Shown in pieces: positions 1 to 63,386 of a stretch of 63,386 nt of DNA. The stretch lies in the NCBI GenBank assembly GCA_017651465.1, contig JAGCCX010000053.1, forward strand, positions 1 to 63,386, written 5' to 3'. The notes below the pieces were generated by a model. It was not told the origin of the DNA, ran no database searches, and saw nothing but the letters and a program-made list of their open reading frames with translations. The position numbers and the translations under genes were made by a program. This DNA comes from Bacteroidales bacterium (lineage in GTDB: Bacteria > Bacteroidota > Bacteroidia > Bacteroidales > UBA932). Each line of letters begins with the position of its first letter. Within the stretch, counting starts at the first letter, position 1.

Positions 1-1
1 C

Positions 2-457
2 GAGCTTGCCGACTCTCTGGGGCTAAAGACCATTATGAATCCCGCACCTATGAACCCGGTGCCCGAAGAGCTCTTCAGCCACGTCTGGCTCATAACTCCC
101 AACCAGACCGAGGCGGAGCAGCTGACCGGGGTCCACGTGGAGACTGAAGAAGATGCGTCCAGGGCTGCGGAGGCACTGTTTGCCAAAGGCGTGAAAAATG
201 TCATCGTGACAATGGGAAGCAAAGGCTCGCTTGTCTGCACGCCGGAAGGGCGGGAGTTTGTGCCTTCCCGCAAAGTCAATGCAATCGACACTACAGGCGC
301 CGGCGACGTGTATAACGGCGCTCTTGTAGCCGCGCTCTCTCAGGGCAAGAGCCTGCTGGAGGCGGCCCGCATCGCCACCCTGGCGTCATCCATAGCCGTT
401 ACCCGCCTGGGAGCCCAGACTTCGGCTCCTTACGCAAACGAAATCGATAATCTTTGA
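2..457 (+). CDS. rbsK: Ribokinase, PfkB family (5' truncated by window edge)
   Basis: Open reading frame already open at the window edge; the first methionine (35) is internal, so the true start lies upstream. The visible 151 residues match the C-terminal half of a PfkB-family ribokinase, which phosphorylates ribose to ribose-5-phosphate in the cytoplasm. Seen: the 'TPNQTEAE' segment typical of ribokinases, then the PfkB signature DTTGAGD with the catalytic Asp in GAGD (near base 300), and the family ending 'AQTSAP'. It lies 31 bp upstream of a nucleoside-hydrolase lipoprotein on the same strand, which fits use of ribose released from nucleosides. Other PfkB sugar kinases cannot be fully excluded because the substrate-binding N-terminus is missing. 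Confidence 0.85.
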   Translation, partial: ELADSLGLKTIMNPAPMNPVPEELFSHVWLITPNQTEAEQLTGVHVETEEDASRAAEALFAKGVKNVIVTMGSKGSLVCTPEGREFVPSRKVNAIDTTGAGDVYNGALVAALSQGKSLLEAARIATLASSIAVTRLGAQTSAPYANEIDNL

Positions 458-488
458 TTTGCAATAACAGGTTATAAATAACGAATAA

Positions 489-2177
489 ATGAAGAATAAA
501 GCTCTATTGATTCTTGCTGTGTTTGCAGTTGCCGCCTGCACCAATGTACAGCAAGAGGCGCGCGTACCTGTAAAGATGATTATCGAGACCGATATGGGCA
601 ATGACATCGACGATGCCCTGGCGCTCGCTCTCGCGCTCCGTGCGGTCGATAACGGGCAGGCAGAACTGCTTGCAGTAGGCTGCCACAAGAATTGCCCGAC
701 TGCCGCCGCCTTTACCGACGCCGTGTGCACTTACTATGGGCACCCCGAAGTTCCCGTGGCTATGAGCCTTACCCCGGTACAGGAGTTTACCGACTATGTG
801 GATTATACCGTTTGTGAGAAAGATTTCGTCAAAACCGCCGCCGCTTATCCCGAACCTGTGGCGCTGTACCGCAAGATTCTTTCCTCTCAGCCCGACAAGT
901 CGGTTACTTTCGTTAGCCTTGGCTTCGGCACGACACTCGCGCAGCTTCTCGAGAGCGGCCCCGACGAGTATTCTCCGTTGAACGGAGTGGAGCTGGTGGC
1001 CCTTAAGACCAGGGGCCTGTCGGTTATGGCCGGCAGCTACGGTGAGAAGAAGCGCGCAGAGTACAACGTCACCAATGATATCCCCGCGATGCAGAAGGTG
1101 TTCGCCCAGTGGCCTACAGCCATCTGGCAGAACCCTTTCGAGATAGGCAAGCAGACAATGTATCCCGGTGCCCTTATCGAGGAGAATCTTGGATATTATG
1201 AGCTTAATCCTGTGGTGGAAGCGTACAAGCTCTACCAGCAGATGCCTTACGACCGTCCCAGTTGGGATATCCTGAGCGTCCTCTACACCATTCAGCCCGA
1301 TTTGTTTACCCACAGCGTGCCGGGTACCGTCACCGTCGATGACGAGGGCTTCACCTGGTTCACCCCCGATGAGAATGGCCGGCACATCGTTCTGAGCGCT
1401 ACCCTCGACCAGCCCCAGGCCATAATGAAGGCGGAGCAGGCGATGACCCTGCGCTACGGGGAGTGGGCGGAGCAGAAGAAGCTCATCTGCTTCGACCTTG
1501 ACGCCACGCTCACCGACCACCGCTGCCCGCTTGAGAATGCCAACAGGGCTTTGCTGGACACCCTAAAGCAGAAGTACGCTTTGGTGATGGTCTGCGCCGG
1601 CAACTGCCCGCGCGTGTACAAGCAGATGGGCGAATATCCTATCGACATTCTGGGCAACTATGGAATGCAGGAAAGCACGGTCGAGAACGGAGCGTTCAAG
1701 ATAGTACGCGAAGATGTGTTCCCGGTGGACACTGCATTCTTCAAGGCGCAGAATGACTATCTGCGCGCAAAGTACGGATATAACGACATTTACGGAGAGC
1801 CCCTCGAATTCCATAAGACAGGTATGGTAACTATGGCCCTCCTCGGCACCGAAGCTCCTGTCGAGCTCAAACACAAATTCGATCCCGACAGGGCCAAGCG
1901 GCGCGTGATGTATCCTGAGGTGTGCGAAATATTCAAAGACTACAGCGTTTATATCGGCGGCTCCTCTTCGTTCGATTTCTCGGCCAAGCAGTATAACAAG
2001 TACGACGCGTCCATAAGCTATGCCGCCTCACACGGCTTCACTCCAGAGCAAGTGCTGTTCGTGGGGGACGACTTTGCCGACGGCGGCGGAGACTCGCACG
2101 TGCGCATCAAGGGCCTGGACTATATATGGATCACTGATTATACTAAAGCACCTGAAACTTTAAAGTTCTTGTATTGA
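489..2177 (+). CDS. Lipoprotein fusing a nucleoside hydrolase domain to a HAD phosphosugar phosphatase/mutase domain
   Basis: 562 residues. A lipoprotein signal peptide ends at Cys17 (VAAC), so the protein should sit in the periplasm or on the cell surface. Residues about 29-320 form an inosine/uridine-preferring nucleoside hydrolase (PF01156-type) domain with the Asp cluster ETDMGNDIDDA at 33-43, which binds the catalytic calcium in this family. Residues about 332-562 form a HAD domain most like eukaryotic-type phosphomannomutase (HAD-IIB): nucleophile/acid pair D336-L-D338 and the Mg site GDD at 526-528 followed by a Gly-rich GGGD. The two domains would hydrolyse a nucleoside and act on a phosphosugar. 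Neighbours are ribokinase upstream and a phosphoesterase 3 bp downstream. Each domain is clear; the fusion and its export are unusual, and the substrates are inferred. Confidence 0.8.
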   Translation: MKNKALLILAVFAVAACTNVQQEARVPVKMIIETDMGNDIDDALALALALRAVDNGQAELLAVGCHKNCPTAAAFTDAVCTYYGHPEVPVAMSLTPVQEFTDYVDYTVCEKDFVKTAAAYPEPVALYRKILSSQPDKSVTFVSLGFGTTLAQLLESGPDEYSPLNGVELVALKTRGLSVMAGSYGEKKRAEYNVTNDIPAMQKVFAQWPTAIWQNPFEIGKQTMYPGALIEENLGYYELNPVVEAYKLYQQMPYDRPSWDILSVLYTIQPDLFTHSVPGTVTVDDEGFTWFTPDENGRHIVLSATLDQPQAIMKAEQAMTLRYGEWAEQKKLICFDLDATLTDHRCPLENANRALLDTLKQKYALVMVCAGNCPRVYKQMGEYPIDILGNYGMQESTVENGAFKIVREDVFPVDTAFFKAQNDYLRAKYGYNDIYGEPLEFHKTGMVTMALLGTEAPVELKHKFDPDRAKRRVMYPEVCEIFKDYSVYIGGSSSFDFSAKQYNKYDASISYAASHGFTPEQVLFVGDDFADGGGDSHVRIKGLDYIWITDYTKAPETLKFLY

Positions 2178-2180
2178 TTT

Positions 2181-4193
2181 ATGAAACTTCGCTTTTTGAT
2201 TCTCATTCCTTTGCTGCTGGCAGTTGCCTGTGGTCCCGGTGTGGATCCCGAGCCCGGGCCCAAGCCTACTCCGGGGCCGGGGCCCACTCCCGGGCCGGAT
2301 CCGACTCCCGAAGGACTGCCTTCCGTGAGCACTTTCAAGCTTGGAACGAGTTTCGTGATTCCTTTTGGCAAGCCCCTGCATATGCCTTACAGCGGATTTG
2401 CCAAGGGAGACAAAATTAATATCACCGCCCGCTGGGATTCTTCCGTGAGCTTCGAACTGGTATGCCAGGAGGCCTCGGACGAAACTGGGGCCACCTTCAG
2501 CGCTCTTCCCAAATTCCTTGGCGGAATGTGCAATGTGTCCTGCAGCCGCTTCAGCGGGGGAGAGTCTTTTGTCGATGTGGTGGACAGTACGCTTGTGGAC
2601 AAAGTGACTGGCAAGACTACATACGGACGCGTTATCGACCTGGACGGCAAGCCAGTGGAGGGAGTAGTAGTATCCGACGGCGCGTTGGTGACGGTGACAG
2701 ATGCAAAAGGTTGCTATGCTCTTGCGTCCCAGCGTAAACTTGGCTATGTTTTCATCTCCGTGCCCGGAGGATACAGGGTTGCGGTCAACCGTACTATTCC
2801 GCAGTTCTTCCGCCGTTTCACCACCAGTTCCAATACCCAGTACGAGTGCATCAACTTCATTCTTGAGGCTCAGGAGAACACCCGGCACCGGGTAGTGGCA
2901 TTTACCGACACCCATCTTGCCAACCGCACCGACGACGTGAGCCAGTTCGAGGCCAGTTTCAAGCCCGACCTCAGGCAGATGGCCTCTGCGGCAAGCTCCG
3001 AGGGGGTTCCTTTCTATGCCCTCACGCTCGGCGACCTTGCCTGGGATCAGTACTGGTATGACAACCAGTATTCGCTGGAGCATTATTACAAGACGATGTC
3101 CGACCTGGACGTTGCCATCTACAACATACCCGGCAACCACGACAACGATCCTTACGTGGCAAACGATTTCGGCGCCGAGGCTGCATTCCGCAAATGGATA
3201 GGTCCCACTTATTACTCCTTCAACATCGGCGACGTGCATTATATCCTGATGGACAACACCCTGTTCAACAACAAGGGCGGGGCGCAGGGAGTGATAGGGG
3301 ATGTCCAGGACTATACCGAGGGCTTCACCTCGGACGAGCTCAAGTGGCTCAAGGCCGACCTCTCACACGTCCCCGACGGCACCACCGTGTTTTTTGGCAC
3401 GCATATACAATACAGCGGCCGCCCTTCATATAAATCGGACGGCACATTCGCCTATTCCTTATCTATGCCGGCGCAGTTCCGTACCGAACTGGTGGATCTT
3501 TTCGGCCGTTTCAATGTGCATTACCTCTCCGGGCATACGCACGTGTCGTACACCAACCGCTTCTCCGACAAGTTTATCGAGCACAATATAGCCGCTGTAT
3601 GCGGCACCTGGTGGTGGACGGGCTACTATACCAAGAATAAGTGCAACATCTGCCGCGACGGTACACCCCAGGGCTCCAAGGTGTTCGACATCAACGGCTC
3701 CGACGTGACCTGGCGCTGGAAGCCTATGGGCCGTGACGAGAAGTACCAGATGAGGGTTTATGACCTGAACAACTGCTTGATTTCAAAGTCGCTGTATTGC
3801 CCTTCGGGGAACAATATCAGTGGCAGCTTTTTCTCTGAGTACGTCCACGGGTACGATGTGCAGCGCTCCGACAACAAGTTGTTGGTCAATGTGTTCGACT
3901 ACGACGATGGCTGGACCGTAAAGGCCGTCGAAGGAGGCACCCAGCTGCCGGTCAAGCGTATCGACGGTTACGATCCTCTCCACATCATTCACTTTAACAC
4001 TAAAAGGATGAACACCAATTCCACGGCGATGACTTTCCCCACCCTTATGACTTCGCACCTCTTCGAAGTCAGTGCGCGTACGGCTACTTCGCCCGTTACC
4101 GTGACGGTGACCGACAGTTTCGGCCGCCAGTATGTGGAAACTGTCATCCGCCCTCTGAAATTGTACGATATGTCCATTTCATCGAACTACTAA
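2181..4193 (+). CDS. Calcineurin-like metallophosphoesterase lipoprotein
   Basis: 670 residues. Lipobox LAVAC with Cys17, then a low-complexity Pro/Gly-rich tether (about residues 18-48) of the kind that holds Bacteroidetes enzymes off the outer membrane. A carboxypeptidase-regulatory/MetallophosN-like beta domain (about 125-220) precedes the catalytic calcineurin-like domain with the metal motifs TDTH, GD (in LTLGDLAWD), GNHD and GHTH. A C-terminal beta domain (about 470-670) resembles MetallophosC. It should hydrolyse phosphomono- or diesters outside the inner membrane. Only 3 bp separate it from the nucleoside hydrolase fusion and 12 bp from the next gene, so it is operonic. In this context a nucleotidase-like role, exposing nucleosides for the hydrolase, is a reasonable inference but not proven. 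Confidence 0.85.
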   Translation: MKLRFLILIPLLLAVACGPGVDPEPGPKPTPGPGPTPGPDPTPEGLPSVSTFKLGTSFVIPFGKPLHMPYSGFAKGDKINITARWDSSVSFELVCQEASDETGATFSALPKFLGGMCNVSCSRFSGGESFVDVVDSTLVDKVTGKTTYGRVIDLDGKPVEGVVVSDGALVTVTDAKGCYALASQRKLGYVFISVPGGYRVAVNRTIPQFFRRFTTSSNTQYECINFILEAQENTRHRVVAFTDTHLANRTDDVSQFEASFKPDLRQMASAASSEGVPFYALTLGDLAWDQYWYDNQYSLEHYYKTMSDLDVAIYNIPGNHDNDPYVANDFGAEAAFRKWIGPTYYSFNIGDVHYILMDNTLFNNKGGAQGVIGDVQDYTEGFTSDELKWLKADLSHVPDGTTVFFGTHIQYSGRPSYKSDGTFAYSLSMPAQFRTELVDLFGRFNVHYLSGHTHVSYTNRFSDKFIEHNIAAVCGTWWWTGYYTKNKCNICRDGTPQGSKVFDINGSDVTWRWKPMGRDEKYQMRVYDLNNCLISKSLYCPSGNNISGSFFSEYVHGYDVQRSDNKLLVNVFDYDDGWTVKAVEGGTQLPVKRIDGYDPLHIIHFNTKRMNTNSTAMTFPTLMTSHLFEVSARTATSPVTVTVTDSFGRQYVETVIRPLKLYDMSISSNY

Positions 4194-4205
4194 CCTCTCT
4201 TTTAT

Positions 4206-5561
4206 ATGAAACATTTTCAATTTATTATCCTGTCTTTGCTTGCACTGGCAGTATGCTCGTGCAGGCAGGCCGAGGAGTACTACACCACCCGCATCCCCAT
4301 CTTCAGGGTGCTCGGTCCCGACGGAACCGGGCAGGGAGATGTGGCCATCGACGGCAAGGCCCAGTCCGTGGGTTTTACTGTCCTGGCCACTGAAGAATGG
4401 ACTGTGGACCTGGATGGTCCCGAAGCCTTCTCCCTTCCGGTGAAAACCGGTGGCGCGGGTAAGACGGCGGTGAGCCTGGTGGCAGCCAGCAACGAGACCG
4501 GCGCCACCCGCAAGTGCACCCTCGTTTTCAATCTGGGTGGAGAACCCAAGTACACCTTCATTGTGTCCCAGGAAGAGCAGCTGCCTTATATCGAGGCCAG
4601 ACCCGGCGATGTGTCCCTCAGCGCCGACGGGGATATGTTCACTATCGAAATCGACACCAACCAGGCGGAATGGGCGTATGACCTCGGGGAGGCCAAATCG
4701 TGGATTGCCGAGAGTTCCCGCACCGACTTCTCCGTCACTTTCAGCGTCTCCGAAAACGACACCGGCAAGCGCCGCGACGCGGATATCCTCTTCTATGCCG
4801 TTGGCGCACCTGAACTTATCTCCTATGTGGCGGTCTCGCAGGCTGTTCCCGCCGCTCCTCCTACCGACTGGATCCTGAATGTCCAGTTCAACGCCGACGG
4901 CAGCGCCACCGACCTTTCGCCGCTCAAGATGAAGATTGACAACACCCGTCTGGATGCCAGCTGTTCAGTGGCGTTCAACGAAAAATTCGCTTGCAATGTT
5001 GCCAAGTTCTCCAACGAGACCATTGCCCGCAGCGGACTCCAGACCGGTTATTATTTAATCCCTTACAAGGTCGGCGATGAGTTTGCCAACAAACTTGCCG
5101 ACGGTTTTTCTTACGAATTGGTGTTCTGCGCCTATTATGACGCTACGCCCAAGCAGGTGAAGCCCTTCTCGTCCACCCAGGCGGGAGGCACCGGAATGTG
5201 CTTCAGGGCTGCGACCGGCGAGATCAACTTCGAGTGCCACGTAGGCGGTGGCTGGAAGGAGCTTTACAGCGGCATCTTGCCGGTGAAGAACCAGTACTAC
5301 CACGTTGTGGGTACATACGACAAGGCCAACAGTATCTGCAACCTCTATGTTGACGGCGTGCTTACCGCCACGGTCAACGCAGCGGGAGACTTCAAGTTTA
5401 TGGATACCAATGTGGACGCCCGCTGGTTCGGCATCGGAGCCGATCCCAGCGCCAACGACACCGGTGAGGCTTCGTTCTACGGCGAGGTGGTCATCGCCCG
5501 TCTGTACGACAATCCTATGAGCGCCGAAGAGGCACGTGCCCTTTATAAATTAGTGAGGTGA
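4206..5561 (+). CDS. BACON/LamG surface lipoprotein
   Basis: 451 residues. Signal peptide with lipobox ending at a Cys in the 'VCSCR' segment. Two BACON-like beta-sandwich repeats (about 35-125 and 128-215), each with the 'W..D/W.A' core and a closing 'VSQE/VSQA' strand, precede a C-terminal concanavalin-like LamG/Laminin_G_3 domain (about 225-450; 'QYYHVVGTYD', 'LYVDG', 'FYGEVVIARLYDNPMS'). These modules bind glycans or other polymers and no catalytic motif is visible. The gene sits 12 bp after the phosphoesterase and overlaps nothing; susC starts right after its stop. It is probably the accessory surface ligand-binding protein (SusE/F-like position) of this locus. The ligand is unknown. Confidence 0.75.
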   Translation: MKHFQFIILSLLALAVCSCRQAEEYYTTRIPIFRVLGPDGTGQGDVAIDGKAQSVGFTVLATEEWTVDLDGPEAFSLPVKTGGAGKTAVSLVAASNETGATRKCTLVFNLGGEPKYTFIVSQEEQLPYIEARPGDVSLSADGDMFTIEIDTNQAEWAYDLGEAKSWIAESSRTDFSVTFSVSENDTGKRRDADILFYAVGAPELISYVAVSQAVPAAPPTDWILNVQFNADGSATDLSPLKMKIDNTRLDASCSVAFNEKFACNVAKFSNETIARSGLQTGYYLIPYKVGDEFANKLADGFSYELVFCAYYDATPKQVKPFSSTQAGGTGMCFRAATGEINFECHVGGGWKELYSGILPVKNQYYHVVGTYDKANSICNLYVDGVLTATVNAAGDFKFMDTNVDARWFGIGADPSANDTGEASFYGEVVIARLYDNPMSAEEARALYKLVR

Positions 5562-5562
5562 T

Positions 5563-8500
5563 ATGAAAGCGCAGAGTAACAAAATACTTGCAGCATTCCT
5601 GCTGGCAGCGGGGATATTGCTTGCATCTGCTGCGGCTCACGCCCAGCAGCGTACAGTTACCGGCCGTGTGGTGGATTCACAGGGAATTAGCGTGATAAGC
5701 GCGGCCGTGGTGAACACCGCGACCAAGGACGGTGTAATTACTGATTACGACGGACGTTTTTCCATCAAGGCGGCTCCGGGCCAGACGCTCAGCGTGGAGA
5801 TGCTTGGCTATACCACCAAAGAAATCCGTTACAATGGGGAAGAAAGCCTGTCGATAGTGCTGGAAGAGGACACCCAGATGCTTGATGACGTCGTGGTCGT
5901 GGGATATGCGGTGCAGAAGAAACTCAACGTCACCGGAGCAGTTTCCAGTATTTCGGGCGACGAACTGAACGCCCGTCCGGTAACTTCGGCTATGCAGGCC
6001 CTCCAGGGCGCCGACCCTTCGATGAACATCCAGATGGGATCGGGCAGCCCGGTGGCCGGCAACTCCATCAACATCCGTGGCGTGCCTTCGGTCAACGGCG
6101 GTTCGCCCCTTGTCCTGATTGACGGCGTACCCGGAGTGTCGCTCGATCATATCAACGCAGCCGACATCGAATCGGTGTCGGTGCTCAAGGATGCATCGGC
6201 CAGCGCCATTTACGGCGCCAAGGCCTCTGCGGGCGTGATCCTGGTCACCACCAAGAGCGGCTCGACCGGCAAGACCAAGGTCACATATTCCAACAGTTTC
6301 GGTTGGATAAAGCCCACCACATCGACAGATTTCATCACCTCCGGTTACGACTGGGCCAAGGCTGTGGACGAGGTTTATTACGCGCGCTACGGCTACAGCG
6401 CTTTCCGCTACACGGAGGAGGACTGGGCCGCCCTGGAGGCTCGCCGGTACGACAAGACCGAGAATCCCGAGCGTCCCTGGGTGGTCGTGGATGACAGCGG
6501 ACAGTATCATTATTACGGAAACTATGACTGGTACAACGCCCTGTTCAACAGCAACCGTTTCCAGCAGCAGCACGACCTTTCGGTTTCGGGAGGCACCAAG
6601 GCTGTAAGGTACTACGTGAGCGGCAAGTACTACGATCAGGAAGGCCTGCTCAGCGGGCCCGCCATCCCCGTCAAGGAGAATTACCAGAACTATGCATTCC
6701 GCGCCAAGTTCGACGCGCAGCTTTTCAAATGGGCCAAGTGGAGCACCAACGCATCGCTGCACCGTGTGCATCAGGTCTATCCCGGTACCACCAACGAGGC
6801 GCTTACCATCTCCGCTCTCGACCAGGCCCTCGGCCCCATTGTGGTGCCTCAGAACCCCGACGGGAGCTATGTGATTTATCCTTACGACGTACGCGGAGTA
6901 GGCGTCGGCAAGGGACGTGGTGCCATCCTCACCAATCCAGATATGCGCCACGACATCGACAACCGTACGCTTACCCTGTCCAACAGCCTCGAAATCACTC
7001 CCTTCAAGGGATTCTCGCTCAAGGGCACGTACAACATCACCAATTACTGGCGCCTGTACCGCGACCGTAACCAGGCGGCAACGTATTCCGACAAGATAGG
7101 TACCATCGTAACCAATACCGCCTATTCAAAAGACGAATACCGTGAACGCCACTATGAGTACAACTTGCATAGCGTGGACGTGGTTGCAACGTACAAGGCC
7201 TCCTGGGCCGACAAGCATCATTTCCAGGCCCTGGCCGGTATGAACTTCGAGTCGCGCCGAACCACCGACCTTACCGTGGACCAGTTTGGCGTGGGCAATA
7301 TGTCGCTGAGTACTTTCAATTCAGTTAACGACGATACTTATTACACTATAAGCCAGGATATTACGGCTTACAAGACTCTGGGATTCTTCGGGCGTATCAA
7401 CTACGACTACCTTGAAAAATACCTCTTTGAGGCATCGTTCAGGGCCGACGGTACGTCGCGCTTCGCCGATGGACACCGCTGGGGGTATTTCCCTTCGGCT
7501 TCTTTTGGCTGGCGTTTCTCCCGCGAGCCTTTTATGGCCGGCACCAAGAGCTGGCTCGCCGACGGTAAGCTCCGTTTCTCGTACGGCGCCCTGGGCAACC
7601 AGCAGGTGAGCGACTACAGCTATCTTGAGACCATCGATTTATCGCAGCTGTCTTACCTCTTCGACGGCAGCGGACGTCCCAAGTACGCGTCGGTGTCCGA
7701 TCCCGTCTCCTCCAGCCTGACCTGGGAGACGGTGGGGACCTACAACTTCGGTCTGGACCTGTCGCTGCTTGACGGAAGGCTGAACTTCACGGGCGACTAC
7801 TTCATCCGTGAGACCAAGGATATGCTCACCACCTCGCTCACCCTGCCAAGCGTTTACGGCGCATCGACTCCCAAGGAGAACTGCGCCGACCTGCGCACCA
7901 ACGGCTGGGAAGTGCAGCTGGGCTGGAAAGACCAGTTCAAGCTCGGCGGCAAGCCGTTCCAGTACGGAGTGACGGGCACCCTCGGCGACTACCGAACCAT
8001 CATCACCAAGTTCAACAATCCCGACCGCGTGTTCAGCAACTACTACGTGGGCAAGGAACTCGGTGAAATCTGGGGATACCACATTCCCAAACTCTTCTCT
8101 TCCAACGAAGAAGCGGCCGCATACCAGGTTGCCGTGCATCAGGCCAGCAACATCTACCAGCGTGTTTACAATATGTCCGGCGGCGGCCTTGGCTACCTGA
8201 TGGCGGGAGATATGATGTTCGAAGATGTAAACGGCGACGGTTATATCAACAGCGGCGAGGGGACGGTGGACAATCCCGGCGATATGATGATCATCGGTAA
8301 CTCGCTGCCTCACTACAACTATTCAATGCGCTTCGACTTTGCGTGGAACAATTTCGACCTGGGCATATTCTTCCAGGGTGTTGGCAAACGCAACTGGTAT
8401 CCCAGTCCCAACCAGGACGATGTGTACGGCGGCTCCCGTCTGTGGAACCTCTACGGATACACGCTTACTTCGTTCATCTCCACCGACTACAAGGACAACA

Positions 8501-8862
8501 TCTGGACAGAGGAGAATCCCGACGGATATTTCCCCAGGCTGCGTCCTATCCAGTCTTACAACGGCGGCCCCCTGGGTACGGTCAACGACCGTTATCTCCA
8601 GGATGTGAGCTACCTGCGACTGAAGAACGTGACCTTCGGATACACCATTCCTTTCAAGAAGTCCTTCATTTCGTCGTGCCGCCTGTATTTCGCAGGCGAA
8701 AACCTCTGGTACTGGTCGCCTATGAAGAAGGTCACCAAGTACGTCGATCCGGAACTTGCCGTGGCCACCGGCACCTACATCACAAGCAAGATGTCCGGTA
8801 CTACTGGTACAGGCTACACTATGCCTCTCACTCTTACTATGGGTTTGAATATCAATTTCTAA
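5563..8862 (+). CDS. susC: SusC/RagA-family TonB-dependent outer-membrane transporter
   Basis: 1099 residues, normal SusC length. Signal peptide about 1-28 (ending AHAQ), a carboxypeptidase-D regulatory-like domain (about 31-110), then a TonB plug with the hallmark stretches 'VVVGYAVQKK', 'NIRG', 'LVLIDGVPG' and 'VSVLKDASASAIYGAKASAG', followed by a beta-barrel ending in the aromatic C-terminus 'GLNINF'. It imports an oligomer or small molecule across the outer membrane using TonB energy, in complex with the SusD encoded 12 bp downstream. The start codon follows the previous gene's stop by one base, so translation is probably coupled. The cargo is inferred from neighbours to be ribose-, nucleoside- or nucleotide-containing. 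Confidence 0.95.
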   Translation: MKAQSNKILAAFLLAAGILLASAAAHAQQRTVTGRVVDSQGISVISAAVVNTATKDGVITDYDGRFSIKAAPGQTLSVEMLGYTTKEIRYNGEESLSIVLEEDTQMLDDVVVVGYAVQKKLNVTGAVSSISGDELNARPVTSAMQALQGADPSMNIQMGSGSPVAGNSINIRGVPSVNGGSPLVLIDGVPGVSLDHINAADIESVSVLKDASASAIYGAKASAGVILVTTKSGSTGKTKVTYSNSFGWIKPTTSTDFITSGYDWAKAVDEVYYARYGYSAFRYTEEDWAALEARRYDKTENPERPWVVVDDSGQYHYYGNYDWYNALFNSNRFQQQHDLSVSGGTKAVRYYVSGKYYDQEGLLSGPAIPVKENYQNYAFRAKFDAQLFKWAKWSTNASLHRVHQVYPGTTNEALTISALDQALGPIVVPQNPDGSYVIYPYDVRGVGVGKGRGAILTNPDMRHDIDNRTLTLSNSLEITPFKGFSLKGTYNITNYWRLYRDRNQAATYSDKIGTIVTNTAYSKDEYRERHYEYNLHSVDVVATYKASWADKHHFQALAGMNFESRRTTDLTVDQFGVGNMSLSTFNSVNDDTYYTISQDITAYKTLGFFGRINYDYLEKYLFEASFRADGTSRFADGHRWGYFPSASFGWRFSREPFMAGTKSWLADGKLRFSYGALGNQQVSDYSYLETIDLSQLSYLFDGSGRPKYASVSDPVSSSLTWETVGTYNFGLDLSLLDGRLNFTGDYFIRETKDMLTTSLTLPSVYGASTPKENCADLRTNGWEVQLGWKDQFKLGGKPFQYGVTGTLGDYRTIITKFNNPDRVFSNYYVGKELGEIWGYHIPKLFSSNEEAAAYQVAVHQASNIYQRVYNMSGGGLGYLMAGDMMFEDVNGDGYINSGEGTVDNPGDMMIIGNSLPHYNYSMRFDFAWNNFDLGIFFQGVGKRNWYPSPNQDDVYGGSRLWNLYGYTLTSFISTDYKDNIWTEENPDGYFPRLRPIQSYNGGPLGTVNDRYLQDVSYLRLKNVTFGYTIPFKKSFISSCRLYFAGENLWYWSPMKKVTKYVDPELAVATGTYITSKMSGTTGTGYTMPLTLTMGLNINF

Positions 8863-8874
8863 AGCGGAAGAGTT

Positions 8875-10602
8875 ATGAAAAAGCATCTGATTATATTCGC
8901 AGTTCTTTCACTGGCTTTGACGGCCTGCAACCTGACGCTTATCCCCGAGGATGAAGTGTCGCCCGAGAACTACTTCAAGACGGAATCGGACCTTCTGCTG
9001 TGGAGTAACCAATTCTACTCCAACAACCTGGAAGGCGCTGGCCTCGGCTCTACCACCGACCTGTACATTTCCAACGGTATTTCCGCCTATGTGACCGGCA
9101 GCCGCAACCCGGCTACCCAGAGCTGGAGCTTCTCGTCACTACGCAAGATCAACTATATGTTGGAGCACCTTGACCAGTGCACCGACAAGGCAGCCGCCAC
9201 CAAATACGAGGCGGTGGGGAGGTTCTTCCGCGCATATTTCTATTTCAAGATGGTGCGCACCTACGGCGATGTACCTTATTACGACAAGGTGCTCGGCTCC
9301 TCCGACCCGGATGTGTACAAGCCGCGCGACGACCGCGGATACGTGATGGACAAAGTGCTGGAAGACTTTGACTTCGCTATCAAGAACCTGCCTCCGGTGT
9401 GGGAAGCTATGAATACCCGCGTCACCCGCTGGGCGGCCCTCGGCTATGCCAGCCGTGCGGCTTTGTATGAGGGAACTTTCCGCAAATACCACGGTATGAG
9501 TGATGCGGACAAGTACCTCAAAGCTGCGGCCGATTATGCAAGGGAGTTCATCAACGGCTCTCCTTTCACCCTGTACAACACAGGCAGCACTCCTTACCGC
9601 GACCTGTTCGTGTCCGACAATGCAATAACCCAGGAGGTCGTGCTCGCCCGTCATTACGACACCCAGTACAGCACCTTCCACAGTATGGGCTACAACATCA
9701 ACTTCAGCCGCGCCTCGCTCACCAGGCGTTTCGTCAACCACTACCTGATGGCGGACGGCACCCGTTTCACCGACAAGGAAGGCTGGGAGACAATGGGTTA
9801 CCTCGAAGAGACCAAGGGCCGCGACCCTCGTCTGGCACAGACCGTGCTCTGCCCCGGTTACATCCAAAAAGGCGCCAGTGCTGTAACTCCCTGCGAGTTC
9901 TATTCCTGGACTGGATATGAGCCCATCAAGCACGTTCCTGCGGCCGGCAAGTGCGTTTCTTCTTCGGACGACGTGGACTGGATACTGCTCCGCGCTCCCG
10001 AAGTATATCTGAACTATGCGGAGGCCCTGGCCGAGCTCGGTACGCTTACCCAGAACGACCTGGATATCTCGGTAAACAAGATCCGCGCCCGTGCCGGTAT
10101 GCCTTCGCTCTCTATGCAGAACGCCAACGGCAATCCCGACCCGTATCTTCTCTCTTGCTATCCCAACGTAACCCGCAGCGCCAACACGGGAGTGATCCTG
10201 GAGATACGCCGCGAGCGTACCGTTGAGCTCGCCCTGGAGGATCCCGACCGCTCGTGGGATATGTTCCGCTGGGCCGAGTGCAAGCAGTGCCTCCAGCATT
10301 ATGTGCCCTGGTACGGTGTGTATATCCCCGGCCTTGGCGACTACGATACTTCCGGCGACGGCAAGCCCGACGTGACCTTCTACAAGGAGGGCGACGGTTC
10401 GGTTAAGATCAAAGCCGGGACCAAAGTTCAGGACGTGGTGCTTTCGGGCGGCGACAGCGGCTATATAGTGGGCTATTCCACCACCGACTACGGTGCCCTG
10501 TGGGACGACAGCCGTGACTATCTCTGGCCTATTCCCGCCACCCAGCGTACCCTTAACCACGCTCTTACCCAGAACAACGGTTATGTTGACGGAGTAGATT
10601 AA
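8875..10602 (+). CDS. susD: SusD/RagB-family substrate-binding lipoprotein
   Basis: 575 residues. Lipobox LTAC with Cys18 followed by the conserved SusD N-terminus (P..........NYF). The TPR-like helical core is indicated by 'AEAL.FRAYFYFKMVRTYGDVPY'-type sequence near residues 110-140 and the C-terminal SusD signature 'RRERTVELALEDPDRSWDM'. It caps the SusC barrel encoded immediately upstream and binds ligand at the cell surface. Gap to susC is 12 bp and the next lipoprotein follows within 3-11 bp. A clear family member; ligand not determinable from sequence. Confidence 0.95.
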   Translation: MKKHLIIFAVLSLALTACNLTLIPEDEVSPENYFKTESDLLLWSNQFYSNNLEGAGLGSTTDLYISNGISAYVTGSRNPATQSWSFSSLRKINYMLEHLDQCTDKAAATKYEAVGRFFRAYFYFKMVRTYGDVPYYDKVLGSSDPDVYKPRDDRGYVMDKVLEDFDFAIKNLPPVWEAMNTRVTRWAALGYASRAALYEGTFRKYHGMSDADKYLKAAADYAREFINGSPFTLYNTGSTPYRDLFVSDNAITQEVVLARHYDTQYSTFHSMGYNINFSRASLTRRFVNHYLMADGTRFTDKEGWETMGYLEETKGRDPRLAQTVLCPGYIQKGASAVTPCEFYSWTGYEPIKHVPAAGKCVSSSDDVDWILLRAPEVYLNYAEALAELGTLTQNDLDISVNKIRARAGMPSLSMQNANGNPDPYLLSCYPNVTRSANTGVILEIRRERTVELALEDPDRSWDMFRWAECKQCLQHYVPWYGVYIPGLGDYDTSGDGKPDVTFYKEGDGSVKIKAGTKVQDVVLSGGDSGYIVGYSTTDYGALWDDSRDYLWPIPATQRTLNHALTQNNGYVDGVD

Positions 10603-10604
10603 TA

Positions 10605-12887
10605 ATGACGAGTATGAAAAAAGCATTAATTATATTTTCGATTCTTGTTGCGGGAGTCCTATGCTCCTGCAACAAGACTGTCGAGCCCGCCTCCATCAAA
10701 CTCGACGTCACCGAGTATAACGCCGACTTTGCGGGTGAGGAATTCACCATTTCGGTGCTCTCCAACAGAGACTGGGAGGCCAAATGCGAAGCCCCCTGGC
10801 TTACTCTCACGCATACTTCCGAGGAGGCGCTTGACGCCCGTACCTACATATTGGTAACCGTGTCTCCCAACTCCGACGAGGAGCGCAGCGCCACCATTAC
10901 CATCAACGCCAAGAGCGGAGAGGCGAGTGCCAGCTATCTTGTGCGTCAGGGTGAGAACACCCACGTGATCCGTACTCCCGACAAGTTCGTAGAGTTCCTT
11001 CAGGCCTGCGCCAAGTCGGAGGGAGCCAACGACTTCAGGCTCGGCGGCGATATCGACCTGTCGGGCAAGACCCTCCCCGAGGTTGAGAGTATGATTTACA
11101 CTTTCGACGGTCAGGGGCACAGTATCAAGAACTGGACTTCCTCGGCGCCTTTGTTCAAGTCCATTGCCGCCAGCGGCGAGGTGAAGAACCTCATTATCGA
11201 CAGCTCCTGCAAGCTCAGTATCCCCGCAGATGTCGAGAAGTTCGGTTTTGTCGCCGGGCAGAATGCCGGAACCATCGACAACGTCGAGAATAAGGCCGAC
11301 ATCACCATCTCCGGCATCAGTAAAGGCTGGAAAGGCGCCGTTTGCGGCGAGAATACCGGAACTCTTTCCAATTGCCGCAATTCCGGCTCCATCAGCTACA
11401 ACGGCCCTTCTGCGACGGATGGTTCCGTGTATGTGGGAGGTGTGGCCGGGCGTTCCACCGGTGAGAATGCTTCTGCCGCGGATTGCTCCAACACCGGTGC
11501 CATCAGCATAAGTTACACCGACGTGGCCGCACAGAGTATCTATGCGGCGGGAGTGACCGGTGCGGCGAATGCCAACGCCAAGACGCTCAAATGCACCAAC
11601 GGCGGAAAGGTCACGGTGAAGGTCCCTTCCATCAGCACCAACGGCCAGGCTGCCGGAATAGTGTGCTACAGCGGCGGCGAAATCACCGGCTGCTCCAACA
11701 CCGGCGACATTTCCTTGCTGAGCGAGAGCGCCGAGGGCAAGGCCGACGGTTCGGTGAAGGGTGCCGGCGTAGCGGGTATAGCCTGCTATTCCGGTTGGGA
11801 GAACGGCAAGACTTCCGCTTGCACCAACTCCGGCAACATTACTCTCAGGGCCGGCTACTCGCTTGCCCAGCAGACGGTGGGCAGCGCCACCAAGTATTCA
11901 TCCAACGTCGCCGGCATCGTTGGCCACGCCTATAAATGCGTCATCGAGGATTGTCATAACACCGGCAAGGTACACAGCGAGTTCCGCAATATCGACAATG
12001 CCGAGTCGGTGTACAATACCACCGCCCGCCAGAGCTGCGGGGGCATAGTATCCTCCAGCTGGGGCAACATCGTGAGCTGCACCAACAAGGGAGATGTTGA
12101 AGTAGTATGGATTACTGCTGCCCATAATGCCGCTATGGCCAAGAACTTCGTGGGACAGGTCGGCGGTATCAGCGGGGGCGACTACCATTCCGACCAGCAG
12201 TCTTCCAATATCGACGGCTGTACCAACGAGGGCGCGGTGAGCATTACCTGCGATTCGTCCCAGTCCAACAACGCATTCGGCGGCATCGTGGGCTGGCCGG
12301 GCAAGGAGAATGCAGCAGGCCTTAACGAGGTGGCCAACTGCGTCAACCGCGGCGACGTAACCCTTGACGGCTTCAGCAAATCTAGGGTCGGAGGTATCAG
12401 CGGCGGCGCCACCAAGTGCAGCGGCAGCAAGAACTACGGCAAGATCTACCTCAAAGGAGGCCTGACCAACTGCTCTATGGGCGGCATCATCGGTTTTCAG
12501 AATTTCTTCAACGTGAGCAATTGCGAGAATTACGGAGATATTGCCAGCGATGTCAAGCTGGCCGGCACCGAAAGTTCTGCCGCCGGTGGCATTGGCGGCC
12601 TAGTCGGCGCCCTTGGCAACACTGCCCAGGTTTATTCCGGATGCAAAGTTGACTGCTCCGTTACTGTTCCCGACGGCTCGGCCGCGTCGCTTATCCTTGG
12701 CGTGATCGGACAGAACAAGGCGGTCACTACCAAACTCGAGATCGGTACCGCAGAGGCTCCCATCAAGATTAAGGGCAGCTTCAACGGCACCACTTTGAGC
12801 GCGGCGAATTACGAAACCTATATGCGCCGTCCCGATTTCTCACTGGTAAACAGCAACATAACTTTCAACGTCAAGTTTGGAGACTGA
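10605..12887 (+). CDS. BACON-domain lipoprotein with Gly-rich beta-helix (GLUG-like) repeats
   Basis: 760 residues as given. A second in-frame ATG at 10614 (MKKAL...) starts directly at the signal peptide and may be the real start. The lipobox is the 'LCSC' segment. A BACON domain (about 30-115) is followed by some 15 imperfect repeats of about 25-45 residues (about 150-720) of the form 'G.I..C.N.G.I....' characteristic of GLUG/right-handed beta-helix adhesins. Cys and Asn recur at fixed positions ('CSNTGAIS', 'CTNSGNIT', 'CTNEGAVS'). Likely a surface-exposed polymer-binding or adhesive component of the SusCD locus. No catalytic motif is visible. Its position 3' of susD is where accessory binding lipoproteins usually lie. 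Confidence 0.75.
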   Translation: MTSMKKALIIFSILVAGVLCSCNKTVEPASIKLDVTEYNADFAGEEFTISVLSNRDWEAKCEAPWLTLTHTSEEALDARTYILVTVSPNSDEERSATITINAKSGEASASYLVRQGENTHVIRTPDKFVEFLQACAKSEGANDFRLGGDIDLSGKTLPEVESMIYTFDGQGHSIKNWTSSAPLFKSIAASGEVKNLIIDSSCKLSIPADVEKFGFVAGQNAGTIDNVENKADITISGISKGWKGAVCGENTGTLSNCRNSGSISYNGPSATDGSVYVGGVAGRSTGENASAADCSNTGAISISYTDVAAQSIYAAGVTGAANANAKTLKCTNGGKVTVKVPSISTNGQAAGIVCYSGGEITGCSNTGDISLLSESAEGKADGSVKGAGVAGIACYSGWENGKTSACTNSGNITLRAGYSLAQQTVGSATKYSSNVAGIVGHAYKCVIEDCHNTGKVHSEFRNIDNAESVYNTTARQSCGGIVSSSWGNIVSCTNKGDVEVVWITAAHNAAMAKNFVGQVGGISGGDYHSDQQSSNIDGCTNEGAVSITCDSSQSNNAFGGIVGWPGKENAAGLNEVANCVNRGDVTLDGFSKSRVGGISGGATKCSGSKNYGKIYLKGGLTNCSMGGIIGFQNFFNVSNCENYGDIASDVKLAGTESSAAGGIGGLVGALGNTAQVYSGCKVDCSVTVPDGSAASLILGVIGQNKAVTTKLEIGTAEAPIKIKGSFNGTTLSAANYETYMRRPDFSLVNSNITFNVKFGD

Positions 12888-12903
12888 TTAGCTTGGATAC
12901 ATT

Positions 12904-14121
12904 ATGAAGAAAGCCATTACATTCCTGGCCTGTCTGATAGCCCTGTCGTATAATGTGGCGGCGCAGGATTATTTGCCCAAGTGGCAGAAGGGTATGTTTG
13001 ACATACACTTTATCGCCACCGGAAGGGGCGACGCCTCGTTCATCATCTTCCCCGACGGCACTACGATGCTGGCCGACGCTGGCGATGTGGGCACCGGATG
13101 GCACGTGGACCAGCCCAACGACAGTATGCGCCCGGGCGAGTGGATTGCCAAGTACATCCACGATTTCTCCGAGGGCCTGCCTCACCGCGATACGGTGGAT
13201 TATTTCTATCTCACCCATTATCACGGCGACCACGCCGGGACCTATGGCATCTCCAAGCCGGGCTCGCACGGATACAGGATTGCTGGCGTAACGGAGGTGG
13301 GGGAGAAGATCCACTTCAACAAGATCGTAGACCGCGAATGCGGGGAGTACGCCTTCCCGTCCAGGGAATACTTCAGTAGGTGTGAAAAGTTCTTCACCGA
13401 AGGCTATTTTCCGTTCTGCAAGTATCAGCACGACAGCTGCGGAACCGCCCTCGAGAAGTTTGTCATCGGAAGCCGCAAGCAGTTCCGTCCCCAGTACGAC
13501 AAGCGCAGCTTCCGCAAGAACTTCGAGGTGTACAACATAGCTGCCAACGGCCATATCCATACGGGCAAGGGGTTGAAAACCAGGGCGATGTACGATGAGG
13601 ACCCGAATATATTCGATGAGAATATGTTCAGCTGCGTGGTGCTGTTCACCTACGGAAAGTTCACTTACTATAACGGAGGCGACCTGAGCAGCGGCCCCTG
13701 GGAATCTTTCAAGGCCCAGCACCGTGATTTTGAAACTCCCGTTGCCGACTTGATAAACAAGCACGTGACCCTGCTCAATCCTGACCATCACGGCTGGAAG
13801 GAATCTTCCAACGGCTATTTCCTCAAGAAATTAAGCCCGGAAGTCATAGTGGAGATGTGTTCCAACCGCACTCATCCCTATGCCAAAACCCTTGACCGCT
13901 GGGTGGACCCTATGACCTATGTAGGCCCCCGCAAGCTATATATCACCACCGAGGGCAGCCGCGAGCGCCTGGGCGAAGAACTGTGGAAGAACTTCGAGCC
14001 CTGGTACGGCCACATAGTGGTGAGGGTTTATCCGGGAGGAGGTAGCTATCAGGTTTTCGTGCTCGATGCCAAGTCCGGAAACTATGAGATCCTCCACGCC
14101 GGGGATGTTGTTGAACTGTAA
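12904..14121 (+). CDS. Secreted metallo-beta-lactamase-fold hydrolase (ComEC-like MBL)
   Basis: 405 residues. Sec signal peptide (about 1-20, ending VAAQD). The fold is recognisable from 'GRGDASFIIFPDGTTMLADAGD', cut here to its core GDASF and LADAGD, as in ComEC-type MBL domains, and from the metal motif H105-Y-H107-G-D109-H110. Further candidate metal ligands are the 'GGD' near residue 258 and the 'NPDHHG' near 296. MBL proteins of the ComEC type include nucleases, so extracellular nucleic-acid or phosphodiester cleavage is an attractive fit with the nucleoside genes upstream, but the substrate is inferred. Last gene of the plus-strand cluster, 16 bp after the previous one and followed by a terminator-like hairpin. 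Confidence 0.75.
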   Translation: MKKAITFLACLIALSYNVAAQDYLPKWQKGMFDIHFIATGRGDASFIIFPDGTTMLADAGDVGTGWHVDQPNDSMRPGEWIAKYIHDFSEGLPHRDTVDYFYLTHYHGDHAGTYGISKPGSHGYRIAGVTEVGEKIHFNKIVDRECGEYAFPSREYFSRCEKFFTEGYFPFCKYQHDSCGTALEKFVIGSRKQFRPQYDKRSFRKNFEVYNIAANGHIHTGKGLKTRAMYDEDPNIFDENMFSCVVLFTYGKFTYYNGGDLSSGPWESFKAQHRDFETPVADLINKHVTLLNPDHHGWKESSNGYFLKKLSPEVIVEMCSNRTHPYAKTLDRWVDPMTYVGPRKLYITTEGSRERLGEELWKNFEPWYGHIVVRVYPGGGSYQVFVLDAKSGNYEILHAGDVVEL

Positions 14122-14153
14122 TCCCCGAAAAGACTTTTTGAATAATGAATCTG

Positions 14154-14185
14154 CGGGCAGGGCCGGACCGGCTTTGCCCGTTTTG
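14154..14185 (+). terminator. Rho-independent terminator of the SusCD locus
   Basis: Stem CGGGCA (14154-14159) pairs with TGCCCG (14175-14180), with an inner GC-rich arm, followed by TTTTG. It lies 33 bp after the MBL gene and just before the 3' end of the convergent gene, so it closes the plus-strand operon. Confidence 0.65.
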
Positions 14186-14189
14186 TTTA

Positions 14190-14819
14190 TTATTCCAGCG
14201 CCATACTGAAGCCGATGCTGACGGTGGGGAAGAGTACCAGGGGATCGGAGCTGGCTATTTCGAGAGGAACGAAAGTGGCGGGAAGACCCACATTGAGGAA
14301 CAGGTCGAACGAGGGGTTGAGGTAATACTCTGCCATCATACTCACCTTTGCGCAAGCAGCCCATTGCCCGCGGGGGAGAAGTTCGTATCTGGCGCCAAGC
14401 GCTCCGATGGATGCCCCCACCGAGGGCTTGACCTCTTTGTAGGCCATATTCGTGGCCCCTCCCTGGAGGGCGAAGGCCAGCTTGAAACTGTCGGAAAGCA
14501 TAACCCTGTAGCCAGGACCGATGAGAATGTCGGTGAATGCAGCGTCACCTGCGACCACATTGCCGGTGGTGATTGCATTGTTGACGTACGGATGGGTGCG
14601 GGTATCCAGCTCGCCTACGATAAACAGCCCCTTGTGAATATCGAAGCGGTACTCAAGGCTTGCACGCATATAAAAAGCTCCGCCTATGCCTTCCATCGTG
14701 CTGAACGATGCTCCGGCATCGACGGGAAGGTACATATGCTTGAGGAAGGAGTCTTTTTCCTGCGCGTTTGCAGCCACAACGCTGCAGATGGTGAGCAAGC
14801 AAATAATAAGTCTTTTCAT
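14190..14819 (-). CDS. Outer-membrane beta-barrel protein
   Basis: 209 residues with a clear signal peptide (about 1-20, ending ANAQ). The mature part alternates hydrophobic and polar residues in Gly- and aromatic-rich strands and ends in the barrel-type 'SIGFSMALE'. It resembles small 8- to 10-stranded Bacteroidetes outer-membrane barrels (OMP_b-brl/porin-family type). No specific family motif is seen, so function is open. It is the last gene of the ten-gene minus-strand run, 15 bp after gtrA, and probably shares its transcript. Confidence 0.65.
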   Translation of the reverse strand: MKRLIICLLTICSVVAANAQEKDSFLKHMYLPVDAGASFSTMEGIGGAFYMRASLEYRFDIHKGLFIVGELDTRTHPYVNNAITTGNVVAGDAAFTDILIGPGYRVMLSDSFKLAFALQGGATNMAYKEVKPSVGASIGALGARYELLPRGQWAACAKVSMMAEYYLNPSFDLFLNVGLPATFVPLEIASSDPLVLFPTVSIGFSMALE

Positions 14820-14834
14820 AATGATCGCTTTCTG

Positions 14835-15239
14835 CTACGCTTGTTTGACGGCCGAATCGACCGTCTTGCCGTAAACTACATATCGTTGATAGAGGAATTC
14901 GGTAATAAGGTTAAGAATCATATTGAGCGCCGTTACAAGGTACTCGTTCCAGCCGGCGGTCTCGGCCAGGTAGTCGCCGCCCCAGGTGGACAGGGGAGTG
15001 AATACGCAGTAATACAGCGCCACCAGCAGCATCGCCTTGGGTACGTTGGCGGTGCTCCTGAAGGTGAATTTGCGGTTAAGCGTAAAGTTCCAGAGTACCG
15101 ACAAAGTGAGCGCTATCAGGTAGCAAGGCCAATAGCGCAGGCCGCTGAACTCGTTGAGCAGCGAGAAGCTCCCGAATTCGATGAGCCCCGCGCTGGCGGA
15201 CAGCAGCACGAATCGGAAGACTCTTCCGGCCTCTGTCAT
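14835..15239 (-). CDS. GtrA-family small membrane protein
   Basis: 134 residues with four predicted transmembrane helices. Matches the GtrA/DPMS-like family: N-terminal 'RFVLLSASAGLIEFGSFSLL', central 'WNFTLNRKFTF' and C-terminal 'EFLYQRYVVY', all hallmarks of the family. Members are thought to move or help present polyprenyl-linked sugars across the inner membrane. Its start lies one base after the MgtC-like gene's stop, implying translational coupling. No glycosyltransferase gene is adjacent, so the lipid-linked sugar is unknown. Confidence 0.85.
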   Translation of the reverse strand: MTEAGRVFRFVLLSASAGLIEFGSFSLLNEFSGLRYWPCYLIALTLSVLWNFTLNRKFTFRSTANVPKAMLLVALYYCVFTPLSTWGGDYLAETAGWNEYLVTALNMILNLITEFLYQRYVVYGKTVDSAVKQA

Positions 15240-15240
15240 C

Positions 15241-15861
15241 TTAGGATATTTCTATTTTGTAGCCTTTGGTGATTTCCAAAAGCTTCCCTATGGTCTTCTG
15301 GTAGTTGCGCTGGCGCATATGCAGGATGATCGATGCCGCATCGTCCGAAAGACTGAAAGAATCAATCTCGAAATTCGATTTGCGGATCTGGTCCAATATC
15401 TCGGTCAGCTGCTCTCCGGTGACGGGGGAGATGGTGAGCATCACGCTCTTCTCGCCGTAGCGCCGGGTGATTATGTGCATAGTCTCCAGGCACATAATGG
15501 TAAACAGGGTGGCGGCGATGGCTACAATGTACATTCCTGCTCCGCAGGCGAGTCCTATCGCGGCTGCAACCCACAGGCCGGCGGCGGTGGTGACGCCCCT
15601 GACCACGTTCTTCTGGAAAATTATTACGCCGGCGCCGATGAAACCGATACCGGACACGACTTGTGCGGCTACGCGGGCGGCGTCGAACCTCCCGGTGAAA
15701 GCATATTGGGAGATAAGCATAAACAGGGCGCTGCCCAGAGCGACTATGAAGTGTGTGCGCAGGCCGGCTTCCTTGGCCCTGAATTCACGCTCGAAGCCTA
15801 TCAGGCCTCCGAGTATGCCGGCTATGAACAGCCGCAGTATGAAATTCCACTCTATTACCAT
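15241..15861 (-). CDS. MgtC/SapB-family inner-membrane protein
   Basis: 206 residues. N-terminal four- to five-helix membrane domain with the MgtC signature 'GGLIGFEREFRAKEAGLRTH' and 'GIGFIGAGVI', followed by a soluble ACT-like C-terminal domain (about 135-206). MgtC proteins modulate Mg2+/phosphate homeostasis and inhibit ATP synthase or phosphate uptake in some bacteria. Here it lies 22 bp after an SLC13 transporter and one base before gtrA. The family call is firm; the physiological role is inferred only from context. Confidence 0.9.
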   Translation of the reverse strand: MVIEWNFILRLFIAGILGGLIGFEREFRAKEAGLRTHFIVALGSALFMLISQYAFTGRFDAARVAAQVVSGIGFIGAGVIIFQKNVVRGVTTAAGLWVAAAIGLACGAGMYIVAIAATLFTIMCLETMHIITRRYGEKSVMLTISPVTGEQLTEILDQIRKSNFEIDSFSLSDDAASIILHMRQRNYQKTIGKLLEITKGYKIEIS

Positions 15862-15883
15862 TGTGCAAAGATAGTATAAGTTT

Positions 15884-17494
15884 CTAGAATAGTCCGGGAG
15901 TAATGTGCAGCCACTTAAGCATTGTCTGCCCGAACAGAAGTATCAGCAGCCAGGAGAAGGTCATCATCGTGATGCCGAATTTGAAGGCGTCGGTCTGGCT
16001 GTATTGGTTTGTGTTGTACAGGAGCGCCGCCGGCTTGCTGTTGAACGGCAGAACGTAGCAGTGCTCGATGAGCATCGACACCGGCAGGGCGAGGCTCATC
16101 GGCATAAAGCCGAAGCGGGCCTCTACGCCCAGGGCGATGGGTACGAATACCATAGTACGTATGGTCTTGCTCTGGAATATCAGGCCCGAGTACATCATCA
16201 GGAAGGTCAGGATAACGTACAGCACCCAGAACGGAGTGCCGGAGCCTATGCCCAGAGAGTCGAATGCGGCGTTGACCATAGTGTTGGGCAGGTCGGTGGC
16301 GTTGAGTCCGCTGCCCAGGACGTAAGCACCAGCGCTGAAGAGCATAAGGTGCCAGGGGATATCTACATCGTTCCACTTGACCACTCCTATGCCCGGAATG
16401 AGTGCTAGGCAGGCGCCAATCAGCGCTACGATGGTCTCGTCGATTTCGTGGAACGTGCCTTTGGTGACCCACAGGAAGAGCACCACCACGAAGATGCCCA
16501 CGGCCCTCCATTCCTGGGCGCTCATTTTGCCCATTGCGTCAAGTTCGGTCTTGAGTCGCTCGATACCGCCTTCTATCTGGGGCTTCTGCTCGTCTTTCTT
16601 CATCGGGAAGAAAACATACATTCCAAGGAGCAGGCCTACCACCAGGATGATTACGCTCATAGGACCTACGGCGATCAGCCAGTCGGCGTAACCGAAGTCG
16701 CAGGAGCCTATGAATCCGGCGATGAGCGAAATGGCCAGCAGGTGCGCGCCGCTGCCGGTATAGAAGGCGTTCGCGCCTATGTTGACCTGAAAGAGATTCT
16801 GGATCACCAGGTTGCGGCCGAAGTTGTTACGCTGCCCGTTGGACGCTCCGTAGATGGCGCAGATGACCATAAAGATGGGAAGCATTATGGTAGCCTTGAC
16901 CGTGGTGGCCGATATGAATGCCGACAGCACCAGGTTGATGACCAGGAAACTCCAGAGCACACCCTTGGCGCTCTTGCCGAACTTTATCACGAATGCCAGG
17001 GCGAGGCGCTTTGCGAACTGCGTCTTGACGAGCATCGAGGCCAGAACGAAGCTCAGGATGTTCAGCCACATCACCGGGTGTCCGAGCTGCGCAAGGGCCT
17101 CTTTCTGGGTGGTTACGCCCAGCAGCACCGTGCCCAGGATGAGCAGCAGGGAAGTCAGATAGTTGGGTATTGCCTCCGTCATCCAGAGGATGAGGCTGGC
17201 CACGAATATGCCGAGCATAGCGTAGTTGGCCCTGATAAAGCCTTCAGGGCCAAGCACGCCGAGCCGTTTCTGGGCGGTAGCAGCCAGATTGCCCGTGTCC
17301 AGATTGTCGATGAATCCTATGTGGCAGAACCAGCAGATCCAGACGAAGGCGATTATCGCCAGCGGGCCGCCAAGGCGCGCCATCCAAATCTCGAATTTGG
17401 ATTTCTGCATCTTGGGCAGCTTCTCGATCTTGTAATTGTTCATATCCAGCGGGTCGAACTGACTCACCGCCTTCGTCTCGGTCTGTGTTGCCAT
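15884..17494 (-). CDS. SLC13/DASS-family Na+-coupled anion transporter
   Basis: 536 residues. A cytoplasmic N-terminus of about 40 residues precedes about 11-12 transmembrane helices typical of the divalent anion:Na+ symporter (CitT/DASS, SLC13) family. Family features are the 'TEAIPNYLTSLLLILG' region, helical hairpins with Ser-Asn/Thr motifs ('ISATTVKATIMLPIFMV', 'CYVLPFNSKPAALLYNTNQ') and two inverted halves. Substrates in the family are C4-dicarboxylates, sulfate and, in some branches, phosphate. The start lies 3 bp after a CYTH-protein stop. With phosphate-type neighbours, anionic phosphate is possible, but dicarboxylate uptake is equally consistent with sequence. Confidence 0.88.
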   Translation of the reverse strand: MATQTETKAVSQFDPLDMNNYKIEKLPKMQKSKFEIWMARLGGPLAIIAFVWICWFCHIGFIDNLDTGNLAATAQKRLGVLGPEGFIRANYAMLGIFVASLILWMTEAIPNYLTSLLLILGTVLLGVTTQKEALAQLGHPVMWLNILSFVLASMLVKTQFAKRLALAFVIKFGKSAKGVLWSFLVINLVLSAFISATTVKATIMLPIFMVICAIYGASNGQRNNFGRNLVIQNLFQVNIGANAFYTGSGAHLLAISLIAGFIGSCDFGYADWLIAVGPMSVIILVVGLLLGMYVFFPMKKDEQKPQIEGGIERLKTELDAMGKMSAQEWRAVGIFVVVLFLWVTKGTFHEIDETIVALIGACLALIPGIGVVKWNDVDIPWHLMLFSAGAYVLGSGLNATDLPNTMVNAAFDSLGIGSGTPFWVLYVILTFLMMYSGLIFQSKTIRTMVFVPIALGVEARFGFMPMSLALPVSMLIEHCYVLPFNSKPAALLYNTNQYSQTDAFKFGITMMTFSWLLILLFGQTMLKWLHITPGLF

Positions 17495-17497
17495 AAT

Positions 17498-17974
17498 TTA
17501 CTTCCAGTTTTTGTAAGGATTCTTCATTAACATGGAATTGAAATACTTGGGATCGCCGGTGACCTCCTCGCCAAGCCATTCGGGCTTGTCGAAGGGCTCG
17601 TTCTCGTCGGCGAGCTCGACTTCGGCCACGGTAAGGCCGTCGTTGTCGCCGTAGAACTCGTCAACTTCCCAGGTATGTACGCCGTCGGTGTTCTTGACAA
17701 GATAGCGTGTCTTGTCGATTACGCCGGGTTCGGCGAGGTCGAGAAGGGCGCGGACGTCCTCGACGGGGATTTCTTTCTCCCATTCGAAGCGGGCGGCGCC
17801 CGAAGCGTTGCCTATACCTTTGACGGTAATGAATCCCTTGTCACCTTTGACGCGGATGCGGACAGTGCGCTCGGGGACGCTGCTAAGGTATCCCTGGGTA
17901 ATGCGGGTAGCCTTGAAGGCCTCGGGCTTGAAGTCGCCTTTGACCAAGAATTTTTTCTCTATTTCCTGTGCCAT
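17498..17974 (-). CDS. CYTH-domain triphosphate tunnel metalloenzyme
   Basis: 158 residues from the ATG at 17974, which puts the diagnostic motif at the N-terminus; an upstream ATG at 17992 is also in frame. The ExExK signature is E4-I-E6-K-K8, followed by beta-strands rich in alternating Arg/Lys and Glu ('RTVRIRVKGDKGFITVKG', 'RFEWEKEIP', 'TWEVDEFYG', 'AEVEL'). These build the tunnel that binds triphosphate and metal. CYTH enzymes of this length hydrolyse inorganic triphosphate or thiamine triphosphate or act in polyphosphate metabolism. It is encoded between a second CYTH-like gene (4 bp) and the SLC13 transporter (3 bp). Substrate is not resolvable. Confidence 0.88.
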   Translation of the reverse strand: MAQEIEKKFLVKGDFKPEAFKATRITQGYLSSVPERTVRIRVKGDKGFITVKGIGNASGAARFEWEKEIPVEDVRALLDLAEPGVIDKTRYLVKNTDGVHTWEVDEFYGDNDGLTVAEVELADENEPFDKPEWLGEEVTGDPKYFNSMLMKNPYKNWK

Positions 17975-17978
17975 ATCG

Positions 17979-18617
17979 CTATTCGTTTGCAAGGGGTTTG
18001 TCGATCATACCGATGACGCGCTTGATGGCCTGGAGGTAGTTGATGTTCTCGACGCCCTCGAGCCCGCAGTCGGCCACGGTCTTCTTGATGTCTTCGATTT
18101 CAGTGGATTCGGAGTTGATGGTCACCACCTTGGCTCCGTTGATGAGCACGTTGCCCACCTCGCAGATAGTGTTGTTGACCATATAGCCGAAGCGCTGCTT
18201 GTGCACGCGTACCGCTGCGAGGTCGGGATTGGCCTTCACCATAGCGATGAATTCCTCGAAGGTGTACGTATCCTTGTCCAGCTTGGGCATCTCTACCATA
18301 AAGGCGGGGAAGACCTCTTTCTCGAGCACCTCGCGGCTGATGGGGAATTCGCCCTTCATCAGGGGGTTCCACTGCTCGAAGCCGTCCACGGTCTGGACAT
18401 AGGTCTTGATGTCCATCTTGCCGTCGCGGATCTTGGTGTTGTTTATATCGTTCTTGGCGGAGATGATGTAAATCTCGTCGCTCTGGCGCTCCCATACCTT
18501 TTCGGGGACGGGGACGGAAAGGCGTGCCATACGTTTGTGAGCTTCGCAGAAGCACTGACCGAAGCTGCGGAATTCAAAGCGGGGCTTGCTCTGCTCGCCT
18601 ATTTTAAGTTCTGCCAT
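17979..18617 (-). CDS. Divergent CYTH-like protein of unknown function
   Basis: 212 residues, soluble. I do not recognise a named family with certainty. The arrangement of strands ('FEFRSFG', 'EIYIISAKND', 'KMDIKTYV', 'VRVHKQRFGYMV', 'TICEVGNVLING', 'VVTINSESTE') resembles a CYTH/triphosphate-tunnel fold, and it directly precedes a bona fide CYTH gene by 4 bp. However, the N-terminal ExExK is replaced by F-E-F-R, so metal/triphosphate catalysis may be altered or lost. It may form a heteromer with its neighbour. Preceded 7 bp upstream by the lamin-tail lipoprotein gene. Confidence is high that it is a gene, moderate for the fold. Confidence 0.6.
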   Translation of the reverse strand: MAELKIGEQSKPRFEFRSFGQCFCEAHKRMARLSVPVPEKVWERQSDEIYIISAKNDINNTKIRDGKMDIKTYVQTVDGFEQWNPLMKGEFPISREVLEKEVFPAFMVEMPKLDKDTYTFEEFIAMVKANPDLAAVRVHKQRFGYMVNNTICEVGNVLINGAKVVTINSESTEIEDIKKTVADCGLEGVENINYLQAIKRVIGMIDKPLANE

Positions 18618-18624
18618 AATTCTA

Positions 18625-19629
18625 TTATTTTACACCTTTGGAATTGCTCTCACCTATGGAAGGAGTGGTAAACAGTACAAATTTGTCGGCGCCGTCGGTT
18701 TCACGGCCGATAGATGTGCCGTCGGGTACGGTCAGGAAGCCTTCCACCGTGGCGCTGTTGTCCATCATATCAACAAGGTTTTCGGCGGATGTATCTTCGC
18801 TCTTGTACAGGCAAAGCTTGAAGCCTTTGGTTCCGCTGAGGCCGAATGCCGGTCCTTCGTTCGGATCGCTGTTCTTGGCAGTGAACACCAGGAAGCCCTT
18901 TGCGGGAATCTTGCCTTTTCCGGCGGGAACCACCCAGGGATCCTTGTCGTCTTTGGTGAAACAGTAGCCGGAGATGTCGGCCTCCTTGCTTGTTCCGTTG
19001 TAGATTTCGAATTCCTTGGTGCCGCAGTTGACCTCGTTGATGCAAAGCTTGCCGGCGGGAGCGGGGCTTGCCCCGTTGGACTTGCCGATGGTGCCGCCCT
19101 CAAAGAGGACGAGCTTGTCGGCGCCGTCGGTTTCGCGGCCTATCGTCCAGCCGTCATCTACGGTCAGGAAGCCTTCCACCGTGGCGCTGTTGTCCATCAT
19201 ATCAACCAGGTTTTCGGCGGATGTATCTTCGCTTTTGTACAGACAAAGCTTGAAGCCTTTGGTTCCGCTGAGGCCGAATGCCGGCCCTTCGTTGGGATCG
19301 CTGTTCTTGGCAGTGAACACCAGGAAGCCCTTTGCGGGAATCTTGCCTTTTCCGGCAGGAACCACCCAGGGATCCTTGTCGTCTTTGGTGAAGCAGTAAC
19401 CGGAGATGTCGGCTTCCTTGTCGGAGGCGTTGTAGATTTCGAACTCCTTGGTGCCGCAGTTCACTTCGTTGACGAAAATGGTCTTGGTTGCGACTCCGGG
19501 GGTGTCGGGAGTTGAAGGATTCTCGGGAGTTGAAGGATTGTCGGGTGTGGCGGGAGTGTAGGGTTCATCCTTTACACAGCCTGCCAGAGCCAGAAGAATC
19601 ACGGGAGCGAAAAGTAATATCTTTTTCAT
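18625..19629 (-). CDS. Lipoprotein with two near-identical lamin-tail (LTD) domains
   Basis: 334 residues from the ATG at 19629, which places an MKK signal peptide with lipobox LAGC at the N-terminus; an upstream ATG at 19653 is less likely. A short Pro/Thr/Asn-rich tether of 'TPDNPSTPENPSTP' type (about 25-47) leads to two tandem lamin-tail domains ('INEVNCGTKEFEIYN...ADISGYCF', 'GFLVFTAKNSDPNEGPAFGLSG'). The domains are almost identical at DNA level with a 432-bp (144-residue) period. LTDs in bacteria occur on extracellular, often phosphatase- or nuclease-linked proteins and are thought to bind surfaces or DNA/lipids. It is 13 bp after an OprP-type porin gene and 7 bp before the CYTH-like gene. 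Confidence 0.8.
   Translation of the reverse strand: MKKILLFAPVILLALAGCVKDEPYTPATPDNPSTPENPSTPDTPGVATKTIFVNEVNCGTKEFEIYNASDKEADISGYCFTKDDKDPWVVPAGKGKIPAKGFLVFTAKNSDPNEGPAFGLSGTKGFKLCLYKSEDTSAENLVDMMDNSATVEGFLTVDDGWTIGRETDGADKLVLFEGGTIGKSNGASPAPAGKLCINEVNCGTKEFEIYNGTSKEADISGYCFTKDDKDPWVVPAGKGKIPAKGFLVFTAKNSDPNEGPAFGLSGTKGFKLCLYKSEDTSAENLVDMMDNSATVEGFLTVPDGTSIGRETDGADKFVLFTTPSIGESNSKGVK
18683..19474. repeat. Tandem intragenic duplication, two units of about 360 bp with 432-bp period
   Basis: The segment beginning TTGTCGGCGCCGTCGG at 18683 recurs at 19115, and the segment GCCGCAGTT at 19021 recurs at 19453, both exactly 432 bp apart. Between these the copies differ by only scattered single bases. 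The intervening 70 bp encode the inter-domain linker. The high identity points to recent duplication or ongoing gene conversion of the lamin-tail domain. Confidence 0.9.
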
Positions 19630-19642
19630 AACAATCTGATTT

Positions 19643-21037
19643 TTAGAAGTCAACTTCGAAACGGAGGGCTACCATACTGTAATCTACGCCAGCCTTGCCT
19701 GCAGGAGCGACAACCTTTGCGTAATCCTTGGTGGGCTTGCCTGCGTCATCAAGGCCTACGAACAGTTTGTTCTTGCCGTTGGCATAGCGGTCGTTGTTGT
19801 TGTACTGGTAGTTGAGCTGCATACGGACGTTGTTGGTGACCCACCAGTTAAGACCCACGGTGTAGGCCTCGGCAGCGCCGCCGAAAACGTTCTTCTCGGG
19901 AGCGTTGAGGTCGCAGAACTCGTAGCGGGCGCAGAGTTCAAGGTCGCCCCACTTCTGGCCGCGTTCGGCACGGGTGTACTTGGCTCCCTTGGCGTCGTAG
20001 CGCTGCTTGCCGCCGAAGAGCAGGTAGCCGGCCTGTACATACCAGCCGCCGAAGTTCATAGTGGTAATGCTGGCGGGATCGGTGTCGTCTTTGAGCACCA
20101 CATTGTCGCCGATATAGGCGCCCTCATAGCGGAAACCTCCCCAGTGGCCGGCGAGCTCGACGGTCCAGAGGTTGTTGTGGTCGTAGCCCTTGAGGTTGTT
20201 GGTGTCCAGATACTTCTTGCGGTTGATGCTGGTGGAGTTGCGGGCGCTGGCGCGGTAGGTGCCCCATTCGCCGGTGGCTGAGTGAAGAAGGGTGGTGCGG
20301 TATGAGTACGCGGCACCGATGTGGAGGCTGGCGTTGTCCAGTTTGCACAAGGGGCGGAGGACGATCTTGGCAGTTGCTGCATAGCCGGTGTTGTTCTTGA
20401 AGCTGATGCCGCGGCCGAAGTCCTTGTTGTTGTCCTGAACGTTGGTGATTTCTTCAGCACCTGCGCCTTCCTGGGCGAAGAAACCTGCGGAAAGCCAGAG
20501 GAAGGGGTTGTCGTACTTGGCATTGAAGCCGAGGTGACGGGAAGGAGCCAGGGCGGAGCAGACCATAGGGCGCTCCAGGAACATCAGGTAACGCGAAGAA
20601 GAGTTGCGCTGGATGGAGAAGTTCTCCTTGAAGTTACCGACCTGGAGTTCGAGGTCCTTGACGCCGGTATAGCGGACGATGGCGTCCTTGAGCTCAACCA
20701 GACCGTCGGCAAGGTCCATATCGAACTCTCCGTACCAGTTCTTGTCCACCTGGGCCTTGATGGCGAAACGGGCGCGGCGGATGCTTACGCCGTTACCGAT
20801 GGGATCGGCCCACTCGGGAGCACCGAAGAATGCGCCGGCATCGAACTGGATACGGTTGTCGAACCAGATCTTGTAATCCGACTTGGGCGACTCGATTACC
20901 AGGAAGCCGTCCTGGGACTCCGCGTCAAGCACGTCCGACTCTACTGCGACGCCGTACTGATTGTACTTGACATTTTGGGCGTTGGCTGCCGATGCTGCCA
21001 TCAGCAGTACTGCTAAGGAAAGTAGAATTTTACGCAT
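19643..21037 (-). CDS. OprO/OprP-like phosphate-selective porin
   Basis: 464 residues with signal peptide (about 1-20, ending ANAQN). Matches the porin O/P family: 'YKIWFDNRIQFDAGAFFG', 'RRARFAIKAQVDKNWYGEFDMDLADGLVELKDAIVRY', 'QVGNFKENFSIQRNSSSRYLMFLERP' (shortened here) and the Phe-ended C-terminus 'VALRFEVDF'. In Pseudomonas these porins are selective for phosphate or pyrophosphate; Bacteroidetes homologues are mostly uncharacterised. Located 13 bp after the membrane LuxR regulator gene and 13 bp before the LTD lipoprotein. With DUF47 and CYTH genes in the same run, anion or polyphosphate uptake is a reasonable hypothesis. Confidence 0.88.
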   Translation of the reverse strand: MRKILLSLAVLLMAASAANAQNVKYNQYGVAVESDVLDAESQDGFLVIESPKSDYKIWFDNRIQFDAGAFFGAPEWADPIGNGVSIRRARFAIKAQVDKNWYGEFDMDLADGLVELKDAIVRYTGVKDLELQVGNFKENFSIQRNSSSRYLMFLERPMVCSALAPSRHLGFNAKYDNPFLWLSAGFFAQEGAGAEEITNVQDNNKDFGRGISFKNNTGYAATAKIVLRPLCKLDNASLHIGAAYSYRTTLLHSATGEWGTYRASARNSTSINRKKYLDTNNLKGYDHNNLWTVELAGHWGGFRYEGAYIGDNVVLKDDTDPASITTMNFGGWYVQAGYLLFGGKQRYDAKGAKYTRAERGQKWGDLELCARYEFCDLNAPEKNVFGGAAEAYTVGLNWWVTNNVRMQLNYQYNNNDRYANGKNKLFVGLDDAGKPTKDYAKVVAPAGKAGVDYSMVALRFEVDF

Positions 21038-21050
21038 AATTGATTGGTTA

Positions 21051-22664
21051 TTAAATGGATTTTATGAATTGTACTAAATTGTCCTCGCGTTTGAGCCCGA
21101 GCTTGGCCCGCAGGCGGTAGCGGTTGATCTCGGCGCTTTTGGGCGTGATGTTCATAAGGGAAGCGATATATTTGCTGGAGAAACCCTGCCGGAGCAGGTT
21201 GGCCAGACGGCGTTCGTTTTCGGTGAGGTTGGGATATGCCTCGGCGAGCCTCATATTGAAATCCTTGTGCAGGACTTCGGTACGGGCGTAAAAATCGTTC
21301 ATCTCCCTGGAGAAGTACATACGCTCGCGCAGGGTGGAGAGGAGGCGGTCAAGCCCCGCGTTGCGCTCCGGCCCCTCGGGAAGGGCGCGGATGGAGCGCA
21401 GGTCGTCGTAGAACTTCTCCATAAAACGCTTCTGGTCGCTGACTCCCACGGCAAAGTCCACGAGTTCCTTACGTTTGATCTCCAGCTTGCCCAGGAGGTC
21501 CTTTTCCGTCATTTCTGCTTTGACTTCCAGCGCGGAAAGCGATTTGCGCGTGTTGTACACCTGCTGCTCGCGGTTCCTGACTATTTGCTTGCGGAGTTTG
21601 TTGCGGGCCTGCCACTGGAGGTAAAGCACGACTCCGGTCACCAGGCCTGCGAGCCCGAGCACTATGAGAGTGTTGACGATGTCGCCGTCGATGATGCGGC
21701 ACAGGCTGTAGCAGGTCAGGGCTCCCAGCAAAGGCGAAAGCACGGCGGCGAATAGGCACTTAACTATGCTGTCCCCGTCGATGAAGGCGCCCCCTCTTGC
21801 GAGGCTGATTCCGGTGAGTGCCGACACGAACAGCAGTCCCGCGGGGAGGGGAGTGGCCGTGAGGCCTGCGGACCGGAGGAAGCCTGCGGAAAAGAGACCC
21901 AGCACGGCGGCCATTGACAGAATGACGGCGAATGTAGATTCAGATGTTATGTCCAGGTTGGAGTCGGCGATGGTGTCTCTTTCGACCCCCGCCCTCTTAA
22001 AGCATATCACGCCGGCGATTATGGCTATTAGCACCGAAAATGCCGCTCCGCGCAGTCCTGCGCCATATTCGGAAAGCGGCATACAGCAGAACAGGACCGC
22101 ATTGTTGAAGGAATAGGCGCACACGAGTAGCAGCGAGGCTATGACCGAAAGGCTGAGAAGCAGGGACTCGCGCTTTATAAGGTGGGCGCTCCTGCGTGAA
22201 GCTATGCCGACATATATTTTATAAATAAGTGCTGCCAGGGCCCCGCAGAGCAGGGGCGCTATAATCCACGAAATCAGGTATGCCGAAGCAGCATCCCATC
22301 CGAAACCGCTGCCGTAAGCACGCTCCAGGCCGGCTATGGCGCCGATGAAGGCAAACTGAACGGCGGGGAAGCGGCTGATGCGCAGGGTCAGTACGACGCT
22401 TGCCAGGGTGGCAATGCCTACGGGCAGCAGGAGCTTGACCGAGGGGAGGGAGAGCGCCGCCGAAACCGCCTCTCCGCTTGGCGCGGGCCTCAGGCCGCAG
22501 AACGCGATGACCCCGGCCGCCAGAAGCGGAATGAGTATCTTCATATACAGCTTCTCGCCGGCTCCGGAGGCCAGAATGCTGCCTGTCACCACCGGGAAGT
22601 CCCTCATACTGAGGAACAAGACCGAGAGCAATGCGGTGACGACTATGTAGAAGATCGGGAGCAT
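21051..22664 (-). CDS. Membrane-embedded LuxR-type transcriptional regulator
   Basis: 537 residues. The first about 350 residues are strongly hydrophobic with roughly ten predicted transmembrane helices, followed by a coiled-coil or signalling helix (about 360-410, Glu/Lys/Arg rich) and a C-terminal helix-turn-helix (about 475-537) with the LuxR/GerE-type pattern 'LTENERRLANLLRQGFSSKYIASLMNITP'. It would sense a membrane or envelope signal and bind DNA directly. No kinase or receiver motifs are visible. It starts 3 bp after the DUF47 gene and precedes the porin by 13 bp, so it may regulate its own operon. The signal is unknown. Confidence 0.75.
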   Translation of the reverse strand: MLPIFYIVVTALLSVLFLSMRDFPVVTGSILASGAGEKLYMKILIPLLAAGVIAFCGLRPAPSGEAVSAALSLPSVKLLLPVGIATLASVVLTLRISRFPAVQFAFIGAIAGLERAYGSGFGWDAASAYLISWIIAPLLCGALAALIYKIYVGIASRRSAHLIKRESLLLSLSVIASLLLVCAYSFNNAVLFCCMPLSEYGAGLRGAAFSVLIAIIAGVICFKRAGVERDTIADSNLDITSESTFAVILSMAAVLGLFSAGFLRSAGLTATPLPAGLLFVSALTGISLARGGAFIDGDSIVKCLFAAVLSPLLGALTCYSLCRIIDGDIVNTLIVLGLAGLVTGVVLYLQWQARNKLRKQIVRNREQQVYNTRKSLSALEVKAEMTEKDLLGKLEIKRKELVDFAVGVSDQKRFMEKFYDDLRSIRALPEGPERNAGLDRLLSTLRERMYFSREMNDFYARTEVLHKDFNMRLAEAYPNLTENERRLANLLRQGFSSKYIASLMNITPKSAEINRYRLRAKLGLKREDNLVQFIKSI

Positions 22665-22667
22665 TCG

Positions 22668-23336
22668 TTACAGAGCACGCTTGATGGTCATAACAGACAG
22701 CTGTTCGGCGACTTTGACCGCGGCTTTGGCAATGTCTTCTATGTGGAGGGCAAAATATCGCAAGTGGAATTTCTCGCTGAGCTTAAGGTTGTCCATATCG
22801 TGGAACACCGTTCTCTTGATGGACTGCGACAGCTTGACGGCTTCTTTTTCGTAGAAATAGACACGGTTGGTGGTTTCGGCCACGTCGCCGGGAGCAGAGA
22901 AATAGGCTTTGGCTCCGGGAACGGAGGCCTCTACCGAGAGCGTGGCAAGCTCGGCCAGCTTGATAAACTCTTTTTTAAGCTCGGAGGGGATGGTGGGCGA
23001 CTCGATCTCGAACTGCACCAGGTCTGCGCTGATTATGGATACGATGTGCTCGAAACGTTCCAGCAGTCGCATAATGTCACCCCTGGAGCGGATAAGGTAG
23101 CCGCGGGTGTAGAGCGTACTTTCTATTTCGTGGAAAAGGGCGCCGGCTTCAGCTTCGAGCGAAGCCATACTGCTGAGATTGTCCGAGAAGCCGGCCTCGT
23201 CGCTGTAGATGTAATTCTTGACGCCTTCCCTGAACACCAGGACCGAATTGTCAACGATGCCCAGGAGTTTGTTTATGCTCTCTATTAGTCTATCGACGTT
23301 CTTGTTCGAAAAAATGTCTAACAAGCCCATTGTCAT
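22668..23336 (-). CDS. DUF47/PhoU-like protein
   Basis: 222 residues; an alternative ATG at 23330 gives the commoner 'MGLLDIF' N-terminus. All-helical protein of the DUF47 (PhoU-like, TIGR00153) family, with a start 'F...K.VDRL...N', regularly spaced Glu/Asp and 'H' residues and the ending 'SVMTIKRA'. These proteins usually accompany Pit-type phosphate transporters and act in phosphate signalling or chaperone roles. No Pit gene is adjacent; instead it heads a ten-gene run containing an OprP-like porin and CYTH proteins. Upstream lies a 224-bp regulatory region shared with the divergent CDF gene. Confidence 0.85.
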   Translation of the reverse strand: MTMGLLDIFSNKNVDRLIESINKLLGIVDNSVLVFREGVKNYIYSDEAGFSDNLSSMASLEAEAGALFHEIESTLYTRGYLIRSRGDIMRLLERFEHIVSIISADLVQFEIESPTIPSELKKEFIKLAELATLSVEASVPGAKAYFSAPGDVAETTNRVYFYEKEAVKLSQSIKRTVFHDMDNLKLSEKFHLRYFALHIEDIAKAAVKVAEQLSVMTIKRAL

Positions 23337-23360
23337 CAGGTTTTATGTGGTTGGTGTAAA

Positions 23361-23492
23361 TATAGAGTGTTTTTCTGAAAAATACAAATGTATGTAGAGT
23401 TATGCGGGGTAACTGATGTAGAATCGTAAGTTATTGATAATCAAGTATGGATTCTTTAATTGTAGATATGGCATATAGAGTTATTGTAGAGT
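23361..23492. promoter_or_regulatory. Cluster of six T[G/A]TAGA(G/A)T octamers in the DUF47/CDF divergent intergenic region
   Basis: Same-orientation octamers start at 23361 (TATAGAGT), 23393 (TGTAGAGT), 23417 (TGTAGAAT), 23461 (TGTAGATA), 23474 (TATAGAGT) and 23485 (TGTAGAGT). The last pair has an 11-bp period, one helical turn, as in direct-repeat sites of response regulators. The 224-bp region (23337-23560) holds no gene. A weak promoter-like TTACTTTG (23537-23544) precedes the CDF start. Confidence 0.45.
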
Positions 23493-23560
23493 TTATTTCA
23501 TCATAATTAGGTATTGTGGATGTGTTTTTAAAGGCTTTACTTTGCAGAAACATTTTAATT

Positions 23561-24478
23561 ATGGCAAACGGACATCATCACCATCACCACCATCACGGCG
23601 CCGACCTGCAGGCAGCCGGGGCATTGAGGGGTATTTATATTCTTTCTATTGTTCTTAACCTTTCCTTTGTGTTTGTAGAGGCCGGAATCGGTCTGTGGAA
23701 GGGGTCTCTCGGACTCCTGTCCGATGCGGGGCATAATCTGGGCGACGTGTTTTCGCTGCTACTCGCATTGATTGCGTTCAAACTGTCGGCTACCAGGCCC
23801 AACGAACGGTTTACTTATGGCTATCGCAAGGGCTCGGTGCTGATCTCGCTCCTCAACGCTATTATCTTGCTTGTGGCGGTGGGCGCCATTCTGATGGAGA
23901 GCGTTCGCAAATTCGCCCATCCCGCTCCCGTTGACGGCTCGGCAGTAGCCTGGACCGCTGCGGCAGGCATTCTGGTCAACGGCCTTACGGCATTCCTGCT
24001 GATGCGCCACCAGAAGAACGACATTAACACGAGGGGCGCTTTCCTGCATATGGCAGCCGACACCCTGGTCTCCGTGGGCGTCGTTATTTCCGGAATCGTG
24101 ATTTCCCTTACAGGCTGGACGGTCATCGACCCTATTGTCAGCGTTGTTATCGCCGTGGTGATTCTGGTGAGCACCTGGCGGCTGCTCTCGGAGAGCGTAC
24201 GTATGAGTATCGATGCCGTCCCCGAGAGCGTCAGCCCTTCCGAGGTGCTTGCCGAAATGCTTGAAGTTCAGGGAGTCAGCGATGTACATCATCTGCACAT
24301 CTGGCCCATCAGCACCACCGAGACGGCTCTCACTGCCCATATCGTTCTGTCCGAGGGGGCCGAATCCGAGGAGGTGGTGCCGGAGGTGAAAAAGCATCTT
24401 AAGCACTGCGGCATTTCGCACGCTACTCTCGAAACCGAGAGGGAGGGACACGCCTGCGGGGAGCAGGAATGTTGCTGA
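23561..24478 (+). CDS. Cation diffusion facilitator (Zn2+/divalent metal exporter) with octahistidine N-terminus
   Basis: 305 residues from the ATG at 23561; a GTG 45 bp upstream is in frame but would overlap the promoter. Six-helix CDF/ZitB-type antiporter: the two HxxxD metal-site motifs appear in 'DAGHNLGD' and 'HMAADTL', and the C-terminal cytoplasmic domain carries 'VHHLHIWPI' and 'LTAHIVL'. Residues H5-H12 are eight consecutive histidines, a cytoplasmic metal-sensing or buffering tail, and the C-terminus ends in Cys-containing 'HACGEQECC'. It exports Zn2+ or a similar metal across the inner membrane by proton exchange. Divergent from DUF47; mscS follows with its own promoter. Confidence 0.9.
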   Translation: MANGHHHHHHHHGADLQAAGALRGIYILSIVLNLSFVFVEAGIGLWKGSLGLLSDAGHNLGDVFSLLLALIAFKLSATRPNERFTYGYRKGSVLISLLNAIILLVAVGAILMESVRKFAHPAPVDGSAVAWTAAAGILVNGLTAFLLMRHQKNDINTRGAFLHMAADTLVSVGVVISGIVISLTGWTVIDPIVSVVIAVVILVSTWRLLSESVRMSIDAVPESVSPSEVLAEMLEVQGVSDVHHLHIWPISTTETALTAHIVLSEGAESEEVVPEVKKHLKHCGISHATLETEREGHACGEQECC

Positions 24479-24494
24479 ATTAGCTATAAATGGG

Positions 24495-24502
24495 TATATT
24501 TG
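24495..24502 (+). promoter_or_regulatory. -7 promoter element TATATTTG of the mscS-like gene
   Basis: Perfect TAnnTTTG. Only five bases (CAACT) separate it from the ATG at 24508, so transcription should start at or next to the start codon. It excludes the upstream in-frame ATG at 24490, which would lie ahead of the promoter. Confidence 0.65.
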
Positions 24503-24507
24503 CAACT

Positions 24508-25431
24508 ATGTTACTTCAAGCGAACCCTCTAGTCCCTTCCGAGGAACTCACCACCCAAGTGGATACCGCCAAGATAGCGGCACGCGACTTTGCGGAAGCC
24601 CTTGCTTCCAATCCGGCTGAGGCTATGCACCAGCTGGGCGTAGAGGCTATCCATTTCGGCCTCAAATTGCTGCTTGCCATCGTCATATATATTGTAGGCG
24701 CCTGGATAATCCGGCTCGTCAAGCGCGCAATGACCCGTACGTTCGAGAAGCGCAAAACCGACAAGACCGTTTCGTCGTTTGTGTCGAGTTTTACTTCGGT
24801 TATCCTTACAATAGCTCTTATAGTTCTTACTATCAGTACCTTAGGCGTCAATACCACTTCTCTTGCCGCGCTTTTGGCCGGCGGCGGCGTGGCTCTCGGT
24901 ATGGCATTGAGCGGTACTCTCCAGAATTTCTCGGGCGGCCTTCTCATCCTTGCTTTCAAGCCTTTCAAAGTCGGCGATTTCATCGAGGCGCAAGGATACG
25001 CTGGTACGGTGACCGAAATGTCCATAATCAGTACCCGTCTCACTCTTCCCGACAACCGCAGCGTCATCATCCCTCACGGAACGCTTGCCAACGGCAATAT
25101 AAACAACTACTCCAAGAACCCTGTCAGGCGCCTGGAGTGGAAGGTGAGTTTGGAGTATGGCGTTGATGCCGAGGCTTGCAAAGCCAAGCTTCTGGAAATA
25201 GCAGCAGCTGATCCGCGGGTGGTCGATGCCTCTTTCGCAGGCGCGGACGATCCCTTCGCCGCGGTTTCGTCGCTGGGAGACAGCTCGGTGGAGTTCGTGC
25301 TGAGGGCGTGGGTCAAAGGCACCGACTACTGGCCGGTGTTCTTTGCCGTTAACGACGCTATTTACAAGCAGTTACCCGAGGCGGGATTCCATTTCCCGTT
25401 CCCTCAGATGGACATTCACATTAAGTCTTGA
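24508..25431 (+). CDS. Small-conductance mechanosensitive channel, MscS family
   Basis: 307 residues from the ATG at 24508 (see the adjoining promoter). Three transmembrane helices: TM1 about 45-75, TM2 about 90-115, and the pore-lining TM3 rich in Gly/Ala ('LAALLAGGGVALGMALSGTLQNFSGG' region). They are followed by the MscS beta domain ('FKVGDFIEAQGYAGTVTEM', 'TLPDNRSVIIPHG', 'NYSKNPVRRLEW') and an alpha/beta C-terminal domain. It releases solutes on hypo-osmotic shock. Length is near that of E. coli MscS. It is convergent with the superoxide dismutase gene 18 bp downstream, with no clear terminator between them. Confidence 0.92.
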   Translation: MLLQANPLVPSEELTTQVDTAKIAARDFAEALASNPAEAMHQLGVEAIHFGLKLLLAIVIYIVGAWIIRLVKRAMTRTFEKRKTDKTVSSFVSSFTSVILTIALIVLTISTLGVNTTSLAALLAGGGVALGMALSGTLQNFSGGLLILAFKPFKVGDFIEAQGYAGTVTEMSIISTRLTLPDNRSVIIPHGTLANGNINNYSKNPVRRLEWKVSLEYGVDAEACKAKLLEIAAADPRVVDASFAGADDPFAAVSSLGDSSVEFVLRAWVKGTDYWPVFFAVNDAIYKQLPEAGFHFPFPQMDIHIKS

Positions 25432-25449
25432 CCTGGCGGGCAGGAGTAA

Positions 25450-26046
25450 TTACTCAGCCTCGTAGCGGGCGGCCACTACGCTCCAGTCGACTATCTGCCA
25501 GAGAGAGGCAAGATGGTCGGGACGGCGGTTCTGGTAGTCCAGATAATATGCGTGCTCCCACACGTCAAAAGTCAGGAGGGGCTTGAGACCGCGGCGGAGA
25601 GGATTGCCGGCATTGGTCTCCTGGGTGATTTGAAGGCGGCCTTCTTTGTCGGCGGCAAGCCATACCCAGCCGGAGCCGAAGAGTCCGGCGCCCTTTTTCT
25701 GGAATTCTGCCTTGAACGCTTCAAAGCTGCCGAAATCACGCTTGATGGCTTCGGCCAGCGCGCCCTCGGGAGCTGATTCGGCGCCGGCGGGCTTGAACTG
25801 GGTAAAGTACAGGGTGTGATTAAGGACCTGGCCGGCGTTGTTGAAAATTCCGCCCTCGGCGGAAATAACTATTTCTTCTATGCTTTTGCCCTCGAAACCG
25901 CTTCCGGGAAGGGCGGCATTCAGATTGTTGATGTAAGCCTGGAGATGCTTTCCGTAATGGAAGGCGATGGTCTGGGCGCTGATGGCGGGTGCGAGCGCAT
26001 CTTGAGCGTACGGCAGTGCGACGGGTGAGAACAGATTGGTTTCCAT
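25450..26046 (-). CDS. sodB: Superoxide dismutase, Fe/Mn family
   Basis: 198 residues. Converts superoxide to oxygen and H2O2 in the cytoplasm. Metal ligands are visible: H30 in 'FHYGKH', the His of 'VLNHTLYF', and the Asp and His of 'DVWEHAYY'. Further hallmarks are 'FNNAGQVLNH', 'GSGWVWL' and 'DYQNRRPDHL'. Fe versus Mn use cannot be settled; 'GGIFNNAGQ' resembles the cambialistic Bacteroidetes enzymes. A perfect -7 element at 26078-26071 gives a 5' UTR of about 20 nt. It shares a 60-bp divergent promoter region with the rhamnosidase gene. Confidence 0.96.
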   Translation of the reverse strand: METNLFSPVALPYAQDALAPAISAQTIAFHYGKHLQAYINNLNAALPGSGFEGKSIEEIVISAEGGIFNNAGQVLNHTLYFTQFKPAGAESAPEGALAEAIKRDFGSFEAFKAEFQKKGAGLFGSGWVWLAADKEGRLQITQETNAGNPLRRGLKPLLTFDVWEHAYYLDYQNRRPDHLASLWQIVDWSVVAARYEAE

Positions 26047-26070
26047 TTTCGTTATTATATGGTGTTATTG

Positions 26071-26078
26071 CAAATATA
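26071..26078 (-). promoter_or_regulatory. -7 promoter element TATATTTG of sodB
   Basis: Minus-strand TATATTTG, 24 bases ahead of the SOD start codon. A perfect match to the Bacteroidetes TAnnTTTG consensus. Confidence 0.6.
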
Positions 26079-26090
26079 CGCCTTTTTGTT

Positions 26091-26098
26091 TACATTTG
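26091..26098 (+). promoter_or_regulatory. -7 promoter element TACATTTG of the GH78 gene
   Basis: TAnnTTTG match eight bases upstream of the ATG at 26107, implying a 5' UTR of only a few bases. It also argues against the upstream in-frame ATG at 26059. Confidence 0.55.
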
Positions 26099-26106
26099 GG
26101 AATAAT

Positions 26107-28698
26107 ATGAGACGTTTTATTCTGCTTTTGACTTTGCTCGCCTGCAGCTTTTCCGCAGCGGCACAACTTAAAGTTTCAACCCTTCGTACAGCCGGCCTGG
26201 AGGAGCCCCGGGGCATCGATCCCGGGGGAGTCGTAAACGTGAGCTGGATACTCGAAAGTTCCAAGCTGGCCACCTTCCAGCAGGCGTACGAGATAACGCT
26301 CAAGTCGGGCAGCCGTACCGTATGGCGTTCAGGCAGGGTGGAATCGGACAACTCGGTTCGAGTGCCTCTTGGCGGCAATCTTCAGAGCGGGACTGCGTAC
26401 AACTGGAGCGTCAAGGTATGGGACAATCACGGCGAGGTGTCCAAGCCTGTCACCGCATCTTTTTCGACGGGCCTCTCTCCGGACGAGTGGAAAGCAAGCT
26501 GGATAGGTATCGATACGGGAAATAAATCAGTCTGCCCTTCGCCCGTGTACTTCCGTAAGACCGTGCGCGCAGGGGGAGGCGTAAAGAGGGCTGTGGCGTA
26601 TGTCACGAGCCACGGCATCTATGAGCTGAGAATCAACGGCGTCAAGGTCGGCGAGGATTATCTCACTCCCGGATGGACTTCTTACCAGAAAACCCTGCAA
26701 TATCAGGCCTACGACGTAACGGAGGCCATAAAAAAGGGCGGGAGCGAAATCACTGCGCTGGTGTGCCCCGGCTGGTATGCCTCTGGTATGGGCTGGGGCG
26801 AGCCACAGAACCGTCTCCGCTACGGAAGCGACCTGGGCCTGCTTTTCCAGCTTGAAATAGAGTATTCGGGCGGCCGCCGCCAGACTGTCGTTTCCGGCCC
26901 CGATTGGGAAATGTCCCGCAAGGGCCCGGTGAAGGATGCTACATATTACGACGGCGAAACGATAGACCTCACGGAATCTTTCCAGTGGGAGAGCGCCACG
27001 CTGCTGCCTGCTCCCGCCTCGGAGCTCGTGGCCTGCGTGTCCGAGCCTGTCCGCGTGAGGGAAGTGCGCAATAGCGTGCGCTATCTGGTCACGCCCAAAG
27101 GCGAAAAGGTCATCGATTTCGGCCAGAACCTTGTGGGCTGGGAGCGCATCCGCATCAAGGGCCGCAAAGGCCAGGTCGTCAAGGTCAGCCACGCCGAGGT
27201 GCTTGACAAAGACGGCAATTTTTACACCGCTAATATGCGCGCTGCCAAAGTGCTGAGTTCATTTGTGCTGAGCGGGGGAGAGGATGTATTCGAGCCGTGC
27301 CATACTTTCTACGGCTTCCGTTATATCCGTGTCGAGGGGGTTGAGGGCGACCTCAATCCTGCCGATTACTGCGCAGTGGTCGCCGACTCGGGCTTTGATA
27401 CCGTAGGCAGCTTCAGCTGCTCGAACCCCCTTGTAAACCAGCTACAGTCCAATATCTACTGGGGCTTCAGAGGCAATTTCGTGGATATTCCTACCGACTG
27501 TCCGCAAAGGGACGAGCGCCTGGGATGGACCGGAGATGCGGAGTTCTTCTTCCGTACCGCGACCTTTAACGGGAAGGTGGACAATTTCTTCCGTAAGTGG
27601 TTGCGCTCGTTGCGGGACGACCAGACAGAGCGCGGCGGCATACCTGCGGTTATTCCGGATATCTTCTTTGGCCGTATGGGCGATTTTGCCTGCGGCTGGG
27701 CCGACTGCGCCACCATCATTCCCTGGCAGCATTACCGTGCCTACGGTGATATTTCGGTCTTGAAAGAGCAGTATCCCTCGATGAAGGCCTGGGTGGACTT
27801 CCAGCTCCGCTCCTGCAATAACTACTTGCTCAATACCCTCAAGCAGCCCTACGGCGACTGGCTGTTCTGGAGCCAGGACAACGACCGCTCGGGGCGTTCG
27901 GCTGTAACCTCGCCAGCGCTTGCTGCCCAATGCTTTATGGCCGGATCTATCGATATAGTAGCCAAAACTGCCCAGCTGCTCGGCAAAGATGCCGATGCCT
28001 CCTACTACCGCGCGGAACTCCAGAAGGTCAAGGACGCATTCCTGAATGAATACGTTACCCCCGGCGGCCTTGTGAGCTCCGATACCCAGACCGCTTACGT
28101 GCTTGCCCTTTACTTTGATATGCTTCCCGAGCATCTGCGCGGGCAGGCGGCCGACAGGCTTGCCGCCAACGTGAAAGACTACGGCTATCACATCACCACG
28201 GGGTTCCTTGGCACTCCCCATATCTGCGAGGTGCTTTCCGAATGGGGCTATTCCGATGTTGCCTACAAGCTATTGCTTCAGGAGACCTGCCCCAGCTGGA
28301 TTTATCCCGTCAAACTCGGCGCAACCACTATCTGGGAGCGCTGGAACAGCATAAAGCCCGACGGTACCATAGTAGGAGGAATGAACTCGTTCAACCACTA
28401 TTCGTACGGATCCATTGGCGACTGGCTGTACCGCTACGCGGCGGGAATCAGGGAGACTTCTCCAGGATACAAGACCTTCGTCATCGACCCGCATCCGGGC
28501 GGAGGATTCAAGTATATGGAAGCATACACCCGCACTCCCTACGGCAAGATCCGCGTCAAGTGGGAAGCTGATGCCGATAAGATTCGTGCCATCGAATTCA
28601 CCATCCCAGTGGGCACTACCGCCACGGTCCGCTGTCCGGATGGGCAGATGCGCACCCTGGGCTCCGGCAATTACGGATTCGGAGTAGAACTGGAGTAG
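26107..28698 (+). CDS. Alpha-L-rhamnosidase, glycoside hydrolase family 78
   Basis: 863 residues from the ATG at 26107, which places the signal peptide (MRRF..., ending SAAAQ) at the N-terminus. Domain order follows GH78: an N-terminal Fn3-like domain (about 25-130), Bac_rhamnosid N (about 135-310), a beta domain (about 315-410), the (alpha/alpha)6 catalytic barrel with the family motif 'DCPQRDERLGWTGDAEFF' that holds the catalytic acid, and a C-terminal beta domain with 'WERWNS' and 'NHYSYGSIGDWLY' preceding it. It removes terminal alpha-L-rhamnose from plant glycans or glycosides in the periplasm or at the surface. It is a stand-alone gene with its own promoter and terminator; no SusCD pair is adjacent. 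Confidence 0.93.
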   Translation: MRRFILLLTLLACSFSAAAQLKVSTLRTAGLEEPRGIDPGGVVNVSWILESSKLATFQQAYEITLKSGSRTVWRSGRVESDNSVRVPLGGNLQSGTAYNWSVKVWDNHGEVSKPVTASFSTGLSPDEWKASWIGIDTGNKSVCPSPVYFRKTVRAGGGVKRAVAYVTSHGIYELRINGVKVGEDYLTPGWTSYQKTLQYQAYDVTEAIKKGGSEITALVCPGWYASGMGWGEPQNRLRYGSDLGLLFQLEIEYSGGRRQTVVSGPDWEMSRKGPVKDATYYDGETIDLTESFQWESATLLPAPASELVACVSEPVRVREVRNSVRYLVTPKGEKVIDFGQNLVGWERIRIKGRKGQVVKVSHAEVLDKDGNFYTANMRAAKVLSSFVLSGGEDVFEPCHTFYGFRYIRVEGVEGDLNPADYCAVVADSGFDTVGSFSCSNPLVNQLQSNIYWGFRGNFVDIPTDCPQRDERLGWTGDAEFFFRTATFNGKVDNFFRKWLRSLRDDQTERGGIPAVIPDIFFGRMGDFACGWADCATIIPWQHYRAYGDISVLKEQYPSMKAWVDFQLRSCNNYLLNTLKQPYGDWLFWSQDNDRSGRSAVTSPALAAQCFMAGSIDIVAKTAQLLGKDADASYYRAELQKVKDAFLNEYVTPGGLVSSDTQTAYVLALYFDMLPEHLRGQAADRLAANVKDYGYHITTGFLGTPHICEVLSEWGYSDVAYKLLLQETCPSWIYPVKLGATTIWERWNSIKPDGTIVGGMNSFNHYSYGSIGDWLYRYAAGIRETSPGYKTFVIDPHPGGGFKYMEAYTRTPYGKIRVKWEADADKIRAIEFTIPVGTTATVRCPDGQMRTLGSGNYGFGVELE

Positions 28699-28720
28699 TC
28701 AGCGGCCCCTGTAAAACAAA

Positions 28721-28752
28721 GCCGCCGGCCTTGATCGGGCCGGCGGCTTATT
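28721..28752. terminator. Strong bidirectional terminator between converging genes
   Basis: Perfect 10-bp stem GCCGCCGGCC (28721-28730)/GGCCGGCGGC (28738-28747) with a 7-nt loop, flanked by an A-rich tract on the left and TTATTT on the right. It serves the GH78 gene (+) and the beta-helix gene (-), whose 3' ends face each other. Confidence 0.85.
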
Positions 28753-28765
28753 TAGCGAGTAAGGA

Positions 28766-30301
28766 TTATTCAGGTATCTGGGCTCCGTATCCGGAGACCT
28801 TGCCGAACAGATCCTTAGCTTTAGCCCAAGGATATTTGTTGCCGAACATATTCGGGCGCACAATTTCGGTTCCCTGCTGGTTCAGACCCAACATACGGTT
28901 GATCTGGTTGGCAGTGGAATTAGGGCTGTAGCTCTCGGAAGTGACAATGGTAAGGCTCATATAGCCTTTCAGATAAGCATCGTCAATGGCATTGAGGAAT
29001 GCTTCGTTGCCCTTGGGAAGCTCCATATTGCCCTCGAACTTGGGGCCGATCTGCTCTGCTTCCTCAATCCTGTCGGCGGAAACCGATATGGTGGACTTGC
29101 CCATAGCGGCAAGCTCGAGGTCGCGTTTGTTGGCGAAGAAGTAGTTGTCGTAGAGGTTGCTTTCCTTGAGGCTCTCCATCTGCTTGTTGGACTCGTAGTA
29201 CACCCTTTCTACGGCGCAGTTGGAGTTGCAGCCGAAGATGTTGTTGTGTACGTCTATGGTGCGGATTCCGTTCATAAAGCGGAAGCCCTGGCCCATATCA
29301 CTGAAAGTCTTGTTGCGGGTCCAGGTGAAGAGGACGGTGTTGTGGTGGAAGTCCAGCGACACTTTGTCGATGTCGTCGTCCTTCACGTTGCCCCTGACCT
29401 GGCAGGCGGCGTATTTGCAGGCGATGAAGATATTGTTGCACACCTCCATATGGCCCTTGCCCATAAGGGCGTTGAGACCATAGTCACGGCAGTTTACAAA
29501 GATGCAGTTGGAAACGCGCACATTGCCTTCCACGTCCATATGAAGGGCGTATTCGTCGCCTGTAAGATAACCTTCCAGAGGAACGGACGGAGCTTCATCG
29601 TCGGCAAGGATGCGGCCGGTAAGTACTCCCTTGTTGGGCGTGCCGGTCCTGGCGTCGTCGACATTTGCAACACAGTACCTGTTGTTCTCACCAAAGTCGA
29701 ACACGAGGCCGTCCACTACAACCTCACCCAGGGGACCTTTGTAACCGTAAGGCCTTCTTGCATTGAAGTTGAAGAGGGGAGCCGTGAAAATGTGGTCGCT
29801 GGGCTGCAGCAGGGTCTGGTGCTTGATGACGTCACGCTCGGTGAAGTCAGTAGACCATCCGCCGTAGATACTGATGAATTTGCCAAGCTCGTGAGAAGAA
29901 TCTCCGAACTTGCCGCACTCGATGTATCCGCGGTCGAGGTTGCCGTGGTAGTTACCCTCGGCGACATAGATCACGTCATTGTCTTCTGCGGCGTTGATAG
30001 CCTTCTGGAGGTCTTTCATGGCATTCTCAGGAGAAAGTCCGTCTGCGCGGGCTGAGCCTGTGGAAACGCTTACATAGTAAGTCTTTCCGGGGCCGGCTTT
30101 GGATGCCCACTTTTCAGTTTCGGCCTTGTCCCTGGCATTTTGCTTGGCATTTTCAATGCCTTTCTGTGCAGCCTTGCGAGCTTCGTTTTGGGCTGCACCG
30201 GTAACCTTGTTTTTCAGGGAGCCCAAAACGCCTTGCGCCTGGGCAGGCTGGAAAGCTGCGATGCAGAGAGCAGCAGCAATGAACAGAGTTAATCTTTTCA
30301 T
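28766..30301 (-). CDS. Secreted right-handed beta-helix (DUF1565/pectate-lyase-like) protein
   Basis: 511 residues with signal peptide (about 1-22, ending AQAQ). A charged, Ala/Lys-rich helical stretch (about 28-70) precedes 'KTYYVSVSTG' and 'DVIYVAEGNYHGN', typical of the start of DUF1565/parallel beta-helix domains. Repeating 'N.IF..C.....' and 'NN.I..N' coils extend to about residue 400. The scaffold is shared by polysaccharide lyases, but no lyase catalytic signature is recognised, so enzymatic activity is uncertain. Its own promoter lies 34 nt upstream. Neighbouring genes are a GH78 enzyme (convergent) and a C69 peptidase (92 bp upstream, same strand). Confidence 0.65.
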   Translation of the reverse strand: MKRLTLFIAAALCIAAFQPAQAQGVLGSLKNKVTGAAQNEARKAAQKGIENAKQNARDKAETEKWASKAGPGKTYYVSVSTGSARADGLSPENAMKDLQKAINAAEDNDVIYVAEGNYHGNLDRGYIECGKFGDSSHELGKFISIYGGWSTDFTERDVIKHQTLLQPSDHIFTAPLFNFNARRPYGYKGPLGEVVVDGLVFDFGENNRYCVANVDDARTGTPNKGVLTGRILADDEAPSVPLEGYLTGDEYALHMDVEGNVRVSNCIFVNCRDYGLNALMGKGHMEVCNNIFIACKYAACQVRGNVKDDDIDKVSLDFHHNTVLFTWTRNKTFSDMGQGFRFMNGIRTIDVHNNIFGCNSNCAVERVYYESNKQMESLKESNLYDNYFFANKRDLELAAMGKSTISVSADRIEEAEQIGPKFEGNMELPKGNEAFLNAIDDAYLKGYMSLTIVTSESYSPNSTANQINRMLGLNQQGTEIVRPNMFGNKYPWAKAKDLFGKVSGYGAQIPE

Positions 30302-30335
30302 ACTTAGTATTGGTTAACAGTGATAATCAATATTG

Positions 30336-30343
30336 CAAATCTA
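30336..30343 (-). promoter_or_regulatory. -7 promoter element TAGATTTG of the beta-helix gene
   Basis: TAnnTTTG on the minus strand, 34 bases upstream of the start at 30301. The gap between the two genes (30302-30392) holds nothing else recognisable. Confidence 0.5.
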
Positions 30344-30392
30344 ATAAAAAAACTGGTACAATCCTCACCTGAGTTTCAAATATCGGGCCGCA

Positions 30393-31943
30393 TCAGAAAC
30401 CAGTCCCGAATTTAACCCAGTAGTCGTGTTCCATATCTTTCCATAGCGCGGCGGCCTGGTTGAATATGGCGGCGGTATATCCGTCGAGGGCTGATGCGGG
30501 AGCGGATTCCAGGTCGGGAAGCCCCTCGAAGGCAATATCTTCTATCTTGAGTACATTTTCAGTAAAAGCCTTCTTGGTGCTTTGCCAGGCGAGGGTGGCG
30601 AGTTTGTTTGCAGGACGGAATTTCCATACCACGGCATCTTCGTCCCACTTGTTCTGCCCGCACTTGAGGAAGGCATCGGGGAGTTTGCCGGTGCCGCAGA
30701 ATACGGGGATGCGGGGGCTCTGGGCCGGATTGTCAACGCTCAGCCAGCATATTCCGCCCACGGCGTCGGGAAGCCACGAGCGCAGCTGGGTCACGTGTGA
30801 ATATGCGCACCAGGCCACCGCAACCGTGCGCCTGAACTCCACCGTGCCCGGGGCAATGGTATTGAGGGTGTTGCGCATCGTGGTGGTAAGCCAGGGATTG
30901 GCTACCGGGCTTATCTCCTTGACGGCAGGACTGCCGCCCTTGGCGGGACGCTCGATGATTACTCCCTTGCACATATCGAAGTCGGTACCTTCATAGGTGG
31001 CGCGGAAGAGTTCCATCACCTCCCGGATATCAACTTTATCGTCGGGCTTGACGGAGAAGGGGAGTTCGTCCATATCGTACGTGAGCCCCAGGGAAGGTGC
31101 CAGGGCGTTGAGGATGAAGAACTCGCGGTCGTGGAAGTTGCGTCCTTTGGCGTAGGCGCAGTTATAGGCGCGCCAAAACACAAACTCACCCTTGCCGTCC
31201 CACAGACCGAACTTGCGCGCAACGGCTTCGACGTTGTCGGACGCCATACAGAAGTTCTTGTCTTTGCGGTTGATGCTCCCTATGCGGGGAATATTGGCAG
31301 ACACGCCCACGTGGTCGTCGGGAATGCGGCGGGCGGCCCATACTGCGCCAATCTCGTCTTTGCCGCAGCCGAGTATTTCAAACTGCCAAACTTCCTTCGG
31401 GTCGGCCACGGTCAGGCACTCTCCGGAGTCGCCGTAGCCATATTTCTGCGCCAGCGAGCCCATAAGCTTTATGGCCTCCCGGGCCGTGGTGCAGCGATGC
31501 AGGGCCACTCTTTCCAGCTCTTCGATGGTGAAGAGCCCCTTGGGATTGACAAGCGTGTCGGGCCCGCCGAATGTGGTTTCTCCTATGGCGAGCTGCTTTT
31601 CATTCAAGGCCGGATATGCAGTGTTGAGGTAGGCGTAGGTGTGCCTGGCCTCGGGAATCGTACCCATCAGCTTGACACCGGTGTTATCTCCTCTGAAAGC
31701 GGTTTTCATAGTACCACGCAGCACTTCGTGCAATGCCCCTTTTGGGTGGTCGGCGGCGGGCTCTATCCACGCCCAGGTACGGTAGCGGCCGTCGCAGGTA
31801 TGGGATGTGATGACGGAGCCGTCGGTACTTGCCAGGCGTCCGACCATTATGCTGGTGCAACTTTGCGCATTGAATTCATATTCCTGGGCGCTGATTGTCC
31901 AGCAGGCCGCAAAGACAAAAAGAAAGATTGTAAACTGTCTCAT
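30393..31943 (-). CDS. Peptidase family C69 (PepD-like dipeptidase), secreted
   Basis: 516 residues. Signal peptide of about 19-20 residues (ending ISAQ). The family is Ntn-type: the presumed nucleophile is C29 in 'AQSCTSIMVG', the context that becomes N-terminal after processing in C69 dipeptidases. Further family features are 'SDGSVITSHTCDGR'-like sequence after it, 'GESTVGG/GETTFGG', 'ALHRCTTAREAI' and 'WQFEILG'. It would cleave dipeptides, in the periplasm given the signal peptide. The leader between the signal and C29 is short (about 9 residues). Its -7 element lies four bases from the ATG (leaderless type). Confidence 0.88.
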   Translation of the reverse strand: MRQFTIFLFVFAACWTISAQEYEFNAQSCTSIMVGRLASTDGSVITSHTCDGRYRTWAWIEPAADHPKGALHEVLRGTMKTAFRGDNTGVKLMGTIPEARHTYAYLNTAYPALNEKQLAIGETTFGGPDTLVNPKGLFTIEELERVALHRCTTAREAIKLMGSLAQKYGYGDSGECLTVADPKEVWQFEILGCGKDEIGAVWAARRIPDDHVGVSANIPRIGSINRKDKNFCMASDNVEAVARKFGLWDGKGEFVFWRAYNCAYAKGRNFHDREFFILNALAPSLGLTYDMDELPFSVKPDDKVDIREVMELFRATYEGTDFDMCKGVIIERPAKGGSPAVKEISPVANPWLTTTMRNTLNTIAPGTVEFRRTVAVAWCAYSHVTQLRSWLPDAVGGICWLSVDNPAQSPRIPVFCGTGKLPDAFLKCGQNKWDEDAVVWKFRPANKLATLAWQSTKKAFTENVLKIEDIAFEGLPDLESAPASALDGYTAAIFNQAAALWKDMEHDYWVKFGTGF

Positions 31944-31947
31944 TTCA

Positions 31948-31955
31948 CAAATGTA
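31948..31955 (-). promoter_or_regulatory. -7 promoter element TACATTTG of the C69 peptidase, four bases from the start codon
   Basis: Minus-strand TACATTTG followed by TGAA and then the ATG at 31943. The expected transcription start coincides with the start codon. Confidence 0.6.
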
Positions 31956-31967
31956 AGTATTTTTTTG

Positions 31968-31975
31968 TACCTTTG
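31968..31975 (+). promoter_or_regulatory. -7 promoter element TACCTTTG of the small-protein/lipoprotein operon
   Basis: TAnnTTTG on the plus strand, 31 bases before the ATG at 32007. A T-rich stretch (31961-31966) precedes it. It lies back to back with the C69 promoter, 12 bp apart. Confidence 0.55.
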
Positions 31976-32006
31976 CGACTTTGTTTCAGAGCAGGAATAA
32001 AAAGTT

Positions 32007-32144
32007 ATGAAGAAACATTATATCAAGCCCGATTCTGAGCTGTTGGACGCCGTGCCCGGTGCCCTTATCTGCCAGAGCCCGGTTGATGGAGCCGGTGGTT
32101 CCACATCCGATTACGGGGAAGACATTGAAAGTATTTTTGGATGA
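32007..32144 (+). CDS. 45-residue small protein of unknown function, coupled to the downstream lipoprotein
   Basis: An MKKHYIKP N-terminus followed by an acidic, Gly/Ser-rich tail (SPVDGAGGSTSDYGEDIE, shortened) and a single Cys22; no signal peptide or transmembrane segment. The N-terminal 'MKKxYxxP' pattern recurs, to my knowledge, in many unannotated Bacteroidales small proteins. Support for translation: a TAnnTTTG promoter 31 bases upstream, and a stop codon overlapping the downstream lipoprotein start (A-TGA-TG), a classic coupling arrangement. The net acidic peptide could be a precursor, chaperone or regulator; I cannot assign a role. A leader-peptide-like function for the lipoprotein gene is another possibility. 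Confidence 0.7.
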   Translation: MKKHYIKPDSELLDAVPGALICQSPVDGAGGSTSDYGEDIESIFG

Positions 32145-34117
32145 TGAAAAGAGTTGCTGTAATAATTGCTTTGGCCGCTCTGACATCATTGATCAGCTGC
32201 CAAAAAGAAGCGGGGAAGGAAGCTCCCGCAGAAAAAGATATTGTTTACGTAGATGCTGCCGTAGAGGCCTCCTTGATTGAGTCCAAAGTGTCTCTTGACG
32301 GCAAGACTCCGGTATGGAGCGCGGGTGACCGGATAGGAATCTTCACTTCCGACGGGCAGCTTTGCCCGGCTTTCACCGCCGGCTCTGGAGGCTCGTCCAG
32401 CACCACTTTCTCGGGGCAGAAGCCCTCTGGATCCGTGCTCGCTACGGCTTTCTATCCTTATGATTCCGGTGCATCCATCAGCGGGGGAACCATTACCCTC
32501 ACCCTGGCCAATGAGCAGTCGGGCAGCGTAACGGATGCCATTATGGTCGCTACCGGCAGCCAGGAGGGAGGTTTTGCCTTCCGCAATGTATGCTGCCTGG
32601 TCAAGTTCTCGATTCCTTCTTCGCTGAATGTGAGGAAGGTGGAGATTCTGGGCGACACTAAGCTGAGCGGCTCTTTCTCGGTAAATACCAGCAGCTTTGC
32701 CGTGAGCGCCGGCTCTCCTTCAGGTACCGACAAGAGCGTCGTGATAAGCTCTTCTTCAGCTTTGTCCGGCGAATATGTGCTGGCGCTTATTCCAAGCTCC
32801 GGAAAGCGCCTTCAGATGGCTTTTACCCGCAGCGACGGCAAGATCGCCCTTGTAAATAAAGACTTCGGCTCCGGCAAGCCCTTTACGGCAGGCGTTATAA
32901 AGAATATCGGCACCGTTCCTTCCTCCTTGGAGTTCTTCGATGCAGCCCTCGTAGGGAATCCCGTGAGCAGTCAGATGAACCAGTCGCTCACCGTGCTGCC
33001 CGAGAACACTCCCCAGGTGACCAACGGCAACTTCGAGACCTGGACCCTGGACGGGGACAACCTGCCCAACAACTGGAACTCTTTCCAGACCTTCGAGATT
33101 GGCGGCGGCTGGTTCGAACAACTTACTCTTAAATTAGGGTATGACAGTAAGGACCGCCAGGTGGCGAAGTCAACTGACAAGCGTCCCGGTACGTCAGGGT
33201 CTTATTCGTGCCGGATATGGTCGAGGTCCATTGCGGGTATCGCTACGGCCCAGGGTAATCTTACCACCGGAAGAGTTTATGCGAGCAATACCTCTGCAGC
33301 CGGTACAGGTAACTACAACTATACCGATCAGGATGGTTCAATTACCATCAACAACAAGACCAATCCTTTCCATATGAACTTCACCGGCAGGCCCGATTCG
33401 CTGGTCGTATGGATCAAGTTCAATCAACCCGGGGGGACGGATTCCGATCATCCGTACTCAAAAGTTGAAGCTATTTTACACGATAATGTCGATTATAAAA
33501 CTGGTTATAACGCTTCCGACTGTACCGGCGGTACGCACCATATAGGCGAGGCCTCAATCGGCACGATAACCAAGACAAACGGGGCGTGGAAGAGATTTTC
33601 GCTTCCTTTCAAGTACGACTACAGTACTACTCCCAGTTTCATCCTCATAAATTTTGCCACCAACTCCTATCCCGGCGGAGGCAAGAAGAACGACGAGATG
33701 TTCATCGACGACATAGAGATGATTTACAATCGCTACTGCCGCCTGACCATTCCCTCCCAGGGCTGGGCAACGATGTACGTAGATTTCAATGTAAAGGTTC
33801 CCTCCGGAGCCCAGGTTTACTACGTGACCGAGCTGGTGAACGGGTATGCTTCCCTCAAGCAGATCCCTGCCGGAAGCGTAATCCCTGCCGGTACTGCCGT
33901 GATAGTCAAGTCTTCGTCTTCTTCGGTGACCTTCGAGCCCGGAACCGGCACTCCCGTATCGGTCAGCGGCAATATACTCAAGGGTACGCTTTCAGCCAAG
34001 ACTTGCCAGAGCGGGAAGTACTATGTGCTCTCTTCGGCATCGACTTCCTCCACCCCTGTGTTCGCTTTGTACAACGGCACAAGCATCAAGGCATATACGG
34101 CGTACATAGAGCCCTAG
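32144..34117 (+). CDS. Fimbrillin-like/PCMD-domain lipoprotein
   Basis: 657 residues from the ATG at 32144; an ATG one codon upstream (32141) is also possible. Lipobox 'LISC' with Cys19. Residues about 30-265 resemble the Bacteroidetes fimbrillin-like (Mfa-like) fold: 'V.AS......WSAGDRIGIF', 'ATAFYPY', 'FRNVCCLVKFSIP', 'GEYVLALIPSSG'. Residues about 280-525 match the PCMD putative carbohydrate-metabolism domain ('NGNFETWTLDGDNLPNNW', 'SLVVWIKF', 'FIDDIEMIY'). The C-terminal about 130 residues form a beta-rich domain seen at the ends of Bacteroidetes surface proteins. Likely surface-exposed and glycan-associated. It is translated from the overlap with the small protein gene and followed by a hairpin and tRNA-Val. 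Confidence 0.75.
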   Translation: MKRVAVIIALAALTSLISCQKEAGKEAPAEKDIVYVDAAVEASLIESKVSLDGKTPVWSAGDRIGIFTSDGQLCPAFTAGSGGSSSTTFSGQKPSGSVLATAFYPYDSGASISGGTITLTLANEQSGSVTDAIMVATGSQEGGFAFRNVCCLVKFSIPSSLNVRKVEILGDTKLSGSFSVNTSSFAVSAGSPSGTDKSVVISSSSALSGEYVLALIPSSGKRLQMAFTRSDGKIALVNKDFGSGKPFTAGVIKNIGTVPSSLEFFDAALVGNPVSSQMNQSLTVLPENTPQVTNGNFETWTLDGDNLPNNWNSFQTFEIGGGWFEQLTLKLGYDSKDRQVAKSTDKRPGTSGSYSCRIWSRSIAGIATAQGNLTTGRVYASNTSAAGTGNYNYTDQDGSITINNKTNPFHMNFTGRPDSLVVWIKFNQPGGTDSDHPYSKVEAILHDNVDYKTGYNASDCTGGTHHIGEASIGTITKTNGAWKRFSLPFKYDYSTTPSFILINFATNSYPGGGKKNDEMFIDDIEMIYNRYCRLTIPSQGWATMYVDFNVKVPSGAQVYYVTELVNGYASLKQIPAGSVIPAGTAVIVKSSSSSVTFEPGTGTPVSVSGNILKGTLSAKTCQSGKYYVLSSASTSSTPVFALYNGTSIKAYTAYIEP

Positions 34118-34130
34118 TGAGGTATGAAAA

Positions 34131-34166
34131 TTTTCCGCCGATTATTTTTTGCATAATTGCGGAAAA
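34131..34166 (+). terminator. Hairpin after the lipoprotein gene (possible terminator)
   Basis: TTTTCCGC (34131-34138) pairs with GCGGAAAA (34159-34166), with a second inner pairing ATTAT/ATAAT. There is no classic U-tract after the stem, so termination is only likely. A promoter-like CATCTTTG (about 34171-34178) ahead of the tRNA suggests separate transcription of the tRNA. Confidence 0.45.
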
Positions 34167-34198
34167 AGTCTCATCTTTGCATTCCCGTTTCGGGAAAC

Positions 34199-34276
34199 AG
34201 GGGCGTAGCTCAGCTGGTTTAGAGCGCTTCAGTCACATTGAAGAGGTCGTCGGTTCGAATCCGACCGTCCCTACCA
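34199..34276 (+). tRNA. tRNA-Val (anticodon CAC), CCA encoded
   Basis: Complete cloverleaf: acceptor stem AGGGGCG/CGTCCCT (one G-U), D-stem GCTC/GAGC, anticodon stem CTTCA/TGAAG with loop GTCACAT giving anticodon CAC, 5-nt variable loop AGGTC, T-stem GTCGG/CCGAC with TTCGAAT loop, discriminator A and genomic CCA. It reads valine GUG codons. A terminator follows at once. Confidence 0.95.
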
Positions 34277-34309
34277 AAACTGCCGACCGTAAAAGGCCGG
34301 CAGTTTTTT
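34277..34309. terminator. Terminator of tRNA-Val, shared with the convergent GDPD gene
   Basis: Stem AAAACTGCCG (34277-34286)/CGGCAGTTTT (34298-34307) with an 11-nt loop, ending in TTTTTT. The AAAA/TTTT ends make it usable from both strands; the GDPD gene stops at 34315 on the opposite strand. Confidence 0.85.
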
Positions 34310-34314
34310 GTTTG

Positions 34315-35631
34315 TCAGTATCCCAGTCGGACCAGCGTTTCCACCGGGTCGGGAACGGGAGCGTCGGCCTTGCGTAAGCCCTTGTCTATCAGGTACTGCA
34401 GGGTAAGTTCGGAACGGTTGGTAAAGTATCCGTCGGCGCGGAGTGCGTGCTCTTCCATCTGCTCGAGGGTGTCGAACGAATAGGGATGATTGAGCATCGC
34501 CGCCTTGTGCACCAGCTCTGCCTGCCAGGGGGCGTCCAGCTCGTCGTAGTCGTTCGGGGCGCCCGAAATGGAAGGGCCTATGATCTGGGCTCCGTTGCCC
34601 TTGGCCCACTTGACGATATCCGCGAAGCTTGACGGAGAGTCAAGCTCGCCGTCCCAGTCGCTGCGCCAAAGGAGGAAGCACATAGGGATTCGGCCCTTGA
34701 ATACGGCATTTGCCCTGCAGAGCGACTGTGTCGAGAAGGTCTGGAGTATCACTTTTCCCTTGGTCAAGCCTACCGTAACCTTGCCGTCTTTGTAGAAGTC
34801 GCTTTCGGTCGCAGGCTTGGTGATTATATTCCACCCGGCTGCGTCGAGTATGTCGTAAACCCTTTGCTCCATATCCTCGGGATTCACTTCCGGCTCCTTG
34901 AATTCAATATAGATTCCCGGCCTGTTGCCTGTATCGGCAGGGTCGGGCTCGTATGCCTGCGAAAAGTCGTAGTCTATGATTTCCAGGTATTTGCCCCCTT
35001 CTTTTCCCTGCGCCGCCAACTCCTCAAGGGTATGGCCGGAGCAGCTGTCTTTGAGTTTATAGGGAAGAATGCGCCCGCCGGAAGCGTCTCTGCGCAGGCG
35101 CATTCCCTCGGCATAGGCTATCTGGTCCTGGAGGGCTGATACGTACTGGCTTCCTTCGAATGCGGGGCGGGCCTGGGAGGGCACTGCCTTGTTGAACCAG
35201 CTGCCGGCATCGAGGGTGAGCAACTCGGCATAATAATACGACGACGCCTGGTACGGCTTGAATGTCTCACTGTCCCGCACGCACTGCGCCCTGGCATCCT
35301 CGGGGCTGAATCCCAGTGAGATGTACAAGCCCTCGCGGCCGGAAGGGACTCCCTCTCCGAAAGCCTCGGCAATATTGGTGGTACGGGTCAGGTTCACGTC
35401 GTGATTGGCCAGGATTACCCCGTCCTTCGTGCACTGAAGGTCGGACTCAAGATAGTCCGCCCCTATTTCACGCGCCCATCTCCAGGCGCTCTCAGTTTCT
35501 TCGGGGGCCCAGTAAGTAGAACCCCTGTGCGCCATCACCGCGTAGCGGGGCACATAGTCGCATACTGCGGAGCGCTCTGAGGGAAGGGTGCAGGAGCAGG
35601 CAAGTAGGAGTAGCGGGATCAGTCTTTTCAT
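34315..35631 (-). CDS. Glycerophosphodiester phosphodiesterase lipoprotein (GDPD family)
   Basis: 438 residues. Short lipoprotein signal with Cys12/Cys14 in 'LLACSC'. GDPD TIM-barrel motifs: 'MAHRGSTYWAPEETESAW' holds the catalytic HR and the metal-binding E, 'ESDLQCTKDGVILANHD' holds ExD and the second catalytic His, and 'EFKEP' corresponds to the third metal ligand. It hydrolyses glycerophosphodiesters to glycerol-3-phosphate and alcohol outside the inner membrane; with about 438 residues it has an insertion compared with minimal GDPDs (about 250-300). The gene lies 43 bp after an outer-membrane barrel gene, with a terminator-like hairpin in the gap, so it may be expressed by partial readthrough. 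Confidence 0.88.
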   Translation of the reverse strand: MKRLIPLLLLACSCTLPSERSAVCDYVPRYAVMAHRGSTYWAPEETESAWRWAREIGADYLESDLQCTKDGVILANHDVNLTRTTNIAEAFGEGVPSGREGLYISLGFSPEDARAQCVRDSETFKPYQASSYYYAELLTLDAGSWFNKAVPSQARPAFEGSQYVSALQDQIAYAEGMRLRRDASGGRILPYKLKDSCSGHTLEELAAQGKEGGKYLEIIDYDFSQAYEPDPADTGNRPGIYIEFKEPEVNPEDMEQRVYDILDAAGWNIITKPATESDFYKDGKVTVGLTKGKVILQTFSTQSLCRANAVFKGRIPMCFLLWRSDWDGELDSPSSFADIVKWAKGNGAQIIGPSISGAPNDYDELDAPWQAELVHKAAMLNHPYSFDTLEQMEEHALRADGYFTNRSELTLQYLIDKGLRKADAPVPDPVETLVRLGY

Positions 35632-35636
35632 TTATT

Positions 35637-35666
35637 AAAAAATAAAACCCCGGGGGAGCCGGGGTT
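35637..35666 (-). terminator. Terminator/attenuating hairpin after the outer-membrane barrel gene
   Basis: On the minus strand, AACCCCGG pairs with CCGGGGTT (35659-35666 with 35646-35653, 5-nt loop) followed by a T-rich run through 35637. It ends six bases before the GDPD ATG, and I see no separate -7 element for GDPD. Confidence 0.7.
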
Positions 35667-35674
35667 GATGTTAA

Positions 35675-36373
35675 TTACATTCCGAGTGTCAGGCCGAACG
35701 ATATTACTCCCGACTTGCTTATACTCTCAGTGAAGAAAGGAGTGAAGGCGTAATTGGCAAAAATGCCGATTATGCCGTATGAGGCACCGACTTCGGCGCT
35801 TGCACGGAAACGGTTGAACAGATCGTCGCAATTCTCGCGGTAAGCGGGATTCCTGTATTTTGTCCAGCCTTTGACCATATAGTCGGCGCTGGCTCCGGCA
35901 TACAATTTGGCTCTACCGGCGGTGAAATACAGCCTGGCCGGAACGCCGATGTAGTTCGCGTGCACTTTTGACTTGGTGCCGTCGTAAGTGGCGCTTTCTC
36001 CGATGATAGGCACGGTCTTGAAACCTCCCTCCGAAGAAGGACGATAGGTGACGGAAGTGTCTTCAAAAGCAATGTCCATAAAAGTCCACCTAACTCCGAG
36101 GCTGAATTCGATAGGGGAGGAAGGGGCGGAGAAGCGGATCGAAACCATCTCGAGCCCGTAGTAGAAGCTCTGGAAGAACTTGTTCTGAGGGAAAGTTGCG
36201 GAATCGGCCCCAAGGGGCATCGAGAAACCGAAGAACATAGGGAACGCAATGCGGAGATTTGAATCTACACCTTTTCCTGAGGTGAGTTCAAGCCCGTCAT
36301 AATCAATCTTTTGCGCTGCAGCAGGTGCAATGACCAAAAAAAGAGCAGCAATGAGTATAATTATCTTTTTCAT
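35675..36373 (-). CDS. Outer-membrane beta-barrel protein
   Basis: 232 residues from the ATG at 36373; the reading frame extends 200 bases further upstream, but only this start gives an N-terminal signal peptide (MKKIIIL..., ending APAAAQ) and lies right behind the promoter. The mature part shows alternating strands with many Tyr/Phe/Gly ('FFQSFYYGLEMVSIRFS', 'RLYFTAGRAKLYAGASADYMVKG') and ends 'GVISFGLTLGM', typical of small porin-like barrels. Function unknown. Its promoter overlaps the divergent promoter of the next gene within 40 bp. Confidence 0.65.
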   Translation of the reverse strand: MKKIIILIAALFLVIAPAAAQKIDYDGLELTSGKGVDSNLRIAFPMFFGFSMPLGADSATFPQNKFFQSFYYGLEMVSIRFSAPSSPIEFSLGVRWTFMDIAFEDTSVTYRPSSEGGFKTVPIIGESATYDGTKSKVHANYIGVPARLYFTAGRAKLYAGASADYMVKGWTKYRNPAYRENCDDLFNRFRASAEVGASYGIIGIFANYAFTPFFTESISKSGVISFGLTLGM

Positions 36374-36377
36374 AAAA

Positions 36378-36385
36378 CAAAGATA
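36378..36385 (-). promoter_or_regulatory. -7 promoter element TATCTTTG, four bases from the barrel gene's ATG
   Basis: Minus-strand TATCTTTG followed by TTTT and the ATG at 36373. Predicted transcription start equals the start codon (leaderless type). Confidence 0.6.
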
Positions 36386-36397
36386 ATAACAATTTAT

Positions 36398-36405
36398 TAT
36401 ATTTG
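36398..36405 (+). promoter_or_regulatory. -7 promoter element TATATTTG, eight bases from the divergent gene's ATG
   Basis: Plus-strand TATATTTG ahead of the ATG at 36414. Together with the opposite element it packs two divergent promoters into the 40-bp gap 36374-36413. Confidence 0.6.
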
Positions 36406-36413
36406 CGTCTGTT

Positions 36414-37652
36414 ATGAGGTTTTCTCGCATACTGGTTATAGCGTTTTTGTCCTTGCTGCTCCCGGTCTTGCTCTGGGGGCAGACCGACAGTTTAAGGTTC
36501 AGTGTGAGGGGCGTCGTGAGGGATGCTTCGTCGGGCCGTATTCTGCCCGAAGTGGGCGTGTACGTACCGGGCACCAGCTACGCTACCGTAACCAACACCG
36601 ACGGTACCTTTATAATAAAGTCGCACAGCCCCATAGGCAGCCTGTCTTTCTCGCTGATAGGATATGAAAACCTTACGCAGCCTACTCCCTCCGTTGAGGA
36701 CGAAGTGATGAGGGTGCGTCTAAAGGCCCGCGACCTTACGCTTGACCCTTCGCTGGTGGTGTCGGGCAATCCGGTCGAAATAATGCGCTTAGCACTTATC
36801 AAGATTCCGGATAATTATCCCTCCGAGTCGGAGCTTTTTGACTGCTTCTACCGCGAGACTGTGCGTAAACGCCAGCGCTTTATCTATGTGTCGGAGGCGG
36901 TGACCAAGGTTTATAAAGCATCTTTCCGCGATTATTTCACTCCCGACCGGGCCGCTCTGGTAAAGAGCCGCCTGCTTACCAGTCCGAGGTTGTCCGATAC
37001 TTTGGGCGTCAAGGTCATCGGCGGTCCTTCTATGGCTGTCAATCTCGATCTGGTCAAGACCAGGGGGATCATTATGGACGAGTCTCAGTTGCAGTATTAC
37101 AGGCTCAAGCTGCTTCCGCCGGAGGCTATCGACGGCAGGATGCAGTTTGTCATAAGCCTTACTCCGGCAGTGGAATATGAATACGCCCTGCATAACGGGG
37201 TAGTGTACATCGACCGGGAAACTATGGCTTTTACACGCATAGAACTCTCGCTTGATGTGACCGACCAGGTGAAAGCCACGAGGGCTATGCTTGTAAAGAG
37301 TCCCACCGGGCTTCGATTCCGCCCAAGGGAGATGTCGCTGCAGCTGAACTATAAATCAGAGGGAGGCAAGAGCCGCCTGAGCTACCTTAAGACGGTTTTC
37401 CGTTTTGGCTGCGACTGGCGCAAGCGCCTGTTCGCCACGGATTATACCGTTGTTGCCGAAACTGTGATGACAAAACGCTACACCGGTGAGCAGGCTTTCA
37501 AGATTCCTCGTAAGGATGCCCTGAACGACCGTACATCGCTGGCCGACATTTCGGCCGAGTATAATGATCCCGATTTCTGGAAGGATTACAATATCATCGA
37601 GCCTACCGTCGGTTTGGAGCACGCAGTCGGCCGTCTGAAGGCAAATAACTAA
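36414..37652 (+). CDS. Secreted CarboxypepD-regulatory-like domain protein, function unknown
   Basis: 412 residues. Signal peptide (about 1-23, ending LWGQ). Residues about 28-110 form a carboxypeptidase-regulatory-like/CNA-B-type domain ('VRGVVRDASSGRILPEVGVYVPGTSYATVTNTDGTF', abbreviated) of the kind found at the N-terminus of TonB receptors, but no plug or barrel follows. Residues about 120-400 are a mixed alpha/beta region with no motif I can name ('FYRETVRKRQRFIYVSEAV', 'DDE/NDPDFW'). Similar architecture is common in Bacteroidetes proteins with an uncharacterised C-terminal region. Own promoter eight bases upstream; the next operon begins 112 bp downstream. Confidence 0.6.
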   Translation: MRFSRILVIAFLSLLLPVLLWGQTDSLRFSVRGVVRDASSGRILPEVGVYVPGTSYATVTNTDGTFIIKSHSPIGSLSFSLIGYENLTQPTPSVEDEVMRVRLKARDLTLDPSLVVSGNPVEIMRLALIKIPDNYPSESELFDCFYRETVRKRQRFIYVSEAVTKVYKASFRDYFTPDRAALVKSRLLTSPRLSDTLGVKVIGGPSMAVNLDLVKTRGIIMDESQLQYYRLKLLPPEAIDGRMQFVISLTPAVEYEYALHNGVVYIDRETMAFTRIELSLDVTDQVKATRAMLVKSPTGLRFRPREMSLQLNYKSEGGKSRLSYLKTVFRFGCDWRKRLFATDYTVVAETVMTKRYTGEQAFKIPRKDALNDRTSLADISAEYNDPDFWKDYNIIEPTVGLEHAVGRLKANN

Positions 37653-37683
37653 TCTTTTTCCCGCAGAATACTAAATTTTTGAT

Positions 37684-37722
37684 AGTACTGATAAAATTTT
37701 TGTACTATGTATTGCAAAGTAC
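37684..37722. promoter_or_regulatory. Three GTAC sites with exact 17-bp spacing upstream of pspC-padR-pspC (probable PadR operator)
   Basis: GTAC tetramers at 37685-37688, 37702-37705 and 37719-37722, each within an (A)GTAC(T) palindrome or half-palindrome (AGTACT, TGTACTA, AAGTACC). The last lies between the likely -33 and -7 regions of the promoter at 37736, a repressor-like position. The PadR regulator is encoded in this operon, so autoregulation is likely. Confidence 0.5.
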
Positions 37723-37735
37723 CAAAAAGTTTTTA

Positions 37736-37743
37736 TATCTTTG
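37736..37743 (+). promoter_or_regulatory. -7 promoter element TATCTTTG of the pspC-padR-pspC operon
   Basis: TAnnTTTG match, 21 bases before the ATG at 37765, with a TTG (37712-37714) at plausible -33 distance. Confidence 0.65.
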
Positions 37744-37764
37744 CAGTGTCAAACATTTTTTAAT

Positions 37765-38316
37765 ATGAAAAAGGTAGTTAATGCCGGAATAGGCGGAAGA
37801 AGTTTTACTGTCGATGAGGATGCATACGCCCGTCTAGACAGCTATTTGATTTTGTTCAAGAGCCAATTAAGCTCTGAAAGCTCCGAAGAGGTGATGTCTG
37901 ACCTTGAGTCGAGAATCGCCGAACTCTTCGCGGCGGAAGTTGGCGCAGGGCAGAGGGTTGTCAACCTCGACCTGGTGGAGAGGGTGGTTTCCCAACTGGG
38001 TATGCCGGACGGCAGTCCGGTGCCGGGATCTGAACCCGTTGACAAAACCGAAAAGAGGCCCCGCAAACTTTACCGCGACATTTCCGACCGCAGGATAGCC
38101 GGTATCTGTGCCGGACTTGCGGCGTATTTTGAAGTGGACGTCGTGCTGATACGTATTCTTATGCTCGTAGCCCTGGTGGCCGGCAGCATTGGCTTCTGGC
38201 TCTATGTCATCCTTTGGATAGCAGTGCCCAAAGCCATCACTGCAGCCCAGCAATGCGAACTTCGCGGCCTTGCCCCCACGGCCGAGAACCTGGCAAAATT
38301 CTCAAACACTAAATAA
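37765..38316 (+). CDS. PspC-domain membrane protein
   Basis: 183 residues from the ATG at 37765; the frame is open further upstream but without a better start behind the promoter. A soluble N-terminal domain (about 1-75; 'INDEDAYARLDSYL'-like helix, 'SDLESRIAELF') is followed by a basic linker and a PspC domain ('RKLYRDISDRRIAGICAGLAAYFEVDVVLIRI') with one to two transmembrane helices ending 'ILWIAVPK'. PspC proteins act in envelope-stress signalling. The N-terminal domain is shared with the second PspC protein encoded two genes downstream, indicating an internal duplication. The padR gene follows 7 bp after the stop. Confidence 0.88.
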   Translation: MKKVVNAGIGGRSFTVDEDAYARLDSYLILFKSQLSSESSEEVMSDLESRIAELFAAEVGAGQRVVNLDLVERVVSQLGMPDGSPVPGSEPVDKTEKRPRKLYRDISDRRIAGICAGLAAYFEVDVVLIRILMLVALVAGSIGFWLYVILWIAVPKAITAAQQCELRGLAPTAENLAKFSNTK

Positions 38317-38323
38317 CATAACT

Positions 38324-38653
38324 ATGGAGACTAATGCCGACAATGTCCGCTCCCAGATGCGGAAAGGGGTGCTGGAATACTGCATCCTGTGCATTCTGGC
38401 CAAGCGGGAAGCTTACGCCTCGGTCATTATCGAGGAGTTGAAAAGCGCAAATATGATTGTTGTCGAAGGCACCCTTTATCCCTTGCTGATCAGGCAGAAA
38501 AACCAGGGCCTTCTGACTTACCGGTGGGAAGAGTCCACTCAGGGACCTCCCCGTAAATACTATTGCATCACCGACAAAGGCCGCAGCCAGCTCTCTGAGA
38601 TGGATAATGCCTGGCAGGAGATGGTCAGTGCAATAAACACTCTCAAGCAATGA
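38324..38653 (+). CDS. PadR-family transcriptional regulator
   Basis: 109 residues from the ATG at 38324 (MET...). Winged-helix PadR family: 'RKGVLEYCILCILAKREAYASVIIEEL' helices, the wing-containing 'VEGTLYPLLIRQKNQGLLTYRWEES' and 'GPPRKYYCITDKGR', with a short C-terminal dimer helix, matching the small PadR-s2 class. It likely represses the operon it sits in through the spaced GTAC sites upstream. Its stop overlaps the next pspC start by four bases (ATGA), so translation is coupled. Confidence 0.92.
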   Translation: METNADNVRSQMRKGVLEYCILCILAKREAYASVIIEELKSANMIVVEGTLYPLLIRQKNQGLLTYRWEESTQGPPRKYYCITDKGRSQLSEMDNAWQEMVSAINTLKQ

Positions 38654-39684
38654 AACAAGTAGATAAAGTCAGTATCGGCGGTTATGCCTTCACCCTGGAG
38701 TCGGAAGCAGCCCAAGCCGTGCACTCCTATCTGGAGCAGCTGGGCGATTATTACAAAAGCTCCGAGGTGATGGAGGGAATCGAAGAGAGAATGGCGGAAC
38801 TGCTGCTGGAGAAAACCCCTGCCGAGGGAGTAGTGGATCTTGGTACCGTCAACGGAATCATCGAGATCCTGGGCCGTCCGGAGAGGATAGAGGCCGAGGA
38901 ACCCAAGAAAGAAGAAGCTGCTGCTCCGCCCAAGGACAAGCCCCGTAAGAAGTTATACCGCGATATGGAAAGGGCCAAGGTGGCCGGGGTATGCAGCGGG
39001 CTGTCCAGCTACTTCGGCGTCGATGTAGCCATATTCCGCCTGTGCTTTCTCGTCCTGACTATTCTGGGATTGCTTGGCTGCCTGAGCATCGGCGGCACTG
39101 GATTCTCGCTTTCGCTGTCGTTGACCGCCCCCTTTATCTATCTGCTGCTTTGGATAGCGATGCCTGCGGCCCGTACTGCGCGCCAGAGGTGGGAGCTGCG
39201 AGGTGAGGACGGCTCGGCGGAAAGCATACGTCGCAATGTCCAAGATCACGGACGTGTGGGTGACGCCCTTTGCGATGTGGGCAATTCCCCGGCCTGGGGC
39301 ACTATAGGCAGGATCCTTGAGGTGTGCGTAGGCTTGGTGCTGCTCATCATTGCCGTATCCGGCTTGTTTGCCGGAGCGCTCGCCGCTTTCGGATGGGAAT
39401 GGCTGGGCTTGAGCGGACAGGTATCCGAGGCCATTACGTCAATAACAGAAGAGTATCCTCAGTTCCCCGGTATCGTCAGTATGCGCTGGGTGCAGATTCT
39501 GGCCATCGTTGTTTACGCCCTGCCTTTCATAGGTATGCTCTACGCTTCGGTCTTGCTACTGTTCCGCTTCAAATCACCGTCGTGGCACCCCGGACTTTGG
39601 ATTTTTGTAATCTGGCTGATTGCCGTAATCGCTCTTGTAATACTGGTCCTGGCCTGTCTTTTCTCCGCCACCACTATAGTGTAG
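38650..39684 (+). CDS. PspC-domain multi-pass membrane protein
   Basis: 344 residues. N-terminal domain (about 1-70) homologous to that of the first PspC protein ('VSIGGYAFTLESEAAQAVHSYLEQL', 'GIEERMAELLLEK'), a Glu/Lys/Pro-rich linker (about 82-100), a PspC domain ('RKKLYRDMERAKVAGVCSGLSSYFGVDVAIFRL'), then four to five further transmembrane helices (about 215-344) with a soluble loop. Likely an envelope-stress membrane protein paired with the smaller paralogue. Its last 11 bp overlap the 3' end of the convergent nucleotidyltransferase gene. Confidence 0.85.
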   Translation: MKQVDKVSIGGYAFTLESEAAQAVHSYLEQLGDYYKSSEVMEGIEERMAELLLEKTPAEGVVDLGTVNGIIEILGRPERIEAEEPKKEEAAAPPKDKPRKKLYRDMERAKVAGVCSGLSSYFGVDVAIFRLCFLVLTILGLLGCLSIGGTGFSLSLSLTAPFIYLLLWIAMPAARTARQRWELRGEDGSAESIRRNVQDHGRVGDALCDVGNSPAWGTIGRILEVCVGLVLLIIAVSGLFAGALAAFGWEWLGLSGQVSEAITSITEEYPQFPGIVSMRWVQILAIVVYALPFIGMLYASVLLLFRFKSPSWHPGLWIFVIWLIAVIALVILVLACLFSATTIV

Positions 39685-40426
39685 CGAGCAGGGTGCTGCA
39701 CAGCGCCTCGGCCTCGTGCAGGCTGTCCAGTTTGCCCACGTCTATCATCTTGAGCTGCCCGGGCACAACACCATAGATAGGGTGTTCCCTGCAAGCGCGA
39801 AGGTAAAAATCGACGATGGGGAAGCGGCCGCCCAGGCCGTACGGTTCGAACAAAGAAAATATCTCAGGCGAAATATTATGAATGCCGGCGAACGCAAGAC
39901 GCCGGCATTTTTTTGCGTCCAGCCCCTGGTACGGGGTCCTCACTTCGCCGGTTTCCAGGTTGGTCCAGCCTACAAGGCGGTTCTCTTCGTCAAAAAGAAA
40001 GTACCTCTTGGTCTGCCTCTCGCTCACGAGCAAGGTGGCAAAGGCGTCCGGGCGCCACTCGCTTCTGAACCACTCCAGGTCAAGGTCGGAAATGATATCA
40101 ACATTATGGACCAGGAAAGGCTCCAGGTCACTTGCTTCCAGCAGGGGTCGGGCGTGGGCGATGGCGCCCCCGGTCTCAAGCAGCAGGGAAGTCTCGTCGG
40201 AAATAGAAATCTTGACTCCGAAATCGTGCGCGGAGAGATAATCCCTGATCTGCCAGGCAAAGTGATGTACGTTCACCACAATCTCGTCGTAGCCTGACGA
40301 AGCAAGCTTTTCGAGCACGTGCGCGAGCAGGGGCTTGCCGCAAATGGGCACCAGAGCCTTGGGTATGGTGTCGGTGAGCGGCCTAAGGCGTGTGCCCAGA
40401 CCGGCGGCGAATATCATCGCTTTCAT
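39674..40426 (-). CDS. murU: MurU-like sugar-phosphate nucleotidyltransferase
   Basis: 250 residues from the ATG at 40426, where the signature 'MKAMIFAAGLGTRLRPLTDTIPKAL' begins; the Gly-rich GLGTRLRPLT and PK are the nucleotide-binding motif of the RmlA/GlmU/MurU family. Further features: 'LVHNVDIISDLDL' (metal-binding D) and 'FAGIHNISPEIF'. The length and the partner kinase point to MurU (MurNAc-1-phosphate uridylyltransferase) of the AmgK-MurU salvage route, giving UDP-MurNAc. Start and stop overlap the kinase gene by four bases (40423-40426). Mannose-1-phosphate guanylyltransferase is an alternative. Confidence 0.75.
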   Translation of the reverse strand: MKAMIFAAGLGTRLRPLTDTIPKALVPICGKPLLAHVLEKLASSGYDEIVVNVHHFAWQIRDYLSAHDFGVKISISDETSLLLETGGAIAHARPLLEASDLEPFLVHNVDIISDLDLEWFRSEWRPDAFATLLVSERQTKRYFLFDEENRLVGWTNLETGEVRTPYQGLDAKKCRRLAFAGIHNISPEIFSLFEPYGLGGRFPIVDFYLRACREHPIYGVVPGQLKMIDVGKLDSLHEAEALCSTLLATL

Positions 40427-41844
40427 AGAGCCTTCTCGATGTTGAGTTCCCGGTGAGTAATCTTTACCTTTACGTTGTAGCGCCCGGCCAGGTGGGAGGC
40501 GAGTCTTTCGGCGCAGAAAACCGAGCGGTGCTGCCCTCCGGTGCACCCGAAGCACACTTGCAGATGGGTGAACTTCCGTTCGATGAAGCGCTTTACGTGA
40601 GCATCCACAAGTTTGTAAACGCTTTCCAGGAATACCAGCACCTCGCCGTCATCTTCCAGGAACTTGATTACTTCCGGGTCGTTGCCGTTGAACTGGCGGT
40701 AGTGTTCATATTTGCCCGGGTTGTTGATGGAACGGCAGTCGAATACGTAGCCGCCGCCGTTGCCGGTATTGTCTGCGGGGATGCCTTTCTTGTAGGCAAA
40801 ACTGTAGATATGGACTTCCAGCCTCTTGTCCACGGCTATCTCGTAGAACTGCGGCATCGTGGTGAGTTCGGTGAGTATGGAGTTCAGGTAGGGATAGTCG
40901 CTGAAGGGGGTTCTCAGTAGGCTGCGGAGATTGTCGAGGGCATAAGGCACGCTGGCCAGGAAGTGCGGCTTCTTCTCGAAGTATCCCCTGAAGCCGTAGG
41001 CCCCTAGGACCTGCAGGGTGCGGAAGAGTACGAACAGGCGGAGACGCTCCCGGAAATGCTCTTCATCGACGGGCATAAAACTGCGCAGCGACCTCAGGTA
41101 GGTACGGATCAACTCTTCTTTGAGCTCCTCGGGATAGCGTGCGCGCGCCTGCCAGATGAATGAAGCCACGTCGTAGTAGATGGGGCCCCTGCGTCCGCCC
41201 TGGTAGTCGATGAAATAGGGCTCTCCGTCGCGTATGATTACGTTGCGGGCCTGGAAATCGCGGTACAGGAAAGTGTTGTCGTTGTCTTTAAGCAGCTCGG
41301 CCTTGAGGCGCTCGAAGTCGTCCTGCAGGCGTCCCTCGTTGAATTCGAGCCCGGTGGCCTTGAGGAAGCAGTATTTGAAATAGTTGAGGTCGAAATCAAC
41401 CATCCTGGCGTCGAATTCTTTCTGGGGATAGCATACGTTCCAGTCGAGCCCGTCGGCGCCCTTGAACTGTATTTTTGGCAGATGCTCCATCGTGCGGCAG
41501 AGCAGGTTGCTCTCATACGAATTGTAGAAGCCGCTTTCACGCCCCTGTGCTATGAGGTCGAAGAGCATCTTCTCGCCCAGGTCTTCCTGGATGTACGACA
41601 TTCCGTCTTCCGAGACCGCCAGCACGGTGGGAACATTGAGTCCCTTCTCCTTGAAGTGCCTGGAAATGGCCACGAAAGCGCGGTTCTCCTCCAGGCTGGT
41701 GCCTATCACACCGACTATCGATATGTTTCCTCCCTTAAGCCTGAAATAGCGTCTGTGGCTTCCCGATGTGGGGAGTTCGGTGCGCTCGGAGAGCTGCTGG
41801 CCGGTATATGACTCGAATAAGGTCTCAAGTGTATCGTTTGCCAT
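40423..41844 (-). CDS. AmgK-like anomeric sugar kinase fused to a RapZ C-terminal domain
   Basis: 473 residues, cytoplasmic. Residues about 1-330 are an aminoglycoside-phosphotransferase/AmgK-type kinase: 'SGSHRRYFRLKG' N-lobe, catalytic-loop variant 'YRDFQARNVII' and metal-binding 'YFIDYQGG'. AmgK phosphorylates MurNAc/GlcNAc at C1. Residues about 335-473 match the RapZ C-terminal domain: 'YSFAYKKGIPADN', 'YVFDCRSINNPG' and 'FGCTGGQHRSV', the part of RapZ that senses glucosamine-6-phosphate and binds small RNA in enterobacteria. The fusion ties an amino-sugar kinase to a putative GlcN6P sensor. Operon: SSS symporter 15 bp upstream, nucleotidyltransferase with 4-bp overlap downstream. Kinase and RapZ-C calls are firm; substrate is inferred. 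Confidence 0.82.
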   Translation of the reverse strand: MANDTLETLFESYTGQQLSERTELPTSGSHRRYFRLKGGNISIVGVIGTSLEENRAFVAISRHFKEKGLNVPTVLAVSEDGMSYIQEDLGEKMLFDLIAQGRESGFYNSYESNLLCRTMEHLPKIQFKGADGLDWNVCYPQKEFDARMVDFDLNYFKYCFLKATGLEFNEGRLQDDFERLKAELLKDNDNTFLYRDFQARNVIIRDGEPYFIDYQGGRRGPIYYDVASFIWQARARYPEELKEELIRTYLRSLRSFMPVDEEHFRERLRLFVLFRTLQVLGAYGFRGYFEKKPHFLASVPYALDNLRSLLRTPFSDYPYLNSILTELTTMPQFYEIAVDKRLEVHIYSFAYKKGIPADNTGNGGGYVFDCRSINNPGKYEHYRQFNGNDPEVIKFLEDDGEVLVFLESVYKLVDAHVKRFIERKFTHLQVCFGCTGGQHRSVFCAERLASHLAGRYNVKVKITHRELNIEKAL

Positions 41845-41859
41845 AAATAAAAGTGGTTG

Positions 41860-43326
41860 TTATTTCTTTCGTATCAGCAGGCACATACCGACAATCGTAA
41901 ACAGAGCGTTGAACAGCAGCAGCTCATAGCTGAAGCGGTAGCCTCCGAACCACTGCTCGGAATGGGCCTGCAGTATGTAACTAAGTATGGGGGCGATTAC
42001 GGCAACCAGCGGAACCCACTTCTCGCGGACCTTGCGCTTGCAGCAGAGTCCGAAGGTGAACATACCCAGGATGGGCCCGTAGGTGTAGCTGGCCAGTTTG
42101 TACACCGCGTCGATCGCGCTCTTGGTATTGAGCAGGTAAAACGCCCAGATGCACAGAACCATCAGCGCGGCAATAACCAGGTGCACTTTTTTGCGGGTGC
42201 TGATGATGCTCTCTTCGCTCTTACCACGGGTGCCGATTATGTCGGCCGTAAACGAGGTGGTGAGAGCGGTGAGCGCCGATCCTCCGGCAGAAAATGCGCA
42301 GGACACGAGCCCCAGCACGAACAGCACGCCGACGAAGGAGGGGAGTGAGCCTCCGGTAGCTACGGCAGGGAACAGCAAGTCGCCGCTTTCGGAAATGCCA
42401 CGCTGCGCAGCGTAAGTGTAGAGCAGGACTCCGAGGCACAGAAAGAGGAATATCACGGGAACCTGCATCAGTCCGCCGATTATCATATTCTTGCGCGATT
42501 CCGAGGCGTTGCGGCTGCTGAGGGTGCGCTGCATAAGGTCCTGGTCGAGCCCCGTCATTGCGATGACGGTAAATACGCCGGCCAGGAACTGCTTCCAGAA
42601 GAAGCGGGGATGATTGGGATCGTCGAAGAAAAAGATCCTCGACATTCCGCTGCCCTTGATGGTCTGTACCGTGCCGGATGCGTCGAGGCCGAGGTCTTTG
42701 GATATCAAGACTATGGTAAGCACGATGGACACCGTCATACAGATGGTCTTGAGCGTGTCGGTCCAAAGAACCGACTTCATCCCGCCCCTGAAAGTATAGG
42801 CCAGCACTATGGCCATACAAACCAGTGCGTTGACGATGAACGGGAGCCCCAGGGGACCGAAAACCATCAGCTGAAGGGTGATGCATACCACAAACAGCCT
42901 TACGGAGGCGCCCAGGAGCTTTGAGATGAAAAAGAACCAGGCTCCGGTTTTGTGCGGAGCGCTTCCGAAGCGGTCTTCCAGATATTGGTAGATGGAAACC
43001 GTGTTCTTGCGGTAAAATACGGGAATGAGTACGAATGCGATGATTATATATCCCACCAGAAAACCGGCCACCATCTGCATATAACTCATTGCGGCCCCGT
43101 CGGTCCCTACCATTCCGGGCACCGATACGAAGGTTACCCCCGACATAGGAGCACCTATCATCGCTATGGCTACGACCCACCAGGGCGCTTTGCGCCCGCC
43201 GTTGAAAAAGTCGCCGGAATTGCGCACTCCCCGCGAGGCAAACAGCGATACCGCAAGGATGAGCAGGAACCATCCAAGCATTGTGAGTATCACAGCCAAG
43301 GGACTCAGACCGTATTTTATATTCAT
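41860..43326 (-). CDS. Sodium:solute symporter (SSS/SLC5 family)
   Basis: 488 residues with about 13 transmembrane helices. SSS features: 'RNSGDFFNGGRKAPWW', 'GAPMSGVTFVSVPGMV', the sodium-site region 'LGLVSCAFSAGGSALTALTTSF' and 'YKLASYTYGPILGMFTFG'. Its operon partners are a sugar kinase::RapZ-C protein and MurU-like enzyme, so the cargo may be a cell-wall amino sugar such as MurNAc, though sialic acid and other sugars fit the family as well. A perfect -7 element lies five bases before the ATG. Confidence 0.88.
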   Translation of the reverse strand: MNIKYGLSPLAVILTMLGWFLLILAVSLFASRGVRNSGDFFNGGRKAPWWVVAIAMIGAPMSGVTFVSVPGMVGTDGAAMSYMQMVAGFLVGYIIIAFVLIPVFYRKNTVSIYQYLEDRFGSAPHKTGAWFFFISKLLGASVRLFVVCITLQLMVFGPLGLPFIVNALVCMAIVLAYTFRGGMKSVLWTDTLKTICMTVSIVLTIVLISKDLGLDASGTVQTIKGSGMSRIFFFDDPNHPRFFWKQFLAGVFTVIAMTGLDQDLMQRTLSSRNASESRKNMIIGGLMQVPVIFLFLCLGVLLYTYAAQRGISESGDLLFPAVATGGSLPSFVGVLFVLGLVSCAFSAGGSALTALTTSFTADIIGTRGKSEESIISTRKKVHLVIAALMVLCIWAFYLLNTKSAIDAVYKLASYTYGPILGMFTFGLCCKRKVREKWVPLVAVIAPILSYILQAHSEQWFGGYRFSYELLLFNALFTIVGMCLLIRKK

Positions 43327-43331
43327 TATTG

Positions 43332-43339
43332 CAAATATA
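43332..43339 (-). promoter_or_regulatory. -7 promoter element TATATTTG, five bases from the symporter ATG
   Basis: Minus-strand TATATTTG followed by CAATA and the ATG at 43326: leaderless-type spacing. It heads the symporter-kinase-nucleotidyltransferase operon. A weaker plus-strand TAAATTTA (43353-43360) may serve dsbD. Confidence 0.65.
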
Positions 43340-43378
43340 ATGAGAATTTGCGTAAATTTACGGACTTAAAATAAGGAT

Positions 43379-45319
43379 ATGAAGAAGTTACTTACGATAT
43401 TTCTTATAATCATCTGCTCGAGCTTTTGGGCCGTGGCGCAGGCTCCCGGTTCATCGGTGACCTGGACCGTAGAGGCAAGGCAGCTTGAAGTTGATTTGTA
43501 CGAGCTGGTGTTTACCGGAAAGGCTGCGGAAGGCTGGCACACTTACGGTACCGGAAGCGAGTATTCCGCACCTTATCTGACGTTTGACAATCTGACCGAC
43601 TGCAGCCTGCAGGGCTCCCTGTACGATATTTCCACCCCCGAAGTGAAAGACGGCGACCCGCTGTTCGATGGCAGTTTCCAGCTGGGACAGAAAGTGCTCG
43701 CCACCGGCCCGGCCCCTTCGGCGGCAGGGTACCTGAGCTACATAGCCTGCACCGACGGTGCTTGCACACCTCCGCAGGACTGGGAGTTCGACCTTCCGCT
43801 CAGCGACGCCCCCTCGCACAGCAGCAGCATAGACGATCCGGCCGGTGAAGCATCGTCCAAGGGATCTATCTGGGCGCTGATACTCGAAGCCATACTCTGG
43901 GGCTTTGCAATGTTGCTCACCCCTTGCGTATTCCCTATGGTACCGATGACGGTATCTTTCTTTATGAAAGGCTCGAGCAGTCCCGCCGCAGGGCGCTTCA
44001 AGGCATTTATGTACGGGCTGTTCATCGTGCTGCTCTACACTGTGCCCATCAGCCTTATCATCCTGATTACCAGGATTGTGGGAGGCGATGCGGTGACGGC
44101 GGACATCTTCAACTGGCTGGCTACCCACTGGATTCCCAACCTGATATTCTTCGTGGTGTTTATGGTTTTTGCCGCATCTTTCTTCGGGGCGTTCGAGATC
44201 GTGCTTCCTTCGTCTCTTGTCAACAAGAGCGACAAAAACTCCGAGAAGGGAGGCCTGGCCGGCATATTCTTTATGGCTCTTACCCTGGTGCTGGTATCGT
44301 TCTCCTGCACCGGTCCCATAGTAGGTTCGGTGCTGATACGTTCCACTTCCGGCGAGTTCTGGGCTCCGATGGTCACTATGCTCTCTTTCTCCGTGGCCTT
44401 TGCCCTGCCCTTTACTGTCCTGGCCCTTTTCCCCTCGCTGCTTCAGAAAATCAAGGGCAAGAGCGGCTCGTGGCTCAACAGCGTAAAGGTGGTGCTCGGT
44501 TTCATTGAGGTGGCCCTTGGATTCAAGTTCCTCAGTGTGGCCGACCAGACATATCACTGGGGCATTCTGGACAGGGAAGTGTACCTGGCCATTTGGATAG
44601 TGGTCTTCTCGCTGCTCGGGCTTTATCTGCTCGGCAAGATCAAATTCCCTCACGACGACCCGGAAGAGAAGCCCCTCGGGGTATTCCGCCTTACGCTGGT
44701 AATTGCAGTCTTCTCGTTCGTGGTTTATATGATACCCGGTATGTGGGGAGCTCCGCTTAAGGCTCTCTCGGGCTATCTCCCGCCTATCGAGACTCAGGAT
44801 TTCGTGGTTTGGAATCACGCCGACGGTGCCGCCCCGGCCGCGGCTCCCTCTGAACGCACCGAAGCAAAGTACGACCTTAAAATGCCCCTCGGCCTTGACG
44901 GCTACTTTACGCTTGAAGAAGGGCTCGAGGCCTCGGCGCAGCAGGGCAAGCCCCTGTTTGTAGATATAACCGGTCACGGCTGCGTCAACTGCCGCGAGAT
45001 GGAAAGCCGCGTGTGGAGCGACCCGAGGGTGCTTCAGAAGCTGCGCGACGAGTTTGTGCTGGTGGCCCTATACACCGACGACAAGACCAAGATCGACAAG
45101 AGTGACTGGGTCACCCTGGACAACGGCCGTGTGCTTAAAGACCTTGGGCGAGTCAACTCATACCTGGTCAGGGAACGCTTCGGAGTCAATGCCCAGCCCA
45201 ATTATGCCCTGCTTGACAGTGAGGGCAAGCTGCTGGTTCCTATCAGGGGCTACAATCTGGATATAGATGCTTTCCTGTCATTCCTTCAGTCGGGTATTGA
45301 CGCATATAAGTCCAAGTGA
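43379..45319 (+). CDS. dsbD: Thiol:disulfide interchange protein DsbD
   Basis: 646 residues with signal peptide (about 1-21, ending AVAQ). An N-terminal DsbD beta-sandwich (about 25-140; 'ACTDGACTPP' contains its Cys pair), a central eight-helix DsbD/CcdA transmembrane domain (about 165-450; 'TPCVFPMVPMTVSFF' and 'SFSCTGPIVG' carry the electron-carrying cysteines) and a C-terminal thioredoxin-like domain with the redox centre C535-V-N-C538. It passes electrons from cytoplasmic thioredoxin to periplasmic proteins. The acyltransferase gene overlaps its stop by one base (TGATG). Confidence 0.93.
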   Translation: MKKLLTIFLIIICSSFWAVAQAPGSSVTWTVEARQLEVDLYELVFTGKAAEGWHTYGTGSEYSAPYLTFDNLTDCSLQGSLYDISTPEVKDGDPLFDGSFQLGQKVLATGPAPSAAGYLSYIACTDGACTPPQDWEFDLPLSDAPSHSSSIDDPAGEASSKGSIWALILEAILWGFAMLLTPCVFPMVPMTVSFFMKGSSSPAAGRFKAFMYGLFIVLLYTVPISLIILITRIVGGDAVTADIFNWLATHWIPNLIFFVVFMVFAASFFGAFEIVLPSSLVNKSDKNSEKGGLAGIFFMALTLVLVSFSCTGPIVGSVLIRSTSGEFWAPMVTMLSFSVAFALPFTVLALFPSLLQKIKGKSGSWLNSVKVVLGFIEVALGFKFLSVADQTYHWGILDREVYLAIWIVVFSLLGLYLLGKIKFPHDDPEEKPLGVFRLTLVIAVFSFVVYMIPGMWGAPLKALSGYLPPIETQDFVVWNHADGAAPAAAPSERTEAKYDLKMPLGLDGYFTLEEGLEASAQQGKPLFVDITGHGCVNCREMESRVWSDPRVLQKLRDEFVLVALYTDDKTKIDKSDWVTLDNGRVLKDLGRVNSYLVRERFGVNAQPNYALLDSEGKLLVPIRGYNLDIDAFLSFLQSGIDAYKSK

Positions 45320-46479
45320 TGGAGAAGCGAGAGATTTGGCTCGATTGGCTCAGGGTCACAGCCTGCTTTTTGGTGATGATGACTCACAGCTGCGAGCCGT
45401 TCTATCTTGGGGGCGAGGGATCCCTCATTCTCACGCGCTCCGATGCGCTGTGGGTGAGCGTGCTCAATGTCCTTCCCCGGGCTTGCGTCGCGCTGTTTGT
45501 GTTCGCCTCGTCCTACCTTCAGTTCCCGCTGCATTATTCTACCGGAGAGTTTTTCCGCCGCAGGGCAGTCCGTATCCTCATTCCATTCGCCTTCTGGTCG
45601 GTAGTGTACGCCCTGGTGTGGGGTAATCCCGTCCAGAATTTCAAAGACCTGTTGCTTAATTTCAATTACGCCGCCGGGCATATGTGGTTTGTATATATGC
45701 TCGTGGGCTTGTACCTGATAATGCCCCTTCTCTCGCCCTGGGCAGAGAAGGTGGGGAAGAAAGAACTGCTGGTATATATAGGGATTTGCTTCTTTACCAC
45801 TTTCATCCCTCTTATCCGGCAATGGGTCGGCGGCGCAGCTCCCGTGATTTACGGCCCTTCCGGTATTCCCAATGCTGCAAAGTTCCCTCTGTGGGGCGAG
45901 GCCAGCTGGAACACCTACGGCGTGTTCTATTACCTGAGCGGCTTTGTGGGCTATATGCTTCTCGGCCTGTATTTCAGGCGCTTTGTAGGGGAGCTGAGCT
46001 GGGGCCGTACACTTGGCATAGCGATTCCGGTTTTCCTGGCAGGATTCGCTATCTGCTGCGGCGGCTTCCTGAGCAGGGTAATGGCCGACAGCAAGGGCGT
46101 CTTCCCGGTCGAGGGCCCCGTGGGGCTCGCGGCGCTATGGGAGGGCCCCTGGCTGAACGACACTGCCGGGGTGGCTATGATGACACTGAGCTGGATCTTG
46201 GCATTCAAGAAGATAAGCAGCGCAGACAGATTCTATGACGCTGTCATTCAGCCCCTTTCCAAGGCCGGTTACGGAATGTACCTTGGGCATATGATAGTTC
46301 TTGGACTCATATCCGGCTGGCTTCGCAGCTCCCTGGGTACGGGTGCTGATGGCGTGTTGGGCGTATGGACCACTCCGGTACAGATCTTCTCTACCGCCTT
46401 CTTGAGCTTTGCCATTACAGGCATCGCCTGCGTGCTTATTCAGAAAATACCCAAAGCAGGCCGCTGGATAGTCGGTTGA
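45319..46479 (+). CDS. Acyltransferase family 3 integral membrane protein
   Basis: 386 residues from the ATG at 45319, overlapping the dsbD stop. Ten predicted transmembrane helices and the AT3 N-terminal motif 'REIWLDWLRVTACFLVMMTHSCEPF', in which the His of R...H (the 'H' after MMT) is the catalytic residue in the family; 'FFRRRAVRILIPFAFWS' is the conserved RRxxRI/PF region. AT3 proteins O-acetylate or acylate surface polysaccharides, peptidoglycan or other envelope glycans. No glycan cluster is adjacent, so substrate is unknown. Confidence 0.88.
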   Translation: MEKREIWLDWLRVTACFLVMMTHSCEPFYLGGEGSLILTRSDALWVSVLNVLPRACVALFVFASSYLQFPLHYSTGEFFRRRAVRILIPFAFWSVVYALVWGNPVQNFKDLLLNFNYAAGHMWFVYMLVGLYLIMPLLSPWAEKVGKKELLVYIGICFFTTFIPLIRQWVGGAAPVIYGPSGIPNAAKFPLWGEASWNTYGVFYYLSGFVGYMLLGLYFRRFVGELSWGRTLGIAIPVFLAGFAICCGGFLSRVMADSKGVFPVEGPVGLAALWEGPWLNDTAGVAMMTLSWILAFKKISSADRFYDAVIQPLSKAGYGMYLGHMIVLGLISGWLRSSLGTGADGVLGVWTTPVQIFSTAFLSFAITGIACVLIQKIPKAGRWIVG

Positions 46480-46496
46480 CGCTGCCCGCAGAGGTT

Positions 46497-47531
46497 TTAC
46501 TTCGACAAGAATCCCAGATATCTTGTCCATTCATCCTGCAGGTCGGTGTCGTGTTCGCCCGTAAAGAAGCGGGCCTGATGGGCTCCGCAGAAAGGGCTCC
46601 AGTTGCCGCAAATCAGTCCGTCGGCGGCTATTACCGGTTGGAACGTCCCCATATTGTTGTGGGCCTTGTGGCTGAAATCCGGCGGCAGTACCACGTCGCG
46701 GCTTTTGTATGCAATCAGATATTCATCATAAGGGGGAATCAGCAGGTACCTTCCTTTGCGGAAGCCGCGGGTGCGTACGTCATCGGTGAGATAGTAGCTT
46801 CGGCCGTCCCGTTTTTCGGTGTGCAGATAATCCCCGGCCATTTGTATGCCCCTCCGGCAGTCGTTTATGTTCAGCCCCGACCACCACACAAAATCTTCCA
46901 GCGTAGCGGGCTGCCGGCTGCGGAAATACTTCCGGGTCAGAAGCAGCAGCGCCTCCTCGCGGCTGAGCCCGGTGGAGGAAGGTATCTTTCTTTCGCTTAA
47001 GGCGTAGCTGGCTTTCATCGGAAGCAGGTCGCCGCTGCAGAGCACTCCGTCAAGCTCCGAGAGGCGTATATGGTAGGAGAGCCTGTGATCGTCCATATGG
47101 ATGTCTTTTTCGGAGAGAGCCTGCACAAAGTCTTCTTTGGTGACGCTCCCCAACCTTTCGGCCGCGCTTACGAGAATGGGGCGTATCTTCGCCACTTCGT
47201 GGTCGGGGATGCTGATTTTGTTGCTGCTCATCCACCCTTTGATGACCGATAGAGCCTTGGGGGCGCAAAGCCGGAGCAGCGGGTAGTAGTCGACTGCCGA
47301 AACCAGCTGCCAGGTGCCCCTCATCAGGTGAAGGCGTATTATCTGCCCCCCGTCGAACGCTTTCTTGAAAGCTGAAAGTGAGGGCCTAAGGGTGCGCATT
47401 CCCACTGCCCAGCGCATCAACCGGTACTCTTGCGCCTGGATGGCGCCCATATAGTCCACTACCTGGGCGGGAGTAGCAAACTGCTGGCAGATGAGCTGCT
47501 GACTGAGTAGGCGGATGGCTACCGGATTCAT
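46497..47531 (-). CDS. Winged-helix AlkZ/YcaQ-like DNA glycosylase family protein (HTH_42)
   Basis: 344 residues from the ATG at 47531, just behind the promoter; the frame remains open upstream. Matches the HTH_42 (PF06224) family, in which E. coli YcaQ/AlkZ unhooks DNA interstrand crosslinks and others act on alkylated bases. The catalytic QxQ motif is Q32-A-Q34 in 'GAIQAQEYRLM'. Further features: 'RGTWQLVSAVDYYPLLRL' and 'DFVWWSGLNINDCRRGIQM' helices and a C-terminal 'PPYDEYLIAYKSRDVVLPPDF'. It should act in DNA repair in the cytoplasm. Monocistronic; convergent with the acyltransferase gene. Confidence 0.85.
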   Translation of the reverse strand: MNPVAIRLLSQQLICQQFATPAQVVDYMGAIQAQEYRLMRWAVGMRTLRPSLSAFKKAFDGGQIIRLHLMRGTWQLVSAVDYYPLLRLCAPKALSVIKGWMSSNKISIPDHEVAKIRPILVSAAERLGSVTKEDFVQALSEKDIHMDDHRLSYHIRLSELDGVLCSGDLLPMKASYALSERKIPSSTGLSREEALLLLTRKYFRSRQPATLEDFVWWSGLNINDCRRGIQMAGDYLHTEKRDGRSYYLTDDVRTRGFRKGRYLLIPPYDEYLIAYKSRDVVLPPDFSHKAHNNMGTFQPVIAADGLICGNWSPFCGAHQARFFTGEHDTDLQDEWTRYLGFLSK

Positions 47532-47556
47532 CGTACGGAGATTGAGAATGCAGTTA

Positions 47557-47564
47557 CAAATATA
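47557..47564 (-). promoter_or_regulatory. -7 promoter element TATATTTG of the AlkZ-like gene
   Basis: Perfect TAnnTTTG on the minus strand, 25 bases before the ATG at 47531. Confidence 0.6.
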
Positions 47565-47616
47565 ACAAAAAACGGCATCAAGGCGCGAGCCCCTTGTATA
47601 AGTGGGGCAGGTGGAG

Positions 47617-47624
47617 TATCTTTG
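47617..47624 (+). promoter_or_regulatory. -7 promoter element TATCTTTG of the rhomboid gene
   Basis: TAnnTTTG match eight bases before the ATG at 47633 (very short 5' UTR), supporting that start over an upstream in-frame GTG. Confidence 0.6.
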
Positions 47625-47632
47625 CATACAAG

Positions 47633-48244
47633 ATGGTAACGCTCATAATAATAATTGTAACGGCGGCGGTAAGCATTCTGTGTTTTACCGGCAAGTTGAA
47701 TATCAATGCACTTAAATTCAACGCTTACGATGTAGTGCACCGGCGGCAGTGGTACAGGGTTTTCAGCTACGGACTGGTGCACGGCGGATGGGGACATCTG
47801 ATATTCAATATGCTTACGCTCTTCTTTTTCGGAACGGTAGTGGAGCGCTATTTCGGTTCCGAATTCGGCGGGGGCAACGGCATCCTGCTGTATGTGCTCC
47901 TCTATGTCAGCGCCATCGCAGTGTCAACCATCTGGGACCTTGTAAAGTATCGGAATGATTATAATTACAGCGCGGTAGGCGCCTCCGGGGCGGTCTCTGC
48001 CGTCTTGTTTGCATCCATACTCTTCGAGCCCAAGATGGGAATCTATATCTATCTTATTCCCATCCCTATACCGGGCTATATCTTTGCTCCGTTGTATCTG
48101 CTGTACTGCTGGTATATGGCAAGGAAGAATGTCGATAATATCGGCCACTCCGCCCATTTCTGGGGAGCCGTGTATGGATTGCTGTTTCCGCTGGTGTGCC
48201 GTCCGGAGATTTTCCGCCATTTTCTTTCCCAGCTGGGGCTGTAA
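47633..48244 (+). CDS. Rhomboid-family intramembrane serine protease
   Basis: 203 residues, six predicted transmembrane helices. Catalytic dyad: S118 in 'GASGAV' and H175 in 'HSAHFWGAVYG'. 'YGLVHGGWGHLIFNMLTLFFFG' carries the conserved HxxxN region. The protein cleaves within membranes, often releasing signalling or surface proteins. The N-terminus is short, as in minimal rhomboids. The start follows its promoter by 8 bases. No obvious substrate is encoded nearby. Confidence 0.93.
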   Translation: MVTLIIIIVTAAVSILCFTGKLNINALKFNAYDVVHRRQWYRVFSYGLVHGGWGHLIFNMLTLFFFGTVVERYFGSEFGGGNGILLYVLLYVSAIAVSTIWDLVKYRNDYNYSAVGASGAVSAVLFASILFEPKMGIYIYLIPIPIPGYIFAPLYLLYCWYMARKNVDNIGHSAHFWGAVYGLLFPLVCRPEIFRHFLSQLGL

Positions 48245-48305
48245 TTATCCTGCGGGCCCCTCGGGCGATTAAACCTTCGCTCCGAAAGTGCTTCTAATAT
48301 ATGTG

Positions 48306-48330
48306 ACCCGGGTACAAATCAAAGCCGGGT
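48306..48330 (+). repeat. Inverted repeat in the 5' region of the UGSC-family gene
   Basis: ACCCGG (48306-48311) and CCGGGT (48325-48330) around a 13-nt loop, 13 bases before the ATG at 48344. It may be an operator, or an mRNA hairpin near the ribosome site. I see no clear TAnnTTTG in the interval 48245-48343. Confidence 0.35.
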
Positions 48331-48343
48331 GCATACTAGACTA

Positions 48344-50338
48344 ATGACCAACGTGAAGCACTTTATCGCCATTTCTTTGGCCTTTACTATTTTTTGTTTT
48401 GAATTAAGCGCACAGCGCATTATCTGCGACGAGACCTGCAAGCTGGCCGATGCTCCCCCCGCAACGGCTGAGGCGCCCTCGTCTAAACAGATGCACGCCA
48501 AACCGCCATCACCCACCAGGAAGGCAAGTACCGCTCCTGCCCCTGTGGTAAAGGAGGAGGCGGGATATGCTGTGGTCAGTCCTGTAGGACGCTCTTCGGT
48601 CGAGATGATACCTCAGGCTCCCAGGCTGGAGACGCTTGAGGGCAAGACCATAGCCGTAGTAGGGGTCAGTTTTATGACCTCTGTAACACATCCCGAAATA
48701 AAGCGGCTGATACTTGAAAACTATCCCACGGCCAAAGTGCTGCTTTTGGATGAAATTGGCATAGCGGGGCCGTACCCGGCTCCGGGCGTAGTGCGCAGGG
48801 CAAAAGACGAGTTCCAGGCAAAGCTGCAGGAGCTGGGTGTAGATGCCGTTATCTCAGGCAACGGAGGCTGCGGACTCTGTACTCCAAAGGAGACGGGCTC
48901 CTGTATTGCTGCCGAATACCTGGGAATCCCTTCGGTAGTAATTGCCGGTCCCGGTTTTGTGGATCAGGCCAGATATACGGCGCTCAATAACGGCGTTCCC
49001 GTGATGAGGGTGGCGCAGTATCCGGGCGCATTCGCAACTCATACGGCCGAAGAACTTATCAAGAATACCCGTAATGTCCTCTGGCCGCAGATTGTCCAGG
49101 CACTCACTACACCTATCAGTGCGGAAGAACGCTCAGAGGGAATATCGGGCAAAAAGGGCGATATCCGCGACGATGCCTTTTATGGCACTGTAGATGAGAT
49201 CAATACCTACTTTACCGAGATGAAATGGTCGGACGGCCTTCCCATCGTCCCGCCTACCTTTGAGAAGGTTGAATCTTTTTTGAAATATACCGACAAGAGC
49301 TGGGACGAGACCGTGGCCGTCCTTCCCATCGCCCACCGTAACACCACGGTCTGGCACGTGGCGGTAAACGCGGTAATGGCGGGCTGCAAACCGGAATATA
49401 TGCCTATATTGATCGCGCTCACCAAAGGCTTGGGAGACGGTAATTTCAGGCGGACGCTTGCGAGTACCCACGCCTGGATTCCATACAGCTGGCTCAACGG
49501 GCCGGTGGCAAGGCAGCTGGGCATAGACAGCGGCCAGGGGCAGATCAACGAGGCGGCTAATCTGGTTATCGGCCGCTTTATGACCCTTGCACTGATGAAT
49601 CTCTGCGGCTATTATGTGAAGCAGGACAGGATGGGTACCTTTGGTTATCCTATGTCCTGGTGTATGGTGGAAGATGATGCTGCGTGCCTTCGGATAGGCT
49701 GGAAGCCCTATCACGTCCGAAAGGGCTTCGACATTAATGATAATACCATAACGCTCGGCTCCACGCTCCTGTGGGGCAACAATATGGCCCCGTCCACCAC
49801 CGATCCCGTAAAGCTTATGGAACTGCTGGCCTGGGACATAAGCGAGCGCAGCCAGTTCGCCCTGGGCAGCGGCCGGCAGTTTACATTCCGGACCATCCTG
49901 ATGACGGAGCCTGTGGCCGGCATCCTGGCAGGGAAGTACAAGAGTCCGGAGGCTCTGGAGAAAGTCTTGATCGACGAATCGCGGCGCCCGGTAAAAGAGC
50001 GTGCCTTTGCCAACTACTATGCCAATCCCGGGGGCGCAAAGGATGGGGGAGAGCATACCCTTCGTCAGTACCAAGGTCACATACGCAAAGATGAAGGAGG
50101 CAAGATGTCGCCCACGCCTCCCTGGTACGACTCTCCTGAGAGCGAGCAGTTGACCATTCCTACTATGCAGCGCGGAATGACGGCTTTCCTCATCACGGGC
50201 GATGCGGCCCGCAACAAGGTCCAGACTATGCCTGGCGGAGGATATGCCACCGTGGCGATTGAACTGCCGCGGGATTGGGACCGATTGATGGCCGAGTCGG
50301 GATATCAGCCGTTGAGCGATTTCTTGCTGGATTATTAG
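48344..50338 (+). CDS. Secreted two-domain UGSC-family protein (CGLC form), function unknown
   Basis: 664 residues from the ATG at 48344. Signal peptide (about 1-25, ending LSAQ), a Pro/Ala/Ser/Lys-rich tether (about 35-75), then a UGSC-family domain (about 90-255): the redox-type motif C176-G-L-C179 replaces the U-G-S-C of selenocysteine homologues, in the diagnostic context 'GNGGCGLCT...AEYLGIPSVV' (abbreviated). A second large domain (about 285-664) contains 'WSDGLPIVPPT', 'NAVMAGC', 'LNGPVARQLGIDSG' and 'YPMSWCMVED', features I associate with an uncharacterised family that accompanies UGSC proteins. Likely a periplasmic or surface redox or ligand-handling protein. No assay-based function is known to me. 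Confidence 0.65.
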   Translation: MTNVKHFIAISLAFTIFCFELSAQRIICDETCKLADAPPATAEAPSSKQMHAKPPSPTRKASTAPAPVVKEEAGYAVVSPVGRSSVEMIPQAPRLETLEGKTIAVVGVSFMTSVTHPEIKRLILENYPTAKVLLLDEIGIAGPYPAPGVVRRAKDEFQAKLQELGVDAVISGNGGCGLCTPKETGSCIAAEYLGIPSVVIAGPGFVDQARYTALNNGVPVMRVAQYPGAFATHTAEELIKNTRNVLWPQIVQALTTPISAEERSEGISGKKGDIRDDAFYGTVDEINTYFTEMKWSDGLPIVPPTFEKVESFLKYTDKSWDETVAVLPIAHRNTTVWHVAVNAVMAGCKPEYMPILIALTKGLGDGNFRRTLASTHAWIPYSWLNGPVARQLGIDSGQGQINEAANLVIGRFMTLALMNLCGYYVKQDRMGTFGYPMSWCMVEDDAACLRIGWKPYHVRKGFDINDNTITLGSTLLWGNNMAPSTTDPVKLMELLAWDISERSQFALGSGRQFTFRTILMTEPVAGILAGKYKSPEALEKVLIDESRRPVKERAFANYYANPGGAKDGGEHTLRQYQGHIRKDEGGKMSPTPPWYDSPESEQLTIPTMQRGMTAFLITGDAARNKVQTMPGGGYATVAIELPRDWDRLMAESGYQPLSDFLLDY

Positions 50339-50370
50339 TTTTTTCGTCCCTTTCGAGTAAATTTTTGTAA

Positions 50371-50420
50371 ATATCGCTTGCGATATAAAATATTATTCTT
50401 ATATTTGCATCGTGAACGAT
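50371..50420. promoter_or_regulatory. Two ATCG-N4-CGATAT-type operators flanking the gpx-marR-gpx promoter
   Basis: First site ATATCGC-TT-GCGATAT (50371-50386), a perfect 16-bp palindrome in the -33 region. Second site ATCGT-GA-ACGAT (50409-50420), across the predicted transcription start. Both share ATCG-N4-CGAT and their centres lie 36 bp apart. The MarR regulator encoded in the operon is the obvious candidate binder. Confidence 0.55.
50400..50407 (+). promoter_or_regulatory. -7 promoter element TATATTTG of the gpx-marR-gpx operon
   Basis: Perfect TAnnTTTG between the two palindromes, 28 bases before the ATG at 50436. Confidence 0.65.
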
Positions 50421-50435
50421 ATAAATTATAAAGAT

Positions 50436-50912
50436 ATGGCAAAGATTTACGATTTTAAAGCCCTGAGTAACAAGGGCGTAGAAGTGGACTTCGCACAGTT
50501 CGAAGGCAAAGTTCTGATGATTGTTAATACCGCTTCCAAGTGCGGCTTCACTCCTCAATACGACGGTCTGGAGGCTCTTTATCAGAAATATAAAGATAAT
50601 GGTCTGGTCATTGTCGGTTTCCCTTGCGACCAGTTTGCTCATCAGGAGCCCGGCAGCAATGAGGAGATTGCCGAATTCTGCCGCATCAACCACGGCGTAA
50701 CCTTCCCGCTTATGGCCAAGATCGAGGTGAACGGCGACAACGCCCACCCCATCTACAACTACTTGAAGACTGCCGCCAAAGGTACTTTCGGCAATTCCAT
50801 CAAGTGGAACTTCACCAAATTCCTCATCAATCGCGACGGCACGGTTGTCAAGCGTTTCGCCCCTACCGTGACCCCTGCCAAAATGGAGAAGGACATTCAG
50901 GAGATGCTCTAA
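50436..50912 (+). CDS. Glutathione peroxidase-like (thiol) peroxidase, cytoplasmic
   Basis: 158 residues from the ATG at 50436; a GTG at 50412 in the same frame is too close to the predicted transcription start. Thioredoxin-fold GPx: catalytic Cys in 'NTASKCGFTPQYDGLEALY', Gln in 'FPCDQFAHQEPGSNEEI' and Trp in 'KWNFTKFL' form the peroxidase triad (Cys form, not Sec). In bacteria these enzymes usually use thioredoxin to reduce H2O2 or organic hydroperoxides. No signal peptide, so cytoplasmic. Stop overlaps the MarR start by one base (TAATG). Confidence 0.93.
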   Translation: MAKIYDFKALSNKGVEVDFAQFEGKVLMIVNTASKCGFTPQYDGLEALYQKYKDNGLVIVGFPCDQFAHQEPGSNEEIAEFCRINHGVTFPLMAKIEVNGDNAHPIYNYLKTAAKGTFGNSIKWNFTKFLINRDGTVVKRFAPTVTPAKMEKDIQEML

Positions 50913-51370
50913 TGGACGGACGATTCAATCTTGACAATCAGCTCTGTTTCCGTCTTTACACAGCCTCGCGTCTGATAACTCAGGCTTATCATCCGCTGCT
51001 TAGTGAATACGGCCTTACTTACCCACAGTATCTGGTGCTCCTGGTACTGTGGGAAAAGGACGCCCAGCCGGTGAATGATATCGCCAAGCGCCTGCTACTG
51101 GAGACCAATACGGTGACGCCCCTCCTCAAACGAATGGAGGCTGAAGGCATACTGACCAGGACCCAGGGTATAAAGGACGCGCGCCAGATGATTGTCTCTC
51201 TCACTCCCAAAGGAAGGAACCTCCAGAAAAAACTCTCCGCAGTTCCGGAGACTGTGGGAAGTTCCGTCCTTTGCGACAGCGTCACTCCGGCAACCGTCCC
51301 CGGCCTGTTCGGAATGCTTGACGGCATCATCAATCAATTGAAAAATAACAAAAATGAAGACAATCAGTAA
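50912..51370 (+). CDS. MarR-family regulator (OhrR-like)
   Basis: 152 residues from the ATG at 50912. Winged helix with flanking dimer helices: 'DNQLCFRLYTASRLITQAYHPLLSEYGLTYPQYLVLLVLWE' N-terminus (abbreviated) and 'LLLETNTVTPLLKRMEAEGILTR' recognition region, with 'DARQMIVSLTPKGR' wing. A Cys in the N-terminal helix ('QLCFRLY') is placed as the peroxide-sensing Cys of OhrR-type repressors. It probably represses the operon via the palindromes upstream and is inactivated by hydroperoxides. It sits between two peroxidase genes and overlaps the second by 17 bases. Confidence 0.9.
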   Translation: MDGRFNLDNQLCFRLYTASRLITQAYHPLLSEYGLTYPQYLVLLVLWEKDAQPVNDIAKRLLLETNTVTPLLKRMEAEGILTRTQGIKDARQMIVSLTPKGRNLQKKLSAVPETVGSSVLCDSVTPATVPGLFGMLDGIINQLKNNKNEDNQ

Positions 51371-51968
51371 AATTATGACTTCCATCATCGGATCCGTTCT
51401 CCTGGCCGGATGTGCCGGCAGTTCTCCGACTATTTACGATTTTTCCGCGCAGACCAACAGCGGGGAGCAGCTGGACTTCTCGCAGTACAAAGGCAAGGTA
51501 CTTTTAGTTGTCAATACTGCATCCAAATGCGGCTTTACTCCTCAATATGACGGACTTGAGGCACTTTATCAGAAGTATGGGTCCAAGGGTTTGGTGGTAA
51601 TAGGCTTCCCTTGCGACCAGTTCGGTCACCAGGAGCCCGGAACCAACGAGGAAATCGAAGCGTTCTGCCGCCTTAACCACGGAGTGACTTTCCCCTTGAT
51701 GGCCAAGTCCGATGTGAACGGAGAGAATGCCAATGAGGTTTTCAAGTGGCTCTATAGCCAGAAGCCGTTTGCCGGTTTCGGCGACAGCGAGACTGGCAAA
51801 TTTATGGATGGGATGCTCTCCCAGGCCGATCCTGACTATGCCTCCAATCCTGATATCAAGTGGAATTTCACCAAATTCTTGATTGACCGCAAGGGTAAGG
51901 TAGTTGCCCGTTTCGAGCCCGTTGTGGCTCCCGAGCAGCTGGAGTCTGAGATTGAGGCGCTGCTGTAA
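51354..51968 (+). CDS. Glutathione peroxidase-like lipoprotein (exported paralogue)
   Basis: 204 residues. Lipoprotein signal with lipobox 'LAGC' (Cys about 19-20), unlike the cytoplasmic paralogue two genes upstream, which it resembles over the rest of its length. Same triad: Cys in 'NTASKCGFTPQYDGLEALY', Gln in 'FPCDQFGHQEPG', Trp in 'KWNFTKFL'. It has an insertion of about 25 residues ('FKWLYSQKPFAGFGDSETGK') typical of classic GPx. It detoxifies peroxides in the periplasm or at the outer membrane. Start overlaps the marR 3' end by 17 bases; the AraC regulator begins at the next base after the stop. Confidence 0.92.
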   Translation: MKTISKIMTSIIGSVLLAGCAGSSPTIYDFSAQTNSGEQLDFSQYKGKVLLVVNTASKCGFTPQYDGLEALYQKYGSKGLVVIGFPCDQFGHQEPGTNEEIEAFCRLNHGVTFPLMAKSDVNGENANEVFKWLYSQKPFAGFGDSETGKFMDGMLSQADPDYASNPDIKWNFTKFLIDRKGKVVARFEPVVAPEQLESEIEALL

Positions 51969-52787
51969 ATGCTTTCTTCTGCCCTGATGAGCCAGCAGCC
52001 CCATTGGGACCCGGAAGCCGACTTTTCTTCCGTTCCGTTCTTCATCCGCAGGATGGATACGTCCGGCTATGTCAAGGCCTCAGAAGTTCCTGAGGCCCGG
52101 CTTCCGCTTATCAGCTTCATATTTGTAGCATCCGGAGAAGTGCTTGTGGAGGTTGACCGCACTCCTTTCCTCTGCCAGCCCGGGCAGATTCTGCTCATAC
52201 CTCAGCAAAGCTCGTTCGCCATACGCTATTACAGGAATGCTGTGGGATACTCCGGGGGTTTCGCTCCTTCGATACTCCCGGATGTCAAAGCCCTGAGATT
52301 CCTTACCGAACCGCTTCACCAAGGTTTCTGGTTCGATGAGGGGGCTTTCGTGAGCGAGCTGTTCAATATGCTCGCCTCTTCTTTCGAAAAAGGCGACCGG
52401 GTGTTTGTTGAAAAGGGGCTGGACTTGCTTCTGACCCGCATCAAGCCCGGCCAGGATTCCTCGTTTCCTGCTGCCGTCAGCCAGTTCCTTGAGGCTGTAT
52501 TCAACCCCGGGCGCCTGCCCGGGACCATAGCATCATATTCGGCCGAAATAGGGATCAGCGAGAATTACCTAAGCCGGCTCATCAAGAAATCGACCGGGCG
52601 CAGTGTAGGCGCCTGGATCGACATCGTACGCATCCAGAGAGCCAAGCGCCTGCTCTCCGAGACCAGGCTCCCCGTGATTGACGTGGCGGCCGCAGTCGGC
52701 ATCGAAGATCAGTCTTATTTTTCCAGACTTTTCAAGAAAGAGACCGGAATGACGCCGTCTGCCTTCCGCAAAAAGATGCAAGGATAG
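51969..52787 (+). CDS. AraC-family transcriptional regulator
   Basis: 272 residues. N-terminal cupin-like sensory domain (about 30-120; 'FVASGEVLVEVDRTPFLCQPGQILLIPQ') and a C-terminal double helix-turn-helix of AraC type ('SENYLSRLIKKSTGRSVGAWI', 'IDVAAAVGIEDQSYFSRLFKKETGMTPSAFRK' abbreviated). It starts directly after the GPx lipoprotein stop, so it belongs to the same transcript and may respond to an oxidative or metabolic cue. No effector is inferable. A start a few codons downstream (51987) is possible. Confidence 0.9.
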   Translation: MLSSALMSQQPHWDPEADFSSVPFFIRRMDTSGYVKASEVPEARLPLISFIFVASGEVLVEVDRTPFLCQPGQILLIPQQSSFAIRYYRNAVGYSGGFAPSILPDVKALRFLTEPLHQGFWFDEGAFVSELFNMLASSFEKGDRVFVEKGLDLLLTRIKPGQDSSFPAAVSQFLEAVFNPGRLPGTIASYSAEIGISENYLSRLIKKSTGRSVGAWIDIVRIQRAKRLLSETRLPVIDVAAAVGIEDQSYFSRLFKKETGMTPSAFRKKMQG

Positions 52788-52808
52788 TCTAGAGAACGGA
52801 AAAAATTG

Positions 52809-52816
52809 TACATTTG
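52809..52816 (+). promoter_or_regulatory. -7 promoter element TACATTTG
   Basis: TAnnTTTG match, 24 bases ahead of the ATG at 52841. Confidence 0.55.
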
Positions 52817-52840
52817 TACGTTTAACACAATAAAACTAAT

Positions 52841-53377
52841 ATGAGAAAAGCTTTGCTTATTGTACTGCTTGCAGTCCTTCCGCTTATTTCTTTTGCCCAG
52901 ACATCCGGTATTCCTCAGCGCCTTTCAATTGTGAGTATCGAAACCGGCAGCGGTGATCCTGACGAGCGTATCGAGGTGTTCAACACTCCTGCAGAGGGGC
53001 AGAACCACTATTATCTGTCGGTCGGTCATCTTGGTTTCGGCGATGAGGTGGTGCAGATTCTTTTCGACCCTATCTTTGAACTCTTCATTCCCCTAGGGGA
53101 CAGCCTCTCCGAGGCCATAGAGACACTGGAGAACATCCAGGGCCTGTTCAACGAGGAGCCGGGTGCCAGAATGGAATCGCAAGGCTGCCTGGCCTTCGGC
53201 GTCCCCGATGGAAATCTCGAAACTGTGGCAATTACATATACCAGGTTCCTTGGCCGTATGTTGGTGTTCAGCCTTGAAAGGGAAGGCTATATCCGCTCGT
53301 CACACGTCAGCAAGTCCAACTTTGGATCGGCAGTCCGCGGGGTCAAGTTCTATAAAAAGCTTCACCCCAAGGAATAA
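52841..53377 (+). CDS. Secreted protein of unknown function
   Basis: 178 residues with a Sec signal peptide (about 1-19, ending SFAQ). The mature part is mixed alpha/beta with two conspicuously acidic segments ('GSGDPDERIEVF' and 'EEPGARMESQG') and a basic C-terminus ('HVSKSNFGSAVRGVKFYKKLHPKE', shortened). I do not recognise a family and see no catalytic motif. Own promoter 24 bases upstream; followed by an inverted repeat that also overlaps the end of the convergent DUF4491 gene. Confidence 0.55.
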   Translation: MRKALLIVLLAVLPLISFAQTSGIPQRLSIVSIETGSGDPDERIEVFNTPAEGQNHYYLSVGHLGFGDEVVQILFDPIFELFIPLGDSLSEAIETLENIQGLFNEEPGARMESQGCLAFGVPDGNLETVAITYTRFLGRMLVFSLEREGYIRSSHVSKSNFGSAVRGVKFYKKLHPKE

Positions 53378-53398
53378 GGCCATTCTTGTGATAAAGCA

Positions 53399-53433
53399 GG
53401 CAGTTGTTATGAGCAGTTTTCTCATAACCTGCC
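53399..53433. terminator. Stem-loop between convergent genes
   Basis: GGCAG-tt-GTTATGAG (53399-53413) pairs with CTCATAAC-CTGCC (53421-53433), loop 7 nt: a strong hairpin lacking a U-tract. It overlaps the last codons of the DUF4491 gene (53422) and follows the 53377 stop, so it may end transcription from either side. Confidence 0.5.
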
Positions 53434-53748
53434 CTGCATCTCTTTACGTTTGGCCTCGTAATACTCGTGCCGCTTTGGATTCTCCGGGAACCAGCCGCGG
53501 AGGACGCGCTTTTCCTGAAGGAACATCTCGTGGATGCCCCACAGGCAGCAAAAGGCGAAGCCGCCTATGATGATGGACGGGATGTCGTTTTTAACGAACA
53601 GGGAGAGTATGCTGAATACAAGCCCGGCCACCAGCCAGACCCACCAGGCCCGCCTTCCCCAGCGGTATTCCATCTTGATTACAAGGGGGTGACAGATGCC
53701 GATGCTCAAAAACACGGCGGCGCCTATGATAATTCCATTAAAATTCAT
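53422..53748 (-). CDS. DUF4491 small membrane protein
   Basis: 108 residues, three predicted transmembrane helices ('IIIGAAVFLSIGICHPLVIKMEY', 'WWVWLVAGLVFSILSLFV', 'IIGGFAFCCLWGIHEMF' abbreviated). The HP(L/I)VIK pattern after helix one and the C-terminal 'EQ..RV..GWFPENPKR' are characteristic of DUF4491. The cytoplasmic C-terminal tail is basic. Function unknown. An inverted repeat surrounds its promoter. Confidence 0.75.
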   Translation of the reverse strand: MNFNGIIIGAAVFLSIGICHPLVIKMEYRWGRRAWWVWLVAGLVFSILSLFVKNDIPSIIIGGFAFCCLWGIHEMFLQEKRVLRGWFPENPKRHEYYEAKRKEMQGRL

Positions 53749-53749
53749 A

Positions 53750-53778
53750 ACGCCTGCAAAGTTCGGTATAACAGGCGT
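53750..53778. promoter_or_regulatory. Inverted repeat ACGCCTG-N15-CAGGCGT upstream of the DUF4491 gene
   Basis: ACGCCTG (53750-53756) and CAGGCGT (53772-53778), perfect 7-bp arms, with GAACTTTG (minus strand, a weak -7) in the spacer. It is likely an operator rather than an RNA hairpin because the promoter lies inside it. Confidence 0.4.
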
Positions 53779-53839
53779 AAAGTTTTAGGCCGATTTGGGA
53801 AGGAATTAGGATTATCCTTGCATAGGCGGCCCAGTACGA

Positions 53840-54460
53840 TTAAGGGTCAATCAGGGGCTTCAGCTCTGCCTCAAAGATGTCTTTTGCTATGATCCGGTAA
53901 TGAGGATGGTATGCTGCGCCGAACTCGGGGCTGTGGTGCATTATGAGGTAACCATCCCGGATCAGCGAATCGAGCTGAGCGAGGTCTTGCTCCCACCCGG
54001 GTATGTCCTTGAAATCTTTGCGTATGATTCCGGCTATCACCCTCCATTTGTCCACCCATTCTTCCTGGGAGACCTTCCGGCCCTCGTTTGCGCTCCTTAC
54101 GAATGCATCCAGCAGGGCCGTTTCGCTGACCAGACTATCCAGGACTACAGATAAATCGACCCGGATGTAGTTTCCCTTGTCTCCCACGGGATAGTACCTG
54201 CGCTGCGGAGAATCGTAGCGCAGACTGTCCAGATCTTCGCGGAAAGCGGCAAGTTCTTTCTCAAGATATTTCCTTGCCGCAGCCGTGTCCGGAATGAGAT
54301 GCTCGGGGCCCAGGTTATCCTGGCAGAAACTCTTGTAAATGTCCTGTACGCGCGACTCGGGATAGTCCTGAATCTGGTTTGAGATGACCGCCTTGAGGGA
54401 TGATTCCCGGCAGCCTGCAGTAAGTACGAGAGCGAAGATGAGAAGTAGGTGAAGCCTCAT
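53840..54460 (-). CDS. Lipoprotein of unknown function
   Basis: 206 residues. Lipobox 'LTAGC' with Cys17. Mature part helical and rich in Glu/Asp/Arg, with a conspicuous 'DNLGPEHLIPD', aromatic 'RRYYPVGDKGNYIRVDLSV' and His-rich 'MHHSPEFGAAYHPHYRII' near the end (a possible metal site). Family not recognised. A -7 element lies 32 bases upstream. It lies 53 bp downstream of the hisIE stop but has its own promoter. Confidence 0.6.
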   Translation of the reverse strand: MRLHLLLIFALVLTAGCRESSLKAVISNQIQDYPESRVQDIYKSFCQDNLGPEHLIPDTAAARKYLEKELAAFREDLDSLRYDSPQRRYYPVGDKGNYIRVDLSVVLDSLVSETALLDAFVRSANEGRKVSQEEWVDKWRVIAGIIRKDFKDIPGWEQDLAQLDSLIRDGYLIMHHSPEFGAAYHPHYRIIAKDIFEAELKPLIDP

Positions 54461-54492
54461 TTTAGCACAAAATTAACCACGGATTTCGGGAT

Positions 54493-54500
54493 CAAAGATA
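54493..54500 (-). promoter_or_regulatory. -7 promoter element TATCTTTG of the 53840-54460 lipoprotein gene
   Basis: Minus-strand TAnnTTTG, 32 bases before the start at 54460. It argues for separate expression from the his operon. Confidence 0.55.
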
Positions 54501-54513
54501 ATATAGTTCTGGA

Positions 54514-55134
54514 TTATTCACAAGCGGGCGGGACGGTTTTCCGGTGCCGGAGAGCCAGCTCTTGCTGGATGTCGGCCAGACTCACATTCATCTCTTCCAT
54601 CAGAACCAGAAGGTGATACAGCAGGTCGCCAGTCTCGTAAACAAAGCGCTCCCGGTTTCCATCAACAGCCTCGATTACAGCCTCTGCAGCCTCCTCGCAC
54701 ACTTTCTTTCCTATGGTCTTTGCTCCTTTGATAAAGAGTTTTGTGGTATAGGAGCCGGCAGGCAGTTCCTGGTGCCGGCTCTGGATAAGCGCGGCCAGCT
54801 CTCCGATAAAGCCTTCGGCGTCGGGCGTGTCAAAACAGCTTGTGGTTCCCCTATGGCACACGGGGCCGTCGGGAACCACCGTCACCAGCAGGGTGTCGCC
54901 GTCACAGTCGAGGTACATATCCTTAACGTGCAGAAAATTGCCGCTTGTTTCTCCTTTGGTCCAAAGGCAATTCCTCGTGCGGGACCAAAAACTCACCACG
55001 CCTTCCGAGCAGGTCTTCTCAAAGGCCTCACGGTTCATATAACCCAGCATCAGCACTTTACTGCTTCGCGCGTCCTGGATGATGGCGGGGAGCAGCCCGC
55101 CGTTTTTACTCAGATTGAATGAATCAAAATCCAT
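54514..55134 (-). CDS. hisIE: Bifunctional phosphoribosyl-AMP cyclohydrolase / phosphoribosyl-ATP pyrophosphatase
   Basis: 206 residues. HisI domain (about 1-115) with the zinc-site motif 'DCDGD' (metal D's) and 'CHRGTTSCF' cysteines; HisE domain (about 118-206) with the nucleotide-pyrophosphatase helices 'KKVCEEAAEAVIEAV' and 'ETGDLLYHLLVLM'. It performs steps 2 and 3 of histidine synthesis, as in the E. coli HisI(IE) fusion. Last gene of the his operon, 13 bp after hisF. Confidence 0.96.
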   Translation of the reverse strand: MDFDSFNLSKNGGLLPAIIQDARSSKVLMLGYMNREAFEKTCSEGVVSFWSRTRNCLWTKGETSGNFLHVKDMYLDCDGDTLLVTVVPDGPVCHRGTTSCFDTPDAEGFIGELAALIQSRHQELPAGSYTTKLFIKGAKTIGKKVCEEAAEAVIEAVDGNRERFVYETGDLLYHLLVLMEEMNVSLADIQQELALRHRKTVPPACE

Positions 55135-55147
55135 ATTATTGTGTTCT

Positions 55148-55915
55148 TTAGGTTAAACGGACGGGAACCCCGGCCTTTTGCAGGGCTTCCTTCACCTGGA
55201 GTATGCTTATTTGCCCGTAGTGGAAAATGCTTGCGGCCAGTGCGGCATCGGCGTGCCCTTCCGTGAGTACTTCAACGATATCGGCTATGCTTCCCGCGCC
55301 TCCGGACGCAATCACCGGGATCGACAGCAGCTCGTGAAGCTGAGAATACAGCCCGCAGGCAAAGCCGTTGCGGGTACCGTCGTGCTCCATAGAGGTGAAC
55401 AATATCTCTCCGGCGCCACGATCCTGTGCCTCCCGGGCCCAGGAAAAGAGTTCCCGCTCCGTGTATTTCCTGCCTCCGTGGGTAGTGCAGAGCCATCTCT
55501 CCGAGCCAGGGTCCATCCTCTTTGCATCTATAGCCACTACCACGAACTGGCTCCCATACCTGCCGGCAATCTCTCCTATGAGCTCCGGCCTTGCAAGGGC
55601 GGCTGAATTAATGGAGATTTTGTCGGCTCCGGCGTCCAGCAGGCGCGAGGCGTCGTCCAGGGAACCTATGCCGCCGCCCACGGTGAAGGGAATGTCTATG
55701 CCGCGGGCTATCTGACTTACCAAAGACGAAAAAGTCTTTCGCCCCTCGGCAGTTGCGCTGATGTCCAGAAACACCAGTTCGTCGGCACCTTCACGCGCAT
55801 ACTGAGTCCCCATCTCCACAGGATCGCCGACCTGCCTGAGGCCCTGGAAATTGATACCTTTTACTACCTGTCCGTCCTTTACATCGAGGCAGGGAATGAT
55901 TCTTTTTGCGAGCAT
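55148..55915 (-). CDS. hisF: Imidazole glycerol phosphate synthase, cyclase subunit
   Basis: 255 residues, TIM barrel. N-terminal '[23 protein letters not shown]' with catalytic Asp (CLDV) and the second catalytic Asp in 'VVAIDAKRM'. It closes the imidazole ring using ammonia from HisH. Its start lies 37 bp inside the hisA gene, an unusually long overlap, so translational coupling to HisA is likely. Confidence 0.97.
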
Positions 55916-56631
55916 TCTGCGATGTCTTTTAAGCTGATGCGATTCTCATAAATGGCCTTTCCTACAATTACTTTCGGCACTCCTGCGCTGTCGAGCGCCC
56001 GGATATCCTCCAGGGAGGAGACTCCGCCGCTGGCTGTAAAAGAAAGGTCGGGAAAGTTGCTGATGAGGCTTTCATACAAGGCGAAGGACGGGCCTTGCAG
56101 CATACCGTCGCGGCCTATGTCGGTAACGATAACTTCCTGAAGCTTATTGCCCTCTGCCTGAGTGAAGCGGCGGAGCAGACTGTCGATGGTCAAAGACGTA
56201 TCATCCATCCATCCGCGTACCGCTATAAGGCCGTCACGCACATCGGCTCCCAGAATAATCTTCGCTCCAAAGCGGCTGAGCCATAGGGCGAACAAATCGG
56301 GCTGCAGGGCAGCCACGCTGCCTACAATGGCGTAGGAGGCTCCGCTGTCGAAAACCCTTTGCAGGTCCTGTTCGGCAGCTATGCCGCCGCCCCATTCCAG
56401 TTCGCACTGGACGGCGGACGCTATGGCTTCCAGCGTAGCGAGGTTGCGTGAAGCCCCGGCCTTGGCGCCTTCCAGGTCAACCAGGTGGATACGGCGCACT
56501 CCGCAATCGGCAAAGCGCCGGGCGGCATCGACAGGGGAGGCATCGTATCTTTTTACACTGCCATAATCGCCTTTGGTCAGGCGTACGCAGCGCCCCTCGA
56601 TTATATCGATAGCAGGAAGAATCTGTATCAT
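55879..56631 (-). CDS. hisA: ProFAR isomerase HisA
   Basis: 250 residues, TIM barrel with the half-barrel symmetry of HisA: catalytic D in '[14 protein letters not shown]' and '[14 protein letters not shown]' with the second catalytic Asp. It converts ProFAR to PRFAR. Its C-terminal 37 bp overlap the hisF start; its start overlaps the hisH stop by four bases. Confidence 0.97.
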
Positions 56632-57215
56632 AGATCAAGGAAATTTTGCAAAATCTGCTGTCCCACCGCTCCGCTTTTCTCGGGGTGGAACTGCGTTCCG
56701 TAGAAATTCTCGTATTTTAGAGCAGCGCTGAAAAGGGTAGAGCCGTAGCGGCAGGTTGCTATGGTGTCGGTGCAGCAGAGCGGATAATATGAATGCACGA
56801 AATACACGCAGGCTCCTTCGGGAATCCCGCGGAATAACTTGCTGTCCAGATTGCCGAGAGAATTCCAGCCCATATGCGGAACCCGCACCTGGGGCTCGGA
56901 GGGGAAACGGCGGACGTGGGCGTCAAACACTCCCATCCCTTTGCTATTTCCTTCTTCCGAATCCCTGCACAGGACCTGTAAACCCACGCAAATGCCAAGC
57001 ACAGGCTGGCGGAGCGCCCGGATTACGGTATCCAGACCGCTCTGGCGGAGGCTTTCCAGGGCGCTGCTTGCGTGTCCTACTCCGGGCAGGATTACACGTT
57101 CTGCGGCATTAAGGCGCAGGGGATCGGCAGTCACCTCATAAGCTGCTCCCAGGCGTTCGAGGGCATTGGAGACGGAGAAAATGTTTCCGGCCGCGTAATC
57201 TACAATTGCAATCAT
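56628..57215 (-). CDS. hisH: Imidazole glycerol phosphate synthase, glutaminase subunit
   Basis: 195 residues, class I glutamine amidotransferase. Nucleophile Cys in 'PVLGICVGLQVLC', catalytic His/Glu in 'FYGTQFHPEKS'. It supplies ammonia to HisF. Overlaps hisA and hisB by four bases on each side. Confidence 0.96.
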   Translation of the reverse strand: MIAIVDYAAGNIFSVSNALERLGAAYEVTADPLRLNAAERVILPGVGHASSALESLRQSGLDTVIRALRQPVLGICVGLQVLCRDSEEGNSKGMGVFDAHVRRFPSEPQVRVPHMGWNSLGNLDSKLFRGIPEGACVYFVHSYYPLCCTDTIATCRYGSTLFSAALKYENFYGTQFHPEKSGAVGQQILQNFLDL

Positions 57216-58270
57216 AACAGTCCTTTGCTGGAGGGTAAATCGTAAGAGAACACGTTGCGCTCGACGGCTTGCCGCAGCGAGCGTGCGAAGGCCTTGAAAA
57301 TGCTTTCCGCCAGATGATGGTTGTTCTCTCCCCGCGCCTGAACGTAAATATTGGCGTGCATAGCGTCGGAGAGCGATTTGAAGAAGTGACGGAACAATTC
57401 TGTCGGCATATCGCCCACGTATTCACGGGTAAAGGTGACATCCCACACCAGTTCGCTCCGCCCGCCGAAATCCAGCAGCACAAAGGCGCGGCTTTCATCC
57501 ATAGGCAGGGCAAAGCCGTAGCGTCCTATGCCCCGCTTGTCGCCGAGGGCCGAGGCGAGAGCCTGCCCCAGAACGATGGCAGTATCTTCTACGCTGTGAT
57601 GCTCGTCCACTTCCAGATCGCCCTTGCAGCGCAGCTGGAGTGCGATGCCGCCGTGGTGTACGAGCTGCGAGAGCATATGGTCGAAGAAGTGCAGGCCGGT
57701 CTCCACCCACGAGGGTCCTATACCGTCCAGATCGACGGTAACGGAGATGTCCGTTTCGGCAGTCTTGCGCTCTACGGTGGCGCGGCGGGAGATCGAGCGG
57801 ATACGCTCGGCAATCTCCGCCCAGCTCATCGGGCCGACTTTCAGGGCCGTGGCTCCCAGATTGGCGGCCAGTTGGACGTCGCTCTCCCTGTCTCCGACAA
57901 CAAAGCTCCCGGCAAGGTCGTAACTGCCATCCATATAGGCCTTCAGGAGGCCTGTACGGGGTTTTCGGGTGGGGGCGTTGTCTTGGGGGAAGCTGCGGTC
58001 GATCAGGATGTCATCAAAGACCACTCCCTCTCCTCGCAGGGTGTCCAGCAGCAAGTTTTGACAGGGCAGGAAGTCCTCTTCCGGGAAGGAAGGAGTTCCC
58101 AGGCCGTCCTGGTTGCTCACCATTACAAGTTCATATCCCAGTCCGGCGATAGCTTTGAGGCCGGATATGGCCCCCGGAGCAAAGGCGAACTTGTCCAGGG
58201 AATCTATCTGCTCATCGGCAGGTTCGACCAGCAACGTTCCGTCACGGTCGATGAAGATGGCTTTCTTCAT
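57212..58270 (-). CDS. hisB: Bifunctional histidinol-phosphatase / imidazoleglycerol-phosphate dehydratase
   Basis: 352 residues from the ATG at 58270; an upstream open frame exists but this start coincides with the HisB N-terminus and with a 4-bp overlap of the hisDC stop. HAD phosphatase domain (about 1-160; nucleophile pair in 'FIDRDGTLL', Mg site 'GDRESD') followed by IGPD (about 165-352; Mn-binding His motifs 'FFDHML' and 'HHSVEDTA'). It performs two steps, as in E. coli HisB. Confidence 0.96.
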   Translation of the reverse strand: MKKAIFIDRDGTLLVEPADEQIDSLDKFAFAPGAISGLKAIAGLGYELVMVSNQDGLGTPSFPEEDFLPCQNLLLDTLRGEGVVFDDILIDRSFPQDNAPTRKPRTGLLKAYMDGSYDLAGSFVVGDRESDVQLAANLGATALKVGPMSWAEIAERIRSISRRATVERKTAETDISVTVDLDGIGPSWVETGLHFFDHMLSQLVHHGGIALQLRCKGDLEVDEHHSVEDTAIVLGQALASALGDKRGIGRYGFALPMDESRAFVLLDFGGRSELVWDVTFTREYVGDMPTELFRHFFKSLSDAMHANIYVQARGENNHHLAESIFKAFARSLRQAVERNVFSYDLPSSKGLL

Positions 58271-60582
58271 AGGTCGGGAGTTGTTTTGAGTTTGGCAAAA
58301 AGCACCAGCGAATCGGCCAGGCGGCGGTTTTCCTCCGGAGTGCCCACGGTTATGCGCAGCGACCCTTCGCACTGCAGTACTCGGCTTCGGTCCCTGACTA
58401 TGATGCCCCCTTCCAGCAGGTAGTCATATAGAGCCTGCGGGTCATCTACCTTTACCAGGAGGAAGTTGGCGTCGCTAGGGAACACCCGCTGCACATAGGG
58501 CAGGCTGGAGAGGGTGCGTGCAAGAGCCTCGCGCTGAGCCAGGATCTCCTTGATATAGCCCTCTACAGGCTGCTCGAGGGCGCTTAAAGCGAGTTGCTGG
58601 GCAGGCTGGTTCACGTTGTAAGGGTACTTCACCCGGTCCATCGCTTTTATGATGGAGGCATCGGCAAACGCCATTCCTACGCGCAGCCCCGCAAGGCCAT
58701 AGGCCTTTGAGAGGGTTTGCAGTATGACCAGCCGGGGGAAGCGGTCGAGAAGGGGGAGCAGAGAGCCCTTGGAGCTGAAATCGGCATACGCCTCGTCCAC
58801 TACTGTGATGCCGGGGAATTGCTCTATGACGGCCGAGAGCTCTTCAATTGAAAAGGCGTTGCCGGTAGGATTGTTAGGGCTGCAGATAAAGAGCAACTTG
58901 GTATGGGGCGCAGAGGCTTCGGCTATTGCACCTGCGGGCAGAGAGTAGTTGTCTCCCAGAGGGATAGTGCACACGCCCACATCGTTGGTCCGGGCAGCCA
59001 CTGTGTACATACCGTAGCTGGGAAAAAGGATAATAGCCTTGTCGCGTCCGGGCTCACAGAAGATGCGGAACATCAGGTCTATGGCTTCGTCACTGCCGTT
59101 CCCGAGGAAGATATTCTCCACATCGACTCCCTTAATTGCCGAGAGCTTCTGCTTAAGGATGCGCTGACGGGGGTCGGGATAGCGGTTCCAACCGGTATTA
59201 TAAGGGCTTTCGTTGGCATCCAGAAAGACTTCCGGGGTTCCGGCGCATTCGTCCCTGGCGGTAGAATAGGGAGTCAGCGCACGGATATTGGGCCGCATCA
59301 GGGCTTCGGCCCTGGCGAGCCTCACCGAAACCGCCTGAGCGTGGGCGTCAAGTCCTTCGGCCTGGGCCATTGACAGTATGGTGGGCGCCAACAGCCTCAG
59401 TCCATCAGGCGTTAGCTCCTGAAGGGTCATCTTGCGGAGGAAACTATCCACATTTACTCCGCTGAAAGCACTCGCCCAGCCACCCGTGGGCAGGGTGTGG
59501 TTGGTGCCGGAGGCATAGTCCCCGGCACTTTCCGGAGACCAGGAGCCGATAAAGACGCTGCCGGCTGCGGTGATACGCCTCGCCGCGGAACCGGCATCCT
59601 GGACAGACAGGATTAAGTGCTCCGGGGCATAGGCTTCTGCAAATTCGATTGCATCATCCAGACTCTCAAGGACTATGATGCGGCTGTGAGTCAGCGCTTC
59701 TTGAGTGAAATTCGCCCTTGACAGGGCTTTAAGTTGCTTGCCGACTTCTTCCTGCACACGTTGGGCAAAGGCCTCCGAGAGGCACAGCAGCATCACCTGG
59801 CTGTCCGCTCCGTGTTCGGCCTGTGAAAGGAGGTCGGCGGCTACAAATGCCGGGATAGCAGTATCGTCCGCCACGATCATTACCTCGGAAGGGCCTGCCG
59901 GCATATCGATGGCAACTGTCTGCATACTAAGCAGTTGCTTGGCCGTGGTTACATACCTGTTTCCGGGGCCGAAAATCTTGTCAACCCTGGGAATGGTGGC
60001 GGTGCCGTATGCCATAGCGGCAATAGCCTGAGCTCCGCCTACCCGGAATACCCGGCGTATGCCGCAGAAGCGGGCGGCGTACAAAACCTCCGCTGCGATC
60101 TCGCCGTTTTGCCCGGCCGGAGAACAGAGAATGACCTCCTGGCATCCGGCAACTGAAGCGGGAATGGCGAGCATCAGCACCGTGGAAAAGAGCGGAGCCG
60201 TTCCTCCCGGAATGTAGAGACCTGCGCGGCGGATAGGGACGGGGCGCTGCGTGCAGGTGACTCCGGGAATTGTTTCCACGCAGATTTCGCGAGGAAGCTG
60301 AGCCTGGTGAAAGGCCCGGATGTTCGCCGCAGCCTTTAGGATGGCTTCCCGCACATCCGCCGATACCTTTGCTTCTGCGGCCTCCAGCTCTGCCTCGGAC
60401 ACGGCTATCTCAACTTCGCGGCGGTCAATCTCCATCGAGAGCTGCCGCAAGGCTGCATCTCCGTCTTCGCGCACTCGAGATAGGATATCCTCGACTCGCG
60501 CGCGCAACTGCGGATCGTCCCTGAGCGGCCTGCGGCACAGTGACGGCCAAAGGCTTTTGGGAGGGTAAAGAGTAATTTCCAT
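58267..60582 (-). CDS. hisDC: Histidinol dehydrogenase fused to histidinol-phosphate aminotransferase
   Basis: 771 residues. HisD part (about 1-425): zinc/NAD enzyme with 'GGAQAIAAMAYGT', catalytic Glu/His region 'SQAEHGADSQ', and 'PTGGWASAFSG'. HisC part (about 428-771): fold-type I PLP enzyme with 'PNNPTGNAFS' and 'VDEAYADF', PLP lysine in 'TLSKAYGLAGLRVG', and 'RVLQCEGSLRITVG'. HisD normally ends just where this reading continues and HisC normally begins with 'xMRPNIRALTPYS'; at the joint the DNA reads CTGATG (59298 is the M), a TGATG signature compatible with an ancestral stop/start overlap. So the fusion may derive from a one-base indel or be an assembly error. Starts 4 bp after hisG. 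Confidence 0.93.
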   Translation of the reverse strand: MEITLYPPKSLWPSLCRRPLRDDPQLRARVEDILSRVREDGDAALRQLSMEIDRREVEIAVSEAELEAAEAKVSADVREAILKAAANIRAFHQAQLPREICVETIPGVTCTQRPVPIRRAGLYIPGGTAPLFSTVLMLAIPASVAGCQEVILCSPAGQNGEIAAEVLYAARFCGIRRVFRVGGAQAIAAMAYGTATIPRVDKIFGPGNRYVTTAKQLLSMQTVAIDMPAGPSEVMIVADDTAIPAFVAADLLSQAEHGADSQVMLLCLSEAFAQRVQEEVGKQLKALSRANFTQEALTHSRIIVLESLDDAIEFAEAYAPEHLILSVQDAGSAARRITAAGSVFIGSWSPESAGDYASGTNHTLPTGGWASAFSGVNVDSFLRKMTLQELTPDGLRLLAPTILSMAQAEGLDAHAQAVSVRLARAEALMRPNIRALTPYSTARDECAGTPEVFLDANESPYNTGWNRYPDPRQRILKQKLSAIKGVDVENIFLGNGSDEAIDLMFRIFCEPGRDKAIILFPSYGMYTVAARTNDVGVCTIPLGDNYSLPAGAIAEASAPHTKLLFICSPNNPTGNAFSIEELSAVIEQFPGITVVDEAYADFSSKGSLLPLLDRFPRLVILQTLSKAYGLAGLRVGMAFADASIIKAMDRVKYPYNVNQPAQQLALSALEQPVEGYIKEILAQREALARTLSSLPYVQRVFPSDANFLLVKVDDPQALYDYLLEGGIIVRDRSRVLQCEGSLRITVGTPEENRRLADSLVLFAKLKTTPDL

Positions 60583-60586
60583 AAGG

Positions 60587-61471
60587 CTAGGGAATAATTT
60601 TGTCTGTATTCAGTACCAGGATACCTTCGGCTCCTATGGCCTTCAGCTGGCGTATCTTTTCCCACAACTGGGACTCTTCGATTACGGCGTGCATAGCATA
60701 CCATCCCTGGGCCGCAAGCGGCATAATGGTCGGGCTTCGCATAGCGGGCACAATCCGGACCGCCTGCTCGATGGCCTCTTGAGGCAGATTCATCACCAGA
60801 TACTTCTTTTGGCGGCTTACCAATGCCGAATCTATACGGAAGAGGAGCTCGTCCAGCAGAGGCTGTTTGGCCGCGGGGAGCTGGCCACAGGCGACCAGGA
60901 CCGCCTGCGAATGAAACACTTTCTCCACTTCCTTCAAGCCATTGGAGACCAGGGTGCCTCCCGATGAAACTATGTCGAAGATAGCATCGGCTATGCCGGC
61001 TGCAGGCGCTACTTCCACGGAGCCAGCGATGACCTCAATGAGGGCATTCACCCCTATCCCTGACAGATAGTGCCGAAGGATGTTGGGATAAGAAGTGGCG
61101 ATACGCTTGCCTTCGAACCAGGCAGGAGAGTCGCAAGGCTCAGCTTTGGGAACCGCCAGGGAGATGCGGCACTGGCCGAAGCCCAACTCCCGGATGATCT
61201 GCAGGGGAGAGCCGTCGATAGTTCCGTCGGTGCTGTTTTCGGCAACTTCGTTAAGGCCGACGATTCCGAGGTCGGCAGTTCCGGCAGCCACCACTTGCGG
61301 GATGTCGTCGTCTCGCAGGTACAGTACCTCCAGAGGGAAATCTGGGGCCTGGGCCAGAAACTTCCGTTTGCTTTCATCGATCTTGATGCCGATGTCGCGC
61401 AAGAGCGCCATACTGTCTTCATTCAGCCTGCCTTTGGCCTGAATGGCGATACGCAATAAACTGTTTTCCAT
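60587..61471 (-). CDS. hisG: ATP phosphoribosyltransferase HisG, long form
   Basis: 294 residues, the long (HisZ-independent) form. Catalytic PBP-like domains ('RLAIQAKGRLNED', 'GTADLGIVGLNE', 'ATSYPNILRHYL', 'EVAPAAGIADAIFDIVSSG') and a C-terminal regulatory PII/ACT-like domain (about 220-294) through which histidine inhibits the enzyme. First committed step of histidine synthesis. First gene of the operon; expression is likely controlled by the leader peptide and attenuator upstream. Confidence 0.96.
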   Translation of the reverse strand: MENSLLRIAIQAKGRLNEDSMALLRDIGIKIDESKRKFLAQAPDFPLEVLYLRDDDIPQVVAAGTADLGIVGLNEVAENSTDGTIDGSPLQIIRELGFGQCRISLAVPKAEPCDSPAWFEGKRIATSYPNILRHYLSGIGVNALIEVIAGSVEVAPAAGIADAIFDIVSSGGTLVSNGLKEVEKVFHSQAVLVACGQLPAAKQPLLDELLFRIDSALVSRQKKYLVMNLPQEAIEQAVRIVPAMRSPTIMPLAAQGWYAMHAVIEESQLWEKIRQLKAIGAEGILVLNTDKIIP

Positions 61472-61485
61472 TGTGCAAACAAAAT

Positions 61486-61514
61486 AAAAAAAGGACCCAC
61501 CTTGCGGCGAGTCC
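61486..61514 (-). terminator. his attenuator terminator hairpin
   Basis: On the minus strand GGACTCGCC pairs with GGTGGGTCC around a GCAA tetraloop (61514-61493), followed by seven U residues (61492-61486): a strong intrinsic terminator between the leader peptide stop and the hisG start. A competing pairing is available: GCGGC (61566-61562) with GCCGC inside the 5' arm, an antiterminator-like option. Confidence 0.85.
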
Positions 61515-61541
61515 CATATCTCCTGTTATATTGTAGTTCAA

Positions 61542-61622
61542 TCAAAGGGATACAGCAAACTGCCGCGTCTTTTGGAAGCGGTGTGCGTGATGGTGCCAGT
61601 GATTGACATTCAATAAGTTCAT
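61542..61622 (-). CDS. hisL: His-rich leader peptide of the histidine operon
   Basis: 26 residues, minus strand, ATG at 61622 and TGA at 61544-61542. Residues 8-14 read HWHHHAH: five His codons in seven, the regulatory run that makes ribosomes stall when charged tRNA-His is scarce. Stalling would allow the alternative pairing and disrupt the downstream terminator; free translation would let it form. The -7 element ends four bases before the ATG, so the leader mRNA probably begins at the start codon. Support is direct: position, His codons, stop, terminator and promoter are all visible. The attenuation mechanism is inferred from the enterobacterial his leader. Confidence 0.85.
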   Translation of the reverse strand: MNLLNVNHWHHHAHRFQKTRQFAVSL

Positions 61623-61626
61623 ACTG

Positions 61627-61634
61627 CAAATATA
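61627..61634 (-). promoter_or_regulatory. -7 promoter element TATATTTG of the his operon, four bases from the hisL ATG
   Basis: Perfect TAnnTTTG on the minus strand, followed by CAGT and the hisL ATG (61622). Transcription should start at or next to the ATG. No convincing -33 TTTG is seen. Confidence 0.65.
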
Positions 61635-61704
61635 AATAAAAATCTGAATTATGTACACCTTTTTATTTACAATCTGCAGAGACGTGTGTATCGCAAATAA
61701 TGCG

Positions 61705-61712
61705 TATATTTG
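61705..61712 (+). promoter_or_regulatory. -7 promoter element TATATTTG of the double-GNAT gene
   Basis: Perfect TAnnTTTG, 22 bases before the ATG at 61735. The interval between the divergent his and GNAT promoters is 70 bp. Confidence 0.65.
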
Positions 61713-61734
61713 AAAACTGAATTTGATTTAAGCT

Positions 61735-62889
61735 ATGACCATTAGACTGGAGACGCAGGCCGATTACCGCGAGGTAGAAAACCTCACCCGCGAGGCATTC
61801 TGGAACGTTTATCGCCCCGGCTGCACGGAGCATTTTGTGCTGAACCAATATCGGAGCAACCCCGATTTTATCCCTGAACTGGATTTCGTGATGGAGGAGG
61901 ATGGGCATCTGATCGGCCACGTTATGTTCTCAAGGGCAGAACTGATCCTGCCCGACGGGGCCAAAAAATCTTCCTGGACTTTCGGCCCCATCAGCATACA
62001 CCCCGACTATAAACGTAAAGGCTTCGGGCTGAAGTTGCTCCAATATGCATTGGCAGAAGCCCGCAAGAGGGGAGTCGGGTTCATTTGTATGGAAGGGAAT
62101 ATCGACTTCTACAAGCACGCGGGATTCGGTCTTGCCAGCAGGTTCAACATTCGCTATCACGACTTCCCTGAGGAGGCGGATGTACCGTTCTTCCTCGCCC
62201 AGGAACTCATACCCGGCTGGCTCAAGGCAAATGGCATAGAAGAAGCCACTTATTGCCCGCCCGGGGGCTATTTCGTCGCCGATGAGAATCCGGAGGCCTT
62301 TGAGCAGTATGAGGCGTCGTTCCCGCCTAAGGAGAAACTGCGTCTGCCGGGGCAGCTGACTTTTGATGGTGTGATGGAGACCGGCCGTATCATTCTCCGG
62401 CCCTGGCAGGAGGGCGATGCTGCCATTCTTTATAAGTGGGCGTCGGATCCGGATGTTGGGCCTCGCGCCGGCTGGCCACCGCACAAATCAGTCGAGGAAA
62501 GTCTTGACATAATTCGGACGGTTTTTCATAACGATTCGAACTGGGCCATTGAATTAAAAGAGACAGGGCAAGCTATAGGCGCTATGGGTTTCGGCCCTTC
62601 GTGCGAGTGCAATCTGCCCGCACGTGATGGAGAGCCGCTGGCCGGGTATTGGATTGCCAAACCATACTGGAACAGAGGTATTTGCACTGAGGCACTTAAA
62701 CTTATGATTGAGTATATCCGGAAGAGCACTGATATTAAGTCCCTGATAAGCGGGCACTTCGTGGATAATCCGGCCAGCGGCCGAGTTATGCAAAAGTGCG
62801 GATTCCTCCCTACCGGCGAAACCGTCATAGACGAGACCCAGTATATGGGTGCCGGCCGGCCTATCAGGGTAATGCGCCTGCAGCTATAA
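61735..62889 (+). CDS. Fusion of two GNAT acetyltransferase domains
   Basis: 384 residues. Residues about 1-200 are an Eis/YhbS-type GNAT ('FGPISIHPDYKRKGFGLKLLQYAL' holds the acetyl-CoA P-loop R-x-x-G-x-G/A). Residues about 215-384 are a RimJ/RimL-type GNAT ('RIILRPWQEGDAAILYKW', 'GYWIAKPYWNRGICTEAL' with P-loop RGICTEA, 'RVMQKCGF'). Both should transfer acetyl groups from acetyl-CoA; substrates are unknown. Divergent from the his operon. Such tandem-GNAT fusions occur but are uncommon. Promoter 22 bases upstream. Confidence 0.88.
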   Translation: MTIRLETQADYREVENLTREAFWNVYRPGCTEHFVLNQYRSNPDFIPELDFVMEEDGHLIGHVMFSRAELILPDGAKKSSWTFGPISIHPDYKRKGFGLKLLQYALAEARKRGVGFICMEGNIDFYKHAGFGLASRFNIRYHDFPEEADVPFFLAQELIPGWLKANGIEEATYCPPGGYFVADENPEAFEQYEASFPPKEKLRLPGQLTFDGVMETGRIILRPWQEGDAAILYKWASDPDVGPRAGWPPHKSVEESLDIIRTVFHNDSNWAIELKETGQAIGAMGFGPSCECNLPARDGEPLAGYWIAKPYWNRGICTEALKLMIEYIRKSTDIKSLISGHFVDNPASGRVMQKCGFLPTGETVIDETQYMGAGRPIRVMRLQL

Positions 62890-62909
62890 ATCACGTGTAC
62901 AATTTGGAT

Positions 62910-63386
62910 ATGATACATAGTAAACAAACTAAAGGATTCGTCGCTTGCCTGATTGCAGCTCTGGCGGGTTTAATCCTTCTGCCCGCTTGCGGTAAAGTCG
63001 ACGAAACCTATGAAGCTCTTTCCGGTATTTCTTTGGAGGACTGGCCGCGGACGGACTGCTCAACGAGCACAAAGCCTGCGCGGGATCTCGTGGCTTACAA
63101 ACTGCTGGGAGTGCCCTACAAATGGGAAGAGGACTGGCTGGGCGGAAGGGTCTATATCATCAATCCGGATCTATACTCGGAAAAGGCACCCTTCTCCCTA
63201 AATGATTATGAGGCCAAGAATCTCTGCAGTGGGACGCACGATGCCTATATGAATCTCCTGGAGGGCAAGAGTGATGTTATCATTGCGAGCCGGGATATAT
63301 CCAGGAATGAGAAGGCCTCGTCGGCAGAACTGGGGGTAGAGCTGGAAACAGCCCCGCTGGCCATCGACGCGTTGGTGTTCATCGTC
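62910..63386 (+). CDS. PstS-like phosphate-binding lipoprotein (3' truncated by window edge)
   Basis: 159 codons are visible from the ATG at 62910 and the frame is still open at the window end. Lipobox 'LPAC' (Cys27). The mature part has the periplasmic binding protein fold of PstS-type proteins: 'SGTHDAYMNLLEGKSDVIIASR' (abbreviated; the 'G.G/S-x-A' equivalent, then D and ASR) and 'GVELETAPLAIDALVFIV', which matches the PstS 'PIALDALV' strand. An early 'STKPARDLVAYKLLG' helix fits the same family. It likely binds phosphate or a related anion. No ABC genes are visible in the window. Confidence 0.75.
   Translation, partial: MIHSKQTKGFVACLIAALAGLILLPACGKVDETYEALSGISLEDWPRTDCSTSTKPARDLVAYKLLGVPYKWEEDWLGGRVYIINPDLYSEKAPFSLNDYEAKNLCSGTHDAYMNLLEGKSDVIIASRDISRNEKASSAELGVELETAPLAIDALVFIV

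What the first reader, a model, noticed from the sequence alone, without database searches (positions are those of the whole stretch)
61486..61634. A His-codon leader peptide, attenuator hairpin and leaderless-looking promoter control the his operon
A 26-codon ORF with five His codons in seven (HWHHHAH) ends 27 bases before a perfect GC-rich terminator (GGACTCGCC-GCAA-GGTGGGTCC-U7), and a GCGGC/GCCGC pairing offers an antiterminator. The -7 element sits only four bases from the leader ATG, so the leader mRNA would be translated from its very 5' end. Classic attenuation is known from enterobacteria; a leaderless version in a Bacteroidota with few Shine-Dalgarno sites would be a distinct design.
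Basis: partly seen in the sequence, partly recalled or inferred. Interest (0 to 1): 0.7.

Follow-up and report, generated by a model that had tools for sequence, protein, structure and literature searches.

The report
Leaderless histidine attenuator in Bacteroidales
In front of this bacterium's histidine genes sits a tiny histidine-rich gene plus two competing RNA hairpins that most likely let the cell switch the genes off when histidine is plentiful; the kind of switch is classic, but here the message probably begins at the tiny gene's own start codon, and the same switch turns up in many relatives.

Summary
It is not chance: a mechanical rule finds His leaders before hisG in 64 of 80 and 24 of 28 near loci (9 of the 28 repeat loci of the 80) and 48 of 69 other Bacteroidota upstreams. 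An antiterminator (D pairing with the terminator's 5' arm, E) is supported by covariation in 43 sequences. The last His codon lies 14-20 nt before D in 43 of 43, as expected if a ribosome stalled on His codons leaves D free. This is ribosome-mediated attenuation (inferred; no expression data). Leaderless is likely but inferred from promoter spacing. It is not special to the attenuator: 9 of 34 motif-bearing promoters sampled in this genome sit as close, an Alistipes clade keeps the attenuator with a longer 5' leader, and leaderless attenuators are known in Sinorhizobium and Mycobacterium. New detail: the leader stop that the closest relative has inside D (TAG) reads CAG here, extending the peptide.

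The parts
61627..61634 (-). -7 promoter element TATATTTG (TAnnTTTG type)
   Evidence: a motif with at least 5 of the 6 fixed bases lies at most 30 nt before the leader ATG in 69 of 80 unique near leaders, window included (46 at 1-9 nt, 1 at 11, 22 at 16-30); exact in 36 of the 46 and 21 of the 23
61622..61622 (-). predicted transcription start, the A of the leader ATG (leaderless)
   Evidence: inference: 4 nt between -7 and ATG; F. johnsoniae starts 4-5 nt after -7 (PMC6847099, passages)
61542..61622 (-). leader peptide ORF, 26 codons, MNLLNVNHWHHHAHRFQKTRQFAVSL
61581..61601 (-). regulatory His codons (5 of 7 codons, HWHHHAH)
   Evidence: His run at this place in relatives
61600..61614 (-). 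segment A (in leader codons 3-8), can pair with B
   Evidence: (p 0.07 for the window; weak)
61557..61566 (-). segment D GCGGCAGTTT, 5' half of the antiterminator; GGTAGG in most relatives of alignment A1
   Evidence: (p 0.02)
61560..61562 (-). CAG (Gln21) where the closest relative L002 has the leader's TAG stop
   Evidence: D-to-stop distance -25 against -7..+5 in the 42 others
61530..61544 (-). segment B, overlaps the stop codon, can pair with A
61504..61514 (-). segment E, 5' arm of the terminator and 3' half of the antiterminator
61493..61501 (-). segment F, 3' arm of the terminator
   Evidence: 96.8% of cells paired, 5 of 8 pairs with changes on both sides
61486..61492 (-). T7 run of the terminator
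60587..61471 (-). hisG
   Evidence: Pfam HisG and HisG_C
58267..60582 (-). hisD-hisC fused ORF (771 aa)
   Evidence: Pfam Histidinol_dh 18-422 and Aminotran_1_2 459-759
57212..58270 (-). hisNB
   Evidence: Pfam IGPD; the N-terminal HAD-like match is just below its cut-off
56628..57215 (-). hisH
   Evidence: Pfam GATase
55879..56631 (-). hisA
   Evidence: Pfam His_biosynth; A rather than F by operon order and reading, recalled
55148..55915 (-). hisF
   Evidence: Pfam His_biosynth; F rather than A by reading, recalled
54514..55134 (-). hisIE
   Evidence: Pfam PRA-CH and PRA-PH

Best explanation
A ribosome-mediated transcription attenuator of the his operon, translated from an mRNA that most likely starts at the leader's AUG. 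RNA polymerase starts at or within a few bases of the AUG, and a ribosome loads on the 5' end and translates the leader close behind the polymerase. When charged tRNA-His is scarce the ribosome stalls on the His codons. Its front edge ends just before segment D, so D pairs with E before F is made; the terminator cannot form and the his genes are transcribed. When histidine is ample the ribosome runs on over D to the stop, E pairs with F, and transcription ends at the T7 run. Shown by sequence: leader, terminator, alternative pairing, conservation, geometry, promoter spacing. Inferred: start site, stalling, termination and response to histidine.
For: Leader ORF with at least 3 His in 7 codons before hisG in 64 of 80 genome-contig loci, 24 of 28 same-genus loci (9 of them the same loci as in the first set, and L109/L110 are two pieces of one gene) and 48 of 69 wider Bacteroidota upstreams. 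Terminator-like hairpin after the leader in 124 of 137. On 43 sequences: D:E 88.3% of cells paired, 33 cells with changes on both sides, 0 of 500 shuffles as high, every slid register far lower; E:F 96.8%, 19 such cells. D:E better than shuffles at p<=0.05 in 81 of 113 unique leaders, window p 0.02. Last His codon to D 14-20 nt in 43 of 43, window 17, while the stop position varies. Model folds with a masked ribosome: mean share of E paired to D is 0.91 when stalled at the first His (over 0.5 in 41 of 43), 0.08 with the ribosome at the stop. In the window, with a 15-nt rear footprint and upstream RNA free to pair, D:E is formed at each of the 5 His stalls and is absent at the stop (before F). 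D:E -14.6 and E:F -15.4 kcal/mol. Promoter spacing: 46 of 80 unique leaders at 1-9 nt.
Against: No expression or start-site data. In the window the no-ribosome fold also lets D pair with E before F exists, so a protecting A:B hairpin is not clear here (A:B p 0.07; p<=0.05 in only 38 of 113). The leader stop lies 18 nt beyond its place in the closest relative, so a terminating ribosome would cover D from behind only in part. By the rule, 16 of the 80 nearest loci show no leader (one of them, L044, has one, and L055 is cut by its contig end); the two next-closest HisG relatives, L003 and L004, are among the 16. Once F is made, equilibrium folding favours the terminator in every ribosome state, so the switch must be kinetic. 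Two of the five D:E measures are not clearly above shuffles: pairs with a change on both sides (47 of 500 as high) and further pair types (184 of 500).
Confidence: 0.88

Rival explanations
1. The attenuator is real, but the transcript has an ordinary 5' leader made from a promoter farther upstream, and the close -7 box is minor or unused.
For: 87% of the F. johnsoniae transcripts with a probable promoter have leaders over 10 nt (PMC6847099, passages), and only about 3.7% of B. thetaiotaomicron 5' UTRs are under 10 nt (PMC7366714, passages). The Alistipes/Rikenellaceae clade has the same attenuator with 10-30 nt spacing. I did not search for other promoter types upstream.
Against: The -7 box is an exact consensus match. 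Spacing of 1-9 nt is kept in 46 of 80 unique leaders and is one of two separate modes in this genome's own genes: 9 of 34 at 1-9 nt, 2 at 10-19, 8 at 20-29; four control motifs give 0 or 1 at 1-9 nt. In the relatives' loci the contrast is weaker: 8 of 32 for the motif, 2 of 7 and 1 of 16 for two controls.
Confidence: 0.17
2. The leader is decaying in this strain: loss of the TAG stop in D has uncoupled termination from translation, and the operon is now mostly constitutive.
For: CAG replaces TAG in D; the stop is an outlier; the sister loci L003 and L004 show no leader.
Against: D:E can still form, read from the alignment: the lost stop turned a U-G pair into C-G, and a G-C pair further along is replaced by U-A with a one-base bulge. 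The terminator is intact and His-to-D distance is normal (17 nt). L225, in another genus of the family, also has CAG in D with an ORF running five further codons to TGA, and in the wider phylum sample D mostly lies inside the ORF (median 15 nt before the stop end, 38 unique leaders).
Confidence: 0.1
3. The His-rich peptide is a product in its own right (for example a metal-binding peptide), and the hairpin is a plain terminator.
For: His-rich peptides can bind metals (general knowledge). peTrpL shows that a leader peptide can act in trans (PMC7298713).
Against: Outside the His run the peptides of different clades differ, whereas D:E and E:F are kept with covariation. The element sits before hisG.
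Confidence: 0.02

Closest known systems
his operon attenuator of enterobacteria (hisL; Rfam His_leader, accession RF00514 recalled)
   Same: His-codon leader ORF, terminator before hisG, alternative antiterminator, same operon
   Different: No Rfam match at the gathering score in the window or in 20 relatives nor a His leader match at E<=5 in the leader; own D/E sequence (GGTAGG/GGCTTACC); Bacteroidota -7 promoter; start of transcript predicted at or near the leader AUG
Sinorhizobium meliloti trpL (rnTrpL/peTrpL)
   Same: Attenuator whose transcript begins with the ATG of the leader ORF (PMC7298713, passages)
   Different: Trp, Alphaproteobacteria; experimentally studied
Leaderless polycysteine ORFs of mycobacteria
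   Same: Leaderless short ORF with a run of one codon that acts as an amino-acid-responsive attenuator (Canestrari 2020, seen only as cited in PMC9031893; earlier proposal in PMC4633059, passages)
   Different: Cys; the passage seen speaks of translation of downstream genes and mentions no terminator hairpin
His leader attenuators of Firmicutes (B. cereus group and others)
   Same: His-rich leader plus terminator and antiterminator found by comparative genomics (PMC9413887, passages; PMC2965389, passages)
   Different: Other phylum; the main text of PMC9413887 does not contain 'Bacteroid'
Lopatovskaya, Seliverstov and Lyubetsky 2010, survey of attenuation in bacteria (doi 10.1134/S0026893310010164)
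   Same: Title covers amino acid operons across bacteria; may already list Bacteroidetes
   Different: Seen only as an entry in a reference list; content not read

Membership tests
Ribosome-mediated transcription attenuators of amino acid operons | Short ORF rich in codons of the operon's product | tested here: met
Ribosome-mediated transcription attenuators of amino acid operons | Intrinsic terminator between leader and first gene | tested here: met
Ribosome-mediated transcription attenuators of amino acid operons | Mutually exclusive antiterminator | tested here: met
Ribosome-mediated transcription attenuators of amino acid operons | Geometry: a ribosome on the regulatory codons leaves the antiterminator half free, a ribosome that goes on covers it | tested here: met
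   (43 of 43 at 14-20 nt); cover at the window's own stop is only partial, though D:E is absent there in the model
Ribosome-mediated transcription attenuators of amino acid operons | Protecting hairpin (A:B) that gives termination without translation | tested here: inconclusive
   p<=0.05 in 38 of 113; 25 of 43 protected in the model, the window not
Ribosome-mediated transcription attenuators of amino acid operons | Read-through responds to amino acid supply | not testable with these tools
   no expression data
Rfam His_leader (RF00514, accession recalled) | Match to the covariance model | tested here: not met
Leaderless mRNAs | Promoter places the start at or within a few nt of the AUG | tested here: met
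   4 nt spacing; calibration from PMC6847099
Leaderless mRNAs | Mapped 5' end at the AUG | not testable with these tools
   no transcript data
T-box or other known riboswitch | Rfam match in the leader | tested here: not met
   the only window match is a tRNA at 34199; two sub-threshold matches (BjrC68, mir-1277), taken as chance

The most novel reading that the evidence does not exclude
Bacteroidota, which lack Shine-Dalgarno sites, use a home-grown class of attenuators as a main control of amino acid operons (His widely; Asn before asnA and Thr before aspartokinase genes in some Bacteroidales). In most of the non-Alistipes Bacteroidales sampled these are translated from 5'-terminal or nearly 5'-terminal AUGs, so that ribosome loading is set by emergence of the 5' end and the polymerase-to-ribosome distance is fixed from the first nucleotide.
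Probability: 0.35. Interest if true: 0.6.

Novelty: new member of a known kind. Interest (0 to 1): 0.4.

Why it matters
It extends amino-acid attenuation to the Bacteroidales, where the passages I saw either do not treat leader-peptide control or only suspect it. It also gives a compact test of whether 5'-terminal AUGs are used efficiently in a phylum without Shine-Dalgarno sites. The conserved 14-20 nt His-to-D distance is a natural ruler of the ribosome's front edge.

Tried and rejected
Searched for sibling leaders in this genome. A Trp-codon pattern after TTTG...ATG gave 41 matches against 27 for the control; I read the list by eye and followed one hit, which lies inside a coding gene. No IlvD family match, and one partial HMGL-like match, in the genome. 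Its asnA and its aspartokinase gene have no leader detected. Model R1 has one strong match in the genome, the his leader itself (E 3e-13; the next is a partial match at 0.002). The idea that leaderlessness is special to the attenuator was dropped. The idea that the CAG in D marks plain decay was lowered. In one search the window's D fell outside the searched stretch (p 0.49); with the full stretch gave p 0.02. One search found no Asn-rich leader before asnA in the 19 of 24 loci where a gene start was found mechanically; its thrA part could not see gene starts (flanks too short). One search found Thr/Ile-rich ORFs in 3 of the 18 loci (of 20) with a gene start, one of them (L330) not convincing. 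Rows dropped before counts: A1 holds 42 of the 59 genome contigs leaders with a terminator (85% identity cut); one A1 row (L077) has a doubtful D. The rule missed L044, which has a leader.

Full report
What is there. On the minus strand the window carries, in order: a -7 element TATATTTG (61627-61634), four bases, a 26-codon ORF (61622-61542) with HWHHHAH, 27 bases, a 9-10 bp hairpin with a GCAA loop and T7 (61514-61486), then hisG at 61471. Downstream lie a fused hisD-hisC, hisNB, hisH, hisA, hisF and hisIE (Pfam), so a whole his operon follows. Upstream is a divergent acetyltransferase gene that starts at 61735.

Not chance. In 323 kb of this genome, 5 of 2962 short ATG ORFs have 4 or more His in 7 codons, and only this one has 5. 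Rfam has no match at the gathering score for the element in the window or in 20 related loci; with a loose threshold two chance-level matches appear.

Conservation. I took 80 hisG loci from named genomes, 28 loci from 27 same-genus genomes (of 60 searched beside the window's own), and upstreams of 69 of the 137 other Bacteroidota genomes with a hisG match. Nine of the 28 repeat loci of the 80, and L109/L110 are pieces of one gene. A mechanical rule (ATG ORF with at least 3 His in 7 codons within 330 nt) found leaders in 64 of 80, 24 of 28 and 48 of 69; with at least 4 His it was 58, 23 and 40. Of the 16 misses among the 80, L044 has a leader and L055 is cut by its contig end. A few of the phylum rows (for example L120 and L160) look like chance. 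A terminator-like hairpin follows 124 of 137 leaders. Outside the His run the peptides of different clades differ.

Antiterminator. Most rows of A1 have GGTAGG (segment D) at or just after the leader stop, and GGCTTACC or GGCTTGCC as the terminator's 5' arm (E). These pair. On A1 (the window plus 42 of 59 loci left after an 85% identity cut), D:E has 88.3% of cells paired against 24-52% in slid registers, and 33 cells with changes on both sides against 16.2 in shuffles (0 of 500 as high). Two of the five measures are not clearly above shuffles (47 and 184 of 500). E:F has 96.8% paired and 5 of 8 pairs with changes on both sides. Single-sequence shuffles give p<=0.05 for D:E in 81 of 113 unique leaders, including families whose D is quite different (CTCAAGCG with CGTTTGAG). 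In the window D:E is GCGGCAGUUU with GGACU[C]GCCGC, -14.6 kcal/mol, against -15.4 for E:F: balanced, as a kinetic switch needs.

Geometry. From the first base of the last His codon to D is 14-20 nt in 43 of 43 (17 in 25, including the window), while D relative to the stop ranges from -25 to +5. With D located freely by pairing, it is 12-21 nt in 73 of 75 near leaders and 24 of 38 distant ones. That matches the front half of a ribosome waiting on a His codon (footprint recalled, about 12-15 nt). Folding the RNA up to the point just before F, with everything behind the ribosome's front left out, gives a mean share of E paired to D of 0.91 when stalled at the first His (over 0.5 in 41 of 43) and 0.08 at the stop; without a ribosome it is 0.33. 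The window is not protected in the no-ribosome state (0.85). With a 15-nt rear footprint and RNA behind the ribosome free to pair, the window's D:E forms at all five His stalls and not at codon 21 or the stop; once F is present the terminator wins in every state. One row of A1 (L077) has a doubtful D.

The stop. In the closest relative L002 the leader stops at the TAG inside D (GCGG TAG). In the window the same triplet is CAG, so the ORF runs six codons further. Read from the alignment, the change turned a U-G pair of D:E into C-G, and a G-C pair further along is replaced by U-A with a one-base bulge, so the pairing is kept. L225 of another genus of the family also has CAG in D and five more codons before TGA, and in the wider phylum sample D mostly lies inside the ORF. 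I read this as a tolerated variant, not decay, but it may raise basal expression.

Leaderless? In F. [quoted passage not shown] Of 80 unique near leaders (window included; first in-frame ATG after the motif, motif with at least 5 of 6 fixed bases) 46 have 1-9 nt between motif and ATG, 1 has 11, 22 have 16-30, 6 have only a far match and 5 have none; 36 of the 46 motifs are exact. In the 48 phylum leaders it is 14 at 1-9, 4 at 10-15, 15 at 16-30, 9 beyond and 6 none. In this genome's own unit-first genes the spacing is two-humped: 9 of 34 at 1-9, 2 at 10-19, 8 at 20-29, 12 at 30-49 and 3 beyond; four control motifs give 0-1 at 1-9 (window plus 13 stretches, 94 genes). In the relatives' loci it is 8 of 32 at 1-9, with controls 2 of 7 and 1 of 16, so the contrast there is weaker. 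So close promoters look like a general habit of this lineage, more than the ~3.7% under 10 nt in B. thetaiotaomicron (PMC7366714, passages) or the 13% at 10 nt or less implied for F. johnsoniae. On a HisG tree of 81 rows the longer spacing fits one clade (Alistipes/Rikenellaceae, 17 rows, support 75/86) and short spacing is found in 42 rows elsewhere. The attenuator thus works, or at least persists, with either kind of 5' end. L003 and L004, sisters of the window and L002, show no leader and carry a -7 element 6 nt before the first in-frame hisG ATG.

Comparison with the known. By function this is a classic His attenuator. Leaderless attenuators are in print for S. meliloti trpL (PMC7298713, passages) and M. 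smegmatis Cys ORFs (as cited in PMC9031893). [quoted passage not shown] Ryan 2020 saw short ORFs in long B. thetaiotaomicron 5' UTRs 'reminiscent of leader peptides' (PMC7366714). In a study of his genes in Bacteroidota the word stem 'attenuat' occurs once, for enterobacteria, and 'leader' not at all (PMC8305728). My searches (listings) showed no report of His leaders in Bacteroidota, but Lopatovskaya 2010 could not be read and may hold one.

Beyond His. The model built from these leaders (R1) has one strong match in this genome. In 59 family genomes 32 have a match at E<=0.001, many of them probably plain terminators. I fetched 10 of the non-top matches: 2 are Asn-run leaders before asnA (L249, L251; Pfam AsnA), 1 is a Thr/Ile leader before an amino acid kinase gene, aspartokinase by reading (L250), 3 are His leaders before hisG (L252, L255, L256), and 4 show nothing convincing. 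Convincing Thr leaders also stand before the aspartokinase gene in L328 and L333. This genome's own asnA and aspartokinase gene have none detected. So the wider lineage uses the same device for several amino acids, unevenly.

Noticed in passing
L249 and L251 (same family, other genera): Leaders with runs of Asn codons (NNLLNNNLNNN; RNNNNLFNNSNNN), a D-like GGGAGG and a terminator stand before asnA genes (Pfam AsnA): a possible asparagine attenuator. One search (listing) showed no paper on one.
   Followed up: partly
L250, L328, L333: Thr/Ile-rich leaders (for example MIRTTEHTAILTTTPWGVQ) stand before aspartokinase-type genes in other Bacteroidales.
   Followed up: partly
window 58267-60582: hisD and hisC are one ORF of 771 aa; open frames over 800 codons at the same place occur in the nearest relatives L002, L003 and L004, and six other loci of 80 have frames of 604-711 codons, not identified.
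   Followed up: partly
L003 and L004, upstream of hisG: Sister loci show no leader and have the -7 element TACCTTTG 6 nt before the first in-frame hisG ATG: possibly a natural loss of the attenuator with a near-leaderless hisG.
   Followed up: partly
window and L202-L214: Spacing of TAnnTTTG to ATG is two-humped (1-9 nt and 20 nt or more) with few at 10-19 nt, which suggests a separate near-leaderless class of genes in this genome.
   Followed up: partly
window, between 61622 and 61735, + strand: The divergent acetyltransferase gene appears to have its own TATATTTG box (read), so the two promoters are back to back.
   Followed up: no
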